A DNA stretch of 52,931 nucleotides, taken from positions 1 through 52,931 of the IMG/VR virus record IMGVR_UViG_3300025849_000049, one strand, 5' to 3'. Below the pieces are notes generated by a model. The model saw nothing but the letters and a program-made list of their open reading frames with translations, did not search any database and was not told the origin of the DNA. The stretch comes from a virus. Below are positions 1-52,931 of the stretch, one piece after another. A program made the translations under genes and the position numbers. How positions within the stretch are numbered: the first letter of the stretch is position 1; each line of letters opens with the position of its first letter.

Positions 1-718
1 GTTTTTTATCAGGCCTATATAAGACACCATGAAAAAGACAAGCGGCAAGGGCTGGCAAGCTGGCAAGGCGTGGCGGGTGTATTGTGTAACAATATCAAGG
101 GGATAGGGGGTATTGTGAGTATTTGATAGGGCTGGGGATATGGCCTCAAATGATGCAAAGATAAGCCGCAAGCCCTTAGAATATGGGGATTTATGGGGAT
201 TCTGTGGATAAAATGCACTAAAGGGGTTTACATTCTGGAGAATCTCTGATATTCTGGCAGGTTTGGCTTTGACCCCCACCCAAAAAAATACACACACATC
301 TATATATATAATATGGTAGTGACATAAATTGAGAATTTTAAAAAGGTATATCATACTTGGCAGAATCTGGCAGGGGGCTTGTCTATTTAGACCCCCCACC
401 CTTTGTCTGGGAAAGACACACAGCAAAACACTCCAGATAAAATTTATAATTTTTACCAGGTTGTTCATAATATTAATTTTGGGGCGGGGCCTCCGAGGTG
501 GTATGTAAATACAAGTTGTGTATAAAGTATGTCCAAGGTATAATACATAGAGTCGGAAGACATTAAAGCAGAGGCGGGGCCTGGGAGGTTATATATTGTA
601 CCTCCGAACTTTAAAGTAAAGATAGTTTAGCATGGAACTGCTACTGACACAATACCACTTAATGATATTAGCATATCACATATTGTTACAACTATGTAAC
701 ATATCTAAAAGGATATAA
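1..718. other. Non-coding, repeat-rich region upstream of terL
   Basis: No convincing gene is seen in these 718 bases. The left part is rich in G-runs (99-137: GGGG, GGGGG, GGG, GGGG) and in GGCAAG repeats (about 44-77). A TCTGGCAGG...ACCCCCACCC block occurs twice, near 252-281 and 365-400. A GCGGGGCCT block occurs twice, near 484 and 574; the second copy is followed by a GGAGGT/ACCTCC hairpin. An imperfect inverted repeat (680-704) lies just before the terL ribosome site. If the genome is circularly permuted, this is the divergent gap between early (-) and late (+) genes. That position would suit an origin, packaging site or control region, but this is inference. Confidence 0.55.
516..544 (+). 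promoter_or_regulatory. Sigma70-type promoter upstream of terL
   Basis: TTGTGT (516-521) and TATAAT (539-544) are separated by exactly 17 bases. The predicted start is about 551, leaving a leader of about 168 bases before terL that contains a GGAGGT/ACCTCC hairpin near 585-605. The fixed 17-base spacer matches the other promoters in this window. Confidence 0.55.
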
Positions 719-2260
719 ATGATTACTGAAGAAACTTTAAACTCAACAGAAACTCTCATGTCTTTTGAGGCCACCCTTGACAAGTATATTAAGTTAAAGT
801 CCAAGGAAGACCTGCTGACCTTTGTTAAGAAGACTGCACCTACACTGGTGACTGACTTCAAGATGGGCAGGCACATTGAGCTACTATGTGACAGGCTGCA
901 GAAGGTAGCCGATGGGGAGCTAAAGAGACTTATGGTCTTTCTACCGCCTCGTAGTTCCAAGAGTTTAATTACCAGTAAAATCTTCCCAGCATGGTATATG
1001 GGCAGAGAACCCAACCACGAGATTATGTCTGTGTCCCACAGTGACCAGCTTGCCAGTGATTTTGGACGTAGCGTGAGGGACATTGTAAATACAGAAGCCT
1101 TTCAGAAAACATTCAAGGGTGTCCAGCTTAGAGCAGATGCCAAGGCTGCAGGCAAGTGGAAGACAAACCAGAATGGTTCTTACTATGCAGCTGGTGTCCG
1201 TTCACAGATTGCTGGACGTGGTGCGCACTTAGCCCTGCTGGATGATGTGATGTCTGAAGAAGATTCTTTCTCAGAGGCAGGCCGTAGGTATATCAAGGAC
1301 TGGTGGCCATCGGGTCTACGTACACGTCTCATGCCGAATGGTGCCATTATTATTATCAACACGAGGTATCACTATGACGACCTGTGTGGTTGGCTATTAA
1401 AGCAAGAGTCAGACATCTCTGGTATCCCTTGGGAAGTAATTAGTATCCCTGCTTGGCTAGATGAAACATCAGCAGAGCTACTAGGGTTGCCTGAAGGTTC
1501 TTCATACTTCCCTGAGTGGAAGCCAGATGAGGTACTGCAGCTGGATGAGCGAGAGATTAGAGCAAGTAACGGGAGTAGATACTGGGATGCGCTATACATG
1601 CAGAACCCGTCACCAGACGAAGGCGGGATTATTAAAAAGAAATGGTTTCAGTGGTGGGAGTACGAAGACCCGCCGCACTGTGAGTTTGTTATCCAGACGT
1701 ATGACACAGCCTTCTCTACTAAGAAGACGGCTGACTACAGTGTCATCCAGACCTGGGGCATCTTTCACCAAGCAGAGCGTGACGAGTATGGCGGTGAGTA
1801 CACCATCGCAAACCTTATCCTTCTCGGAAATGTTAAGGAAAGGTTTGAATATCCCGACCTGCGCAGAACGGCACAATACTTATACCAGAAGCACCGCCCT
1901 GATGTTTGCATCATCGAGAAGAAAGCCTCTGGTCAGTCGCTGTTGCAGGACATGAGACTTGCTGGTCTGCCAGTGCTGGACTATCTGCCTGACAGGGACA
2001 AGGTGTCTCGTGTCTATGCTGCAACGCCTCTTATGGAATCGGGTCGTGTCTACATCCCGAAGGGTAAGGAGTGGGCGAAGGATTTATTTGACGAAGCACT
2101 AGCCTTTCCCAATGGCGCACACGATGACCAAGTCGATGCAATGACTATGGCCATCCACTACATGCGTGACTCTTGGCATGTGTCTCACGACGAAGACCCA
2201 AGCTGGGAAGACGATTATAATCCAAGAAGACAAAAGAGGGTTGGATACTGGCGTACTTAA
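719..2260 (+). CDS. terL: Terminase large subunit (packaging ATPase/nuclease)
   Basis: This 513-residue protein would pump DNA into the prohead at the portal and cut the concatemer. A Walker A-like PPRSSKS box is at residues 76-82 and a Walker B LALLDD at 171-176. The C-terminal RNase H-fold nuclease shows D329 (in YDTAFSTKK), E400 (in CIIEKKASG) and the D469/D470/D473 cluster (HDDQVDA). The start has AAAAGGA five bases upstream. The portal gene follows after one small gene. The usual small terminase neighbour is missing; a TerS-like gene lies instead on the other strand at 33629-34111. Confidence 0.95.
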   Translation: MITEETLNSTETLMSFEATLDKYIKLKSKEDLLTFVKKTAPTLVTDFKMGRHIELLCDRLQKVADGELKRLMVFLPPRSSKSLITSKIFPAWYMGREPNHEIMSVSHSDQLASDFGRSVRDIVNTEAFQKTFKGVQLRADAKAAGKWKTNQNGSYYAAGVRSQIAGRGAHLALLDDVMSEEDSFSEAGRRYIKDWWPSGLRTRLMPNGAIIIINTRYHYDDLCGWLLKQESDISGIPWEVISIPAWLDETSAELLGLPEGSSYFPEWKPDEVLQLDEREIRASNGSRYWDALYMQNPSPDEGGIIKKKWFQWWEYEDPPHCEFVIQTYDTAFSTKKTADYSVIQTWGIFHQAERDEYGGEYTIANLILLGNVKERFEYPDLRRTAQYLYQKHRPDVCIIEKKASGQSLLQDMRLAGLPVLDYLPDRDKVSRVYAATPLMESGRVYIPKGKEWAKDLFDEALAFPNGAHDDQVDAMTMAIHYMRDSWHVSHDEDPSWEDDYNPRRQKRVGYWRT

Positions 2261-2269
2261 GTGTATAAT
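2241..2269 (+). promoter_or_regulatory. Sigma70-type promoter before the 2324 gene and portal
   Basis: TTGGAT (2241-2246), a 17-base spacer and TATAAT (2264-2269) overlap the end of terL. The predicted start near 2276 gives a 48-base leader to the next gene, which has a strong AAGGAG site. Confidence 0.55.
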
Positions 2270-2323
2270 AGGCTCAACATGCTTATTAGCAAATTGTCAG
2301 GAATTAAATAAGGAGTAAATAAA

Positions 2324-2623
2324 ATGGTTAAGCCTACTAAACCTTCAAAAAAACCTCTTTCATCAAAAAAGACTAAGGGAAGAAAAAGAACTACGGGTGA
2401 AAAAGTAAGTGACTTTATTGCCGATTCAACTATTCCTTTAGCATATACTATTGCCGCAGGAATGGACGACCCTAAACAAAAAGTAATAGATGTATATAAA
2501 AGAGGTAAGGAAGTTGCTGCCGATAGAAGAAAAAAACTTGACAAAGAAAGAGGAACTGTTTCAAGAAAGACTGGCGGCAGTGTAGCTAAGAAAAAACAAT
2601 CAGGACACAACAGACTTTATTAA
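2324..2623 (+). CDS. Small basic protein with C-terminal SGHNRLY tag
   Basis: A 99-residue, lysine-rich protein of unknown function placed between terL and portal, with a strong ribosome site (TAAGGAG) before its ATG. Both ends are highly basic and the middle (about residues 28-55) may be helical. Its last seven residues, SGHNRLY, are repeated exactly at the ends of two other basic proteins (genes ending at 11549 and 12076). The DNA of the three tails differs in synonymous positions, so the match is at protein level. A minor virion or DNA-binding protein is possible. Confidence 0.75.
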   Translation: MVKPTKPSKKPLSSKKTKGRKRTTGEKVSDFIADSTIPLAYTIAAGMDDPKQKVIDVYKRGKEVAADRRKKLDKERGTVSRKTGGSVAKKKQSGHNRLY

Positions 2624-2640
2624 ATAGGAAACAAAAGTAA

Positions 2641-5151
2641 ATGGCAACTGAACGTAATCCATACGACCTATCAGACAAATCAAAAGAATCGGGCATTGAT
2701 ATGAACATCGAAGACATTACGTCTGCCGATGCCATTATCTCTGTTGACCCTGAAACTGGAGAGATTGAGGTAGACCTTGAAGGCACAGCAGGTGAAGTAG
2801 AAATAGAACTTACCCTTGGTGACAACGAGGGTTTCTTTGAAAACCTTGTAGATTTAATTGACGAGGATACGCTATCTGAAATTGGAAACACAGTGATTGA
2901 TAAGTTCAATGCTGACAAAGACTCTCGCTCTGAGTGGGAATCAATGTTCGAGCGTGGCTTTGAACTTCTTGGTCTTAAGCTAGAAGATACAACGGAACCG
3001 TTTGAAGGTGCAGCCACTGCAGTACATCCACTGTTGATTGAGTCTGCTGTCAAGTTCCAAGCCAAAGCCTCTACCGAGTTGTTCCCCGCCAAAGGCCCAG
3101 TTAAGGCTCAGGTGTTAGGTGATGCAACCTTAGAGAAACAACAACAAGCAAACCGTGTACAAAACTTTATGAACTATCAGGTCACAACACAGATGCCTGA
3201 ATACTATGACGAGTTTGAGCGTATGCTTTTCCACTTACCACTTATTGGTTCTGCGTTTAAAAAGGTTTATTATGATGCAAGTCTTGACCGTCCTGTTAGC
3301 GAGTTTGTGCCTATTGACCAGTTTTATGTTTCTTACTATGCGACTGACCTTCGTAGAGCAGACCGTTACACTCATGTTATATATCGCAGTCCTGTGGACT
3401 TGGCTAGGCAGATAGATGCTGGAATGTATGCAGACATAGAGCTGCCTACAGCTGGTATTCCTACACTATCAGGCATGGCCGAAAAGATGGACAGTGTTCT
3501 TGGCTTGTCTCCTGCTTCAGACAATGACCCACAGTATGTATTGCTTGAACAACATTGCTACTTAGAGATTGAAGAAGACAAGATGCACTCAGGTAAAGTT
3601 GCCTGCCCTTACATTGTAACAGTAGAAGAAACCACTGGTGCTGTATTGTCTATCCGCCGCAACTGGGAAGAAGGAGACGATAAGTATGTCAAGAAAATGC
3701 ACTTCACGCACTACAGATATGTTCCTGGTTTTGGTTTTTACGGCTTGGGTCTTATTCACTTCCTTGGTAATCTTACTATGTCTGCTACTGCTGCAATGCG
3801 TAGCCTACTTGATGCTGGCCAGTTCGCTAACTTACCAGGGGGTTTCAAAGCTAAGGGCGTCCGTATGGTCGGAGATAACGACCCTATTGCGCCAGGGGAA
3901 TTTAAAGAAGTAGAAGCAACAGGCATGGACTTGTCTAAGTCTATTATCCCGCTTCCGTTTAAGGAACCATCGCAGACTCTGTTCAACATGCTTACCTTTG
4001 TAACGCAGACAGGTCAGAAGTTTGCTGACAGCACCGAACAAGTAATCGCAGACAGCGGAGGCTATGGTCCCGTTGGAACAACCTTGGCATTGTTAGAAGC
4101 TTCAAGTAAGTTCTTCTCTTCAATTCATAAGAGACTACACAAGGCACAGGGAGACGAGTTTAAAATCTTGGCTCGTATTGACTACGAGTATCTGCCGCCT
4201 GAATATCCTTATGACCTTCCTGGAGTTTCCGAAAAGATTCTTAAGAAAGACTTTGATGGCCGTGTAGATATTGTACCAGTGTCTGACCCTAACATTCCTT
4301 CGAATGCTCAGCGCATGATGCTTATTCAAATGGTACAGAATATTGCTCAACAATCAGAGCCAGGTATGTTTGACATGGAAGCTATTAACCGTATGCTTCT
4401 AACAACAGCTAATGTCCCCGACATTGATACACTGATGCCTCGCAAAGACGAGGCACAACCTCAAGACCCAATGACTGATATCTTGGCTGTGTCTCAGAAC
4501 AAACCAATTCAAGCCTTTATAGGTCAGAACCACGATGCACATATTTCGTTCAAGGGAGCTTTCTTACAAGACCCAGGCAATCAACAGAATCCATTCTTTA
4601 AGCAGATGGCTTCAGCCCTACAGGCTAACATTTCTGAGCATATGCTTCTGAAGTATAAAGGACAGATTGATGGCCTGTCTATGCAGGCGGCTCAGAATCC
4701 ACAGATAGCTGCTCAACTTTCTCAGATGCCTAATCCAGAAGAAATGGCAAACGCACAGGCTGCCCAGCAAATCATGCAGACAAACATGCAGATGGCTCAG
4801 GGAGGTGGCATGTCTCCTGAACAACAGATGCTTCAGATTGAAACACAGAAGCTACAAGTTGAACAACAAAAAAATCAAACCCAAGCCGCTAAGGCTCAGG
4901 TGGATGCTTCACTTAAGCAACGTGACCTTGACCTGAAAGAGCAAAAGATTGTTATTGATGCTCAAGAGGCAGGGATGCAGTCTAACATGAAAGCATATCA
5001 AAAGGAAGAAGACCGTAATTCTAAAAGAGCTTTAAAGGCTATGGACGTTCTGGCTGACTTAATTAAAACACAAGAAGCCAACGGCATTAAAGAAGTACAG
5101 CTTACTACTGATATGTTGAAGGCTATTATGAAGAGTGAGCAAGGTAACTAA
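2641..5151 (+). CDS. Portal protein
   Basis: This 836-residue protein follows terL in the usual portal position and precedes co-chaperonin, scaffold and capsid genes. It would form the dodecameric DNA gate at one capsid vertex. An acidic N-terminus (about residues 1-70) precedes a core with the GPVGTTLALLEASSK-type helix near residue 480, typical of large portals of marine podoviruses and distantly P22-like. The C-terminal 150 residues are glutamine-rich and predicted coiled coil, possibly a barrel-like extension. Assignment rests on length, position and my memory of related marine phage proteins; I see no short diagnostic motif. Confidence 0.85.
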   Translation: MATERNPYDLSDKSKESGIDMNIEDITSADAIISVDPETGEIEVDLEGTAGEVEIELTLGDNEGFFENLVDLIDEDTLSEIGNTVIDKFNADKDSRSEWESMFERGFELLGLKLEDTTEPFEGAATAVHPLLIESAVKFQAKASTELFPAKGPVKAQVLGDATLEKQQQANRVQNFMNYQVTTQMPEYYDEFERMLFHLPLIGSAFKKVYYDASLDRPVSEFVPIDQFYVSYYATDLRRADRYTHVIYRSPVDLARQIDAGMYADIELPTAGIPTLSGMAEKMDSVLGLSPASDNDPQYVLLEQHCYLEIEEDKMHSGKVACPYIVTVEETTGAVLSIRRNWEEGDDKYVKKMHFTHYRYVPGFGFYGLGLIHFLGNLTMSATAAMRSLLDAGQFANLPGGFKAKGVRMVGDNDPIAPGEFKEVEATGMDLSKSIIPLPFKEPSQTLFNMLTFVTQTGQKFADSTEQVIADSGGYGPVGTTLALLEASSKFFSSIHKRLHKAQGDEFKILARIDYEYLPPEYPYDLPGVSEKILKKDFDGRVDIVPVSDPNIPSNAQRMMLIQMVQNIAQQSEPGMFDMEAINRMLLTTANVPDIDTLMPRKDEAQPQDPMTDILAVSQNKPIQAFIGQNHDAHISFKGAFLQDPGNQQNPFFKQMASALQANISEHMLLKYKGQIDGLSMQAAQNPQIAAQLSQMPNPEEMANAQAAQQIMQTNMQMAQGGGMSPEQQMLQIETQKLQVEQQKNQTQAAKAQVDASLKQRDLDLKEQKIVIDAQEAGMQSNMKAYQKEEDRNSKRALKAMDVLADLIKTQEANGIKEVQLTTDMLKAIMKSEQGN

Positions 5152-5153
5152 TT

Positions 5154-5336
5154 TTGTTATACGAAGAATTAATTAAAGAACTTCAAAAAGAAATTGAAGG
5201 ATTGAAAAATTCGCTTGCATATGGGACAGCTTCAGACTATCCTATGTATAAGGAGGTGGTAGGTAATATTGCAGGGATTGAGAAATCAATTGGTATTATT
5301 AAAGACTATCTAACTAAATACATAGAAGAGGACTAG
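5154..5336 (+). CDS. Small coiled-coil protein, TTG start
   Basis: A 60-residue protein starting with TTG three bases after the portal stop; AAGG sits about nine bases upstream inside the portal 3' end. The product is a charged heptad-like helix (ELIKELQKEIEGLKNS) followed by a second helix. It resembles small coiled-coil head-module proteins, but the role is unknown. It ends four bases before the co-chaperonin start. Confidence 0.6.
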   Translation: MLYEELIKELQKEIEGLKNSLAYGTASDYPMYKEVVGNIAGIEKSIGIIKDYLTKYIEED

Positions 5337-5340
5337 ACTA

Positions 5341-5748
5341 ATGCAAGCAGCATCTAATGCTATTAAAAATGACGAGTGGATTACAAATGACGATGTGCCT
5401 GACCCAACACCATTACCAGAAGTGCCAGGATACACTGTACTTGTCCGCCCTATCTCTGTTAAAGAGAAGACAAAGGGAGGTATTATTCTTCCTGACTCAA
5501 CCAAATCGGATATGGCTTATCTTACAACAGTTGGCCGTGTACTTAAGGTAGGAAGCGCCGCCTATCAAGACAGCAAGTTTGGCGACACTCCTTGGTGTAA
5601 AGAAGGAGACTACGTGTGTTATGGTAAACACGCTGGGAATAAATTTCTATACAAAGGTGTACAGCTGCTTCTTATTTTTGACGACGATGTCAAAATGGTA
5701 GTTGAAAGCCCAAAAGATTTAGACCCTACATTTAACCTATCAAATTAA
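5341..5748 (+). CDS. GroES-like co-chaperonin
   Basis: A 135-residue protein with a GroES/T4 gp31-type beta barrel. PGYTVLVRPI at about residues 29-38 matches the first strand. KEKTKGGIILPDS (41-53) matches the mobile loop whose hydrophobic GGI-x-L tip docks on GroEL. GRVLKVG and KEGDYVCYGKHAG match later strands. It is longer than bacterial GroES (about 97 residues) because of a 28-residue N-terminal extension and a C-terminal tail. No GroEL gene is present, so it would act with host GroEL. Its place between portal and capsid suggests help with capsid folding. Confidence 0.85.
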   Translation: MQAASNAIKNDEWITNDDVPDPTPLPEVPGYTVLVRPISVKEKTKGGIILPDSTKSDMAYLTTVGRVLKVGSAAYQDSKFGDTPWCKEGDYVCYGKHAGNKFLYKGVQLLLIFDDDVKMVVESPKDLDPTFNLSN

Positions 5749-5763
5749 TTTAGCGTGTTGCTA

Positions 5764-5792
5764 TTGTGACACGGTAGCTTATACTATATAAT
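5764..5792 (+). promoter_or_regulatory. Sigma70-type promoter before the scaffold/capsid genes
   Basis: TTGTGA (5764-5769), a 17-base spacer and TATAAT (5787-5792) lie in the 103-base gap before the scaffold gene. The predicted start is about 5799. The leader contains a CAGCG/CGCTG stem (about 5802-5827) before the AGGAGA ribosome site. This would give the abundant scaffold and capsid genes their own transcript, ending at the terminator at 8995-9028. Confidence 0.65.
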
Positions 5793-5851
5793 ATACTACA
5801 TCAGCGTTATTCGTCTAAGTTCGCTGAGGACGTTAAACAGGAGAAATACAA

Positions 5852-6865
5852 ATGGCAGAGACTGAATGGTCTACTATTACACCTGAACAAGGTGAATCCC
5901 CCGATAAAATTGAAATTGAAATTGAAGGCGCAGAAGAAGAAGTTGTATCTGCTGCACCAGAAGTAGAAGTTGAGAAGCAGGAAGAACCTGCTCCAACTGC
6001 AGAAGTAGAAGCTGAAGAAGCTACCGCCTCCGAAGAAGTGGAAGAGGAAGCACCAGCCAAAGAAGCAGAAACATCAGGCGCACAGAAGCGTATCCGTCAG
6101 CTGGTAAAACAGAAGAAGGAACGTGAAGCTCAGATTGAAGAACTGCTCCAAGCTCAGAAAGACATGCAGGTTAAACTGCAGCAGCGTGAAGAAGAATACG
6201 GTACTCTTCTAAACACAAACGTAGAATCTAATGAGCGTCAAGTTGCCGAAAGAATTGAACTTGCTAAGAGTGCCTATAAAGAAGCACTGGACAGCGGGGA
6301 ATCAGATAGAATTTTACAGGCGCAAGAATCACTTACTAATGCGCAGCAAGACAGCTACAATATTAAAACCTTTAAACAAGAGGCTGAATCTTTTAAGCCT
6401 GTTAACTTTGAGGAACAAGAGCAAGAGCTACCCGTTAATAAGGCTGCTGATAGAAAAGCACAGCATTGGGTAACAGAAAATGACTGGTTTAATAAAGACC
6501 GTGTCTTAACTGCTGCTGCTCTTGAGATTGATGCAGAGGTACAAAGTGAAGGCTTTGACCCTGCTGATGACGATTATTACGAGGAAATTAACCGCCGTAT
6601 GGCAGATACTTTCCCTAACAAATTCGGAACAACTACAGAAGAAGTAGCTGCCGATAAACCACGTACGAAGCCCACGTCAACGGCTTCTCAAGTAGTAGCT
6701 GGAGCCTCGCACACTTCAGCATCCCCGTCTAACAAGAAAGTTAAACTCTCTCAAGAAGACGTACGACTCGCACAAAAGTGGGGAATTACACTTGAACAGT
6801 ATGCCGCCGAAAAGCTGAAAGTAGAATCAGCTGGTGATGGTGAATATACAACAATTAACAGATAG
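5852..6865 (+). CDS. Capsid scaffolding protein
   Basis: A 337-residue protein upstream of the capsid gene. The N-terminal 75 residues are very acidic (Glu/Ala/Val repeats). A long coiled coil follows (about 75-190), then a C-terminal segment with basic KKVKLSQEDVRLAQKWGI near 295-312, typical of the capsid-binding end of scaffolds. This order, and the place directly before decoration and capsid genes, fit an assembly scaffold. The ribosome site is AGGAGA. No protease gene is seen nearby. Confidence 0.75.
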   Translation: MAETEWSTITPEQGESPDKIEIEIEGAEEEVVSAAPEVEVEKQEEPAPTAEVEAEEATASEEVEEEAPAKEAETSGAQKRIRQLVKQKKEREAQIEELLQAQKDMQVKLQQREEEYGTLLNTNVESNERQVAERIELAKSAYKEALDSGESDRILQAQESLTNAQQDSYNIKTFKQEAESFKPVNFEEQEQELPVNKAADRKAQHWVTENDWFNKDRVLTAAALEIDAEVQSEGFDPADDDYYEEINRRMADTFPNKFGTTTEEVAADKPRTKPTSTASQVVAGASHTSASPSNKKVKLSQEDVRLAQKWGITLEQYAAEKLKVESAGDGEYTTINR

Positions 6866-6887
6866 CTGCGAAAGGATACATATACTT

Positions 6888-7376
6888 ATGGCACGAAATA
6901 CCACACGTGAATCCCAGTCTCGTGAACTGGAAACAAGAGAAACAGAAGACTACGAATATGTCGAACCGAACCTTTTAGATATTCCACAGTTTGTTAACAA
7001 TAGATTTGACGAACAAGGAATGAAACTACGTTGGATACGCATCTCCCTTAAAGGTAAAGACGATTATACAAATGTTGGTAAGCGATTAGCTGAAGGCTGG
7101 GAGTTTGTTTCTCTCGACGAAGTACCTGAACTAGGCCACACCTCTATGGTTAGAGATGAAGGTCGTTACAGCGGTACTGTTTGCCGTGGGGACTTGGCTC
7201 TTGCCAAAATGCCCATCAAACGTGCAGAAGCACGGCAACGTCATTTTGAAGGGGCATCTGCCGAGATGGTGGACGCTGTTAACTCGCAACTTGAAAACGC
7301 AAGTGACAAAAAAATGCCTGTTCGAAACTCTAGTAAAACAAACGTAACCAGAGGACGTACACCCTCTTTTGATTAA
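6888..7376 (+). CDS. Unknown head-module protein
   Basis: I chose ATG 6888 (MARNTTRESQ) because AAAGGA lies nine to twelve bases upstream; this gives 162 residues. The middle contains KLRWIRISLKGKDDYTNVGKR then RLAEGWEFVSLDEVPEL, a pattern seen in small marine phage structural proteins, and the C-terminus is basic. It sits between scaffold and decoration genes and is probably a minor head or assembly protein. The function is not known to me. Confidence 0.7.
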   Translation: MARNTTRESQSRELETRETEDYEYVEPNLLDIPQFVNNRFDEQGMKLRWIRISLKGKDDYTNVGKRLAEGWEFVSLDEVPELGHTSMVRDEGRYSGTVCRGDLALAKMPIKRAEARQRHFEGASAEMVDAVNSQLENASDKKMPVRNSSKTNVTRGRTPSFD

Positions 7377-7431
7377 GAACAAGGTGCTACAGAGTCTGGC
7401 TACATGATTCACAACTTAGGAGATTAATAAA

Positions 7432-8022
7432 ATGACTACTAAACTAATTACTGGTATCACTCCTTCCCGTGTTCGTGGTAACTCGCCTCAGAGCAGTGGT
7501 GCAACTTCGTACCCAATCGCTTCTGGTGCTGGTGCAATGTATACAGGTACTCCTGTACGCTTGTCTGGCGGCTCACTAGTTCCACTCGTTACTTCGACTG
7601 AAATGCCTATTGGTACATTCCAAGGCTGCAGTTACGTAGCAGACGGGGAGCAATACTTTAAACCTTACTACTCTGGCGTATCGGCTTCCGATATTGTCGG
7701 TTTGGTAAACGACGACCCAAGTCAAACCTATATCATTAGCTCGGACACAACCGTTGCTGCTGGTATCGTTGGTAAAAACGTAGCAGCTTCGAACATTGCT
7801 GCTGGTTCTGCCTTTACTGGTCGTTCCACAATCACGGCTCTAACCACTGCAGGTAGTGTCGGAACTTCGGCTGCTGGCCTGTTCCGTGTTATCGGCGTTG
7901 TCGATGAGCCAGGTAACGCTGTTGGCGACCCATATACTCGTTTGGAAGTCCAAATGGGTGCTGTTAGCCAACAGAACTTCATTAACGTACTGGTAACAAC
8001 ACCAGTTACGGTAACCAACTAA
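7432..8022 (+). CDS. Probable capsid decoration protein
   Basis: A 196-residue Ser/Thr/Gly/Ala-rich, beta-strand-rich protein directly upstream of the capsid gene (15 bases apart, AGGGAGA ribosome site for the next gene). The composition and position match head decoration or cement proteins that sit next to HK97-fold capsid genes. The GAGAMYTGTPVRLSGGSLVP segment near residues 32-50 resembles the start of many decoration-type barrels. Confidence 0.65.
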   Translation: MTTKLITGITPSRVRGNSPQSSGATSYPIASGAGAMYTGTPVRLSGGSLVPLVTSTEMPIGTFQGCSYVADGEQYFKPYYSGVSASDIVGLVNDDPSQTYIISSDTTVAAGIVGKNVAASNIAAGSAFTGRSTITALTTAGSVGTSAAGLFRVIGVVDEPGNAVGDPYTRLEVQMGAVSQQNFINVLVTTPVTVTN

Positions 8023-8037
8023 GGGAGATAATTAGAA

Positions 8038-8964
8038 ATGGCTATTAATAGAGGAAGTATTTCCAAAGAGCTGCTCCCAGGTCTGAACGCTGTATTTGGC
8101 GTTGAGTATGGAGAAGTATCCGATGAACACGCACCGTTGTTTGATGTTGAAAATTCAGACCGTGCATTTGAAGAAGAAGTTCTCTTCACAGGCTTCGGCT
8201 CGGCACCTGTAAAAGGTGAAGGCGCTGCTGTATCGTATGACGATGCCCAAGAAAGCTACACTGCTCGTTACACACACGAGACTGTTGCTCTTGGCTTTGC
8301 CATCACAGAAGAAGCAATGGAAGATAACTTGTATGATACGTTTGCTAAACTACGTGCCAAAGGTCTGGCCCGTGCAATGGCAAACACCAAACAAGTAAAA
8401 GCTGCTGATGTATTCAACAACGGCTTTAACGCTGCTTATGCAGGTGGTGACGGGGACGCATTGTTCTCGGCTTCGCACGCAACGATTGGCGATGGCGACC
8501 AAAGCAACTTGCTGGCCGCTGCTGACCTTTCGGAAGCATCGCTTGAGACTGCTTTGATTAGCATCTCGAAAATCAAAGATGACCGTGGTATCCTGATTGG
8601 TGCGCAAGCCGAAAGCCTGCACATTCCTTCGGACCTCGCATTCACTGCAGACCAGATTCTGAACTCTGCTTTGTCCACCACAATCGTTTCCGATTCGGGT
8701 GTAACAAATACGAATGACATCAACAGCATCCGTAACCAAGGACTTGTCCCTGGTGGGTTCTACGTGAACCGTCGCTTCACCGATACGAATGCTTTCTTCA
8801 TCAAGACTGATTGCCCGAATGGTGCGAAAATGTTCGTACGTTCGCCGCTTCAGACTAAGATGGAACCAGACTTCGACACTGGTAACCTTCGCTTTAAAGC
8901 TCGTGAGCGTTATAGCTTTGGTTGGTCAGACTGGAGAGGTTTCTTCGGTAACGCTGGTGCCTAG
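8038..8964 (+). CDS. Major capsid protein (HK97-type fold)
   Basis: A 308-residue protein in the canonical capsid position after scaffold and decoration genes. It has an N-arm, a FEEEVLFTGFGSAP segment (about 43-56) and a long helix with GFAITEEAMEDNLYDT (about 85-100). FSASHAT is near 141. The C-terminal region KMEPDFDTGNLRFKAR followed by YSFGWSDWRG resembles Mu gpT-like and related marine HK97-fold capsids. No cleaved pro-domain is obvious. A strong terminator follows at 8995-9028. Confidence 0.9.
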   Translation: MAINRGSISKELLPGLNAVFGVEYGEVSDEHAPLFDVENSDRAFEEEVLFTGFGSAPVKGEGAAVSYDDAQESYTARYTHETVALGFAITEEAMEDNLYDTFAKLRAKGLARAMANTKQVKAADVFNNGFNAAYAGGDGDALFSASHATIGDGDQSNLLAAADLSEASLETALISISKIKDDRGILIGAQAESLHIPSDLAFTADQILNSALSTTIVSDSGVTNTNDINSIRNQGLVPGGFYVNRRFTDTNAFFIKTDCPNGAKMFVRSPLQTKMEPDFDTGNLRFKARERYSFGWSDWRGFFGNAGA

Positions 8965-8994
8965 TCACTAGTCTACTGATAGACTAAAAAATAG

Positions 8995-9028
8995 AAGGGC
9001 GTGGGAGTTGTATCCTGCGCCCTTTTTT
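8995..9028 (+). terminator. Rho-independent terminator after the capsid gene
   Basis: The arms AAGGGCGTGGGA (8995-9006) and TCCTGCGCCCTT (9013-9024) pair over 12 positions, two of them G-U, around a six-base loop. The run of six T (9023-9028) completes the signal. A second perfect hairpin (TAGTCTA/TAGACTA, 8969-8986) lies just upstream. Confidence 0.9.
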
Positions 9029-9036
9029 AGTATAAT
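9008..9036 (+). promoter_or_regulatory. Promoter embedded in the capsid terminator
   Basis: TATAAT (9031-9036) directly follows the terminator T-run. At exactly 17 bases upstream, TTGTAT (9008-9013) spans the terminator loop. The start would be near 9043, with a 28-base leader and AGGAGC before ATG 9071. The -35 is weak (3/6), but the -10 and spacing are perfect. Termination of capsid transcripts and restart for neck genes would thus share about 40 bases. Confidence 0.5.
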
Positions 9037-9070
9037 AGGCACATCGAAGTTTATTATACAGGAGCAAATC

Positions 9071-9388
9071 ATGTCGGCAAATCTTAGGGTAGCATATGTT
9101 ACTTGTAATACTACACTGGTTAATACCGCTGTAGACACAGTTAGCGGTGTAGCGCTAAAAGGTACACGCATTAGAGGCGTCCATGCACAGGGTGTAGGTG
9201 AGTTTACTATCACTGGTACATCCGTAGATGCTTTTGGAAACTCAAATGGCGGTATTATTAAATTCACTAATACAACCAGTTCAGATGTAACAGAAGCTTA
9301 CCTTACAGACACAGGCGTCCGTATGGGTGGTACTGTTATTGTGCAATGTCCTACAGCAGGTTCAACGGTAACAATTTATTATGGCTAA
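9071..9388 (+). CDS. Small beta-rich virion protein, unknown
   Basis: I chose ATG 9071 (MSANLRVAYV) because AGGAGC lies just upstream; 105 residues. The sequence is strand-rich and ends TVTIYYG, like small decoration or head-fibre-type proteins. It overlaps the next gene by eight bases (ATGGCTAA). It follows the capsid terminator and precedes the adaptor gene, so a head-surface or connector role is likely but unproven. Confidence 0.65.
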   Translation: MSANLRVAYVTCNTTLVNTAVDTVSGVALKGTRIRGVHAQGVGEFTITGTSVDAFGNSNGGIIKFTNTTSSDVTEAYLTDTGVRMGGTVIVQCPTAGSTVTIYYG

Positions 9389-10037
9389 TTACACATACCT
9401 TGTAAACGATATTATTGAAGCGTCTGAGAATGATGGCACTGAATTTATTGCCTATATTCCTAAGATGGTTAATCGTGTCGAAGATAGAATGATAAAAGCT
9501 CTAGATGACTACGGGCTTGTAACTGTTACGTCAGTTGCCCTTTCTGCAGGTAAAAATACATTTGAACTACCTACAGGAGCAAAGGTTATTAAGAATATTC
9601 ACCTTAAAGACGCAGGCACTAAGATTGCTTTGCTTCAAAGAACAGACGAATTTATTAATGATTACTGGCCTGTAAGCGCCAGCACGGGAACGCCTAAGTA
9701 TTATGCCAGAAAAACCAACAGTAAGATTCTTTTTGCTCCTACTGCAAGCGCTACTTATGGCGGCTCTATTGTATACACAGTTAAGCCGCCTGCTTTAACC
9801 AGCGCTAATCAAAATAACTATTTCTCAGACGAATGCTATGATGCTTTATTTTATGGCTGCATGGTTGAGGCCACAAACTTTATGAAAAACTTTTCTGTTA
9901 CTCCTGTGTATCAAGAACAACATAAAAATGCAATGGACTTACTGAGAAACCAAGCTAGAAGAACACGCCGTGACGATATGGAAGATAACTCTTCCCCAGC
10001 AGGCGGCGACAACACATTAACTCCAGGAGGAAACTAA
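9381..10037 (+). CDS. Head-tail adaptor (connector) protein
   Basis: A 218-residue protein with an N-terminal helical part (YLVNDIIEASENDGTEF), a central beta domain (VALSAGKNTFELPTGAKVI) and a C-terminal helix (YGCMVEATNFMK then QEQHKNAMDLLRNQARR). This order fits adaptors of podoviruses that bind below the portal (phage SU10 adaptor or T7 gp11-like). Its place after capsid genes and before the gp4-like gene supports this. Confidence 0.7.
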   Translation: MANYTYLVNDIIEASENDGTEFIAYIPKMVNRVEDRMIKALDDYGLVTVTSVALSAGKNTFELPTGAKVIKNIHLKDAGTKIALLQRTDEFINDYWPVSASTGTPKYYARKTNSKILFAPTASATYGGSIVYTVKPPALTSANQNNYFSDECYDALFYGCMVEATNFMKNFSVTPVYQEQHKNAMDLLRNQARRTRRDDMEDNSSPAGGDNTLTPGGN

Positions 10038-10039
10038 AA

Positions 10040-10846
10040 ATGGCACCTACAGGTAATAAAATTAAAAAAATTGAGAAAAAACTAAAAGCTATTTATAAGG
10101 AGCTTAGTACTCCAGCTACAAAAGGACAGCGTCGAGGAACAACGCCAAGTAAAACACCTTTAAGTACTGCTTTTACAGGAAGCGGTAAGAACAGAAAGAA
10201 TCTTCAAGCTGAGTTTGATAAACTTTCTGCTCAACTTAAAAAAGAAAAAGCTTCTTTTGGTAAAGACGCTAAAGTACAAAAGGCTTCGGACTCAGTGGCT
10301 GTTCCTAAAAGACGTTCTCCTACTGATATTATGCGCCAGACAGGAAGGCGCAAAGAAGTTCTTGCTGGCCCTAAAGTAAAGCCTACTGCTAAAAAGCCTG
10401 CTGCTGCTAAAAAGCCTGCTGCTGCTAAGAAGCCATCAGGCAACGGTTTTGCACAAGCCTTTAAAGAAGCACGTGCTAAGTTTGATGCTGGCACAGGTAA
10501 CACTACCTTTAAATTTAATGGCTCTTCTTACTCCGTTGCTAAACCAGCAGAGCTTAAAAAAGCTGGCGGTACATATGGTAAAAAACTTAATGATATTCTT
10601 AAGTCTAAACAACGTAGAAGCGAGACAGATAAACAGGTAACTAACAAGCCAAAATCTAAATCTAAGTTTGCTGGAATGCCTAACGAAAAAATGCTTAACA
10701 GACTCGAAAGAGAAAAAACTGCCAAGAAGTCTTACGGTGGCGGCATGGATAAGAAAACTGTTAAGCGTGGCAAGGGCAGCAGTATAGCTGGTAAACCTAA
10801 AGGTGTAGGCTGTGCAACCCGTGGATATGGAAAGGCAATGAAGTAA
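10040..10846 (+). CDS. Very basic protein with histone H1-like repeats
   Basis: A 268-residue Lys/Ala/Ser-rich protein. Near residues 114-132 a KKPAAA unit is repeated three times, like histone H1 tails. A short module follows, FAQAFKEARAKFDAG then FKFNGSSYSV (about 136-163), like the F-x-x-AF-x-x-AR...F-x-G-x-xY motif seen in several phage proteins. The C-terminus ends CATRGYGKAMK, a short tag I recall in other marine phage proteins. It may bind packaged DNA or act during assembly; the function is not established. Confidence 0.7.
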   Translation: MAPTGNKIKKIEKKLKAIYKELSTPATKGQRRGTTPSKTPLSTAFTGSGKNRKNLQAEFDKLSAQLKKEKASFGKDAKVQKASDSVAVPKRRSPTDIMRQTGRRKEVLAGPKVKPTAKKPAAAKKPAAAKKPSGNGFAQAFKEARAKFDAGTGNTTFKFNGSSYSVAKPAELKKAGGTYGKKLNDILKSKQRRSETDKQVTNKPKSKSKFAGMPNEKMLNRLEREKTAKKSYGGGMDKKTVKRGKGSSIAGKPKGVGCATRGYGKAMK

Positions 10847-11100
10847 TGAAAAAAGTACCAAAGAATAATAAGGGTCTTTCCAAGCTTCCTACTGCTGTTC
10901 GTAATAGTATGGGATACTTTCAAGATGGTGGGCCTGTAACGGAAACTATTGGTGCTAGTTCATCAGGAGGAACCCGTGGTACAAAAGAACAAGGTATGAG
11001 AGCTTACGACTACCAACAAGAAATTAAAAAAGAACACGAAGAGCGTATGAAATATATTGAAGAACAGCTTTCAGATAACCGTGGTGGTAAAAGAAAGTAA
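10846..11100 (+). CDS. Small basic protein, unknown
   Basis: An 84-residue protein overlapping its upstream gene by one base (TAATG) and the downstream gene by one base. The N-terminus is Lys-rich (KKVPKNNKGLSKLP), the middle Gly/Ser-rich, and the C-terminus a charged helix ending GGKRK. It belongs to the run of small basic proteins between the adaptor and gp4-like genes. The function is unknown. Confidence 0.65.
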   Translation: MKKVPKNNKGLSKLPTAVRNSMGYFQDGGPVTETIGASSSGGTRGTKEQGMRAYDYQQEIKKEHEERMKYIEEQLSDNRGGKRK

Positions 11101-11549
11101 TGTCTGATGCTAAGTACACAAAGCCAGAACTCCGCAAACGAATTGTTGCTCGCATTAAAGCGGGTAGCAAGGGCGGGGCAGCAGGTCAGTGGTCGGCACG
11201 TAAAGCTCAGTTAGCTGCAGCTGCTTATAAGAAAGCAGGTGGTGGCTACAAGGGCGGTAAAGGAAAGAAACAAAAGTCATTAAGCAAATGGACAAAAGAA
11301 GAGTGGGGCACCGAGAGTGGTAAGCCAAGTACGCAGGGGGCGAAGGCCACAGGTGAAAGGTACTTACCAAAAAAGGCGAGGGCTAAACTCACAAAAGCAG
11401 AGTATGCGAAGACTACGGCAGCTAAAAGAAAAGGACGAGCAGAAGGAAAACAGTTCGTTAAGCAGCCTAAAGCTATAGCTAAGAAAACAGCTAAAGTAAG
11501 AAACGCTGCAAAAGGTGGTTCCATCTCAGGACATAATAGGTTATACTAA
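11100..11549 (+). CDS. DUF5872-family basic protein with SGHNRLY tag
   Basis: A 149-residue protein that I recognise as DUF5872, shared by marine phages and algal viruses. YTKPELRKRI, then IKAGSKGGAAGQWSARKAQL, AYKKAGGGYKGG and KGKQFVKQPKAIAKK follow in the family order, with SLSKWTKEEW...TGERYLP between. The function is unknown; it is strongly positively charged. It ends with SGHNRLY, the same tag as the genes at 2324 and 11912. Confidence 0.85.
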   Translation: MSDAKYTKPELRKRIVARIKAGSKGGAAGQWSARKAQLAAAAYKKAGGGYKGGKGKKQKSLSKWTKEEWGTESGKPSTQGAKATGERYLPKKARAKLTKAEYAKTTAAKRKGRAEGKQFVKQPKAIAKKTAKVRNAAKGGSISGHNRLY

Positions 11550-11552
11550 GAC

Positions 11553-11909
11553 ATGGCATTAACAGATTCAGAAAAAAATAAATTAAAGAAACTTGGCCTC
11601 AAGGGTTTAAACAAACCTAAGATGACGCCAAGCCATCCAAGCAAAAAGGCTGTAGTAGCCGTAAGGGGAGACAATGGAAAACTTAAAACAATTCGTTTCG
11701 GCGCTCAAGGAATGGGCCACAACTACAGCAAAGAAGCTCGTTCAAACTTTAAAGCAAGGCATGGAAAGAACATTGCTAGAGGCAAGACTTCAGCTGCTTA
11801 CTGGGCTGACAAAGTCTTTTGGGGTGGTAAAGGTAAAAGTACTAAGCGTCCTCCTTCGAGTCAAAAACAGACTTTCGGTCTTGGTGGCAAGAACAGAAAG
11901 AAAACTTAA
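11553..11909 (+). CDS. Conserved marine phage protein with RHxxNxxxGxxSAAYWA motif
   Basis: A 118-residue basic protein. The block IRFGAQGMGHN followed by FKARHGKNIARG and SAAYWADKVFW (about residues 48-90) is a conserved phage protein signature that I recognise from many marine and enteric phage genomes. There its product is uncharacterised or called structural. It lies four bases after the DUF5872 gene and two bases before the 54-residue tagged gene, so it is surely co-translated. Confidence 0.75.
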   Translation: MALTDSEKNKLKKLGLKGLNKPKMTPSHPSKKAVVAVRGDNGKLKTIRFGAQGMGHNYSKEARSNFKARHGKNIARGKTSAAYWADKVFWGGKGKSTKRPPSSQKQTFGLGGKNRKKT

Positions 11910-11911
11910 GG

Positions 11912-12076
11912 ATGGCGATAAGTAGGTCTGCGGTCAGCCAACAGGTAAGCAAGCCTGGAAGAAAGGTAGGTGGTCGCAAAAGAAACTCTACTGGTTCTGC
12001 TAGTCCAAGAGGCACAGACCAGACAGCTGGCTTAAAGGCTGACCGCAAACAATCTGGTCATAACAGACTATACTAA
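11912..12076 (+). CDS. 54-residue basic protein with SGHNRLY tag
   Basis: A short gene starting two bases after the previous stop, with TAAGG upstream. The product is Arg/Lys/Ser-rich and ends KQSGHNRLY. The same C-terminal seven residues end the proteins at 2324-2623 (KQSGHNRLY) and 11100-11549 (SGHNRLY). Nothing else is recognisable. The exact tag on a third, otherwise different protein is the best evidence that this short frame is real. Confidence 0.75.
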   Translation: MAISRSAVSQQVSKPGRKVGGRKRNSTGSASPRGTDQTAGLKADRKQSGHNRLY

Positions 12077-12088
12077 AGGAGAACATGA

Positions 12089-12754
12089 ATGGCAACGTCA
12101 GGTACATATACCTTTTCAATGGATATTGACGAAGTAATTGAAGAAGCACTGGAAATGATTGGAGGTGAGGCTACGCTTGGTAACGAGCCTAAGTCTGCTC
12201 GTCGTTCTATTAACCTGCTTCTACAAGACTGGCAGAACCGTGGCATTCAGTTGTGGACAATTGGAACCACTGCTGTTACGGTTACAACCAGTGTTACCTC
12301 CTATGTCTTGGGAGAAGAGAACATCGACGTTCTGGAAGCTGTGGTTAACCGTGACAACATCGACCTGCAGCTAGAACGCATCAGCATGGAAGAGTACCTT
12401 AAAGTCCCTCGTAAGGGGCAGACAGGGCGTCCTACACAGTTTGCTGTACGTAGAGAGCGGGACCAGTCTCGTGTCTTCCTATGGCCTGTACCAGAGAATA
12501 GCACAGATGCAATTAAGTTTGAAACTGTAAAGTATTTCCAAGATGTATCCAAGTCTTCTCAGACTGCTGACATCTCTCGTAGGTTCTATCCTTGCTTAAC
12601 TGCAGGCACTGCCTACTTCATGTCAATGAAACGTCCAGGTGTAGATGCAGGCCGCATCCAGATGATTAAGGGTGAATATGAAGACAGATTACTAAGAGCG
12701 CAGGAAGAGGATAAAGAGCGTGCCAGCATGTACATTCTCCCTCGTCTGAGGTAG
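12089..12754 (+). CDS. P22 gp4-like tail accessory / head completion protein
   Basis: A 221-residue protein with the pattern DIDEVIEEALEMIGGEA...SARRSINLLLQDWQNRGIQLW near its N-terminus, typical of P22 gp4-like neck proteins in podoviruses. Then come beta strands, a GRPTQFAVRRERDQ stretch near residues 111-124, and a C-terminal helical region. It would extend the portal ring and start the tail. It has an AGGAGA ribosome site and lies upstream of the tail fibre gene. Confidence 0.75.
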   Translation: MATSGTYTFSMDIDEVIEEALEMIGGEATLGNEPKSARRSINLLLQDWQNRGIQLWTIGTTAVTVTTSVTSYVLGEENIDVLEAVVNRDNIDLQLERISMEEYLKVPRKGQTGRPTQFAVRRERDQSRVFLWPVPENSTDAIKFETVKYFQDVSKSSQTADISRRFYPCLTAGTAYFMSMKRPGVDAGRIQMIKGEYEDRLLRAQEEDKERASMYILPRLR

Positions 12755-12758
12755 TAAC

Positions 12759-13016
12759 ATGGGTGCAACTAAAGCATTAGGTCTTTGCGATATCTGCGGC
12801 TTCAGATACGAACTTAAGACCCTGCAAAAAAATAGTTATGGGATGATGGTTTGCACAGCTGATTACGAAGGTAGGTTCGACCAGAAGAATCATCCACAAA
12901 ATAGAATTGCTAGGGTAACGGAGGACTATGTTGTTAAAGACCCTAGACCACAGGTTCCGTCACTTGTTTCGGCAGTGCCTGTATCTTCTTGGCTTCCACC
13001 GTATCCAGGACCGTAA
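12759..13016 (+). CDS. Small CxxC protein, paralog 1
   Basis: An 85-residue protein with CDICGFRYE at residues 10-18 and a second cysteine near 32 (MVC), followed by DYEGRFDQKNHPQN. The next gene repeats this pattern, so the two look like a tandem duplication. The cysteines could bind a metal as a small zinc-ribbon-like knuckle, but only three are obvious. The C-terminus is proline-rich. It sits between the gp4-like gene and the long tail fibre and is probably a minor tail protein. Confidence 0.7.
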   Translation: MGATKALGLCDICGFRYELKTLQKNSYGMMVCTADYEGRFDQKNHPQNRIARVTEDYVVKDPRPQVPSLVSAVPVSSWLPPYPGP

Positions 13017-13019
13017 CAA

Positions 13020-13319
13020 ATGGCTAAAGGAAAACATGTACAAGCTGAGTGTGATATTTGTGGGTTTGCTTATCCACGTAGTAGGCTACGTAAGAACAGC
13101 TTTAATCTCTGGGTGTGTCCCTCTGACTGGGATGGAAGCTATGACAGAGTCAACCACGCACAGAACAAAGTCCCTGACATGCGAGACAGAAGTCAGTATG
13201 TAATGAATGCTAGGCCTGACCCTAATATTGACAGGGGGATTACTTGGGACAAAGCAACAGAGAGATATACCACAATATACCAGTGGGAGTTGGTAAACAT
13301 AAGTTGGAATAACGTATAA
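13020..13319 (+). CDS. Small CxxC protein, paralog 2
   Basis: A 99-residue protein sharing with its neighbour the pattern CDICGF-x-Y...L-x-KNS...VC-x-x-D-x-x-G-x-x-D-x-x-NH-x-QN. The remainder (residues 55-99) is unrelated to the first copy and ends in aromatic-rich strands. It starts three bases after the first copy and overlaps the tail fibre start by one base (TAATG). The role is unknown; a metal-stabilised adaptor for the tail fibre is one possibility. Confidence 0.7.
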   Translation: MAKGKHVQAECDICGFAYPRSRLRKNSFNLWVCPSDWDGSYDRVNHAQNKVPDMRDRSQYVMNARPDPNIDRGITWDKATERYTTIYQWELVNISWNNV

Positions 13320-16300
13320 TGACTGATTTTACTGGTAAGCTAATTGCCAACACATATAAAGATATCCTTACAATTAACTCTAGCGCTACTAATGATGGGC
13401 TAGACAACACCCTTAGACGTGTGCAGGATGGGGAGGGTACTAACTCCTCACTAAAGCTTTCTGAAACATCTGCAGCATTTACAGGCAATGTAAGCGTTAA
13501 CGGGAACCTAACTATTAATGGAGCCTTTCAACCACAGAATATACAGACTAGCGCTGTAAGGGCCACAACGGTAAGTGCAACTAATATTACAACTGATGTA
13601 CTGACAGCTGGAACTCTTACCTTTCAAGATGTAAGCGTAAGTACATTACGTGCAGGCACAGTCAGCGCTACAACCATTAATGCAGGAAGCACTCTTACAG
13701 TAGATGGTGACAATGTTATTACTTCTGCAGTTGCTGTATCTACTGCTGCTATTCTTCGTGCGCAGATTGCAACAACTATTGCCAACACATCTGCAGCCCT
13801 TCAAGCTAATATTGATGTAGTATCTGTAGGATTATCCGCTACTAATACTCAAACACAAATTAACGCTACACAGATTAATACACTGTCAACATCCATTGCT
13901 GCAAATGCCTCAGCCATTACAGTTAATGAATCAGCTATTACATCTGTTAATACTAGAATTAATGCAGTATCTGTTCTTGCTGAGACTAAGGCTAGTGCAG
14001 CCACTTCTGCTACATTAGAAACAAGGATTGCAGGTGTAAGCTCTACAATGGCAACAAGCATTGGCAATCAAATGCCTAAAGCTGGTGGAACATTTACAGG
14101 TCCAGTAGTATTTGATGCCGATGGCTTTACAATTAATTCCAACGCATCAGCAGTGTTTAACGGACCAGCAACAATGAACTCCAATATTGCATTGGGTAAT
14201 AGTAGTACTGATTTAATAACTGGCTCTGGCCGTTGGGCAACTAATATTATTCCTAATAATAGCACTTCAAGAGATTTAGGTACTGACAGCCTTAGATGGG
14301 ACAATGCTTACATTAATACTTTTAGAGGCGGTATTAATGCTATAGCAACATCTGTTACAGACCTTATATATCCAAGTTCTTATGGTAATGCTCCAACAAA
14401 TGTAGATTATGTAGGTACTGCTATAGCTACAAAAGCAAGTGTTGGTACGTCAGCTACACTAGAAACTAGAATTGCTGCTGTAAGCTCTACGATGGCTACG
14501 AGCATTGGTAACAGCAACTCTGCTATCACAGCACTTAGTGCAACGATGGCTACGAGCATTGGTAACAGCAACTCTGCTATCACAGCACTTAGTGCAACGA
14601 TGGCTACGAGCATTGGTAACAGCAACTCTGCTATCACGGCACTTAGTGCAACGATGGCTACAAGCATTGCAACAAGACTTGCATTGGCTGGTGGGACAAT
14701 GACAGGAAACCTTATCCTTAATGCTGACCCCAGCGCAAACTTACAAGCTGCAAGTAAACAATATGTAGATAATCTCACAGCCTCAAGTATTCACGTTCAC
14801 GAAGCAGTAAGGGTAGAAACAAACACCACAAATTTAAATGCTACGTATAACAACGGGACTGCGGGTGTGGGGGCTACTCTTACTAATGCAGGAACTCAAG
14901 CAGCTTTGGTTGTAGACGGTGTAACAGTTAATACTAGTGACCGTGTTCTTGTTCTTGGCCAAACCAATCAAACACAAAATGGTGTTTATGTAGTTACCAA
15001 CACAGGCTCTGGTTCTACCAACTGGATACTAACACGCTCAGATGATGCCGATACTTCTGGTGACGGTTCTTCTGACACCTTAGATGAAGGTTCTTATTTC
15101 TTTGTTCAAGAAGGTACCGTCGGTGCTGCTCACGCTTTTGTTTGTAATACACAGGGAACAATTGTATTTGGCACAACTAATATTACCTTTGCACAGTTTA
15201 GCGATTCTGTTGAGTATACCGCAGGTACGGGTATTAATGTTAATGCCAGCCGTGTAATCTCGACCTCTGGAGTTCCTACTAACGCAGAGCTTGCAGCAGT
15301 GTCTGCTACTATGGCAACAAGCATTGCTAATAGCAACTCAGCTATTATTGCTTTAAGCGCCACGCTTGAGTCTCGTATTGCAGGAGTGTCGGCTATTGTT
15401 CCTACTTCTTTAACCGAGCTAGGCATTACCGATGGTTCAAACGGGCAAGTTCTACAAACAGATGGCAACAGTGTGTTTACTTTTGTATCTGTAGCTGGAG
15501 GTGGCTCAGGTACGGTAACAAACATTAAAGCTGGTTCTAATATCTCTATGACTGAGGCAGGAACTACAGTTACTGAAACAACCACAAGTGCCACAATTGC
15601 TGTGACAGCCAGTCCTACATTCTCTAGTGCAGTAATTACTGGTGATTTAACTGTTGACACCAATACTCTGTATGTTGACAGCACGAATAATCGTGTCGGC
15701 ATCGGCACGAGTTCGCCTGATGCGAGACTGTCCATAATAGACGGAACTTCTTCTGACCAATTACGGATGGGAAGCAGCACTTCTTATTATAAGATTGGGC
15801 GGAACACATCTACAGGTCTGTTGGAGTTTAACGGCATTCAAAGTGGGTTTAATGGCTATGTCTTTGGGGGTGCTAACGGAGAACGTATGCGCATTGACAG
15901 CGGCGGCAATGTGGGAATTGGCACGAATTCGCCAAGGGAAAGGTTAGATGTTGTCGGTGATGCAATTATTGAGGCAAGCTTTAACGGCACACAGTTTATA
16001 CGAAATGTAGATGTTGCAAGTGCTGGTCTGGCAGGACACTATCTTGGCATTGGTGCTAAATATAATGGTAATCCTGTTACACCTATTGTCATTGCAGGTA
16101 GCGTAGATTCAGACGGCACTGCTAATGCTTTTGCTGTTCGCTTAGATGATTCTGAAAAAATGCGCATCGATAGCATCGGGAATGTCGGCATTGGCACGAG
16201 TTCACCTAGCAAACGCCTTGAATCCGCATCAACCAGTCTCTCCACTGTGAAAATCAATGGTTACACTGCAAATAGTGGCCTTCCGATGTATTCCTACAAC

Positions 16301-16801
16301 GATAGTGGTGGGTGTGGGTGGGCTACTGGCGACGCCGATAGCGGAAGTCAAGGTTACGCAAACTTGATATATCTTAATGATATAGACAATTCATTTAATG
16401 TGTATTTGGGTCAGGCTGGGGCTTCAAATCAGAGAATGAAACTTGAGGCCGATGGCGACCTTCATGTCGATGGCAACGTAGTCGCATACTCCACCACTAT
16501 TTCAGATAAACGTCTTAAGAAAGACATTGCACCGATTGACAATGCTTTGTGGAGAGTGTCACAGTTAAACGGCTGTACCTTTACCTATCTTAAGGATGAC
16601 CGTAAGAGCGCAGGCTTAATTGCTCAAGACCTAGAAAAGGTATTGCCTTCAGCTGTCATTGAAGGCGGGGCTGTATTCCACGGAGAAGAAGGAGAAACTT
16701 ACAAGACTGTGCAGTATGACCAAGTTATTGGTTTGCTGGTGGAGGCAGTTAAGGAGTTAACTGCTAAAGTCGAGGAGTTAGAAAATGCCTCTACCAAGTA
16801 G
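13319..16801 (+). CDS. Long tail fibre with C-terminal S74 intramolecular chaperone
   Basis: A 1160-residue fibre. The Ala/Ser/Thr/Ile-rich shaft suggests a trimeric coiled or beta stalk. It contains an 18-residue unit (starting MATSIGNSNSAIT) repeated at the DNA level at 14492-14665. Later come repeats of the VGIGT-S-P type (near residues 790, 865 and 960), common in fibre beta-domains. From about residue 1060, SDKRLKKDIAPI, GLIAQDLEKVLP and VQYDQVIGLLVEAVKEL match the peptidase S74 chaperone. That domain trims itself after trimerisation, with the Ser and Lys of SDKRLK as the catalytic pair. It is a probable receptor-binding or stalk protein. Confidence 0.9.
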   Translation: MTDFTGKLIANTYKDILTINSSATNDGLDNTLRRVQDGEGTNSSLKLSETSAAFTGNVSVNGNLTINGAFQPQNIQTSAVRATTVSATNITTDVLTAGTLTFQDVSVSTLRAGTVSATTINAGSTLTVDGDNVITSAVAVSTAAILRAQIATTIANTSAALQANIDVVSVGLSATNTQTQINATQINTLSTSIAANASAITVNESAITSVNTRINAVSVLAETKASAATSATLETRIAGVSSTMATSIGNQMPKAGGTFTGPVVFDADGFTINSNASAVFNGPATMNSNIALGNSSTDLITGSGRWATNIIPNNSTSRDLGTDSLRWDNAYINTFRGGINAIATSVTDLIYPSSYGNAPTNVDYVGTAIATKASVGTSATLETRIAAVSSTMATSIGNSNSAITALSATMATSIGNSNSAITALSATMATSIGNSNSAITALSATMATSIATRLALAGGTMTGNLILNADPSANLQAASKQYVDNLTASSIHVHEAVRVETNTTNLNATYNNGTAGVGATLTNAGTQAALVVDGVTVNTSDRVLVLGQTNQTQNGVYVVTNTGSGSTNWILTRSDDADTSGDGSSDTLDEGSYFFVQEGTVGAAHAFVCNTQGTIVFGTTNITFAQFSDSVEYTAGTGINVNASRVISTSGVPTNAELAAVSATMATSIANSNSAIIALSATLESRIAGVSAIVPTSLTELGITDGSNGQVLQTDGNSVFTFVSVAGGGSGTVTNIKAGSNISMTEAGTTVTETTTSATIAVTASPTFSSAVITGDLTVDTNTLYVDSTNNRVGIGTSSPDARLSIIDGTSSDQLRMGSSTSYYKIGRNTSTGLLEFNGIQSGFNGYVFGGANGERMRIDSGGNVGIGTNSPRERLDVVGDAIIEASFNGTQFIRNVDVASAGLAGHYLGIGAKYNGNPVTPIVIAGSVDSDGTANAFAVRLDDSEKMRIDSIGNVGIGTSSPSKRLESASTSLSTVKINGYTANSGLPMYSYNDSGGCGWATGDADSGSQGYANLIYLNDIDNSFNVYLGQAGASNQRMKLEADGDLHVDGNVVAYSTTISDKRLKKDIAPIDNALWRVSQLNGCTFTYLKDDRKSAGLIAQDLEKVLPSAVIEGGAVFHGEEGETYKTVQYDQVIGLLVEAVKELTAKVEELENASTK
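14492..14665 (+). repeat. 54-bp tandem repeat inside the tail fibre gene
   Basis: Three full copies start at 14492, 14546 and 14600, and a partial copy starts at 14654. Copies 1 and 2 look identical and copy 3 differs at about one base. Each encodes 18 residues of fibre shaft. The near-identity implies recent slippage or recombination. Related, diverged units occur near 14049 and 15310. Confidence 0.9.
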
Positions 16802-17702
16802 TGGACAAATAACACTAGATGAGATGCACGTAGAGGCAGGCGGCAGTACTACTACTCAAGGTGCTGTTAATGATGCAGATATACGTGCTTTAATTGGCGC
16901 TGCTTCTGGCGGTCCTAACCTAGCCTTTACAGATTGGTATGGTGCATCCGCTCGTGTAACAATTAACATTACAATCTCTAGCAATACAAATAACTACAAC
17001 CTCTTTAACAGCAAGGGCGGTACGTACTCTGCTGGGAACACTACAATAAATGTAACGATTAACTCTGGTGTTACCGTAGGCTCTGTAACTACTTTTGGAT
17101 ACGCTTTTACCACTGGAACTGGATGGGCTACTGGCGATGTAATTAACATTATTAATAACGGTACAATTAAAGGCAAGGGTGGTAGCGGCGGCGCTGGAGC
17201 AGATATTACTTTTGGCGGGGCAAATAATAATACTCAAGGGGGTAACGGTGCTACAGGTGGTCCTGCGTTTAGAGGGCAGTTTGCCTGTACAGTTACCAAT
17301 AACGGCTCTGTCTATGGCGGCGGTGGTGGCGGAGGCGGCGGTGGTGGTTTCTGGCTTGGTGGGGATGGCAAAATTACTTTTAACTCAGCTAATGCAGGCT
17401 CAGGTGGCGGCGGCGGGGCTGGCGTTAACGGAGGTTCTGGAGGTACTGGAGGTACAGCCTCTGGTGCTGGCGCAGTACAGGGGACTAACGGCAGCGCAGG
17501 AAGTTCAACTGCAGGAGGTTCAGGGGGAACAGGCGGTTATAATGGCGGTAACGGAGGAGGCCTAGGAGCAAATGGAGCAATAGGACAAAGTGCTAGCAAT
17601 GCTGGTGGAACAGGCGGTACTCGTGGCGCCTATCAAGTAGGTGCAAGTCTTATTAATGGCGGTAGTGGCATAGGCGGAACTGTAGGCGGTAGAAGTTTAT
17701 AG
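16785..17702 (+). CDS. Glycine-rich tail-tip adhesin
   Basis: A 305-residue protein overlapping the fibre gene by 17 bases. The N-terminus (LPSSGQITLDEMHVEAGGS) is a motif I know from phage fibre-associated proteins. From about residue 125 on it is dominated by Gly/Ser/Asn/Ala with an 11-glycine run near 180. This resembles the polyglycine sandwich adhesins of the T2/S16 gp38 type, whose glycine-rich segments form the receptor-binding tip. Placement directly after the fibre supports a tip or receptor-recognition role. Gly-rich adhesins vary quickly between relatives. Confidence 0.75.
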   Translation: MPLPSSGQITLDEMHVEAGGSTTTQGAVNDADIRALIGAASGGPNLAFTDWYGASARVTINITISSNTNNYNLFNSKGGTYSAGNTTINVTINSGVTVGSVTTFGYAFTTGTGWATGDVINIINNGTIKGKGGSGGAGADITFGGANNNTQGGNGATGGPAFRGQFACTVTNNGSVYGGGGGGGGGGGFWLGGDGKITFNSANAGSGGGGGAGVNGGSGGTGGTASGAGAVQGTNGSAGSSTAGGSGGTGGYNGGNGGGLGANGAIGQSASNAGGTGGTRGAYQVGASLINGGSGIGGTVGGRSL

Positions 17703-17731
17703 TTGACAAACAAACAATAAAGGATTATAAT
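17703..17731 (+). promoter_or_regulatory. Perfect consensus sigma70 promoter, leaderless
   Basis: TTGACA (17703-17708), 17 bases, TATAAT (17726-17731). The predicted +1 (seven bases past the -10) is 17738, the A of the next start codon. The AAAGGA at 17719-17724 is 13 bases from the ATG and lies inside the promoter, so it would not be in the transcript. Confidence 0.85.
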
Positions 17732-17737
17732 AGTAAA

Positions 17738-18085
17738 ATGGATTATAAACTATACGTATCAGGATACATAGAAGAAACACAGCAATTGCTTATTTCTTTT
17801 TCAAGCGACGAAACTGCTAGAGAGGCTATTGATTATCAGTCACTGGCTTTTGATGTGGTTCCTTATGGAGATGTAACAGCACAAGAAGTTATAGATGCTA
17901 TCTCTAAGGTAGCACCTACCGTTTGTGGTGATGTCGTAGTACAAGAAACATATACAGACGACAGTGAAAAGGCACAGGCGCTTAGAGACCTAGTAGGCCA
18001 AGAGTTTACCTATAAAGACTTTGAGATTGCAGGTGTTAGCGGACATCGTCAAGCATCTGAACAAGAAAGCTCGGAGTCTATTTAA
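17738..18085 (+). CDS. Unknown protein behind a consensus promoter
   Basis: A 115-residue acidic alpha/beta protein that I do not recognise. It starts exactly at the predicted transcript start of the promoter at 17703 and lacks a usable ribosome site. It overlaps the next gene by one base (TAATG). The trio 17738-19256 forms a unit between fibre and lysis/collar genes, with its own promoter, and could be a recently gained cargo or fibre-related module. Confidence 0.7.
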   Translation: MDYKLYVSGYIEETQQLLISFSSDETAREAIDYQSLAFDVVPYGDVTAQEVIDAISKVAPTVCGDVVVQETYTDDSEKAQALRDLVGQEFTYKDFEIAGVSGHRQASEQESSESI

Positions 18086-18798
18086 TGTCAGTTCCTTACG
18101 ATTCAGATATAGAGTTTAGCACGTCTAAAGAATATGATGGAGTTTTTATATTCAACTCTGCATCTTTATCTTCTGGTGCGTATATGCAAAGAACTAGAAA
18201 GCTTGGTTTAGATGAGGCTGTCTATTCTAAATTAAAAGAACACAAGACTGCCAGGAATGTAAAAGAAGGTGCGGCCAACCACATGATTATGAAGGGGGCT
18301 GTAAAACAGATATATACTTGGGAAGACAGTGAAAACATTACACAGGACGACCTAACTACTTTTTGGAATCTAGCTAAATCAAAATCTATAGGTATTAATA
18401 TGCAGCTTGTAGAGTCTGATGCCGTTGCAAGGCGTCTGGTTATTTCTGCGTCTTTTGAAAATACAAGCAATAGTTGGTTAGACTATCCGCTACCTTATGT
18501 TCTTGATTGCTCCACCTCTCGTATGGAAATAACAGCAGATAACACTGATTTAATATGTTATGTGTTTTCTAACAACGACCCTGAGCTATGGACAAAACAG
18601 CATTGTAATATAGCAAACGGAGAAACACTGACTATTACAAAAGAAGGAGATGACTATTGTTATGTTATCTTTGGCGAACAGGTAACAAAAGGCTCTGAAA
18701 CACTAGAAGCACTAAAGCCTTATCGCTTAACCAGCAATAGTATTTCCGTTACAAATAATTCTAGAAACTCTTGTAAAGTATTTAGGGTATACAAATGA
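18085..18798 (+). CDS. Unknown protein
   Basis: A 237-residue protein not recognised. It is mixed alpha/beta, with no signal peptide or membrane segment. The N-terminal half is charged (LGLDEAVYSKLKEHKTARNV); the C-terminal half is strand-rich with VIFGEQVTKGSETL near residues 190-205. It overlaps the following gene by four bases (ATGA). Possibly a tail-associated protein or a fibre assembly factor, judged only by position. Confidence 0.65.
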   Translation: MSVPYDSDIEFSTSKEYDGVFIFNSASLSSGAYMQRTRKLGLDEAVYSKLKEHKTARNVKEGAANHMIMKGAVKQIYTWEDSENITQDDLTTFWNLAKSKSIGINMQLVESDAVARRLVISASFENTSNSWLDYPLPYVLDCSTSRMEITADNTDLICYVFSNNDPELWTKQHCNIANGETLTITKEGDDYCYVIFGEQVTKGSETLEALKPYRLTSNSISVTNNSRNSCKVFRVYK

Positions 18799-19256
18799 AC
18801 TACATTGTAGATTACGGTAAAACAAAACATTACTTTATGGAAGCTCCTACAAGTTCTTTAGAGGGGAATCAAAGCAATGGAAGCCTTTCTATTATACACA
18901 ATAATAATATACTAAGAGGCTCATATACAACTTGTGCTGATGATAAGGGGTATCTTGATTGGAAGTATAGCAGATTCGGCCCGTTGTTTAAAGCTGAAGG
19001 ACTGTCGTATGGGTTTATTAAAAGCAGAAAGCACTATGCTTTTACCACTACAACATACGGTATAAGGTTTTTTAATCGTGAGATACACTTTGGAAAGTCC
19101 TATAACTTTGCAAAAACAAAGACAGGGAAGCGGTCTTATGGCCTTATGGTTTTTACTCTTAAGCTTCGGCCTTCTTTTTTATCTATTAAGATACCCTCTG
19201 TTCAAAAAGAATTAAACCTAGATGAAGATATTGTTGTAGACCCTCACTTGAAATAG
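18795..19256 (+). CDS. Unknown protein
   Basis: A 153-residue protein, aromatic and basic (many Tyr, Phe, Lys), not recognised. It begins at an ATGA overlap with the previous stop and ends just before the holin promoter. No membrane segment is obvious. It is the last of three genes that follow the consensus promoter at 17703. Confidence 0.6.
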   Translation: MNYIVDYGKTKHYFMEAPTSSLEGNQSNGSLSIIHNNNILRGSYTTCADDKGYLDWKYSRFGPLFKAEGLSYGFIKSRKHYAFTTTTYGIRFFNREIHFGKSYNFAKTKTGKRSYGLMVFTLKLRPSFLSIKIPSVQKELNLDEDIVVDPHLK

Positions 19257-19266
19257 GCCATATGTA

Positions 19267-19295
19267 TTGCCTATAAAAGACTTTTGATGTATAAT
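19267..19295 (+). promoter_or_regulatory. Promoter for holin and tail collar genes
   Basis: TTGCCT (19267-19272), 17 bases, TATAAT (19290-19295). An inverted repeat ATAGGC-N10-GCCTAT (19253-19274) overlaps the -35 and could be an operator or weak hairpin. The predicted start near 19302 gives a 26-base leader with AAAGGA before the holin ATG. The same TTGCCT -35 is found in front of thyX on the other strand. Confidence 0.6.
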
Positions 19296-19327
19296 AAACC
19301 AATTGTAGTTTTAATAAAGGAAATAAA

Positions 19328-19501
19328 ATGATGCAAGATGGGGACAAGGCTGCACTAGATATAGGTGCTTTAGGCGTAACAGCAGGAGCATTGTTTGAGG
19401 TACTTCCTAGTGTCACAGCCTTGGCCTCACTTATTTGGGTATGTATCAGAATCTACGAAACAGAAACGATACAGGGTTTATTAGGTAAACAGAAGGATTA
19501 A
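19328..19501 (+). CDS. Small T7-like class II holin
   Basis: A 57-residue protein (or 56 from the second ATG) with AAAGGA six bases upstream. The N-terminus (QDGDKAALD) is followed by two hydrophobic stretches, IGALGVTAGALFEV and LPSVTALASLIWVCI, then RIYE and a polar tail. This two-helix layout and size match T7 gp17.5-type holins in marine podoviruses. It would open the inner membrane to release the endolysin. It ends three bases before the collar gene. Confidence 0.75.
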   Translation: MMQDGDKAALDIGALGVTAGALFEVLPSVTALASLIWVCIRIYETETIQGLLGKQKD

Positions 19502-19504
19502 ATA

Positions 19505-20395
19505 ATGGCGTCTACATTTACAACTAGAACTAGATTAGAAAAACAAGGTGATGGCGAGAACGCTAATACCTGGGGGCTTAGGCTCAATCAAAATACAATT
19601 GACCTTGTAGATGATGCTGTAGCTGGATATGAAACAATCAGTGTTGACGCTGTAACATCTATTACCCTTACAGCTAATAACGGAACACCTGACCAAGCAC
19701 GTAACTTGGCATTAAGATTTACTGGTGCGTTAGCTGCTCCCTGTACTGTAGTTGCTCCTAACGCAGAAAAAGTTTATTTTTTAAATAATGAAACCACGGG
19801 CAATCAACCTATAATTTTAAAAGCAGGCAGTACCTCTGAAACTATTTATCCTAGTGCACCTACATTAATTGCTACTGATGGAACAAACTCAATGAAGCTT
19901 TCTGGGTTTGCCCCAGGAACAAGAATCCCTTTTGAAAATAATGCTGCTCCTGTAGGCTGGACTGTTGTTACAGACTCAGCGCACAACAACGCAGCCCTTA
20001 GAATTGTTAATGCTGCCGTAAGCGGCGCCCAGACAGGCGGCTCGAATACATTTAACTCTGTGTTTAATACAGCTATTGTTGTTTCTGTTCAGGGAAATAC
20101 AGGTCAAACCGCCTTATCAGGTGCTACTCAAAGTACAACTTTGTCAATTGGACAGATACCCGCACACAGTCACGATATTCCATCGCAGCCCCTGGGTGGC
20201 TCTATAAACGGCGTGACAACAAGGGGCGACACTGTGGGTAACGCAGGAATTTTAGATACAAGTAGTGTAGGCGGCAATCAAGGACACACTCATAGCCTTG
20301 CGGGAAGCTCCCCTCATGTGCATACAGTAAGCATTACAGATTCATTTAATTTAGATGTAAAATATGTTAACCTTATTGTATGCGAGAAAGATTAA
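19505..20395 (+). CDS. Tail collar / short fibre protein
   Basis: A 296-residue protein. The N-terminus (EKQGDGENANTWGLRLN) is a widespread phage tail-protein signature. Near residues 137-151 GTRIPFENNAAPVGWT resembles the tail-collar domain start, where a beta fold precedes the receptor-binding head. The C-terminal third has histidine pairs HSH, HTHS and HVHT (about residues 223-280), like metal-binding T4 gp12-type tips. It would form a short fibre or collar spike. Confidence 0.75.
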   Translation: MASTFTTRTRLEKQGDGENANTWGLRLNQNTIDLVDDAVAGYETISVDAVTSITLTANNGTPDQARNLALRFTGALAAPCTVVAPNAEKVYFLNNETTGNQPIILKAGSTSETIYPSAPTLIATDGTNSMKLSGFAPGTRIPFENNAAPVGWTVVTDSAHNNAALRIVNAAVSGAQTGGSNTFNSVFNTAIVVSVQGNTGQTALSGATQSTTLSIGQIPAHSHDIPSQPLGGSINGVTTRGDTVGNAGILDTSSVGGNQGHTHSLAGSSPHVHTVSITDSFNLDVKYVNLIVCEKD

Positions 20396-20398
20396 TTA

Positions 20399-20689
20399 AT
20401 GGAATTAAAAGTTAAGAACGGTTGCCCAATAAATAACTTTGAACCGTGTAAGCAACTAGACTGTGCCTGGTTTACAAAACTAGCAGGTAAAAACCCACAG
20501 GGTGCAAAAGAAGTAGAGGAGTGGGGGTGTGCTATTACAATGCTCCCTCTTCTTATGGTAGCTCAAACAAATGCTACCAGACATACAGCAGGGGCTGTTG
20601 AAAGTTTTAGAAATGTAGTGTCAACACAACAAGAGGAACTGTTGGGTTTAGCCAAGGCAGGAGAAGTTGAAACAAAACTTATTAAATAA
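20399..20689 (+). CDS. Conserved cysteine-motif protein of marine phages
   Basis: A 96-residue protein with CPINNFEPCKQLDCAWFTK near residues 9-27 and EWGCAI near 41-46. I know this block as a conserved hypothetical family in marine phages. Four cysteines (C9, C17, C22, C44) could bind a metal or cluster. The C-terminal half is helical (AGAVESFRNVVSTQQEEL). It overlaps the next gene by one base (TAATG). The function is unknown; it sits between collar and gp10-like genes. Confidence 0.7.
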   Translation: MELKVKNGCPINNFEPCKQLDCAWFTKLAGKNPQGAKEVEEWGCAITMLPLLMVAQTNATRHTAGAVESFRNVVSTQQEELLGLAKAGEVETKLIK

Positions 20690-22545
20690 TGGCATCAACA
20701 GATACAGAATTATTTTTAATAGACTTTGTACCTGGCTTTCACAGAGAGTCAACCCGTTATGCTGAGCAGGGTAAATGGTTTGATGGTAACCGTGTACGCT
20801 TTCGTGATAAGAAACCAGAAAACATAAGAGGATATAATAAGTTTACAGACGATACTGTAAGTGGTTTTGCTCGTGATTTACTTACGTGGTCAGACAACGA
20901 TACTCGTAAGTATCAGGGCTATGGCACAAATACTCAACTATATGTTACAAAAAACGAAACTCAATACGATGTCACTCCAGCAACTACAGTTGTTTCTGTA
21001 GCCAATAACTTCTATACTACAAACGGGGAAACTGTTGTTAAAGTTAGCCTGACAAACAATAACGTAAGTGTTTCTGATAGGGTTGTTTTTACTGGTGTTA
21101 ATGCTTTTCAAAGTACCAGCGTAAACGGAACAAAAGCTGTTGTTAGTGTGTCAGGTGCAAATGTTTTTTATGTTTCTGCTAATGCTACGGCTGTAGGTAC
21201 GGCTTCAAATGTAGGCGGTACTGATGGTACCATTAGTATTTTATTAGCTAATCAAGAGTCTAATAACATTCAGGGGCTTGGTTATGGCGCTGGTGTTTAC
21301 AATGCTGCTGCTGTGACCTCAGTAGGAGCAAGAGCTTGGAATCAGCCCGCTGAAGAGTCTGATATTATTTTCTTAGGAGCTATGTGGACTCTGGACAACT
21401 GGGGTGAAGACATGCTTGCTCTTCGTCGTGGTGAGAAAGTCAATTATTTTGAAACAGATGCCTCTGTTGTTCCTGTTCGAGCTTCTGTTGTGGACACATG
21501 CCCACTAGGAAACTATGTGCTTGTGTCTCCAAACGATAGGCACACTATTTTGTACGGCTCACAAGAGTTTGGTACCTCTGCAGCTGCGCCTATTAACCCA
21601 ATGACAGTGCGCTGGGCTGACCAGAATAACTTCAGAGAGTGGACACCCTCTGCTGCTAATACATCTGGTGAGGTTTTGCTGACAGAAGGCTCCTCTCTTA
21701 TGGGTGCTATACGTTCTCGTAATGCTATTAACCTTTGGACAGACCAAGCAATGTATACACAAACATTTGTAGGGCCTCCATTTATTTTTAACTTTACTCA
21801 GGTTGGCTCTAACTGTGGTCTTATTGGCACACATGCCTGTGTAGATGTAGACGGTGTTTCTTATTGGATGGGTGACAATAACTTCTATATGTATGATGGT
21901 CGTGTAAGAACAATGGACTGCACTATTCGTAGGTACTTGTTTAACGATTTCAATATGACACAAAAAGAAAAGGTTTACGCTGGTATCAACTCAGAGTTTA
22001 AAGAAATTATTTGGTTGTATCCTATGACTAGCTCTGAAGAGCCTAATGGTTATGTTATTTACAACTACGAAGAGGATACATGGGTATATGGCAAACTATT
22101 TGAAGAAGGAATTGTAACTGTTTTTCAAGATAGAAATACGTTTGGCAATACAATTACAATTGGGCGTGTCTCTGCAACAGATAATATGTATGTATACAAC
22201 AACGAGCCTAATGGAATCTATACAGGCAACAACAAAAATCTTTCTTCTTTCTTAGAGTCTGCGCAATTTGAAATTAATAATGGTAATGAAATAATGTTTG
22301 TTGACAGAATTATTCCAGACTATACATTTACTAATGACGAAACCCTCCAGTTCTTTATAACAACTCGTGAGTATCCTAACTCTACAAAGAAAGAAAAAGG
22401 TCCCTATACTATAGGTGAGACGACTAATAAAATAAACTTGCGTGCCAGAGGCAGGGAGTCTTCTGTTAGGGTATCTGCTACAGGCAACGGTGGTTGGCGT
22501 TGGGGTTCTGTAAGGTTGTCTATGCAAACAGATGGTGACCGCTAA
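20689..22545 (+). CDS. P22 gp10-like DNA stabilisation / tail hub protein
   Basis: A 618-residue protein. The start (FLIDFVPGFHRESTRYAEQG...WFDGNRVRFRDKKPENIRGY) is the signature of podoviral packaged-DNA stabilisation proteins, which close the tail below the gp4-like ring. The middle is beta-propeller-like with repeated W/Y/D strands (for example GVSYWMGDNNFYMYDG). It ends with a one-base overlap to the next gene. Confidence is high for tail-hub type, lower for exact homology. Confidence 0.75.
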   Translation: MASTDTELFLIDFVPGFHRESTRYAEQGKWFDGNRVRFRDKKPENIRGYNKFTDDTVSGFARDLLTWSDNDTRKYQGYGTNTQLYVTKNETQYDVTPATTVVSVANNFYTTNGETVVKVSLTNNNVSVSDRVVFTGVNAFQSTSVNGTKAVVSVSGANVFYVSANATAVGTASNVGGTDGTISILLANQESNNIQGLGYGAGVYNAAAVTSVGARAWNQPAEESDIIFLGAMWTLDNWGEDMLALRRGEKVNYFETDASVVPVRASVVDTCPLGNYVLVSPNDRHTILYGSQEFGTSAAAPINPMTVRWADQNNFREWTPSAANTSGEVLLTEGSSLMGAIRSRNAINLWTDQAMYTQTFVGPPFIFNFTQVGSNCGLIGTHACVDVDGVSYWMGDNNFYMYDGRVRTMDCTIRRYLFNDFNMTQKEKVYAGINSEFKEIIWLYPMTSSEEPNGYVIYNYEEDTWVYGKLFEEGIVTVFQDRNTFGNTITIGRVSATDNMYVYNNEPNGIYTGNNKNLSSFLESAQFEINNGNEIMFVDRIIPDYTFTNDETLQFFITTREYPNSTKKEKGPYTIGETTNKINLRARGRESSVRVSATGNGGWRWGSVRLSMQTDGDR

Positions 22546-22808
22546 TGGCTAATTATCCTAGATTTACTCTTAATGCCCAAGCAGAGGTAGACGAGTTTAA
22601 ACGGACAATGATAGCGTGGGCTAACGAATTAACCCGTGAGTTAGACTCCGAAGATATTAAGTTGGCTGCTACACCCTCCACTAATATTTATACCGTGGTA
22701 TCCACATCAGAAATTGGCAGACCTGCTAATGGAAATGTTGCATATTCAATAAGCGCCTCTAAGTTTAGGGGATATGTTGAGGGAACTGGCTGGGTTGATT
22801 TTAATTAA
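22545..22808 (+). CDS. Small tail-associated protein
   Basis: An 87-residue protein overlapping the gp10-like stop by one base (TAATG). A helical N-terminal half (AEVDEFKRTMIAWANELTRE) is followed by strands ending YVEGTGWVDFN. The pattern resembles small phage proteins with a helical base and a beta tip. Not otherwise recognised. Confidence 0.65.
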   Translation: MANYPRFTLNAQAEVDEFKRTMIAWANELTRELDSEDIKLAATPSTNIYTVVSTSEIGRPANGNVAYSISASKFRGYVEGTGWVDFN

Positions 22809-22836
22809 TAGACTGGTATATAAGGGTACTTTATAG

Positions 22837-22842
22837 TATAAT
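22837..22842 (+). promoter_or_regulatory. -10 box giving a leaderless transcript
   Basis: TATAAT ends at 22842, seven bases before an ATG at 22849. The best -35 at 17-18 bases is poor (CTGGTA, 22813-22818), so this is less certain than the other promoters. No ribosome site lies near the start codon. Confidence 0.4.
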
Positions 22843-22848
22843 ATGACA

Positions 22849-23496
22849 ATGTACGAAGGACTTAGAAACTTATTGCAATTAAAAGGCCAGGGCATGGCAG
22901 AAGACATGTCTGGGTTTCAGCGTAAGTTTGACTTAAAGTCTTTGATTCCTATTATGGCACAGCAGGCAATGCCTCAACAACAAAGACAGGCTATGCAGCA
23001 ACAACAACAACCCATGCCTACACCTCCCATGCCTTCTGCTCCTTCTTTTCAGTATGGTGGCGAATTAAAGATGGAAGAGGGTGGTATGCTTACAGGCGGT
23101 GACTTTGTTATTGATGCACACACTGTAGCGGCTATTGGTAATGGTTCCTCTCAAGCAGGCGGTGAAGTCTTAGACAACATGATGCCTAATGTAGAGAATC
23201 CAGATGAAAGCTTTAGAGGTCTTGTATCTGCAGAGACTGGTGATGGCATGTCTGATAACGTGTCATATGAAGTTGAGGGTGACGAACAGATTAATCAGGC
23301 TTTAATAAGTAAGGACGAATACATTGTAGACCGTGACCAAGTTATTGCTTTGGGCAATGGAGATGAGGACGCAGGCACTGCTAGATTAGAAGCACTAAGA
23401 GAAAAAATTAGACAACTAAAGTTTGGCACTAAAAAACAGCCAGAGGAAATTAACTCAACAGAAGTTATACAAACAGTATTAGAAGGAACTGAGTAG
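22849..23496 (+). CDS. Internal/ejection module protein 1
   Basis: 215 residues from ATG 22849; an in-frame ATG at 22843 would add two. I prefer 22849 because it coincides with the predicted transcript start and no ribosome site is present. A Gln/Met/Pro-rich stretch (about residues 42-65) precedes a part with KMEEGGMLTGGDFVIDAHTV. ISKDEYIVDRDQVIALGNGDEDAG (about 148-171) is a motif shared with phage virion proteins of the GGxxEEGG type. Followed directly by two larger internal-protein candidates. Confidence 0.65.
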   Translation: MYEGLRNLLQLKGQGMAEDMSGFQRKFDLKSLIPIMAQQAMPQQQRQAMQQQQQPMPTPPMPSAPSFQYGGELKMEEGGMLTGGDFVIDAHTVAAIGNGSSQAGGEVLDNMMPNVENPDESFRGLVSAETGDGMSDNVSYEVEGDEQINQALISKDEYIVDRDQVIALGNGDEDAGTARLEALREKIRQLKFGTKKQPEEINSTEVIQTVLEGTE

Positions 23497-23498
23497 CT

Positions 23499-25562
23499 AT
23501 GGGATTTTTTAGCGGTAAAACAAAACAGATTACTACTGGTGGTAATATAATTAGAGGGATTAAAGACGAGGGTACGGCTCTTCGTCCTCTTATTGACAGG
23601 GCAATTCAAGCTGGTGATGAACCTTATCAAGGTTTCGGTACTGACGCAAGAATCGCAGGCTTTACAGACCCACAGGTAGCAGGTCAAGAAGCGGCACTTG
23701 GTGTTGCTGGTCAAGGAATTGGTGGTCTACAGGGGATACAGCAGGGCATTGCAGGTTTACGCCAAACTGCAGCAGGAGCATATCAACCATTAACACAACA
23801 AGACATTGCTGCTCAACGCCAGTTGTTAGCTGGTTCTGAGGACGCTCAAAAGCTTGCCGCAGAACGTGCGTTTAAAGAAGGTCTTATGGATATAGGCGGA
23901 GCAGCTGCTGGAAGTGCTGGCGGTTATACTGGTACTCGTGCTGACCTACTAAGGGGAGATGCTCTTGGTACATATTCTATGGGTTTAGCTGGTATTGAAG
24001 GTGATTTGCAAAAACAGGCATATCAAGGAGCGCTAGACCAACGTGCCTTGGCTGCACAAGAAGCTAATCAGATGGCACAACTATATGGTCTGGAGGCAGG
24101 AGCAGAAGCTGATGTCTACGGCAGACAACTGGGACAAGCTCAGACTCAGATGGACGTTGGTGCTTTACAACAGGCACAAGAGCAAGCTCGTAGAGATTTT
24201 GATTATCAAGAGTTCCTTGAAGAACAAAACGACCCATTCCTTAAGGCTCAGAAAGCAACAGGTGCCGTTACAGATTTCTCAACTTTGTTTACACCACAAC
24301 AGACCACACTTCAGAAAAAGAAGAGTGGCTTTGATAGGGCATTGGGTGTGGGTATGATGGTTGCTGGTGCAACTATGGGCCTTCCTCCTGCTGCTACTGC
24401 GTCTTTAATGGGTGCTGGCGCTGGCCAAGCTTCGTCGGCATATGGCGGAAGACTAAGAAAGTATGCTGCAGGCTCTACCGTAGGGGGTTCTCCTATGACA
24501 GTTAATAGTATCTTGGCATCTAAAACAAGTCAAAGGCCTCAGCAAGATTTTTTTGGTGGAATGAGTGAGTCTGAGTTTGATGCAATTGATGCTGATATAA
24601 CACAGGCCGATGCAGATAATGCTGCAATGGATAGGGCAAACAAGTACAGTAATATAGCTAAGGCTTTTGGAGAAACTAAAGTAGCACCAGAGGGTTCTGG
24701 TTTGGGTCAACCAATGGGAGGTCCTACGACATCTCAGCAACAAGGTGCTGGTGATAGGCGTATTGAATATCGAAGAGGTATTGCTCGTGCTAATGGTGGC
24801 TCTATTGCTCTTGAAGAGGGTGGTATATTAAGCCGTGTGTTTGGAGGAGCAAAGAATATTGCTTCTAGTATTGGCAGTGGTATTGCTACTGGCGCATCTA
24901 ATGCCTACCAAAACTTTCAGAATATGTCACCTGAAGATAAAATGAGATATGGCTTAGCTATTCTAGCAGAAGAAGATAAGGTGGGAGACTCTGGTGGTCA
25001 GGCTCTTGCTCGTGCTGTCTCTGGTGTTAAAGAAGAAAAACGTGCTGAAGACCTAGAAAAAGAAAAGTTAGAAGCTGCTAGAGCTAAAACTGCTGCCTCA
25101 GAACGTCTTTTAAGAGGAGGCACCACATCTGATTCTGTGCTTGAGAATGCTTTTAAAGATAAATTTACCTCTGCTCAGATTGCTTCTCCAGGATACGGAA
25201 TTATACTGCAAAAAGCTAAACAATATGCAAGGGATAAAAGCATTGAAGCGGCGCAAAAAGGGCTAATTGCTAGAACAGCCGTTGAAAGAGACAACCTTGC
25301 ACAGAATTTAATGATTGAATTTGCAGATAGGGCTTTGGCAGACCCTGCTTATATGAATATGCTAGTGGCAGGCGCCGCTGGTCAAAAATCTGGTGGCGTT
25401 AGTGGTCCTTCTTTGCCACCTTTCCCTCAAGGTCTTGTTGCTACTACAGCACCTATAGCATCTAGTCCTTTGGCGCCACCACCACCACCACCGTCATCGC
25501 CAATTGTAGTAAGCAACACTATGCAACAGGTAAAAGGCGCTAAAGTTAAAGCCTTACCTTAG
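23499..25562 (+). CDS. Internal virion / ejection protein 2
   Basis: A 687-residue, Gly/Ala/Gln-rich, largely helical protein. The first 280 residues have Ala/Gln helices typical of podoviral ejection proteins, and near 280-310 a Gly/Ala-rich hydrophobic stretch (ALGVGMMVAGATMGLPP) could insert in membranes. A later GGSIALEEGGILSRV segment (about 430-444) echoes the previous gene. The C-terminus is proline-rich (eight prolines in a row near 662). It lies between tail hub and endolysin, as expected for ejection proteins. Confidence 0.65.
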   Translation: MGFFSGKTKQITTGGNIIRGIKDEGTALRPLIDRAIQAGDEPYQGFGTDARIAGFTDPQVAGQEAALGVAGQGIGGLQGIQQGIAGLRQTAAGAYQPLTQQDIAAQRQLLAGSEDAQKLAAERAFKEGLMDIGGAAAGSAGGYTGTRADLLRGDALGTYSMGLAGIEGDLQKQAYQGALDQRALAAQEANQMAQLYGLEAGAEADVYGRQLGQAQTQMDVGALQQAQEQARRDFDYQEFLEEQNDPFLKAQKATGAVTDFSTLFTPQQTTLQKKKSGFDRALGVGMMVAGATMGLPPAATASLMGAGAGQASSAYGGRLRKYAAGSTVGGSPMTVNSILASKTSQRPQQDFFGGMSESEFDAIDADITQADADNAAMDRANKYSNIAKAFGETKVAPEGSGLGQPMGGPTTSQQQGAGDRRIEYRRGIARANGGSIALEEGGILSRVFGGAKNIASSIGSGIATGASNAYQNFQNMSPEDKMRYGLAILAEEDKVGDSGGQALARAVSGVKEEKRAEDLEKEKLEAARAKTAASERLLRGGTTSDSVLENAFKDKFTSAQIASPGYGIILQKAKQYARDKSIEAAQKGLIARTAVERDNLAQNLMIEFADRALADPAYMNMLVAGAAGQKSGGVSGPSLPPFPQGLVATTAPIASSPLAPPPPPPSSPIVVSNTMQQVKGAKVKALP

Positions 25563-25598
25563 ACAGCACAGTATAACCCGTAGTAGTAAAGGCATAAC

Positions 25599-28500
25599 AT
25601 GGTATTAAGTATACGTTCAAAAACTTTTCAAGATGCTATTACAGATGTTGAAAGCAAAATTGACTCAGGGGAAATCACAACTCAACAAGACTTGCGTGGC
25701 TATTTAGAAACCAAAGAAATTGATTACGATGATTTTGTCGGGACAAATGAAGAGTTCGTATCTGCACAGCAAGCTGGTGAAGATGATTTTGTAGCTAGGA
25801 CAAGTGTTCCTGGTCGTGTTGTGGGCCGTGCTTTGGGTGATACTTACGAGGGTTTAAAAGTTGCAGGTGAAATGATTGCCCCTGAGTTTATTGAAGATGC
25901 TTTTGGTAAGGCTGCTGAAGCTGTAGGAGAATACATTCCTGAAGATATTAAAGTAGCAGCAAGTGAAATGTTTGACCCGTATCACGGGGAAGGAACTGGT
26001 GCTGGTATTGAAGAAGTTGTTGGAACAATTGGCTCTTATATTGTCCCTGGAATGGCTGGAGTTAAAATTCTCAATGCTGCTGGCAAAGGAGCAAAAGCAG
26101 TAAGAGCGGCTTCTCCTGGAGCAAGGGCAGTCACAAATAAAATAGCTAAAAAAGTTGGACAAGAGGGACGCAAGAGAGCAAAGAAAGTTGTTGGTGTTGT
26201 TACTCCTGCTGTTGGTTTTGCTGGTGGGGCTACCGTTGTAGAGAAGCCAGAAGAAAATTTAGTTAACACAATGATTGAACAGTTTCCTGAGTCGGAGCAA
26301 TACCTAAGCCGTTTAGCCATTGACCCTAATGATTCAGAAGCTAAACAGTATACTCAAGCTTTTATTAATAACTTAGGTCTGGAGGCAATCGCTACCCCTA
26401 TAGCTCTAGGAGCTTTTGTAGCTGCTAAGGCTGCTGCTAAAGGTACAGGTAAAGTTATAGGTAAAGCTGTTCCTCAAAGTATAAAACAAAACTTTACAGC
26501 TAATCTAGGAACTGATGACATTACTGGTGGTCTTCTTGTTGAAAGAGGTCAGGCAACAGAAGCAGCAATGGTAAGAGCAACTGCCTTAGCAGACGAGCTA
26601 GAAAATGCCGTATCAAAAGAATATAAAAATAAAGCAACCAGCCCTGAATTAATTTCAAAAATGAATAAGGCTCTTGAGGGAGATGAAAAATCTTTTGCTG
26701 GTTTAAAGCCCAAGACACAAACGCTTTTAAAAGAAATGCGCACCAGTCTTGATGAGGTAGGTGCAGATGTTCTTAAGGGAGCTAAGGGTAAATTTTTTGG
26801 TAGTGTTAAAGCTAATTTACCAGGAGAAGAAAAAAAGCTAGGTACTTATGTTACAAAATCATATGACTTTTTTGATGACCCCCGCTACAAAAAAGATGTA
26901 TTAAAAAAATACAGCGAGTTTCGACAGGGAAGGTCTTCTGCAGAAGATGCTCCTTTTGGAGATGCTATTGATGCGTTAAAAAAACAATATGATATTGATG
27001 ATATAGAAGCAACTGATTACTTAGACAAACTGCTTGGGCATGGTGTATATGCAAAAGAAGGTGCTGATGAGGGGCTGCTTAGAGACATGGTTGGTAGCTT
27101 AGTTAACCGCAGTCAAGGCTCTTCAACAGCTAAAGTTGGTAAAGGTCGAACAGATGTTCCTGACGAAGTGAAAAACTTGCTGGGTGAAGTAAGCGACCCA
27201 TTTAGAAACTACGTTAAAACCTTTACTAACCTTGCAAAGATTAATGCAGAGTCTAAGTTTATGGATGAAATAGCTGACCACCTTGTTAAAAACGGAATAG
27301 CTAAAACAGAAAAACCTGTTGATGGTCTTAACTACTATGGTTTAAAAGATTTAGCAAAGGACCGTCTTTCTGGTATAGTAGGTCAAGGTACTGCTAGAGA
27401 AGGAATCACTAACCCCTTAGAAAATCTTTATGTAACAAAAGAATATAGAGACGCACTGCAACAAGGCTATGATGCTGTAGATATTTCAAGTCCAGCTATG
27501 AAAACTTGGATGAAAGCCAAGGGTTTGTCTCAATCTGCTAAAACAGTCTATAGTCCTGTAACTCATGGACGCAACGTAATGGGTAACTTCTTTTTTCTAG
27601 GCGCCAACGGTATGCTAGGCCCTAAAGGAAGCTTAAAGGCTCTTAAAAGTATTACCTCTAATTTAAGGGGACTAAAAAATAAAGAGCTTAGGGATAAATA
27701 TGCTAGATACGTAGAGCTAGGCATTGCTAATAGTGGTGTTAACTTAGGTGTTATGCGCAACAACTTACGTGCTTTTGATAAGGCTCCTGATAAGTGGCTT
27801 GCTAAATCTGGTAGAAGCGCTAAAGAGTTTACAAAAGATTCAGCTAAGGGCCTTGACAGAACCCTTAAAGATTTGTATCAAGCTGAAGATGATTTATTTA
27901 AAATCATGCACTTTGAAAAATCATTAGACCTTGTAAAAAAATCTAAGAAATATAGAGACCTTCCTATTGAGCAGCAAGAACGCATAGCAGCGCAGCGCAC
28001 ACGTGATTTAATGCCTAACTATAACCTTGTTCCAAAAGCTATTAAAGGTTTGCGTGGTTCTGTGGTTAGTGACTTTGTGTCCTTCCCTGCTGAGCTTATT
28101 CGTGTGTCTAAAAACCTTGCTAAATATTCAATGGATGACCTAGCTACTGGTGATGCAGCCTTTATGGGGTCAGCCGCCAAACGCTTAGGGGGTATGACTG
28201 CAATTGGTCTTGCTGGTGACATGGCTTCTGACTTCACTAAAAATATTCATGGCATTACAGCAGAGCAAGAATTTGAAATGGATAATGTCGATGCTCCTTG
28301 GCAGGCACGTACAGATAAACTATATCTAAGTGGTATTGAAAAAGATAAGAATGGTAAGTATGGAGTAGATGTTTTTAATCTAGGATATATTGACCCGTTT
28401 AGTTATGTTAAAACTTTTGCTAAAGCAGCGCATCAAGGTATTGCAAAAAACGAAGAGCTAACAGAAACCGAACTACAGAAGCTTGCCTTTGGTGCATTAA

Positions 28501-29240
28501 CACAAGCTGTAAGCCCTTTTATTGCTCCTTCAATGTTAACAGAAGGCTTGATAAAGGGCTATGGTGTTGCTACTTCATCTGGTGATACGGCGCTAGATAA
28601 AACATTAGACGCTACTAAAGCTGTTGTAGGTGTGTTTACTCCTGGTTTTGGTGATTTTATTTACAAAAACAGGCAGTATGAAAAGAGTAAAGAAAAGTGG
28701 GATGAAGTTGGTGAGCTACCTAGAAAGAAAAGCGGGGCCACTTGGGCTGGTGGTGAAGTAGACATGCCTGCATTCTTTGGATTAAAGCGCTCACGTCAAG
28801 ATTTGTCTAGTGGTCAATCATGGGCATTAAAGGATGGTCTTAAAAACGCAGCACAAGCTGGTAATGATTTAACTAGAGAGCTTAATACTAACTTTAATCT
28901 TACAGATGATGACAAACAAGACGTCTTAGATAAGTTTGTCAAAGCTCAAGATAAAAAAGTTGGTGCTTACAAAGAACTACACTCATTGGTTGATTCCTAT
29001 AAAACTCTTTACGGCGATAATTTTGTAGATGCTTTTTATAGTGAAGTTAAAAATCTAAAGGGTGTAGATAAAAAGAATATTGATAATGTTATTAATAATG
29101 TTTACGAACCTTTTGTATTTAAACCAAGTAATAAGGTGTTGCAAGAGACCAGACCTGGTATTCCATATGCAGAATTTGTAGAGGTTAATAGGGCTTTACA
29201 AGGAAACTTAATTGAAGACCCTAAGAAAAAGGATGACTAA
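25599..29240 (+). CDS. Large internal virion / ejection protein 3
   Basis: A 1213-residue protein, the largest in the window, placed where podoviruses encode the big internal protein that is ejected into the host to form a trans-envelope conduit. It has an acidic N-terminus and a Gly/Ala hydrophobic segment (GTIGSYIVPGMAGVKILNAA, about residues 141-160). A second hydrophobic segment lies near 265-285, followed by long charged helices. No transglycosylase motif was found. It overlaps the endolysin start by one base (TAATG). Confidence 0.7.
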   Translation: MVLSIRSKTFQDAITDVESKIDSGEITTQQDLRGYLETKEIDYDDFVGTNEEFVSAQQAGEDDFVARTSVPGRVVGRALGDTYEGLKVAGEMIAPEFIEDAFGKAAEAVGEYIPEDIKVAASEMFDPYHGEGTGAGIEEVVGTIGSYIVPGMAGVKILNAAGKGAKAVRAASPGARAVTNKIAKKVGQEGRKRAKKVVGVVTPAVGFAGGATVVEKPEENLVNTMIEQFPESEQYLSRLAIDPNDSEAKQYTQAFINNLGLEAIATPIALGAFVAAKAAAKGTGKVIGKAVPQSIKQNFTANLGTDDITGGLLVERGQATEAAMVRATALADELENAVSKEYKNKATSPELISKMNKALEGDEKSFAGLKPKTQTLLKEMRTSLDEVGADVLKGAKGKFFGSVKANLPGEEKKLGTYVTKSYDFFDDPRYKKDVLKKYSEFRQGRSSAEDAPFGDAIDALKKQYDIDDIEATDYLDKLLGHGVYAKEGADEGLLRDMVGSLVNRSQGSSTAKVGKGRTDVPDEVKNLLGEVSDPFRNYVKTFTNLAKINAESKFMDEIADHLVKNGIAKTEKPVDGLNYYGLKDLAKDRLSGIVGQGTAREGITNPLENLYVTKEYRDALQQGYDAVDISSPAMKTWMKAKGLSQSAKTVYSPVTHGRNVMGNFFFLGANGMLGPKGSLKALKSITSNLRGLKNKELRDKYARYVELGIANSGVNLGVMRNNLRAFDKAPDKWLAKSGRSAKEFTKDSAKGLDRTLKDLYQAEDDLFKIMHFEKSLDLVKKSKKYRDLPIEQQERIAAQRTRDLMPNYNLVPKAIKGLRGSVVSDFVSFPAELIRVSKNLAKYSMDDLATGDAAFMGSAAKRLGGMTAIGLAGDMASDFTKNIHGITAEQEFEMDNVDAPWQARTDKLYLSGIEKDKNGKYGVDVFNLGYIDPFSYVKTFAKAAHQGIAKNEELTETELQKLAFGALTQAVSPFIAPSMLTEGLIKGYGVATSSGDTALDKTLDATKAVVGVFTPGFGDFIYKNRQYEKSKEKWDEVGELPRKKSGATWAGGEVDMPAFFGLKRSRQDLSSGQSWALKDGLKNAAQAGNDLTRELNTNFNLTDDDKQDVLDKFVKAQDKKVGAYKELHSLVDSYKTLYGDNFVDAFYSEVKNLKGVDKKNIDNVINNVYEPFVFKPSNKVLQETRPGIPYAEFVEVNRALQGNLIEDPKKKDD

Positions 29241-29686
29241 TGAAACTAAGTAGAAACTTTTCACTAGGTGAGTTGACCAAGAGTCAAACAGCTTTGCGTA
29301 TGGGTATTGATAATAATCCTACGCCAGAGGACTTGTATAACCTACACCTGTTGTGCGATAATATACTACAGCCAGTGCGTGAGCATTTTGGTAGAGCCGT
29401 AACCATCAGTAGTGGATACAGGTCAGAAGATTTATGTGTTGCCATTGGCAGCAGCAGGAAGAGTCAACATGCCAAGGGACAGGCAGCTGACTTTGAGATT
29501 TTTGGCGTGGACAATAAAGAGGTAGCCGAATGGATTCGGGATGTCTTGGACTTTGACCAGCTGATACTAGAGTTTTACAACGAGAACGACCCGTCTTCAG
29601 GTTGGGTGCATTGTAGTTATGCAGAAGATAACCGTGGGTCTGTCCTTAGATACGACGGCACAAACTATATAGAAGGATTAGAATAA
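29240..29686 (+). CDS. M15-type peptidoglycan peptidase (endolysin)
   Basis: A 148-residue protein with the Peptidase M15 (D-Ala-D-Ala carboxypeptidase-like) fold. The N-terminal FSLGELTKSQTALRMG is typical of this phage lysin group. TISSGYRSEDL (about 54-64), SQHAKGQAADFE (about 74-85, zinc ligands His and Asp) and WVHCSY (about 121-126, third ligand His) follow in order. It would cleave peptide cross-links after holin action. No signal peptide is present. It overlaps both neighbours by one base. Confidence 0.88.
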   Translation: MKLSRNFSLGELTKSQTALRMGIDNNPTPEDLYNLHLLCDNILQPVREHFGRAVTISSGYRSEDLCVAIGSSRKSQHAKGQAADFEIFGVDNKEVAEWIRDVLDFDQLILEFYNENDPSSGWVHCSYAEDNRGSVLRYDGTNYIEGLE

Positions 29687-30426
29687 TGGGCGAGTATTCA
29701 AGTATAACAAGAACAGGTAAACATGAACCATTTGAGCTACACGTACAACGTGGTTATGTGCAGGAACATAAGAGTGTTTCTAAGTTTGGTTATGCTACAT
29801 CGGTAAGCGGAACAGAGGTTGCTGTGTTTAATGGAGGCATTGAGTATGTCTACGCTACTAGCGCAGCGCCCATGAACGTATACGCTGGCTCTGGTACAAA
29901 CACAACATCTAAGATTACAATCGAAGGCTTGGATGCAGACTACAACGAACTGTCTAACACCGTTACACTAAACGCCACAACTACTGTGGCCACCAGCGGC
30001 TCGTTTATTAGAGTTAATCGTATGTTTACAAGCAACGATGTGGAAGCTGCAGAGGATGTCTTTGTAAATAACTCTGCGGGAGAGGTTAATAGTCACATGT
30101 TGGCCAATGAGAACCAGTCTCTACAAGCTGTATATACTATACCTGCTGGCTACACTGGTTACCTTGACCAAGTTGCAGCTAACACCGCCACAGAAGTTGC
30201 AAATAAGTTTGTGCGAGTGCGCCTTAAAATAAGAGAGCCAGGTGGTGTCTTTAGAACACGAGCTAAGTTTACTATTGCTGGTGGTAGCTACGAAGAAATA
30301 TTTAAGTATCCAATTGAGATTCCAGAGAAGTCGGACATTGAGATGACCGCTCAGTCTAGCTCTGGTGTTAACGAGGTAGCCGCTATCTTTAATCTATTGT
30401 TAATTGCAAACGAGTACACAGTATAA
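29686..30426 (+). CDS. Conserved beta-rich virion protein
   Basis: A 246-residue protein between endolysin and 3TM holin. It is strand-rich with repeated Val/Thr/Asn segments. VQRGYVQEHKSVSKFGY near the start and AVYTIPAGYTGYLDQVAANT near residues 150-170 resemble a structural family found in cyanophages and other marine phages, of unknown location in the virion. It overlaps each neighbour by one base, so it is transcribed within the lysis block. Confidence 0.65.
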   Translation: MGEYSSITRTGKHEPFELHVQRGYVQEHKSVSKFGYATSVSGTEVAVFNGGIEYVYATSAAPMNVYAGSGTNTTSKITIEGLDADYNELSNTVTLNATTTVATSGSFIRVNRMFTSNDVEAAEDVFVNNSAGEVNSHMLANENQSLQAVYTIPAGYTGYLDQVAANTATEVANKFVRVRLKIREPGGVFRTRAKFTIAGGSYEEIFKYPIEIPEKSDIEMTAQSSSGVNEVAAIFNLLLIANEYTV

Positions 30427-30791
30427 TGTTAAATTTTTTAGGACCAATTACAAATCTTGCCAGTAAGTGGATGGAAGGCAAGCAAAAGAAATCAGAACTT
30501 AAAGGTAAGCTTGAAGAAGCTAAGATTAAGGGGCAGATTAAACGTGCCTCCAGTGATGCAGCGTGGGAGTCCAAGGCTATGGATGCTTCTTCTGATAGCT
30601 GGAAGGACGAGCTATGGACTTTGTTCTTTGTTGGCTTGTTGTGTGCTTGTTTCTACCCACCCGCACAACCATACATTGCAGACGGGTTTAGGTTCTTAAA
30701 GGAAGACTGCCCTGAGTGGTTATCTTGGGGCATCTTGGTAAGTATTGGCGCAAGCTTTGGTGTTAAATCTATTGGAGCCTTAAGGAAATGA
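30426..30791 (+). CDS. GTA-type 3TM holin
   Basis: A 121-residue protein. Residues 1-50 are a basic amphipathic region, followed by WKDELWTLFFVGLLCACFYPP, a second segment around FRFLKEDCPEWLSWG, and ILVSIGASFGVKSIG. This order matches the GTA_holin_3TM family (holins of gene transfer agents and many alphaproteobacterial phages). It would be a second holin in this genome, beside the small one at 19328. Confidence 0.75.
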   Translation: MLNFLGPITNLASKWMEGKQKKSELKGKLEEAKIKGQIKRASSDAAWESKAMDASSDSWKDELWTLFFVGLLCACFYPPAQPYIADGFRFLKEDCPEWLSWGILVSIGASFGVKSIGALRK

Positions 30792-30792
30792 T

Positions 30793-31440
30793 ATGTGGAA
30801 GGCATCACAAAAAAGTTTAGTATTTTTTACGTTGGTCATTTGGCCGACTTTTTTGTTTGCGCAAAATACACAAGAGGGTGACTTTAATACAAGCACTGTA
30901 AACTCAGACAGTACTGTTAGCAGTAACAACCCCAGCACCACAAATAATTATAACGGAGCGGGAGCAGCTTCAGATGTAACACCGCCCCCATCGGCCATTG
31001 CTCCAACGTATATGTCTAACGGACAAGACACTTGTTTGGCTGGCCGTAGTGCAGCAGTACAAGTAAACGTATTAGGTTTAGCTTTAGGTGGGTATAAGCA
31101 AGATATTGAATGCAATAGAAGACGTGATGCTAAGATATTAAAAGACCTTGGTATGAACATCGCAGCGGTGGCTTTAATGTGTCAAAAGAAAACCATTTGG
31201 ATTTCTATGTTTGATTCAGGTACACCCTGTCCTCTTACTGTTAACGGCAAGCTTATTGTAGGCAGGTCAGCTTTCATGACAATGAAAAGAAACCCTGCTA
31301 AATTTATACCTGATTACGAAAAAAGAAAGAAGCATTACGATAGTGTTCTTAACATTGGAGGGGAAGAAACAGATGAGGAAAATACTGATAGCACTTTGTC
31401 TATTAGCGAGCGTTTCAGGACCAGCATTAGCAGAGACTGA
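30793..31440 (+). CDS. Exported protein of unknown function
   Basis: A 215-residue protein with a signal peptide (SLVFFTLVIWPTFLFAQ, cleavage probably after FA). The linker is Asn/Ser/Thr-rich with a PPPSAIAP segment. The mature part has DTCLAGRSAAVQVN, ALGGYKQDIECNRRRDAK, and NIAAVALMCQKKT...GTPCP, four cysteines likely in two disulfides. I know related proteins near lysis genes of marine phages; the role is unknown. Its end overlaps the next gene by 68 bases in another frame. Confidence 0.7.
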   Translation: MWKASQKSLVFFTLVIWPTFLFAQNTQEGDFNTSTVNSDSTVSSNNPSTTNNYNGAGAASDVTPPPSAIAPTYMSNGQDTCLAGRSAAVQVNVLGLALGGYKQDIECNRRRDAKILKDLGMNIAAVALMCQKKTIWISMFDSGTPCPLTVNGKLIVGRSAFMTMKRNPAKFIPDYEKRKKHYDSVLNIGGEETDEENTDSTLSISERFRTSISRD

Positions 31441-32152
31441 GATTGATAGGCTTGTAGCGGCTAGTCGTTCTATTGCTAACAAGCTTCAACAAGGTAGATA
31501 TGCAGTAGGAGGCTTAGCTTATTACGCCGTAAGGGGTAAGATAGCGCCCGATGGAACTACACTTCCTACTTTTATTACACCTGCAGATGTTGATGCGTAC
31601 AATAACTCTGTTAATGAAGTGTCTAATCGTATTTATTACAACACTCAAATGATGCTAGAAAATCAATACGAAGAAACAATGATTCAATTAGAAACAACAG
31701 TAGATACATTTGTCGAGGCTGCTGCTACGCTGGCTGTTGTTACAGAGGTAGCAGAAAAAGCGGAGGATACAGACCAATCAAACACAGTGCAACAAGAAGA
31801 GCTACAGGATTACATTGTAGCTAATGACGTTTCCCTTAATCAACAGGATGTAAATGAATATAACAATGCACTGTCTGATATTGAAACTTATTCACAAAAT
31901 GCGGCTGCTTTTCTAGCTGCCTCTAAGGATTTAACAATTACAGATTCAGTAGACAGTGGCGCACAAAGCTATAACTTAAACATGTCTAATGCCACTGCCA
32001 CATATAACAAGGCAAACCAAAGTCTTTCATTTTCTTGGACATCGTCAAATTATACTCACGGATTTTATGGGTTTTTTGCTAATGATATGATAAGCCAACA
32101 AGAAATTTTAGGAATGGGTCAAACAATATACGAAGACCAGGAGTACAACTAA
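31373..32152 (+). CDS. Exported protein, overlaps upstream gene
   Basis: I chose ATG 31373 (GGAGGGG about nine bases upstream) over an upstream start; this gives 259 residues. A signal peptide LIALCLLASVSGPALA ends in an AxA cleavage site; there is no lipobox cysteine, so it is not an o-spanin. The middle is helical and acidic; the C-terminus holds TATYNKANQSLSFSW. Its first 68 bases overlap the 3' end of the previous gene in a different frame. It probably acts in the periplasm during lysis. Confidence 0.7.
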   Translation: MRKILIALCLLASVSGPALAETEIDRLVAASRSIANKLQQGRYAVGGLAYYAVRGKIAPDGTTLPTFITPADVDAYNNSVNEVSNRIYYNTQMMLENQYEETMIQLETTVDTFVEAAATLAVVTEVAEKAEDTDQSNTVQQEELQDYIVANDVSLNQQDVNEYNNALSDIETYSQNAAAFLAASKDLTITDSVDSGAQSYNLNMSNATATYNKANQSLSFSWTSSNYTHGFYGFFANDMISQQEILGMGQTIYEDQEYN

Positions 32153-32547
32153 TGTCATTAGAAGATACAGAGCTTAAAATTGGTGGTGTAAATCTAAAGG
32201 GAGTTTGGATTGCAATAGTAGTGTCTATTGCTACTACTATGGCTGGTGGCATCTGGGCTGTGGCTGAGTTCTATGGTCGTATCGAAGCTGTTGAAGAAGC
32301 AGTGTCTGGCAACGGTAAGGCTGCAGAAAAGCTAACAGTGTTGGGGGCAAACCTAGAAACAATTATGGAAAACCAAAAGCAATTACTTGACATGCGTGAC
32401 AGGGTTTCTGAAGTGGAAAAGACTATGGCTGAGTCAGTATTAAAAGTTAACCAAGCCGCTGAAAAGGCGGGACAAGTTAGTAAGGTTCAACGTGAAATAG
32501 ACGACCTGTGGCGTGGTATGGACGCCTTAGCTAATCCTCTTAACTAA
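32152..32547 (+). CDS. Membrane-anchored coiled-coil protein (spanin-like)
   Basis: 131 residues: a short cytoplasmic start, one membrane helix (VWIAIVVSIATTMAGGIWAV, about residues 18-37), then a long periplasmic coiled coil with charged heptads. The layout matches inner-membrane spanin subunits, but no lipoprotein partner was found. It overlaps the previous gene by one base and the opposing gmd gene by eight bases at 32540-32547. Confidence 0.65.
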   Translation: MSLEDTELKIGGVNLKGVWIAIVVSIATTMAGGIWAVAEFYGRIEAVEEAVSGNGKAAEKLTVLGANLETIMENQKQLLDMRDRVSEVEKTMAESVLKVNQAAEKAGQVSKVQREIDDLWRGMDALANPLN

Positions 32548-33565
32548 GAGCTTCCTGCATCATCTCGTCAATCATTGTATCAAAGGTGTACTTAGGTTCC
32601 CATCCTAACACTTCACGTGCCTTGGTAGCATCGCCCAGTAGTAGCTCAACCTCTGCAGGCCGATAGAACTCTGGGTTAATCTTAACCACAGTGTTACCGT
32701 TCTCATCTACACCAATCTCGTCTGGGCCAGGTTCACCCTCCCAGCGTATACGCATGTCTACTGCACGGAAACACTTCTCTACAAGCTCTCTCACGGAGTG
32801 TAGCGCACCTGTAGCTAGTACATAGTCATCGCCCTGCGCCTGCTGGGTCATTAAATACATGCCATACACGTAATCTTTTGCATGTCCCCAGTCACGCTCT
32901 GCATCTAGGTTGCCTAGCTTAATGTGAGGCTGGTTACCCTTGGCAATATTAGCCACACCCTGTACAATCTTCTGCGTAACAAACTCTTTGCCCCGCCACG
33001 GAGACTCGTGGTTAAACAAGATGCCATTGGAAGCGTGTAATCCATAGCTCTCACGGTAGTTCTTAACCATCCAGTAAGCAAACTGCTTGGCTACCCCATA
33101 AGGAGAGCGTGGATAGAAGGGTGTGGTCTCTGATTGTGGTGTTTCTACGACCTTCCCATATAGCTCTGAGGTGGACGCTTGGTAGAATCTGGTATGACTT
33201 TCCATTCCTAGTGTACGAATGCACTCCAGCAGCCTTAATACCCCCATACCGTCTACATCAGACGTGTATTCTGGCATGTCAAAGGAGACACGCACGTGGG
33301 ACTGAGCAGCTAGGTTGTATACCTCGTCAAATATATTTGTATCAAACAGCCGCATGATGCTGCCTGTGTCTGACAGGTCTCCGTAATGTAGGTGTAGGTT
33401 CTTGTTATCCACCAGATGTGCAATGCGTTGTGATGGTTCAGAAGAAGACCGCCGCTGTAGTGCATGTACTTCATACCCTTTGTTAAGTAGTAGCTCTGCT
33501 AGGTAGCCACCATCTTGTCCTGTAATGCCTGTAATGAAGGCAGACTTCTGTCCAAACTTGCTCAT
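32540..33565 (-). CDS. gmd: GDP-mannose 4,6-dehydratase
   Basis: A 341-residue short-chain dehydrogenase that makes GDP-4-keto-6-deoxymannose, the precursor of GDP-fucose, rhamnose or perosamine. The NADP site TGITGQDGG is at residues 12-20 and the catalytic STSE and Y156-x3-K160 (in SPYGVAK) are intact. The conserved NHESP box here reads NHESPWRGKEFVTQKIV instead of the commoner NHESPRRGETFVTRKIT. It ends the glycan operon, is coupled to the membrane peptide upstream by an ATGA overlap, and overlaps the opposing + strand gene by eight bases. Confidence 0.93.
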   Translation of the reverse strand: MSKFGQKSAFITGITGQDGGYLAELLLNKGYEVHALQRRSSSEPSQRIAHLVDNKNLHLHYGDLSDTGSIMRLFDTNIFDEVYNLAAQSHVRVSFDMPEYTSDVDGMGVLRLLECIRTLGMESHTRFYQASTSELYGKVVETPQSETTPFYPRSPYGVAKQFAYWMVKNYRESYGLHASNGILFNHESPWRGKEFVTQKIVQGVANIAKGNQPHIKLGNLDAERDWGHAKDYVYGMYLMTQQAQGDDYVLATGALHSVRELVEKCFRAVDMRIRWEGEPGPDEIGVDENGNTVVKINPEFYRPAEVELLLGDATKAREVLGWEPKYTFDTMIDEMMQEALS

Positions 33566-33642
33566 TTTCTTTCCTCTATTACGCCCAGTAAAATTGCAAC
33601 AACAATAATCAAGACTCCAATTGCGTAGTTAGTCAGTGACAT
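33562..33642 (-). CDS. 26-residue membrane peptide between terS and gmd
   Basis: MSLTNYA is followed by a hydrophobic helix (IGVLIIVVAILLGVI) and EERK. The start overlaps the end of terS by 14 bases in another frame, with GAGGAA eight bases upstream. The stop overlaps the gmd start (ATGA). This perfect fit of a single-span peptide between two coupled genes suggests it is translated. The function is unknown; it might anchor or modulate the glycan enzymes or the membrane. Confidence 0.6.
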   Translation of the reverse strand: MSLTNYAIGVLIIVVAILLGVIEERK

Positions 33643-34111
33643 CTGTTTCTTCCTCTTCTTTTTCTTCGTACTCTTCTTCAGGCTCTTCTTGGTCTTCGTC
33701 GAAGTCTTCTGGAAAAGTAGCCATAAGAAGTTGATATACTTTTTCCTTACCGATGACTGTCATTGCTGAACAAATACGTGCCTCAAGACCTTCAAGGTCT
33801 TCTGGGTTATTCTCATCTGCGTTGTTACCACGAACACGTGACAATAGCTCCAGTGCTTTCAGAGCGGTAGCTCCGTTGCCATTAACTTTTGCAGCTTCGT
33901 ATTGTTTTTCTAGCTCTGAGATAACATCTACGTCTGTATTGTATTCCGTCTCCAGCTCTTCGAGTCTTTCTTGGATGTCTGCTCTTTTTAAAAGCTCATA
34001 GCCTTGGTTGTATGCAGACTTTTCACTATACCCTGCCTCTTTAGCAGCAGCAGTTGCATTTCTTCCTATGACATAAGAGGCGCAGAATTTCTCGTGCTTC
34101 TCCTTAAGCAT
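33629..34111 (-). CDS. terS: Terminase small subunit
   Basis: 160 residues from ATG 34111 (GGAG eight bases upstream). The N-terminal LKEKHEKFCASYV...NATAAAKEAGYSEKSAYNQGYELLKRADIQERLEEL is the Terminase_2/TerS helix-turn-helix that recognises the packaging site. The middle is helical for oligomerisation, and the last 25 residues are almost all Glu/Asp. It is on the opposite strand to terL, 32 kb away, inside the glycan operon. It overlaps the fused transferase gene by eight bases. The usual terS-terL pair is thus split. Confidence 0.8.
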   Translation of the reverse strand: MLKEKHEKFCASYVIGRNATAAAKEAGYSEKSAYNQGYELLKRADIQERLEELETEYNTDVDVISELEKQYEAAKVNGNGATALKALELLSRVRGNNADENNPEDLEGLEARICSAMTVIGKEKVYQLLMATFPEDFDEDQEEPEEEYEEKEEEETDVTD

Positions 34112-36395
34112 TCGTGTACTCCTCAAAGGTTACTACGTTGTTATTGTAGTATCCGCCCTTCCACACAGCCGCTGCCAGTGTATCTTCTCCGTAGAATGAC
34201 AGGCTTAGTGTATAGTCTCTTCTCTCAAAGAGCTTCTCTAGGTCTTGGGCCAGTGCAAGAAGCTCGCCTGTAGTCCAGAACTTTTCTCCGCCAATCTCTA
34301 CATTCATATAGCGTGGGTTACCCATCTCGTCCTTGTCGTCTTTCTTTACATCGCCCTCTGGAACAGAACAATCAAAACCAAAGAGGTGAATGTTCCTATA
34401 TCCCAATAGCTCAAGCAGCCCTAGCGTGCGTGTGGCTGATGCTGTGCCACCACTTACCAAAGAAGAACCAGGTTTAATACCCAACTTAGGGTCCACAACA
34501 AACTTGTCTTCAATGCTTTCATCTCTTAGCGCATCTGTAAAGGCGTGAAAGCCCTTGACATTGTTCGTACGCTCTAGGATGTAATCAACTACGCCCTCAT
34601 CTGTCATGCTGGCAATATAAAAGGTTGTGTCCTTGTTCATATCCTTAAACAAGTCCTTACGCTTTACACCATGTGTGCTGATGCCGTCGATAGAACGTGG
34701 GTCAAGAATCATACAAGCATCAGGTGTAATCCCTTCTTCCAACAAGCGTGGATAGGAGTGCTTGACACACCAGATTTTTGCATTGTATTTCTTTTGTGTT
34801 TTCCTAACCTTATCAAAGTCAATCGTGCCGCCAGAGACAATCATAACGTGGTCATCTGTTGTCTTGTATTGCTTAACCCAATCCCAGTCATCTATCTTGG
34901 CAATGTTTTCGGTCACACTTTTCTTAATGTGTTCGCTTGGCATTGAGTCTTTAGGCTTAACAATAATAGGAACACGCAACAACTCTGGGGGTATTTTCTT
35001 GTAGCCTTCTTTAATACAAACAGCAAGGTGAACAATACCACCAAAAGCAGTACCGTCTTCAGAAGGCAAGATGTGTTTTGTTTTACTGTCAATAGCAGAA
35101 AAAGTTTTAATAATACCTGTGTGTTCTTCTGGTAATTTTTTGTCTTTTTGTGTTGAATAATAGTCGTCGAAGACAACAATAGGACAGTCCTTAACAAAGC
35201 TGTAATCACTAGCCACCGTATCTAAAGAGTGGCCGCCATCAATAAAAACAAAGTCCACATCGTCATAGCGCAGACCCTTCATTGTTTCTTTTGTATCTCC
35301 TGCATACAGTTTAAAGGTAAACGTCTTTCCCGCTGCGGCTGAACGCTCTTTAAATTGTTCTAGCCTTTCTGTTACAGCTGTCAACGCATTGTGTCCCTTT
35401 ACATTCAACTCAACTGCATCAGTCTCTTCAGTAGCCTGTTCAAACAAATCAAACCCACGATAGTGTACTGTGTCTACGCTTTCAAAGGCAGTCAACGCCA
35501 TCTCGATTGCACGACCACCATTCCATGTGCCAGTTTCCACAATGGTAAAGGTGTCAATGTCTTCTGAATAATGACGAACCAATGCTGCTAGTTTCTTATA
35601 TCGCTGAGGCCCTTGCTTGGAGTTTGCTGGCGTGTCCTTTGATAGCTCAGGATTAGCTGAGGCTTCAAACTTACGCTTGCCTTTGTTATGTGTAAAGTAA
35701 TCGTCAAGCATACACTGGTCAAACACAGAGAACCCACGCACACCCTCTGATAGGTTGCGTGCTTTCATTCCATGAGCCTCATAAATCTTAAGCAGGCGGG
35801 TGAATACAAAAGCATCTGTCCACTCACGATACGCAAACACTTCGTCTGTGTCATACGCACCACGCAGGTCAACCAGCAATGAGCAGGCATTGTGCATACT
35901 TAGATTAAAGCCAATGAAGCCTGTCTCGCTATAGTCAATATCAATACGACCAAGGTGTACAATGTCAACCTCTGGAATTAGAAGCTTAGCTGCATCTTCT
36001 GCCTTAAACATTTTCTTTGTAAGCGTATCGGCATCAAGCCATACCATCCAGTCTTTGCTGTCTGCATCAAGAAGCTCAAAGAACAGGTCACTCATTGCAT
36101 ACACCTTGTGACAGAAGCGAACAGCATCCATACGATAGTTATAAGGTGCTTCACCGAAGCGTCCGTTCTTATCGCTATTGCGTGTAATAAAATCAGTACG
36201 TGCCTGAATGTTCTCTAGGTGACGGTACTCAATAAAGTCTGCTTGTGGTAGGCCATCTGATTTACCATCATAGCCTTCAAGATAAACATGTAGCTTGAAG
36301 TCCGTTGGCTTCCATTTATTGGCAACAGAGTCAAGCATCTTAAGGCCATAGACCCCTTCGTGTTGTTTGTGAAAGCTCGTTACAAAATTATACAT
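34104..36395 (-). CDS. Three-domain glycan enzyme: glycosyltransferase - methyltransferase - MAF/DUF115
   Basis: A 763-residue fusion. Residues 1-250 are a GT-A type glycosyltransferase with the metal-binding DAD at 121-123 (VWLDADT). Residues 265-470 are a class I SAM methyltransferase of the Methyltransf_24 kind, with VETGTWNGG (285-293), FIDGGHS (383-389) and FDDYYS (408-413). Residues 500-763 match the MAF/DUF115 domain of motility-associated sialic-acid-type transferases, with SGGTASATRTLGLLELLGY (647-665) and LFGFDCS. It probably builds and caps a surface glycan. Coupled to the GT8 gene by TAATG. Confidence 0.85.
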   Translation of the reverse strand: MYNFVTSFHKQHEGVYGLKMLDSVANKWKPTDFKLHVYLEGYDGKSDGLPQADFIEYRHLENIQARTDFITRNSDKNGRFGEAPYNYRMDAVRFCHKVYAMSDLFFELLDADSKDWMVWLDADTLTKKMFKAEDAAKLLIPEVDIVHLGRIDIDYSETGFIGFNLSMHNACSLLVDLRGAYDTDEVFAYREWTDAFVFTRLLKIYEAHGMKARNLSEGVRGFSVFDQCMLDDYFTHNKGKRKFEASANPELSKDTPANSKQGPQRYKKLAALVRHYSEDIDTFTIVETGTWNGGRAIEMALTAFESVDTVHYRGFDLFEQATEETDAVELNVKGHNALTAVTERLEQFKERSAAAGKTFTFKLYAGDTKETMKGLRYDDVDFVFIDGGHSLDTVASDYSFVKDCPIVVFDDYYSTQKDKKLPEEHTGIIKTFSAIDSKTKHILPSEDGTAFGGIVHLAVCIKEGYKKIPPELLRVPIIVKPKDSMPSEHIKKSVTENIAKIDDWDWVKQYKTTDDHVMIVSGGTIDFDKVRKTQKKYNAKIWCVKHSYPRLLEEGITPDACMILDPRSIDGISTHGVKRKDLFKDMNKDTTFYIASMTDEGVVDYILERTNNVKGFHAFTDALRDESIEDKFVVDPKLGIKPGSSLVSGGTASATRTLGLLELLGYRNIHLFGFDCSVPEGDVKKDDKDEMGNPRYMNVEIGGEKFWTTGELLALAQDLEKLFERRDYTLSLSFYGEDTLAAAVWKGGYYNNNVVTFEEYTNA

Positions 36396-37162
36396 TACAT
36401 GTTCTCCAGAATAAGTTGTGTTGTTATTTCTTGTTCAGCCTCTAGCCACTCCTCAACATAGACTTCTTCAACGGGGCGGCTAGGCTTCCACTTGTTAAAC
36501 CAAGGACCGCCTGTAGTAAAGTGTACGTTCTTAGCTTCAAGCTGCGGGTCGCTCTGCCCATCAAGCCAGTTCCATTCGGGGTGGATAGGCCCAATCTCGT
36601 CGTCGTCTAGCCAGCCAAACGAATGGAGCCACCCACCAGCTCTAAGGTTTACATCGTCTACTGTAAGCTTTAGATTTGATGGGTGACTGCAATCGAATAA
36701 CATAAAGCTAGACCAGTTCTTTCTGTAGTAGCTTGTCTGTGCTACGCCGTCCATCTTTACCTTGCTGTTTGGTTCATAAGGCTTGTGCTGTACGCACTGT
36801 ACTGCATACTGTGTGTTCTTCCCGTACACCTTAAAGATGCCTGCAATGTCTGCACGTACAAACATGTCGGCATCCATAAACAAGGCTAGACCATCGTACT
36901 GATTTAATGCAGGTACGAGGAAGCGGGTGAAGGTGAAGTCTGTGCTGAAGGGTCTACCATCGAAGGCGTCATAGCGTTGATGCGGTTCGTGCGGGTAGAC
37001 AACAGAAGCCCTGCGATACATACCATTGCGGCGTAGTGCAGGTTCCATCAAGGGAATGATGTCGTACTCTTTGTTATATTTTTTAATTGAATGTGCCAGA
37101 ACCTCTACGGCTCGATGGTCACGTCCATCATATCCAATGTAAATTACTGGTCGTTTGTTCAT
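36395..37162 (-). CDS. GT8-like glycosyltransferase
   Basis: 255 residues from ATG 37162, chosen for the GGAGA five bases upstream. The N-terminus PVIYIGYDGRDHRAVEVLAHSIKK is a nucleotide-sugar transferase start; FMDADMF (residues 96-102) is the DxD metal site; HFTTGGPWF near 223-231 matches the GT8 end motif. It is the first gene of the operon driven by the perfect promoter at 37237-37265 and preceded by a structured leader. Confidence 0.85.
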   Translation of the reverse strand: MNKRPVIYIGYDGRDHRAVEVLAHSIKKYNKEYDIIPLMEPALRRNGMYRRASVVYPHEPHQRYDAFDGRPFSTDFTFTRFLVPALNQYDGLALFMDADMFVRADIAGIFKVYGKNTQYAVQCVQHKPYEPNSKVKMDGVAQTSYYRKNWSSFMLFDCSHPSNLKLTVDDVNLRAGGWLHSFGWLDDDEIGPIHPEWNWLDGQSDPQLEAKNVHFTTGGPWFNKWKPSRPVEEVYVEEWLEAEQEITTQLILENM

Positions 37163-37182
37163 TGTGTCTCCATATAAGTAAT

Positions 37183-37230
37183 GGTGGTGAGCCAAGGGAT
37201 TGAGAGAGAAAGGAGGTTCAGCCCACCACC
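37183..37230 (-). promoter_or_regulatory. Structured leader RNA displaying an anti-Shine-Dalgarno sequence
   Basis: From the predicted transcript start (37230) the RNA begins GGUGGUGGGCU, which can pair over 11 positions (two G-U) with GGCUCACCACC (37193-37183). The 26-base loop contains ACCUCCUUUCU (37217-37207), identical to the 3' tail of bacterial 16S rRNA. The preceding GGCUG also matches 16S, with A in place of the GAUC between the two blocks. The gene's own GGAGA ribosome site lies downstream and could pair with the loop CUCC. See findings. Confidence 0.55.
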
Positions 37231-37236
37231 ATGTAT

Positions 37237-37265
37237 ATTATAATAAATTACACAACAAATGTCAA
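37237..37265 (-). promoter_or_regulatory. Perfect consensus promoter for the glycan/terS operon
   Basis: On the minus strand, TTGACA (37265-37260), 17 bases, TATAAT (37242-37237). The predicted start is 37230, the first base of the leader stem. It serves GT8, the fusion transferase, terS, the membrane peptide and gmd. Confidence 0.85.
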
Positions 37266-37268
37266 GGA

Positions 37269-37460
37269 TTATTTATGCCACATACCCTTGAGTCTTTTCT
37301 TGGCTGCAAGGTTGGCTTGCTTCTTGTCTTCGTGGGACATGACCGACCAGTTCTCAATGTCACGTCCTGTTCTGCCGCAGTGTATGCAAGTGTCGTGTGT
37401 GTTAGACAACTCGCAGCTTTCTACTTTGGCTTCTGCGCTGGCCTTACAGGGGCTACTCAT
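37269..37460 (-). CDS. DUF1289-like small cysteine protein
   Basis: A 63-residue protein with DTCIHCGRTGRDIENWSVMS (residues 23-42) and NLAAKKRL, matching the DUF1289 pattern of C-x2-C, GR-x3-EI-x2-W-x-x-M. Four cysteines (C5, C16, C25, C28) may hold a metal. It overlaps the glutaredoxin stop by four bases (ATGA) and ends the nucleotide-metabolism operon just upstream of the glycan operon promoter. The function is unknown; it may be an accessory to redox or DNA metabolism. Confidence 0.7.
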   Translation of the reverse strand: MSSPCKASAEAKVESCELSNTHDTCIHCGRTGRDIENWSVMSHEDKKQANLAAKKRLKGMWHK

Positions 37461-37678
37461 AATATATAATGCTCCAACTGTGTGTAACCACCTATGTGCT
37501 TACCGTTAACTTTAATCTGCGGTACTGTTTTCTCGTCAGGGAACAGCTCTTTAAATTCTTTAGCCGTAACCTCTGTGCCGATGCCGTAGTAACCGTAGGG
37601 AATCTTTCGAACCCTACAGAATACTACGGCGTCTCTACAATACTTGCAGCCTTTCTGCCCGTATATCTCTACCCTCAT
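37457..37678 (-). CDS. grx: Glutaredoxin
   Basis: A 73-residue glutaredoxin with the CKYC active site (residues 11-14), the TVPQI cis-proline motif (51-55) and GGYTQLE for glutathione-site binding (63-69). It overlaps RNR by four bases (ATGA), so it most likely re-reduces the C-terminal cysteine pair of the neighbouring class II reductase. The gene contains an unusually strong hairpin (37584-37629). Confidence 0.9.
   Translation of the reverse strand: MRVEIYGQKGCKYCRDAVVFCRVRKIPYGYYGIGTEVTAKEFKELFPDEKTVPQIKVNGKHIGGYTQLEHYIL
37584..37629. promoter_or_regulatory. Strong hairpin inside the glutaredoxin gene
   Basis: GCCGTAGTA and TACTACGGC pair perfectly, extended by two further pairs. An inner GTAGGG/CCCTAC stem encloses an 11-base loop, with a small internal loop between the stems. 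It lies fully within coding sequence, so it is either a protein-sequence coincidence or an mRNA processing or stability element. No T-run follows. Confidence 0.5.
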
Positions 37679-39588
37679 GTCAGGTCAACAACCTCGCAAC
37701 CATCCGAACTACAGGCCAATGTTTGTGCGCCTGATGTGTTGTCTTCCATCTCGTACTCAGAGAGCTTAGCCCAATCAATCTTCTTGGGCATCTTAGCAGC
37801 AGCTTCCTTGTAGGTAGCCTTGTCACAGTCCTGATAGGGAGCTTGTGCATAGGTGTGGTCGCTGTGTGGCAGAAAGGATACACCAGAGCAGATGTCAAAG
37901 TTATCGAACACCCAAGCACCTACGTTCATCCACTCCTCGTCTCGCACCGTAATGGTAACGGATGGCTTATGCTCACACCACTCCAATGCGTAGGTCTTCC
38001 ATAGCTCCAGCTGCTCGATGGCAGTCATGTCGTTACGTGTTACCGCATTGTCAGGTGACTTGGTCGGGAAGCTAAACACCGTGGTGCTGTCAGGCTTCAT
38101 AACACAAGGCTCAGCTGGGATGCCTGCGTCTGTAAGGAACTGTGTTAGCGGGTCTTTGTTATCACCCCGTACAGTTCGGATATAATATTCGCTATGACGT
38201 GCATGAATGCCAGAAGCGCTATCAACAAGCTGCGACACAGTACCTGAAGGCTTAACACAAGTGATGGCCGCAGATGCACTAATTCCAAACTGCTCAGCAT
38301 AATCCCTGTTTGTTTGTACAGCAGTGTCACGAAGCTTGTTAAGTACTTTCTTAGATGGGTTGCTAGTAATTTCATTGTCCATAATACCTGTCAGGCTTAC
38401 ACCCAACAGCCTTTCTTCTTCTGTGTTCTTACGCCAGATAGGACGAAGATACGGCATATCTGTAAACGTAGATTGAATTGTTCCAAGTATAGAGGCAAGA
38501 CGTACTTTGTTTGCCAGTGTTTTCTCAGTGTCGGTTGGCCGCACCACAACCTCAGTCAGGTTGCAGAACTGATAAGGCCGCAGGATAATCTCACTGCACG
38601 GGTTAGTCCCCCACTCCTTGCCTGTTTCACGGCGACCATTGCGCTTGACGTGTTCGTCTGCAGCGATTCGGCTAAAGATACCACGCTCACCAGACTTGGA
38701 CTCGACCAAGGACAACCACTCACGCATGAATGTTTCCATATCAGGCTTGTCGGTGTAGGCTACAGAGTTATTAGCCAAGGCACGTTGCCCTTCGTTTTCC
38801 CACCATTGACCAGACTTAGCGTGACGCATACGGTCATCCGACAGGTTAGACAAACTAATCATAGCGGAGCGGCGTACACCACCTACTACAACTACCTCGC
38901 CAATCTTACACATGATGTCGTGGCACTCAACGCTGTTAAGCTTACGCCCTGCTGCGCCTTTGAACTTGGCTACAACAAAGTTGAACAGGTCGTTCAGGGG
39001 GTCAGGCCCAGAGGCACGGCCACCAAATGTCTTGAGGCGTTCACCTGCTGCACGAATCTTGGACAAGTCCCACTTAGGCACGTCCCCTGTGTACAGGCCG
39101 CTGACTACTTTGCGTAGTGCCTTAGCCCAGCCTTCCTTGCTGTCTTGCACAACGATAAGGTCTTCGCTATCTCTGATGTCTTCTGGTACTACAGGGAGCT
39201 TGCTGATGGCCTGACGCTCAACAGAGAAGCCTACACCTGTACCACACAGCAAGATAAACATGGCCTCGTCAAAGGCACGAGGGTGGTCAACAGGCAGGTA
39301 ACTACAGTTGTATACACATGTGTTGTCACGCTCAGCAGCTGGGCCTGCAGTCATCAAGGCTCGCATAGAAGGCATGACCTCTAGGTTAAGGATGGCATCC
39401 TCAAGCTCGTTAAGCGTCTTGCCCTCTAGGTCTGATGGACGTACGATGTTGTCAATGAAACGGCCTACGGTTTCACCCCAGGTTTCCCTGCGTCCCTCGT
39501 CATCTAGCCAACGGGCATATCGTGACGTTGCAATGAATGTCTGGTAGTCCGATGGTAGGTAATTAGTCAATGTATTTTGGTTCGTCAT
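37675..39588 (-). CDS. nrdJ: Class II (B12-dependent) ribonucleotide reductase
   Basis: A 637-residue monomeric ribonucleotide reductase that makes deoxynucleotides with adenosylcobalamin. It has TCVYNCSYLP near residue 90 and a GTGVGFSVERQ motif. The active-site NPCSEIILRPYQFCNL lies near 330-345, and CVKPSGTVSQLVDSASGIH near 444-462. A C-terminal ACSSDGCEVVDL holds the reductant-relay cysteine pair. It is close to the Lactobacillus-type monomeric enzyme, though about 100 residues shorter. Overlaps ThyX by 26 bases and glutaredoxin by four. The host must supply or salvage cobalamin. Confidence 0.93.
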   Translation of the reverse strand: MTNQNTLTNYLPSDYQTFIATSRYARWLDDEGRRETWGETVGRFIDNIVRPSDLEGKTLNELEDAILNLEVMPSMRALMTAGPAAERDNTCVYNCSYLPVDHPRAFDEAMFILLCGTGVGFSVERQAISKLPVVPEDIRDSEDLIVVQDSKEGWAKALRKVVSGLYTGDVPKWDLSKIRAAGERLKTFGGRASGPDPLNDLFNFVVAKFKGAAGRKLNSVECHDIMCKIGEVVVVGGVRRSAMISLSNLSDDRMRHAKSGQWWENEGQRALANNSVAYTDKPDMETFMREWLSLVESKSGERGIFSRIAADEHVKRNGRRETGKEWGTNPCSEIILRPYQFCNLTEVVVRPTDTEKTLANKVRLASILGTIQSTFTDMPYLRPIWRKNTEEERLLGVSLTGIMDNEITSNPSKKVLNKLRDTAVQTNRDYAEQFGISASAAITCVKPSGTVSQLVDSASGIHARHSEYYIRTVRGDNKDPLTQFLTDAGIPAEPCVMKPDSTTVFSFPTKSPDNAVTRNDMTAIEQLELWKTYALEWCEHKPSVTITVRDEEWMNVGAWVFDNFDICSGVSFLPHSDHTYAQAPYQDCDKATYKEAAAKMPKKIDWAKLSEYEMEDNTSGAQTLACSSDGCEVVDLT

Positions 39589-40240
39589 TTGTGCGAAGCT
39601 CCTCTCCTGTTAGCTCTTTCCAGCTGTATTTAAAATCATATCGTGCAGCCTCTTGGCTTATTAAGTCTGCAATGTATCTCGTCTCTGCTTGCGATGTCTT
39701 GTCCAGCCTCTGGTTAACGACACGAGAGAAGGCGTACAGTGAGCCAGACCAGTACCATTCTGTGTACATGTTCTGTGGCAGCACCATACGTGCCATCTCT
39801 GGGGCAATGCCCACACTTAGCATACGTTCATACTCTGCAATGGCAGAGCGTGTGTATGAGCCAATGTGATAGTCTATAGTTTCATCTGAGCTACCCTGCT
39901 TCACGTTGTCTGCCTTAGTCCGCCACGCCTTTGGTGTGAAGAACTTGGGTGTAGCGTCCACATAGCGGCGGCTGACTTCATTCCAAGCCAAGCCCACTTG
40001 GTGTTTCACTAGCTGTCGTGCGACAAAGAGGGGAGCCTCAATACGAAACTGTAAGAAGCAGTGTGAGAACGGCGACCAGTGCTTGTGTTTAGCTAGGTAC
40101 TTGATAAGACGTTGGTCTTCTTGGGACAAGTCCTGATGGTTTCCGTTCTGTACTCGTTGTGATTCCTTGTTAAAAGAAACACGGGCAGCGTTGACAACTG
40201 TCAGGTCGCTACCCATATGGTCAATTAATTTTACTTGCAT
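39563..40240 (-). CDS. thyX: Flavin-dependent thymidylate synthase
   Basis: 225 residues from ATG 40240 (GGAG upstream). The phage-type ThyX signature RQLVKHQVGLAWNEVSRRY is present, in place of the bacterial RHRxxSxNExSxRY. HKHWSPFSH near the N-terminus and LPQNMYTEWYWSGSL later in the protein are FAD/dUMP-binding parts. It makes dTMP with FAD, NADPH and methylene-THF. It has its own promoter (40255-40283) and shares transcripts with RNR. Confidence 0.93.
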   Translation of the reverse strand: MQVKLIDHMGSDLTVVNAARVSFNKESQRVQNGNHQDLSQEDQRLIKYLAKHKHWSPFSHCFLQFRIEAPLFVARQLVKHQVGLAWNEVSRRYVDATPKFFTPKAWRTKADNVKQGSSDETIDYHIGSYTRSAIAEYERMLSVGIAPEMARMVLPQNMYTEWYWSGSLYAFSRVVNQRLDKTSQAETRYIADLISQEAARYDFKYSWKELTGEELRTNDEPKYID

Positions 40241-40254
40241 AGTCGAAGACTCCA

Positions 40255-40283
40255 ATTATACTACATAGTTTCTAGTGAGGCAA
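40255..40283 (-). promoter_or_regulatory. Promoter for the thyX-nrdJ-grx operon
   Basis: Minus strand TTGCCT (40283-40278), 17 bases, TATAAT (40260-40255). The predicted start is about 40248, leaving an eight-base leader without the GGAG site, which lies upstream of +1. Transcripts reading through from upstream genes would include it. Confidence 0.65.
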
Positions 40284-40539
40284 TGAGCTTATTCAAATAC
40301 CATTGCGCTTTTTTCAAATCTTCCACAGGCTTGCCCTTGTAGTTGTAACGCCACATGTATTTCATTGCGTTACCCTTGCAGTAGCCTTGGAACTCCTCGT
40401 CAGACATGCTTGCCTCAATAGCGTCAATTGCTTCAACGCCCTTGCTGTTGTAGTGTGACGGGCTGTTTACTGGGTCGTCTGGTACCTGTGTGTAACCAAA
40501 CTTAGTGTCCAAGGATTGCGTTAATTCTTTTTCTGACAT
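40261..40539 (-). CDS. DUF3310 protein
   Basis: 92 residues from ATG 40539 (AGGAGAGA upstream). The C-terminal NSPSHYNSKGVEAIDAIE...YCKGNAMKYMWRYNYKGKPVEDLKKAQWYL is the complete DUF3310 motif. This family is common in phages and sometimes called a nucleotide-kinase-like domain, but it lacks an assigned activity. It overlaps the upstream gene by 38 bases and precedes the nucleotide-synthesis genes, consistent with a DNA-precursor role. Confidence 0.85.
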   Translation of the reverse strand: MSEKELTQSLDTKFGYTQVPDDPVNSPSHYNSKGVEAIDAIEASMSDEEFQGYCKGNAMKYMWRYNYKGKPVEDLKKAQWYLNKLIASLETM

Positions 40540-40834
40540 AGTCAATCTCTCCTGTTTGCAAAACTTTGTAAGCAAAGTCTCTCATATAATCGGCGTCTAC
40601 TCCTGCATTGATACACACCTCTTCAAAGTCCTGTGCTGTTGTACCTACTGATGCGAAGAACCAAGCCGATGCTCTGTCCCTGTCTATTCTTGCAGTGGCT
40701 GGCTCACCTTCGTAAGCTGGCTTAGCTGCATCGAGTAACGCTTGAAGAATAACACACAAGAACAATGTACGTTCTGGTGAGGATTCGTCTGGGCGAAACT
40801 CGTCCAAGTGAATTGTTATCTTACTACCTTGCAT
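40502..40834 (-). CDS. Unknown early protein
   Basis: 110 residues from ATG 40834; a TTG at 40846 would add four. The sequence has a mixed helical pattern (TLFLCVILQALLDAAK, FEEVCINAGVDADYMRDFAYKVL) and no recognised family. The start overlaps the end of endonuclease I by 11 bases and the end overlaps DUF3310. Confidence 0.65.
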   Translation of the reverse strand: MQGSKITIHLDEFRPDESSPERTLFLCVILQALLDAAKPAYEGEPATARIDRDRASAWFFASVGTTAQDFEEVCINAGVDADYMRDFAYKVLQTGEIDYVRKRINAILGH

Positions 40835-40846
40835 CCTGTTTGTCAA
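40818..40846 (-). promoter_or_regulatory. Possible weak promoter at the end of endonuclease I
   Basis: Minus strand TTGACA (40846-40841), 17 bases, TAAGAT (40823-40818). The -35 is perfect and the -10 matches 4 of 6. It would start inside the 40502 gene and serve DUF3310 and genes beyond. Less certain than the others. Confidence 0.35.
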
Positions 40847-41228
40847 GCCACGATTGCGGAATGCCCTCTTTTAATTTGCAGTACATGTAACCGTGCTTGT
40901 CACACCAATCTGCATAGGTCATCTTGCCGCCCTTGTATAACTTGCGGGTAGGATTATCAAAGACAAATCGGATGTCAAGGTCAGGGTGCTGCGACTTAAC
41001 GAACAGGTGTTTCTTCCTGTCCTCAATCATAAAGCGTCCCTTCACCTCAAGGATAACTCCGTTGGGCAAGAAGAAGTCTGGGATGTAGTTCTTATCCTCA
41101 CGCCATTCATAGGCCAGCTTCTCTTGCTCATACACAAACTTAATCTTTTGCTTGTGTAGCTGCTGTGCAGCCTCATACTCAGAGTTTGATTTGTATTCGT
41201 GGTCGTACTTCTTTCTTTTGAATCTCAT
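40824..41228 (-). CDS. Endonuclease I, T7 gp3-like Holliday junction resolvase
   Basis: A 134-residue protein of the T7 endonuclease I family. SEYEAAQQLHKQKIKF (about 16-31) supplies the first acidic residues. NYIPDFFLPNGVILEVKGRF (47-66) carries the D51, E61 and K63 metal site. MTYADWCDKHGYMYC lies near the C-terminus. It resolves branched DNA before packaging and may degrade host DNA. It follows the exonuclease gene with a one-base overlap, the same neighbours as in T7-like replication modules. Confidence 0.9.
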   Translation of the reverse strand: MRFKRKKYDHEYKSNSEYEAAQQLHKQKIKFVYEQEKLAYEWREDKNYIPDFFLPNGVILEVKGRFMIEDRKKHLFVKSQHPDLDIRFVFDNPTRKLYKGGKMTYADWCDKHGYMYCKLKEGIPQSWLDKQDAR

Positions 41229-42085
41229 TACACCTGTACTTCCTCAACGTCTGGGGTCTTTGCCACAGTTGCGAGGTAACGTACTCCGTTAGAATATTTG
41301 AATGCTCTCAGACCCTGGCCACCATTGGCATCAGCCCAGCATTTCTTTTTAAATGAGCAGAAGACACAGCCAATAGCAAGCTTACGATTGCCTGACTTGC
41401 CATCTGCTATGGTATCATAACAACGAGCAGGCGCTGCGTCCTTAGTCACCATGTCCTTCAGATAACTTACTCGTGAGGGTGCATCAATCATTTCCATGTC
41501 ATGTACTGGTAAGATGCAAAGCTCACTGCTGTTCTTGTCGATTGCAAAGAAGGCTGCTTCTTTACGATTGTTCTTCGTGGCATAGGCACTAATCTGTGCA
41601 ATGTAACCGAAGGGGTCGTCGTCTGTAAGCCGTGCCTCTTTAAACTTCTTGAATGCGAATGAGGAAGCAGACTTAATATCCACAAGCACATCGTCAATCA
41701 CGCAGTCTTGGTGGCCTAGTACGCCCTCTACCATTACCTCGTCCTGTGCTTCTGTTACTGTGTGGCCTGCTGCCTTGGTAAGACAAATCAGGAGAGCCTC
41801 AAGGACATGTCCCATAAGGAACTTAATCTTAGTCTGCCCATTGATTGACTCTCCCTCTTCGCCTTGTACTCCGTACCAAATCTGACGGTCTGGCTTACCG
41901 ATTGAAGACAAGCGTAGGTTTGATGCACCTTTACGCTGACCTTCACGGAGTATGGTTTCGACTGCCTCTCGCACAAGGCCGCCGACTTCTTCTAATGCCT
42001 CTGCAACGTGAGGCAGTGTGACATCGACACCCTGTTCGAGCGTCTCGTAGATGTCTGGAATCAGTGTGTCTAATGTCTTTGTCAT
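41228..42085 (-). CDS. PD-(D/E)XK exonuclease, Cas4/RecB-like
   Basis: A 285-residue nuclease in the position of T7 gp6 exonuclease. GHVLE (92-96), GHQD (124-127), DIKSA (136-140) and QISAY (164-168) match the conserved motifs of the RecB/Cas4-like fold. Near the end C222, C240, C243 and C249 (GCVFCSFKKKCW) have the spacing of a Cas4/AddB-like iron-sulfur site. It would resect DNA for recombination and host DNA breakdown. AAGGAG lies upstream, inside the end of the small membrane gene. Confidence 0.85.
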   Translation of the reverse strand: MTKTLDTLIPDIYETLEQGVDVTLPHVAEALEEVGGLVREAVETILREGQRKGASNLRLSSIGKPDRQIWYGVQGEEGESINGQTKIKFLMGHVLEALLICLTKAAGHTVTEAQDEVMVEGVLGHQDCVIDDVLVDIKSASSFAFKKFKEARLTDDDPFGYIAQISAYATKNNRKEAAFFAIDKNSSELCILPVHDMEMIDAPSRVSYLKDMVTKDAAPARCYDTIADGKSGNRKLAIGCVFCSFKKKCWADANGGQGLRAFKYSNGVRYLATVAKTPDVEEVQV

Positions 42086-42088
42086 GTG

Positions 42089-42232
42089 TTACTCCTTAAG
42101 TTTTGTTAGTAGTTCGGCCTGTAGTTCCGCATACTTTCTAAATGAGCGCAGCTCGAAGTAGGTAAACGCAACAAAGACTGAGATTAATATAAAGTGTAGT
42201 GTGAGTAGTGTGTCTGTTAGTTCTTCAATCAT
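42089..42232 (-). CDS. 47-residue single-span membrane protein
   Basis: A short frame with AAGGA six bases before ATG. MIEELTDTLLT is followed by a hydrophobic segment (LHFILISVFVAFTYF) and then a charged helix (ELRSFRKYAELQAELLTKLKE). Its last codons supply the ribosome site for the exonuclease gene, three bases downstream. Not recognised; like other small phage membrane proteins it may affect the host envelope. Confidence 0.6.
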   Translation of the reverse strand: MIEELTDTLLTLHFILISVFVAFTYFELRSFRKYAELQAELLTKLKE

Positions 42233-42257
42233 TAACTATCCTTAAGTTATCTAGCGA

Positions 42258-42288
42258 CGAGGGGATTCTTTTACATCGACCCCTCGAT
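42258..42288. promoter_or_regulatory. Alternative stem-loops after the GIY-YIG gene
   Basis: CGAGGGG (42258-42264) can pair with CCCCTCG (42280-42286). The right arm alone also forms a perfect ATCGA-CCCC-TCGAT hairpin (42275-42288). The two folds exclude each other. No T-run follows, so it is not a standard terminator. It lies between the homing nuclease and the membrane peptide genes and could be a processing or attenuation site. Confidence 0.45.
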
Positions 42289-42300
42289 TCTAAAGCAATG

Positions 42301-42933
42301 TTAGCTTTGTTTTTTAATAACTCTACCTTTACGGTAGCCAGTTGGAATTGTATCATAGCGCATAATTCTTAAGCTGTCAACCCCATTTGTTATCCACATA
42401 GTGCCGTACATTGAGTTGCCGCTTCCTGCTTGGTGCTTAGAGTTGGCTTTTCCTATCAGCTTCTTAGAACACTCCTTGTGTTTTCTTCCCTTCCATATTC
42501 CGTCAGGAAATTTGTTTTTAATAGCTTCTTTTCCTTTCAGGGAAATCTTTACAAAGTGTTCTTTTGGAAAACTCTTTCCAACTTTACTGGCTGCTTTTGC
42601 TTGGCTGAGCTTAGATTTTTCAGGCCAGTCTTCGTATCTTGCCCTTAGACTGTTCTCGTTAATATAATCCCAACCGCCCAGTCCACCTTCATGTAAGTTG
42701 TATGGTGGGTTTAATTCTGCTATTAATTCTTTTTCCTTCTCAAACATTTCTTGGGGTGAGGGGAAGACAAAAAGAATATCTTTAATAAAGTTGTCTTCCC
42801 CATACTTTGTAACAGCACGTTTTATAACTGTACCAGACCCCATATAGTTATCCTGTGGGTTCTTTGTTTTGTGACAACCAATATAAAATTTACCGTTTTG
42901 TTTATTGGTTATTTTGTAGACAGTGTATAACAT
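42301..42933 (-). CDS. GIY-YIG homing endonuclease
   Basis: A 210-residue protein. The N-terminal TVYKITNKQNGKFYIGCHK is the GIY-YIG nuclease core. The C-terminus has GSGNSMYGTMWITNG followed by IPTGYRKGRV, the NUMOD-type DNA-binding tail common in phage homing enzymes. It starts 17 bases downstream of the tRNA-Arg gene and lies as a free-standing gene in the replication module, so it is probably a selfish element that spreads by cutting relatives lacking it. Confidence 0.9.
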   Translation of the reverse strand: MLYTVYKITNKQNGKFYIGCHKTKNPQDNYMGSGTVIKRAVTKYGEDNFIKDILFVFPSPQEMFEKEKELIAELNPPYNLHEGGLGGWDYINENSLRARYEDWPEKSKLSQAKAASKVGKSFPKEHFVKISLKGKEAIKNKFPDGIWKGRKHKECSKKLIGKANSKHQAGSGNSMYGTMWITNGVDSLRIMRYDTIPTGYRKGRVIKKQS

Positions 42934-42950
42934 GTTGTTACCCCCTGATG

Positions 42951-43024
42951 CGAACGCAGCAGGATTTGAACCTGCGACCTACAGCTTAGAAGGCTGTTGC
43001 TCTATCCAGCTGAGCTATGCGTCC
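42951..43024 (-). tRNA. tRNA-Arg (anticodon UCU)
   Basis: A 74-base tRNA reading on the minus strand. The acceptor arms GGACGCA and TGCGTTC pair with one G-U. D, anticodon (ACAGC/GCTGT) and T (GCAGG/CCTGC) stems are complete, with TTCAAAT in the T loop. The anticodon TCT (42990-42988) reads AGA and AGG. No CCA is encoded (CAT follows the discriminator G). Its first base is also the last base of the TAG stop of the upstream gene. Confidence 0.95.
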
Positions 43025-43221
43025 TACTTTTTCTTTGCTGCCTTACGAATACGTTGTACCTTGTGGGCAATATATTCTTCTTCGTCCGCAAAGAAGTTAT
43101 GCAGACCCTTGAAGAAGCGTAGCTGTACAGCCTTGAGGAAGCGTCCTCGTGGCATAGCCCAGCCAAGTACAAGCCCTGCAAGGCCAGCATATACGACAAC
43201 TAATAGTGGTGCAATTTCCAT
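43024..43221 (-). CDS. Small membrane protein next to the tRNA
   Basis: 65 residues from ATG 43221 (AGGAGA six bases upstream). One membrane helix (APLLVVVYAGLAGLVLGWAM, about residues 4-23) is followed by a basic cytoplasmic-type tail (RFLKAVQLRFFKGLHNFF, then EEEYIAHKVQRIRKAAKKK). Not recognised. Its stop codon shares a base with the tRNA. Confidence 0.65.
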   Translation of the reverse strand: MEIAPLLVVVYAGLAGLVLGWAMPRGRFLKAVQLRFFKGLHNFFADEEEYIAHKVQRIRKAAKKK

Positions 43222-43315
43222 AATAATCTCCTGATAAAGGTGATGGAGTCCCCGTCCCGTATCCATCTTCAGCTGCCAAATATCTGAGTGCAGCCCCCGT
43301 GCTTACTCCTTTTAC

Positions 43316-43777
43316 TTAGAAAGGAATCTCGTCGCTTGCCATGTCCTGAATAGGAGCAGCAGCAGTTTCGATTACGTCAAAGTCTTCAGCACCGCCACCA
43401 GCATATGCAACAAGGTTAACTACTTGAACCTTCTTGAGTAGTGGGGATACACCAGACTTGCCATTCATCTCCCAAGCAAACGGTGTATACATTACGTTAC
43501 ATACACTGCCGTTGCCTACAAGCTGTTCGAATGGTTGCTTCTGTGCATCCATAACTTCAGGTGCTTCGTTGGTTGAGCCATCACGGCGGGTTGTTTTCTG
43601 ACGAATGTGTACAAAGTCTCCACGCTCGTCGCCTTTATTCTTGATAGTAAGTCCATCTGCTTCGATGGCTTTGCGGTTGTTGTCATCCACAAGCAAGTCC
43701 AAACCCCACTCTGGTTCGTACGTTGTGTTCGGCTGTTGAATAGATGCCCAATAAACTTTACCTGATACTACTGTCAT
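43316..43777 (-). CDS. ssb: Single-stranded DNA-binding protein, T7 gp2.5-like
   Basis: A 153-residue OB-fold protein. GKVYWASIQQPNTTYEPEWG near the start, VHIRQKTTRRDGS and the acidic C-terminus ending DEIPF are typical of gp2.5-like SSBs. There the aromatic-ended tail contacts polymerase and helicase. It is transcribed from its own promoter, with three AAACGGA repeats in the leader, and lies downstream of the polymerase gene. Confidence 0.88.
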   Translation of the reverse strand: MTVVSGKVYWASIQQPNTTYEPEWGLDLLVDDNNRKAIEADGLTIKNKGDERGDFVHIRQKTTRRDGSTNEAPEVMDAQKQPFEQLVGNGSVCNVMYTPFAWEMNGKSGVSPLLKKVQVVNLVAYAGGGAEDFDVIETAAAPIQDMASDEIPF

Positions 43778-43787
43778 AATTTAATTC

Positions 43788-43817
43788 TCCGTTTTGGATT
43801 CCGTTTGGCTTCCGTTT
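43788..43817. repeat. Three AAACGGA repeats in the ssb leader
   Basis: In the coding direction AAACGGA occurs at 43817-43811, 43806-43800 and 43794-43788, spaced 11 and 12 bases, between the predicted start (about 43842) and the ssb ATG (43777). The last repeat lies directly before GAATTAA and the start. Regular spacing in an mRNA leader suggests a protein-binding or translational-control site. Confidence 0.6.
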
Positions 43818-43848
43818 CGCTAAGCATTATTGCCGTTGCGATGATTGT

Positions 43849-43877
43849 ATAATGCCACACCCTGAATAGAATGTCAA
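43849..43877 (-). promoter_or_regulatory. Promoter for ssb
   Basis: Minus strand TTGACA (43877-43872), 17 bases, CATTAT (43854-43849, 4 of 6). It lies in the 114-base gap between polymerase and ssb. The predicted start near 43842 gives a 65-base leader. Confidence 0.5.
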
Positions 43878-43891
43878 CATTTATTTTCACT

Positions 43892-45544
43892 TTAGTGGGT
43901 GTCAGACCAAGATAAGCCAGTCTTATACTCACAATCTAGGGGGCAATTAACCTTGAGGGATTCCTCTGTAAGCTTCATTGCCTCCTTAGTAATAGCACCG
44001 AAGGCTTCTTCCTGTCCCTTACGTACCTCGAATTGGTATTCGTCATGTACACTTGCAACAAGGTTGAAGTCCAGCTTTGCTTTAGTGGCTAGGATAATAA
44101 TAAACTTAAGCCATTCCTTACATACAATTGCACCAGCACCTTGCAATAGCAGGTTGAGTGCAGCATGTTTGTTTCGTATGGTAAGGACACGACCATCCAA
44201 GCCAATGAGATAACCTCTGCCAGACAACTTGTCTACCTTAGAGCGTAGTGCTTTCAAGGCAGGCATGTTGTTTAAGAAGTTATCAATCAGACGCTGACCA
44301 TCCTTGGCTGTGCCATTGACGACCTGTCCAATCTTACCAGCACCAGCACCATACAAGAAGGCATAGATAAATGTCTTTGCGTTGTCCCTTGTAGGTAGCC
44401 CTGCTGCTGTTTGGTTAGCGGTATGAACATCACCCTCTACAACTTCCTTGGTGTAGGCTTCGTCGTTCATGTAGTGTGCTAACATCCGTAGCTCAAGTCC
44501 TGATGCGTCAGTACCCAGCAGTGTGTAGTCGTCACTAGATACTTTCCACAATGCCCTGCACTCCTTACCATAGGGTGAGTAGACAGCAGGAACCTGTGCC
44601 ATGTTGGGTGACGAGTGAGACATACGACCAGTGATTGTACCCAGCGTCATAACCCTGCCGTGTACCCTGTCGTTCTCGTCTGCTACAGCAATCCAAGATT
44701 TAATCTGGGACACACGCTTCTCAAGCGTAAGGTATGTAGCAATCAACTGAGCTTGGGGGATGTCGATTTTCTCAAGAATCTCTTCACCGACAATCGGCTG
44801 TCCCTTCTCAGTAAACTTCTTAGGCTTCCAACCCAAGTTCATAAGGCGTTGTGCAATCTGTTGGCGTGAGCCTGGGTTGAACACAGTAACCTTATCCTTT
44901 AATCTTTTACCTGTCTTCTCAGATACTCTAATCTCTGTAATAGGTTTAAAGACTTCGTGAAGTTCTTCTCTAAGTTTGTGAGACTTATCTGATAGCTTTG
45001 CAACTAGCAGGCTTGCCTCCTTCACGTCAAGTGTGAAGCCGTTCTGTTCTTGCTTGTCAACCACTGCACGAATCTGATGCTCAAGCTTAATGCTACGAGC
45101 AGAGAAGCCCTTGAGTGTAGGGACAAGAGCCTTATACACCTTAGCTGTTAGGTCTACATCCCTGATGCAATACTTAAGCATCTCGTCTGTGTAACCTGAG
45201 AAGTCGTGGAAGTCTATCTTCCCGAAGCCAAGTGTCTTACCCCAAGCGTCAAGTGAATGACCACCGTCTCGCACTGGGCTGGCAAGCTGCGACATGATAA
45301 GTGTGTCACGTATCTTAGCCAGTGGTATCTCCACACCAAGCAATCTCTTGAGGACAGGGGCATCAAAGGACACTCCGTTGTGCATGATAACAATGTCTGC
45401 ACTCTCAATAAGATTCTTGGCGTGGTGAACATGGTCTGGTTTGTAAGTGTAGATGCGGTCTTCGTCGATGTCCTTAGCTACAATACAATAAATAGTAGTA
45501 GCATCTAGGCTGTCTGTTTCAATGTCTACTACTAATCTTTTCAT
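43892..45544 (-). CDS. Family A DNA polymerase, T7-like, lacking the thioredoxin-binding insertion
   Basis: A 550-residue polymerase. The 3'-5' exonuclease has DIET at residues 7-10 and a YCIRDVDLTAK motif near 125-135. Polymerase motif A DASGLELRMLAHY starts at 346. The O-helix RDNAKTFIYAFLYGAG runs 386-401, with Y394 at the T7 Y526 position. Motif C HDEYQ is at 500-504. Compared with T7 gp5 (704 residues), the thumb insertion that binds thioredoxin is almost absent: about 13 residues between TGKRL and the FNPGSR motif. Coupled to the 45541 gene by ATGA. Confidence 0.95.
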   Translation of the reverse strand: MKRLVVDIETDSLDATTIYCIVAKDIDEDRIYTYKPDHVHHAKNLIESADIVIMHNGVSFDAPVLKRLLGVEIPLAKIRDTLIMSQLASPVRDGGHSLDAWGKTLGFGKIDFHDFSGYTDEMLKYCIRDVDLTAKVYKALVPTLKGFSARSIKLEHQIRAVVDKQEQNGFTLDVKEASLLVAKLSDKSHKLREELHEVFKPITEIRVSEKTGKRLKDKVTVFNPGSRQQIAQRLMNLGWKPKKFTEKGQPIVGEEILEKIDIPQAQLIATYLTLEKRVSQIKSWIAVADENDRVHGRVMTLGTITGRMSHSSPNMAQVPAVYSPYGKECRALWKVSSDDYTLLGTDASGLELRMLAHYMNDEAYTKEVVEGDVHTANQTAAGLPTRDNAKTFIYAFLYGAGAGKIGQVVNGTAKDGQRLIDNFLNNMPALKALRSKVDKLSGRGYLIGLDGRVLTIRNKHAALNLLLQGAGAIVCKEWLKFIIILATKAKLDFNLVASVHDEYQFEVRKGQEEAFGAITKEAMKLTEESLKVNCPLDCEYKTGLSWSDTH

Positions 45545-46005
45545 ACTTCAATTAACTCCGCTTCTTGATAAGGTACGTGGAAGAACTGTTCACCCTGTAG
45601 GATGCGTCCACCTTGTGCTTCTTTAACTACTGACTTAGATGCTGTGTCACCACTGATACGCCACGCTGCTTTCATGTCAGGTCGTATGATGTAGAAGTGT
45701 AAGACACCCTTGTCTGCTACTGCATTAATAAGTTTATGTTTGCGGTAAGGTATTCGTATCTCTTTCCAATTAGGATTCCAATCACCTTTCCATCCATACT
45801 TTATCTCCGCCTCGTTGAAGAACTTATTATAATCCAACTCGCTTTTGATGTCAACAGAAAAATCTTCTGTCGTGTCTAAAATTGTATGGCCTTGTGTGGA
45901 TAAGTAATCAACCACCCATTGCTTGGCCTTGTTGTCTGAGCGTTCATATCTCTCTCGTGAGAAGGGAATGTTTACGCTGCCTACGATTGGTTTAAGTTGT
46001 TCCAT
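45541..46005 (-). CDS. Unknown replication-module protein (possible nuclease)
   Basis: A 154-residue protein between polymerase and HNH genes. Near residues 59-85, LDYNKFFNEAEIKYGWKGDW and WKEIRIPYRKHKL have the acidic-then-E-x-K look of a PD-(D/E)XK-type fold; I cannot confirm it. It has GAGG upstream of ATG. Its DNA contains a perfect consensus promoter (45826-45854) serving the polymerase gene. Confidence 0.6.
   Translation of the reverse strand: MEQLKPIVGSVNIPFSRERYERSDNKAKQWVVDYLSTQGHTILDTTEDFSVDIKSELDYNKFFNEAEIKYGWKGDWNPNWKEIRIPYRKHKLINAVADKGVLHFYIIRPDMKAAWRISGDTASKSVVKEAQGGRILQGEQFFHVPYQEAELIEV
45826..45854 (-). promoter_or_regulatory. Perfect consensus promoter inside the 45541 gene, upstream of polymerase
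   Basis: Minus strand TTGACA (45854-45849), 17 bases, TATAAT (45831-45826). The predicted start near 45819 lies about 275 bases before the polymerase ATG, inside coding sequence. The full consensus with exact spacing in a coding region is unlikely by chance. Confidence 0.75.
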
Positions 46006-46372
46006 TTTCTATTTCCTCCAGATACTTAAGTGCTTTTGAAAGGCTTTCTTTGGTGTCTCCAAGCGCCCCCAATCCTGTGTTACATGTGGTACACAATATA
46101 CCTCGAACATCACCTGAGTCATGGCAGTGGTCAACACATGCTTTCTTTACAACCTCAGAGTGTTTATCGCTAGGTAGCTTTAGCTTTACCTCACATATCT
46201 TACACCTTTCTTTCTGCCTCTTGAACATAGTGAGGATGGTGTAGTAGCTAACTCCATATGTTTTTTGGTAGTACTTATCAAGTTTAATTTTCCTAGTACA
46301 GTCACCACACATCGGCCACCCTCGCTTTGTGAGGTTCCATGTTTCTTTAGTGCATCTACTACATTTCCTCAT
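45992..46372 (-). CDS. HNH / recombination endonuclease VII-like homing nuclease
   Basis: 126 residues from ATG 46372; an in-frame ATG at 46426 would add 18 residues and cannot be excluded. N-terminal zinc knuckles CSRC and CGDC (residues 4-25) precede the nuclease core: CKIC, ACVDHCHDSGDVRGILCTTC, NTGLGALGDTKESL. This is the T4 endonuclease VII/HNH type common as free-standing homing genes. It sits between primase-helicase and the 154-residue gene. Confidence 0.85.
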   Translation of the reverse strand: MRKCSRCTKETWNLTKRGWPMCGDCTRKIKLDKYYQKTYGVSYYTILTMFKRQKERCKICEVKLKLPSDKHSEVVKKACVDHCHDSGDVRGILCTTCNTGLGALGDTKESLSKALKYLEEIENGTT

Positions 46373-46427
46373 TTTTATATACCTAACTAAATGTCTGTGT
46401 AACTCTTGAAGCTGCCTGTAATACATA

Positions 46428-48083
46428 TCACAGGTAATCCCCCACGTCTACTGTGCCAAAGTCTTCCTTGTTAGGGTCGTCAATCTCTGTCATGCGGCCA
46501 GTGTCACGGTCATACAACAGGTAGGCACCGACGCCAGTCTCACCAGCATAGCGGTTCTTAAGGACACGCACTGTGGTTGTGTTGGCCACGATGGGGTCGG
46601 TAGCCTGCTGGTCACGCTCCATTGCAATCACAGCGTCACTGATTTGTGCAATACTGTGTGAGCCACGGAGCATAGACAGGCTAATCTCCTTGCCCTCTTC
46701 CTGACCCTTGTCACCAGAGGCACGGCGTAAGTGGGAGACAAGCAGGACACAGCACTGCGTCTCTTCTACAAGAGAGCGTAGGTTGGTCATCATCTTGTCA
46801 ATGTTGCGCCGCTCGTCGTCACCCTCAAGACCTGACACCAAGATGGATAGGTGGTCAAGGATAATAAACTTACAGTCAAGAGCCTTAATCATGTAACGAA
46901 TACGAGCAAGTATCTCGTCCGTCTGGATGGAACCGAAGTGGTCGAATGCAAACACACGGCCTGTGCCTACAGTGGCTTCCTCGTATGCTTTTAGTTTCTC
47001 ATGTGGCACAGTCTCACGAACCTCTTGAATGTATAGACGCTTGCTTGCCTCTACCGACATAAGGTGGAAGATAGTCTGCTTGACGTTCTCCTCAAGGCTG
47101 ACGATGCCGATGTTGTGCTTGGAGTTGTTGAGCAGGTGATGCTCTAGCTCTCGCATGATGCTTGACTTACCAGCACCAGTGCCAGCAGTGAAGGTGATAA
47201 GCTCACCAGTCCGCATCCCATACAGCATCTCGTTCAAGCCTTCGTAAGGGTAAGGCACACTCTCCTTGTCATCTGTTTCATACAGCCCCTCAAAGTTCTT
47301 GAGGCTTACGATACCTGCTGGAGTGTGTGGCTGTGCATCCCACCAACGCTGCATGAACTCTTCGGTCTTGCCGTGCTTGAGATACTCATTGGCATCCTTA
47401 GCCCGTAGCTTGACAATCTTACACTTGTTAGGCTCGAACAACTGAGCCACTGAAGCAGCCGCTTTTGCGCCGTGTTCGTCGTTGTCAAAGCATAGCACGA
47501 TGTTCTCGAACTTGTTGAGCCACTCGAACTGTGCCTTGCAATCCTTGAGTGCAGACTGTGCGCCGTTACGAACAGACACGGCAGGCCACTTGCTACCCAT
47601 CATCTGATAGGCAGACAAGGCATCAAGCTCACCCTCACAGATGGTAATGAACTTACCAGCCCGACCAAACAACTGCTGGCCGAACAAGGTGGCATGGGGC
47701 ATGACGCCCTCCGCATTGAATTGCTTGTTAGCAACGTGCCGCACCTTGTTGGCAACGTGATTGCCGTTGATGTCGTAGTATGGGTAGATGTGCTTGCCGT
47801 CTGTTTGTGTAACGCCGTAGGTCTTTGCAGCTTCTAGGCTGATGCTGCGGTCAGGGATGGCAGAGAACTGACCCTGGGACAGGGTAGCAGTGGCCTGTGC
47901 TGTGGGTAGGTTTACAACTGTGTTTTGCATTGGTGTGTGTCCTTCTTGGTTGGGTGATGGTGTAAACTTCTCGCAGACAAAGCAGTAGGCGTGGCCATCG
48001 TCGTAGTGGACGTTGCCATCGGATGAGCCACAAGACCCACACTCACCTCTGCTTGTTGCCTGTGCCTCATTTGTTGGCGGCAT
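46428..48083 (-). CDS. Primase-helicase, T7 gp4-like
   Basis: 551 residues from ATG 48083 (GGAG six bases upstream). A zinc finger with C15, C18, C34 and C37 begins the primase. The TOPRIM site CEGELDALS (149-157) and FDNDEHG (199-205) catalyse RNA primer synthesis. The RecA-like helicase has Walker A GTGAGKSS (301-308). It unwinds and primes at the fork with the polymerase and SSB encoded downstream. Overlaps the 48067 gene by 17 bases. Confidence 0.93.
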   Translation of the reverse strand: MPPTNEAQATSRGECGSCGSSDGNVHYDDGHAYCFVCEKFTPSPNQEGHTPMQNTVVNLPTAQATATLSQGQFSAIPDRSISLEAAKTYGVTQTDGKHIYPYYDINGNHVANKVRHVANKQFNAEGVMPHATLFGQQLFGRAGKFITICEGELDALSAYQMMGSKWPAVSVRNGAQSALKDCKAQFEWLNKFENIVLCFDNDEHGAKAAASVAQLFEPNKCKIVKLRAKDANEYLKHGKTEEFMQRWWDAQPHTPAGIVSLKNFEGLYETDDKESVPYPYEGLNEMLYGMRTGELITFTAGTGAGKSSIMRELEHHLLNNSKHNIGIVSLEENVKQTIFHLMSVEASKRLYIQEVRETVPHEKLKAYEEATVGTGRVFAFDHFGSIQTDEILARIRYMIKALDCKFIILDHLSILVSGLEGDDERRNIDKMMTNLRSLVEETQCCVLLVSHLRRASGDKGQEEGKEISLSMLRGSHSIAQISDAVIAMERDQQATDPIVANTTTVRVLKNRYAGETGVGAYLLYDRDTGRMTEIDDPNKEDFGTVDVGDYL

Positions 48084-48261
48084 AATATACTCCGAACTCC
48101 TTGCCCTCGTCATAGATGAAGAGCTTGTTGTTTACTGTCTCAGTCGTGAAGCCCATGCCCTTAGCCAATAAGGCACGAAAGCGGAGGAACTCGTCCCTGT
48201 CTTGGACGTTCTCCATGAACGCAGCGCCACACCCTTGTGTTTTATACATCATTCGATACAT
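48067..48261 (-). CDS. Small early protein
   Basis: 64 residues, overlapping the 48242 gene by 20 bases and the primase by 17. Contents include QDRDEFLRFRALLAKGMGF and KLFIYDEGKEFGVYYA, an alpha/beta pattern often seen in tiny phage proteins. Function unknown. Confidence 0.6.
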   Translation of the reverse strand: MYRMMYKTQGCGAAFMENVQDRDEFLRFRALLAKGMGFTTETVNNKLFIYDEGKEFGVYYAANK

Positions 48262-48373
48262 TTGAAACCTCTTTGATTGCTTCTGTGATTGTTATCTTGC
48301 GGTCAGAATTATTCTGCATTGTGATTGCCTTGCGGCGGATTGCTTTTTTCTTTTGCTTGTCTGTCTTAGTCAT
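48242..48373 (-). CDS. 43-residue basic protein
   Basis: A short frame with GAGG six bases before ATG; the start overlaps the preceding stop and the end overlaps the 48067 gene. The N-terminus is strongly basic (KTDKQKKKAIRRKA) and the second half helical. Unrecognised; overlaps and ribosome site are the evidence. Confidence 0.55.
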   Translation of the reverse strand: MTKTDKQKKKAIRRKAITMQNNSDRKITITEAIKEVSNVSNDV

Positions 48374-48587
48374 TATAAACCTCGTCTGTTTCTTTATCTA
48401 GTTTCGTTCCATCGCCATCGTAATACCACGACCTGTCGGCAGGGTCAAGCTCTATGCCTACATGAAACCTACCCAGTGCCTTCTTAAGCGTGGCAGCTTT
48501 CTTTGTATACCACTCTGGTGTTCGGCGTTTCTCTTGCTTCATACGGCGGACATTATCTCTGTGCCGTTTAATGCGCTTGTCGTCCAT
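48366..48587 (-). CDS. Small early basic protein
   Basis: 73 residues. The N-terminus is very basic (KRIKRHRDNVRRMKQEKRR), followed by TPEWYTKKAATLKKALGRF and an acidic end (DRSWYYDGDGTKLDKETDE). Unrecognised; part of the overlapping early array. Confidence 0.65.
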   Translation of the reverse strand: MDDKRIKRHRDNVRRMKQEKRRTPEWYTKKAATLKKALGRFHVGIELDPADRSWYYDGDGTKLDKETDEVYND

Positions 48588-48593
48588 TGTATA

Positions 48594-48785
48594 TCACTCC
48601 TTGTGTAGGAAGGCAAGTATTAAAGTTGAACCGCCTTCGTTTTGTTTACGCTTGTCATAGACATAGTCGTAACCCATCTTCATTTTCATACGCTCAAGCC
48701 ATTGCTCTGCGTCCTCGTCGTAGACAAACAGCCTACCAAAGAACCCGTCCATCTTCTTGAGCTTACGAAGAGACATCTGTTTCAT
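48594..48785 (-). CDS. Small early protein
   Basis: 63 residues, coupled to the 48782 gene by ATGA. FGRLFVYDEDAEQWLERMKMKMGYDYVYD suggests an alpha/beta fold; the end has STLILAFLHKE. Unrecognised. Confidence 0.6.
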   Translation of the reverse strand: MKQMSLRKLKKMDGFFGRLFVYDEDAEQWLERMKMKMGYDYVYDKRKQNEGGSTLILAFLHKE

Positions 48786-48961
48786 TCGTCATGCTCCTGC
48801 TCAGAAAGACCAAAGGCAAAGCTCACGCTGTCTGAGTGCAGGTCGTTTGCCTCTTCTCGTGCCATCTTCTTTGCTTCCTTCTGACTGTATCCTTCGTCAA
48901 GATACTGGTGATACAAGTCTCTAAAGAGTTGCTTCTTATCTTGTTCCCATAGGTTGCTCAT
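48782..48961 (-). CDS. 59-residue early protein
   Basis: A short frame with AGGA six bases before ATG. It is mainly helical (DKKQLFRDLYHQYLDEGYSQ, KEAKKMAREEANDLH) with the look of a small HTH-like or helical-hairpin protein. Its stop overlaps the next start by four bases. Unrecognised. Confidence 0.65.
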   Translation of the reverse strand: MSNLWEQDKKQLFRDLYHQYLDEGYSQKEAKKMAREEANDLHSDSVSFAFGLSEQEHDE

Positions 48962-48969
48962 ATCATGTC

Positions 48970-49044
48970 CTAACTATATAGAAGCACTAATAATGCTACA
49001 AGTGCTATAATAAAATATGTAAGTCGCTTCTCTTGTTTGTTCAT
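48970..49044 (-). CDS. 24-residue membrane peptide after SleB
   Basis: MNKQEKRLTYF followed by IIALVALLVLLYS: a basic start and one membrane helix. AGGTGG lies about seven bases before the ATG, which begins two bases after the SleB stop. The tight coupling to a wall hydrolase suggests a role in export or timing of that enzyme, but such peptides can also be incidental. Confidence 0.5.
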   Translation of the reverse strand: MNKQEKRLTYFIIALVALLVLLYS

Positions 49045-49045
49045 C

Positions 49046-49465
49046 TTAATCCCACCTATAAAAAATGTGGTTGTCAATCGTTGCTACCTTGGTAAAGGTA
49101 TGCGCCCAGCTTGGCATCACGTAGTCTGCATGATAGTGTGTTGCTCCGTCAGCGAATGAATGTGTCCATCCGTTGAGAACCATTGCGGCAATCTCTTGTG
49201 AGCGGATGAACGCTTTTTCATTGCGTGGTTCGTCAGAGATGCCATCACAATACCAACTGAACTGGCACCTGTTCTTGGCTGGCTTGCTCTCCCAGTGTAT
49301 GCCCTGTGTAATCACAGCACACACATCGTCAGGGAAGCGGTCATCTTCTACACGATTAAGCACAACCTGTGCCACAGCAAGTTGCCCCATTGTGCTTTCG
49401 TTTCGTGCTTCGTGATAGACATTCATTGCCATACACATAAGCGGTGTTGCTAATAGCTCAATCAT
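49046..49465 (-). CDS. SleB-type cell wall hydrolase
   Basis: A 139-residue protein of the Hydrolase_2/SleB family. MNVYHEARNESTMGQLAVAQ supplies the catalytic glutamate region; VVLNRVEDDRFPDDVCAVI and CQFSWYCDG follow in family order, with ADGATHYHADYVMPSWA at the end. A hydrophobic start may act as a weak export signal. It is encoded among early genes, far from the late M15 endolysin. It may be used for wall remodelling or as a second lysin. Confidence 0.88.
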   Translation of the reverse strand: MIELLATPLMCMAMNVYHEARNESTMGQLAVAQVVLNRVEDDRFPDDVCAVITQGIHWESKPAKNRCQFSWYCDGISDEPRNEKAFIRSQEIAAMVLNGWTHSFADGATHYHADYVMPSWAHTFTKVATIDNHIFYRWD

Positions 49466-49467
49466 TT

Positions 49468-49653
49468 CTAATACCCGTCGTTCCAGATTTGCTCACGTTC
49501 CCACTCCTTGCCAAGGCGGTCATAGTCCTTGGCTCGAATGTGCTTTGCCTTGCTCGACTCCTTGAAGCCACGGCTATTTGTCTTTGTTTCCCAGATACTT
49601 AGGGCGTTATCCTCATACCAAGGCTTGAACATTTTCGTGTGTTTATTCGGCAT
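49468..49653 (-). CDS. Small early basic protein
   Basis: 61 residues, overlapping the ArfA-like gene by 11 bases and ending two bases before SleB. Lys/Glu/Trp-rich (KPWYEDNALSIWETK, KHIRAKDYDRLGKEWEREQ). Unrecognised. Confidence 0.6.
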   Translation of the reverse strand: MPNKHTKMFKPWYEDNALSIWETKTNSRGFKESSKAKHIRAKDYDRLGKEWEREQIWNDGY

Positions 49654-49804
49654 CTTCTGCGTTTCCTTTTCTTGTGTAGCTTCCCTTGCCCTTCTTGGGC
49701 TGGATTATTTGTGGTTGAAACTGCCCTGCTTCCAGAGCCTTTGCGTTACTGTTGCGGCGGCGCTTCGTCTGGTTCGCCCTCGTCCTCTTGCTTGCTCTGG
49801 TCAT
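49643..49804 (-). CDS. ArfA-like ribosome rescue peptide
   Basis: A 53-residue very basic peptide whose core, with NAKALEAGQF then KKGKGSYTRKG at residues 37-47, matches the E. coli ArfA pattern (NAIEALL...F then KKGKGSYMRKGK). The Phe is the same eight positions before the KK. ArfA rescues ribosomes stalled on broken mRNA by recruiting RF2, with its basic tail in the mRNA channel. The length fits functional ArfA. The first 59 bases overlap the end of the upstream gene in another frame. The ribosome site is weak (GGTGA). Confidence 0.65.
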   Translation of the reverse strand: MTRASKRTRANQTKRRRNSNAKALEAGQFQPQIIQPKKGKGSYTRKGNAEDAE

Positions 49805-50051
49805 TGTTCACCACTAATTGCAGGTTGGGTTGGTGGATAACAGCTTCCTTTTGGGTCATGTCAACCACGTTGATTGTGTAAGGGTCGAACTCTACGTCAA
49901 GGACATACTCGTCCTCTGTTAAGTCTCGCACCATCACATACTCAAGCCAGTCAAGTGGCATTGCTTCTTCGCCAATCAAAGGCCACCAAGGTTGTGTGCC
50001 TACGTCTTCTAGGTCTGTGTCAATTACAAATGTTACTTCATAGCGAGCCAT
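49746..50051 (-). CDS. Early protein, unknown
   Basis: 101 residues with AAGGAG before ATG. It begins RYEVTFVIDTDLEDV and contains YVMVRDLTEDEYVLDVEFD, a beta-rich pattern; the C-terminus is acidic and disordered. Its 3' end overlaps the ArfA-like gene by 59 bases. Unrecognised. Confidence 0.65.
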   Translation of the reverse strand: MARYEVTFVIDTDLEDVGTQPWWPLIGEEAMPLDWLEYVMVRDLTEDEYVLDVEFDPYTINVVDMTQKEAVIHQPNLQLVVNNDQSKQEDEGEPDEAPPQQ

Positions 50052-50053
50052 CT

Positions 50054-50212
50054 CTAGCTCCTTTCGTTAAATGCTTTAATAAAATATTCTTTCAGCCAAT
50101 TCTTAAACTCAGGCCGCTTGTCAAGGAAGTCAATGGTCTGTCGGTGGGACAACTGATTGCCCATTAGCCAACGTCTCAGTGCTTCGTGTTTCTTTTCCTT
50201 GTCATCCGTCAT
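50054..50212 (-). CDS. 52-residue early protein
   Basis: A short frame overlapping the upstream membrane peptide gene by 11 bases. Helical and charged (EKKHEALRRWLMGNQL, RQTIDFLDKRPEFKNW). Its end supplies part of the AAGGAG ribosome site of the next gene. Lies downstream of the promoter at 50283-50311. Unrecognised. Confidence 0.55.
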   Translation of the reverse strand: MTDDKEKKHEALRRWLMGNQLSHRQTIDFLDKRPEFKNWLKEYFIKAFNERS

Positions 50213-50315
50213 GCCGTGCTTTCATAAAGTTATAGACATTGATGGTTGTGTTTAGCCAGACACCTATCAGGATGCCCACCTCAATATACGATATTGTTAC
50301 AGGGATGTCAAACAT
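50202..50315 (-). CDS. 37-residue membrane peptide
   Basis: Starts at the last base of the DUF3846 stop (TAATG). MFDIPVTISY leads into a hydrophobic stretch (IEVGILIGVWLNTTI) and a polar end. The promoter at 50283-50311 begins inside its own first codons, so it may not be translated from that transcript. Confidence 0.45.
   Translation of the reverse strand: MFDIPVTISYIEVGILIGVWLNTTINVYNFMKARHDG
50283..50311 (-). promoter_or_regulatory. Promoter inside the 37-codon gene
   Basis: Minus strand TTGACA (50311-50306), 17 bases, TATATT (50288-50283, 5 of 6). The predicted start near 50276 lies upstream of the 50054 gene. It would boost the ArfA-like/SleB/primase direction genes. Confidence 0.5.
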
Positions 50316-50779
50316 TATTTAACCCCCAGTGCATATAGAAGTTCTTCGTCAGTCAGGGTGTCAGTGTCGTCAGACATGAATGCTTCCATCATATCGTAAT
50401 CGGTCAAGGGCATTGCGAAGAACCCAGCTTCGGGTGCTGGCAGCGAGGCGTCTCTCCAAGTTACCATGTCCTTTATCTGCTCAAGGCTAGACATGCAGTC
50501 GATGCTTTCGCCCTCTATAACTGACACAACTATGTCGTCAGTGCCAAGGATAAGGCCACGCCCTGCCAATGGCTGAGAGCAACCCTTGATGTTGAAGAAC
50601 ACTTGGTTCTCCACATACAATCCTTCGTCATCTACATACAAGGTGTCTTGACCTACGCCTTCAAGGTATACTGAGGTGAACAATTCACATCCAAGTAGTG
50701 TGTAGATGTCCTTGTAGTCTCCTGAATAGTCAACGATTTCAATGGTTTGTTTTGGTGTATCAATTAGTATGGCTTTCAT
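50315..50779 (-). CDS. DUF3846-like protein
   Basis: A 154-residue acidic protein. KAILIDTPKQTIEIVDYSG near the start, DTLYVDDEGLYVENQVFF and LAGRGLILGTDD match DUF3846, a phage family without assigned function. The C-terminus is acidic with TDEELLYALG. It has AGGA upstream and a one-base overlap with the next gene. Confidence 0.7.
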   Translation of the reverse strand: MKAILIDTPKQTIEIVDYSGDYKDIYTLLGCELFTSVYLEGVGQDTLYVDDEGLYVENQVFFNIKGCSQPLAGRGLILGTDDIVVSVIEGESIDCMSSLEQIKDMVTWRDASLPAPEAGFFAMPLTDYDMMEAFMSDDTDTLTDEELLYALGVK

Positions 50780-50788
50780 GTCATGTTC

Positions 50789-51022
50789 CTATATGGTTGC
50801 TGTTAGTCGGTCAATGTTATTCACTGCATCTTCTGCGAGCCATTCAATCATGTCCCACACAACTTCGGGCAGGTCATTCTCGTATTGTTCGCAGACATGG
50901 AATGCTATATACTCTAGCACTTGCTTGTCGTTCATGTTGATGTAATCCATAGGCAACTCGTTGGTCAGGAAGTGACCGCTTGCCCATCGGACGGCGTTAG
51001 TGGTAGGTAATAGTCGTGTCAT
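50789..51022 (-). CDS. Small early protein
   Basis: 77 residues, overlapping its upstream neighbour by 26 bases. Mostly helical and acidic (DKQVLEYIAFHVCEQYENDL, then VVWDMIEWLAEDAV). Unrecognised. Confidence 0.6.
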   Translation of the reverse strand: MTRLLPTTNAVRWASGHFLTNELPMDYINMNDKQVLEYIAFHVCEQYENDLPEVVWDMIEWLAEDAVNNIDRLTATI

Positions 51023-51206
51023 CTGTAGTCTCCATTACTTCGTAAATCTTAAAGTCACCGCTTGCAGGTTCTTCTTGCCACTCACCAGTGTGAGCCAGGA
51101 ACTCAGCAAAGCTATGCTCGTCCATGTCTAGCGGTATATCTACCTCGTCGAACTCTACAAACATGTCAATAGACATCGTGGCTATGCCTCTATACTTTTT
51201 AGCCAT
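50997..51206 (-). CDS. Small early protein
   Basis: 69 residues; acidic with beta strands (IATMSIDMFVEFDEVDIPLD). Eight-base overlap (ATGGCTAA) with the upstream gene and 26-base overlap with the next. Similar in style to other tiny acidic early proteins here. Unrecognised. Confidence 0.6.
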   Translation of the reverse strand: MAKKYRGIATMSIDMFVEFDEVDIPLDMDEHSFAEFLAHTGEWQEEPASGDFKIYEVMETTDDTTITYH

Positions 51207-51732
51207 TGGCTAACTCCTTCAATTCTTCTTGGTCATTTTCCTGCTGGTATTCTTCCCAGTCAGGCACAACATATGGGAAGGCATCAAGCACATTCTCTGG
51301 GATGTATTCCTCTGGGTGTTGGTCTGTTAGAGTTTCCCAAGTGTTGTCAATGGATGCCTCGCCATCACCTACGGCGTGACCAATGAAGCAAGCCCCGCCT
51401 TCTTCGTAATACAGGTCAAAGGTGAAGCCGTGCTTTCGCATAGCTGTTTCCAGTGCCGCTACTGGCGGTGACCAAGCTGTCGTAAATGAGACAGTCAGGG
51501 TGTCGCCATCAAGCGAGGCATGGTATACATCAAAGATGTCCCACTTGGTTCCCCAGTTTTGGACGCACCAGTCATAATCCCACTGGTAGTTTGTTTCTTC
51601 TGGGAAAGGCACGAGCATAGACAAGAAGTCTACCTCGTAGCTATCGGCCTGTTTCAATTCGTTCATCAGGCTTTGCAATAGTCCTGCGCTGTCTGATTTG
51701 ATAGTCAATTCGTTGTTACAATAGTTAGGCAT
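51199..51732 (-). CDS. Api92-like / DUF1281 protein
   Basis: A 177-residue protein. MPNYCNNELTI at the start, NWGTKWDIF and SFTTAWSPPVAALETAM match the Api92-like ferredoxin-fold family of phages and plasmids, of unknown function. It is read from its own promoter (51770-51798) with GGAGA before ATG, and has an acidic C-terminus. Confidence 0.8.
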   Translation of the reverse strand: MPNYCNNELTIKSDSAGLLQSLMNELKQADSYEVDFLSMLVPFPEETNYQWDYDWCVQNWGTKWDIFDVYHASLDGDTLTVSFTTAWSPPVAALETAMRKHGFTFDLYYEEGGACFIGHAVGDGEASIDNTWETLTDQHPEEYIPENVLDAFPYVVPDWEEYQQENDQEELKELANG

Positions 51733-51753
51733 TGGTGTTCTCCTTTGCTGCCT

Positions 51754-51915
51754 TCAAAATATAATTGCCAGTATAACTGACATAACTATTATTGTCAATA
51801 GCGTGGCGGGGTTTAACATCAGGAGCATCAAGCCTTGCATGATTGCTTCCCACATAGTCATGGCGAGAAACACAAGAAACAAGATGCCCAGAATGGTGGC
51901 GATGATTGTAAACAT
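51754..51915 (-). CDS. Small two-span membrane protein
   Basis: 53 residues from ATG 51915 (TAATG overlap with the previous stop). Two hydrophobic segments (IIATILGILFLVFLAM and LLTIIVMSVILAIIF) flank a short loop. A holin-like or membrane-modulating early protein is possible, but the family is unknown. Confidence 0.6.
   Translation of the reverse strand: MFTIIATILGILFLVFLAMTMWEAIMQGLMLLMLNPATLLTIIVMSVILAIIF
51770..51798 (-). promoter_or_regulatory. Promoter before the Api92-like gene
   Basis: Minus strand TTGACA (51798-51793), 17 bases, TATACT (51775-51770, 5 of 6). The predicted start near 51763 gives a 31-base leader with GGAGA. It lies within the small membrane gene. Confidence 0.7.
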
Positions 51916-52103
51916 TAGTCTTCGTCTCCTTGTCCCCACCAGCCACAGGCATAGAGGGCGTTTCGTGCTTCGTTTTGTGCCGCCATAATGTCTTGGCCAG
52001 TGGTGGGGTATTTCTTATAATCGTAGTCATAAGCTGCAAGGTGCAGGTCACACAGCGTCTCTGCTGAGACAAGCACCATCTGTTTTTCATTCGTCTTTGT
52101 CAT
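51915..52103 (-). CDS. Small early protein
   Basis: 62 residues, overlapping the 52087 gene by 17 bases and the next by one. A helical core (AETLCDLHLAAYDYDYKKYP, DIMAAQNEARNALYACGW) ends in acidic residues. Unrecognised. Confidence 0.6.
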   Translation of the reverse strand: MTKTNEKQMVLVSAETLCDLHLAAYDYDYKKYPTTGQDIMAAQNEARNALYACGWWGQGDED

Positions 52104-52404
52104 CTTCTACCTCTTCTACTTCTGCTTCAACTTCTATTGAGTGTATCATAGGCGGCTCGCTACTGTCAATAGAAACATCATCGCCGCTATTGAAGGAAAT
52201 ACTATCCAAAGCACGTTCGATGTAGTCACTTGCCCCGTTCTCAAGGGTTTCTTGCATATCGTCGAGAAAGTTTTCTTCGTCGTCCGCCTCGCCTTCCAAG
52301 ACACCTTGCCCAGCTAAATCATACATAGGTATTTCGTATGAAATCTCTACAGTTGCTGTGGCATAGCCACGAACAACACCATCTACTATTTCAAACTTAG
52401 TCAC
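52087..52404 (-). CDS. Acidic early protein, GTG start
   Basis: 105 residues from GTG 52404, chosen because AAGGAG lies seven bases upstream and the start overlaps the previous stop by eight bases (GTGACTAA). Starts TKFEIVDGVVRGYATATVEI (strands), then a very acidic C-terminal half with a helix (NFLDDMQETLENGASDYIER). Possibly a DNA-mimic-like anti-host protein because of the charge, but that is speculation. Confidence 0.65.
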   Translation of the reverse strand: MTKFEIVDGVVRGYATATVEISYEIPMYDLAGQGVLEGEADDEENFLDDMQETLENGASDYIERALDSISFNSGDDVSIDSSEPPMIHSIEVEAEVEEVEDDKDE

Positions 52405-52717
52405 GGGCAAACTCCTTCCACATTCCATTAATTTTAGACCGCCAAGAGCCTTGGACATACTGCGACTCGCATAAGTCTAGGGCAATGTCCCTAACCTTCC
52501 AGACTGGTAAGCCTGTGGCGGCATGTATCTTCTCATACATTAGGTCGGTCATCTTTAGCTCGTAGTCGTCGCCATAGTAAACCTCCATGCCCTTCTGGCA
52601 GAAGCCATCATAGTCTGTAAGCACGACCATGGCATTAAAGACTTGGGTTTTATTTTCGGCTATGGCTTCTTCTTCAGCAAAGCTGGGTTCATATTCGATT
52701 GTATCTGGGTAACTCAT
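52397..52717 (-). CDS. Early protein, unknown
   Basis: A 106-residue acidic N-terminal half (PSFAEEEAIAENK), then helices (DLMYEKIHAATGLPVWKV, RDIALDLCESQYVQGSW). One-base overlap with the upstream gene. Unrecognised. Confidence 0.6.
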   Translation of the reverse strand: MSYPDTIEYEPSFAEEEAIAENKTQVFNAMVVLTDYDGFCQKGMEVYYGDDYELKMTDLMYEKIHAATGLPVWKVRDIALDLCESQYVQGSWRSKINGMWKEFARD

Positions 52718-52920
52718 TATCGATTGTCCTTCGTGTAGATATATTCTTTGGCAAGCAATAGCAAATCTGCTACCTCATGTCCATTCAAAAGGCGGATGAC
52801 ATCGTCATCATAGTCCTCGCCCACCCAGCTTGTTGCCCAATACATACAAGGGACAAATCCCTTTGGGACACCATCCCGTCTGTAGACAAGTGCCACTTCT
52901 ACAAGGTGGCGAGGTGCCAT
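52717..52920 (-). CDS. First early gene in the window, unknown
   Basis: 67 residues starting at 52920, 11 bases from the window end, so a longer upstream start cannot be excluded. LVEVALVYRRDGVPKGFVPC then VIRLLNGHEVADLLLLAKEY suggests an alpha/beta fold. The array of small genes continues from here. Confidence 0.55.
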   Translation of the reverse strand: MAPRHLVEVALVYRRDGVPKGFVPCMYWATSWVGEDYDDDVIRLLNGHEVADLLLLAKEYIYTKDNR

Positions 52921-52931
52921 CTCTTGTGAGA

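What the first reader, a model, noticed from the sequence alone, without database searches (positions are those of the whole stretch)
37183..37265. Glycan/terS operon leader shows the 16S rRNA anti-Shine-Dalgarno tail in an 11-bp stem-loop
A perfect promoter (TTGACA-17-TATAAT, 37265-37237) predicts a start at 37230. The RNA then begins GGUGGUGGGCU and pairs over 11 positions with GGCUCACCACC (37193-37183). The 26-base pyrimidine-rich loop carries ACCUCCUUUCU, the exact 16S 3' tail, and the stem/loop edge carries GGCUG, which also precedes that tail in 16S (with GAUC between). The loop could pair with the gene's own GGAGA site, soak up mRNAs with strong ribosome sites, or sense free ribosomes. 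I know of no described phage leader of this kind.
Basis: partly seen in the sequence, partly recalled or inferred. Interest (0 to 1): 0.7.

Follow-up and report, generated by a model that had tools for sequence, protein, structure and literature searches.

The report
Conserved phage mRNA leader hairpin
A group of uncultured marine phages start one of their messages with a conserved RNA hairpin whose exposed loop copies the ribosome's own mRNA-binding tail; the hairpin is clearly kept by selection, but what the loop binds is not yet known.

Summary
At 37265-37183 (-) a perfect sigma-70-type promoter is followed at the predicted start by a 13-bp hairpin. Its 22-nt pyrimidine loop holds ACCUCCUUUCU, identical to the alphaproteobacterial 16S 3' tail.

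It is not chance. Relatives carry it at the same operon promoter, one copy per genome, in five stem classes (A-E). Nine of 14 stem pairs show two-sided compensatory changes (0/500 shuffles reach this), while third codon positions of the adjacent gene are near saturation. The CCUCCUU core is kept in four classes and a CUCUC tract in all five. The first gene downstream varies, so the leader is a module of its own.

The GGCUG "16S extension" is not conserved. Loops do not fit their own SD better than another class's SD, and in class C the 3-nt linker cannot reach the loop. No phage mRNA is a better antisense target than with shuffled loops.

Best reading: a cis-acting 5' leader whose stem caps the transcript and whose loop is a single-stranded ribosome- or protein-binding site. 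It resembles aSD-loop hairpins of alphaproteobacterial trans-sRNAs (ar14/"cuckoo", AbcR) but is part of a phage mRNA. Host and 5' end are untested.

The parts
37237..37265 (-). sigma-70-type promoter TTGACA-17-TATAAT
   Evidence: 12/12 consensus; -35 (TTGACA or TTGACT) and TATAAT kept in relatives while the spacer diverges
37230..37230 (-). predicted transcription start (+1 G), inferred from promoter spacing
   Evidence: sequence; not mapped experimentally
37218..37230 (-). 5' arm of the leader hairpin (GGUGGUGGGCUGA)
   Evidence: RNAfold; covariation across five classes
37196..37217 (-). 22-nt pyrimidine-rich loop
   Evidence: unpaired in the fold; compared across classes
37207..37217 (-). 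ACCUCCUUUCU, identical to the alphaproteobacterial 16S 3' tail; CCUCCUU core kept in classes A, C, D, E
37202..37208 (-). CUCUCUC tract, kept as at least CUCUC in all five classes
37183..37195 (-). 3' arm of the leader hairpin (UUGGCUCACCACC)
37167..37171 (-). Shine-Dalgarno site GGAGA of the first gene, 11 nt after the hairpin
   Evidence: sequence; an SD follows the hairpin in all classes at 3-13 nt
36395..37162 (-). first gene of the operon: glycosyltransferase (weak Glyco_transf_8 match)
34104..36395 (-). second gene: large fusion with Methyltransf_24 and MptE-like domains
33629..34111 (-). third gene: terminase small subunit
   Evidence: Terminase_2
32540..33565 (-). fourth gene: GDP-mannose 4,6-dehydratase

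Best explanation
It is a conserved, structured 5' leader RNA at the start of the glycosyltransferase-methyltransferase-terS-gmd transcript of a lineage of uncultured marine phages. Shown by sequence: a strong promoter puts a 13-14 bp hairpin at or within a few bases of the predicted 5' end; the stem is kept by compensatory changes; the loop keeps a single-stranded CCUCCUU...CUCUC pyrimidine tract. Inferred: the stem caps the 5' end against 5'-end-dependent decay, and the loop is a cis-acting binding site on the nascent message for a ribosome component (S1 is the leading guess) or another RNA-binding protein, raising or tuning expression of the operon. The match to the 16S tail follows from the loop being an anti-SD-type pyrimidine motif; pairing with an SD remains possible but is not shown.
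For: Fold and z-scores for every class. Covariation: 90.5% of cells paired, 9 of 14 pairs changed on both sides, 0/500 shuffles reach this, and slid controls give at most 52% paired. The RNA strand folds better than the opposite strand in 7 of 8 class representatives, because the stems use G-U pairs. Near-saturated four-fold sites in the adjacent gene between classes (0.28-0.51 identity) against 7/7 conservation of CCUCCUU in four classes. One copy per genome, always at this operon promoter. The first gene downstream changes (glycosyltransferase, ~56-aa AALGELPAK-like protein, MTKIE protein) while promoter and hairpin stay, so the element serves the transcript rather than one coding sequence. 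Hairpin at or near the predicted 5' end in all five classes; two outgroup lineages carry unrelated hairpins at the same position, as a 5'-cap role predicts.
Against: No transcript data; the 5' end and the operon are inferred. No protein partner is identified; S1 is a guess from general knowledge of pyrimidine-tract binding. A plain 5' stabiliser does not need a conserved loop. An outgroup (L041-L051) runs the same operon with no clear hairpin. A model trained on classes A and B does not find C, D and E, so their homology rests on position, architecture and loop motif.
Confidence: 0.5

Rival explanations
1. Trans-acting anti-SD RNA, cuckoo-like: the hairpin, on the mRNA or cut from it, base-pairs through CCUCCUU with SD sites of other mRNAs (host or early phage) and blocks their translation.
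For: Same architecture as ar14/SmelA075/SmelA099 hairpins: aSD loop conserved, stems variable; NfeR1 silences ntrB through its aSD loops (PMC10746234, PMC3927594). The loop binds SDs with about the energy of the 16S tail. T4 RegB shows that a phage can attack SD motifs (PMC3014915).
Against: No excess complementarity to phage translation starts over shuffled loops. No terminator or separate transcript is evident. Class B has lost CCUCC. A single aSD site faces thousands of ribosomes. Host mRNAs could not be tested because the host is unknown.
Confidence: 0.2
2. Plain 5' stabiliser of the ompA/papA type: only the stem matters and the loop drifts as an unstructured, cleavage-poor spacer.
For: Hairpin at or near +1 in all classes; different +1 hairpins in outgroups at the same promoter; 5'-terminal stem-loops are known to stabilise mRNA (works of Emory, Bouvet, Bricker and Belasco, cited in PMC3997798).
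Against: CCUCCUU and CUCUC are kept while synonymous sites are near saturation; a drifting loop should not keep them.
Confidence: 0.15
3. Cis pseudoknot switch: the loop pairs with the operon's own SD and represses it until released.
For: Class C loop and SD are complementary over 7 bp; all SDs pair to some extent.
Against: Own-SD energies are no better than cross-class ones. In class C only 3 nt separate a 14-bp stem from the SD, too short to reach the loop. In classes A and B the pairing is only about -6 kcal/mol. The SD sequence changes with the first gene without a matching loop change (L011, L083).
Confidence: 0.1
4. The opposite strand is the functional one (an SD AAAGGAGG for an antisense ORF at 37231-37509), or the palindrome is a DNA site.
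For: On the + strand an SD-like AAAGGAGG precedes ATG 37231.
Against: The ATG is lost in close relatives such as L002 (ACGTGG instead of CATGG), the SD is absent in class B, and the opposite strand folds worse because of G-U pairs.
Confidence: 0.03

Closest known systems
ar14 / 'cuckoo' sRNA family of Alphaproteobacteria (NfeR1, SmelA075, SmelA099)
   Same: Hairpins whose unpaired loop holds a conserved anti-SD motif while the stems vary; strong sigma-70 promoter
   Different: Those are separate trans-sRNAs with usually two to four hairpins and loop CCUCCUCCC; here one hairpin with CCUCCUU(U)C plus CUCUC is the 5' end of a phage mRNA; no Rfam match
AbcR1/AbcR2 (SuhB-like) sRNAs
   Same: CU-rich anti-SD motifs in unpaired loops (PMC7143759)
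   Different: Independent Hfq-binding sRNAs of 114-120 nt; no sequence or covariance match here
ompA/papA-type 5'-terminal stabilising stem-loops
   Same: Stem-loop at the 5' end of the message
   Different: No conserved loop motif is needed for that role; here the loop is conserved
T4 RegB attack on GGAG SD sites
   Same: A phage strategy directed at SD motifs (possible functional parallel only)
   Different: RegB is a protein endonuclease; nothing like it is shown here

Membership tests
ar14/cuckoo anti-SD sRNA | anti-SD motif CCUCCUCCC in the hairpin loop | tested here: not met
   loop is CCUCCUUUC (classes A, D, E), CCUCCUUCUC (C) or AGUCCUUUC (B)
ar14/cuckoo anti-SD sRNA | several hairpins, each with the motif | tested here: not met
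   a single hairpin in the leader; one strong CM match per genome
ar14/cuckoo anti-SD sRNA | match to a described RNA family model | tested here: not met
   no relevant Rfam hit, even permissively on 131 nt
ar14/cuckoo anti-SD sRNA | loop conserved, stems variable | tested here: met
ar14/cuckoo anti-SD sRNA | silences target mRNAs in trans at the SD | tested here: inconclusive
   no excess complementarity to phage starts over shuffled loops; host mRNAs not testable
5'-terminal mRNA-stabilising stem-loop | stem-loop at or within a few nt of the 5' end | tested here: met
   predicted from promoter and fold in all five classes; 5' end not mapped
5'-terminal mRNA-stabilising stem-loop | prolongs mRNA half-life | not testable with these tools
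   needs RNA decay measurements
SD-sequestering pseudoknot leader | loop complementary to and co-varying with its own SD | tested here: not met
   own-SD pairing not better than cross-class pairing; 3-nt linker in class C

The most novel reading that the evidence does not exclude
A phage carries an anti-Shine-Dalgarno hairpin on the 5' end of one of its own mRNAs that competes with the 16S tail for SD sites of other messages or reads free-ribosome supply, an mRNA-borne counterpart of the host's cuckoo-type anti-SD sRNAs.
Probability: 0.2. Interest if true: 0.78.

Novelty: new variant of a known kind. Interest (0 to 1): 0.56.

Why it matters
It adds a structure-conserved RNA element, strongly supported by covariation, to phage leaders, where few are described outside model phages. 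If the loop acts as an anti-SD, a phage would be using on its own mRNA a device known from host trans-sRNAs, a new way to tune or divert translation during infection. The predictions (5' end, loop versus stem mutants, S1 binding) can be tested with synthetic reporters without culturing the phage.

Tried and rejected
Rfam scans, region and leader only: nothing relevant. DNA similarity in isolated phages: none for the operon region, only short promoter-like pieces for the leader. Cultured distant relatives (Roseobacter CRP-901/902, Pelagibacter HTVC023P/027P, DSL-LC04): no convincing leader; the one weak match (E 0.04, HTVC023P) was not examined closely. Genome-contig scan with promoter plus loop pattern: 100 hits, none resembling the leader. 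Model trained on classes A and B only fails to find C, D, E, so the R1 matches of C-E are by construction. Own-SD pseudoknot: no co-adaptation. Trans targets among 37 ortholog groups: best mean energy -15.2 against -15.1 for shuffled loops. GGCUG as part of a 16S mimic: not conserved. Opposite-strand ORF: not conserved. The search for the 16S tail in whole-genome handles found nothing, for reasons not established; rrn-bearing plasmids were used instead.

Full report
What is there. The window is an uncultured virus record with structural genes on the + strand and nucleotide-metabolism and replication genes on the - strand. After the ribonucleotide reductase, glutaredoxin and DUF1289 genes on the - strand comes a promoter TTGACA-17-TATAAT (37265-37237), a 12/12 match and one of three exact matches in the window where 0.04 are expected. 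The predicted +1 is G at 37230. From there the RNA folds into a 13-bp hairpin with a 22-nt loop ACCUCCUUUCUCUCUCAAUCCC; -20.2 kcal/mol, z -2.8. An 11-nt linker, the SD GGAGA and the AUG of a glycosyltransferase gene (37162-36395) follow, then a methyltransferase/MptE-like fusion, terS and GDP-mannose dehydratase.

The 16S likeness. ACCTCCTTTCT occurs once in the record. A 31-nt query ending in GGCTGGATCACCTCCTTTCT matches exactly on rrn-bearing plasmids of many Alphaproteobacteria, so the loop does equal that tail. The host is not known; the nearest isolates, at about 40% portal identity, infect Pelagibacter and Roseobacter, with one listed as gammaproteobacterial. The same tail occurs outside Alphaproteobacteria (for example Bacillus, from my own knowledge), so it does not identify the host.

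Conservation. Relatives of the glycosyltransferase carry the promoter and hairpin at the head of the same operon in five stem classes: A GGUGGUGGGC, B GCGGUGGGC, C UGACGGUGGGG, D UGGUAGUAGGC, E UGGUAGCUGGC, found in about 90 loci, some from the same contig. With the stem register set by hand from the hairpin geometry, 90.5% of cells pair, 9 of 14 pairs have two-sided changes, 0/500 shuffles reach this, and sliding the partner by 1-3 positions drops pairing to 28-52%. Stems use G-U pairs, so the RNA strand folds better than the opposite strand in 7 of 8 representatives. Between classes the adjacent gene is 63-87% identical in protein and its four-fold third positions are 28-51% identical, while CCUCCUU is identical in A, C, D and E (one A member reads CCUCCCU) and CUCUC is present in all five. 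In a midpoint-rooted tree of the glycosyltransferase the leader-bearing phages fall on one side. There is one strong leader match per genome.

A module, not a gene's own UTR. In L011 (class A) and L083, L109, L110 (class B) a ~56-aa protein gene lies between leader and glycosyltransferase; classes C, D and E have small genes there too. The promoter and hairpin stay while the SD context and first gene change.

How it may work. Three tests were made of the idea that the loop acts as an anti-SD. First, each loop was paired with each class's SD: own pairs are not better than cross pairs, and the class A loop behaves much like the 16S tail. Second, geometry: class C has the best complementarity but only 3 nt between stem and SD, too short to span a 14-bp stem. 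Third, translation starts of three near-complete genomes (A, B, E; 37 ortholog groups): the best conserved target is no better than with shuffled loops. Neither cis sequestration nor trans targeting of phage mRNAs is therefore supported, though host mRNAs could not be tested. What remains is a 5'-terminal hairpin with a conserved pyrimidine loop. My preferred reading is a 5' cap plus a loop that binds a ribosome component such as S1, or another RNA-binding protein, in cis. The binding partner is inference.

Comparison with known RNAs. Alphaproteobacterial sRNAs of the ar14/cuckoo group have hairpins with variable stems and an anti-SD loop CCUCCUCCC (PMC3927594; PMC10746234), and AbcR sRNAs have CU-rich anti-SD loops (PMC7143759). 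NfeR1 silences ntrB through such loops. The phage leader shares that design but fails their defining features: the motif differs, there is one hairpin, it is part of an mRNA, and no Rfam model matches. 5'-terminal stem-loops that stabilise mRNA are well known (works cited in PMC3997798). A search for a described phage leader of this kind found none in the papers held; that library lacks most subscription papers.

Verdict. The interpretation as an anti-SD device is open. I rate it a new variant of a known kind (anti-SD-loop hairpin, here on a phage mRNA), interest 0.56.

Noticed in passing
L053, L055, L056, L073, L081, L058, L065 upstream of the same glycosyltransferase operon: Promoter followed at once by a terminator-like hairpin with a T run (e.g. 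GGGGATAGTTGCTAATAATAGGACTATCCCCTTTTTATTTG), which looks like an attenuator at +1.
   Followed up: no
L060, L064, L066 and L061-L063 upstream of the glycosyltransferase gene: A different +1 hairpin (GGAAATAATAATAATAAGAGTATTTCC) with an AAGAG in its loop, very close to the start codon.
   Followed up: no
L122, L127, L203, L204, L211 (unrelated viral contigs from the broad scan): TATAAT directly followed by a GC-rich hairpin and T run and then, within a short distance, an ATG, e.g. GGAGGGGGAAACCCCTCCTTTTTTTATG.
   Followed up: no
promoter spacers of classes C and E (L032, L038): Spacer palindromes overlapping the -10 (TATAGTATATTTACTATA; TACTAAATTTAATTTAGTA) that could be a repressor operator.
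   Followed up: no
window 33629-34111 and 719-2260: terS lies in a sugar/glycan operon on the - strand, about 31 kb from terL on the + strand.
   Followed up: no
window 42301-43024: tRNA-Arg (TCT) at 42950-43024 beside an ORF at 42301-42933 that looks like a GIY-YIG homing endonuclease by eye.
   Followed up: no
window 31343-32152 (+) and its ortholog in L358: SD regions (GGAGGGGAAG; GGGGGAGAGGAG) are among the best complements of the class A and B loops, but the ortholog group does not stand out against shuffled loops.
   Followed up: partly
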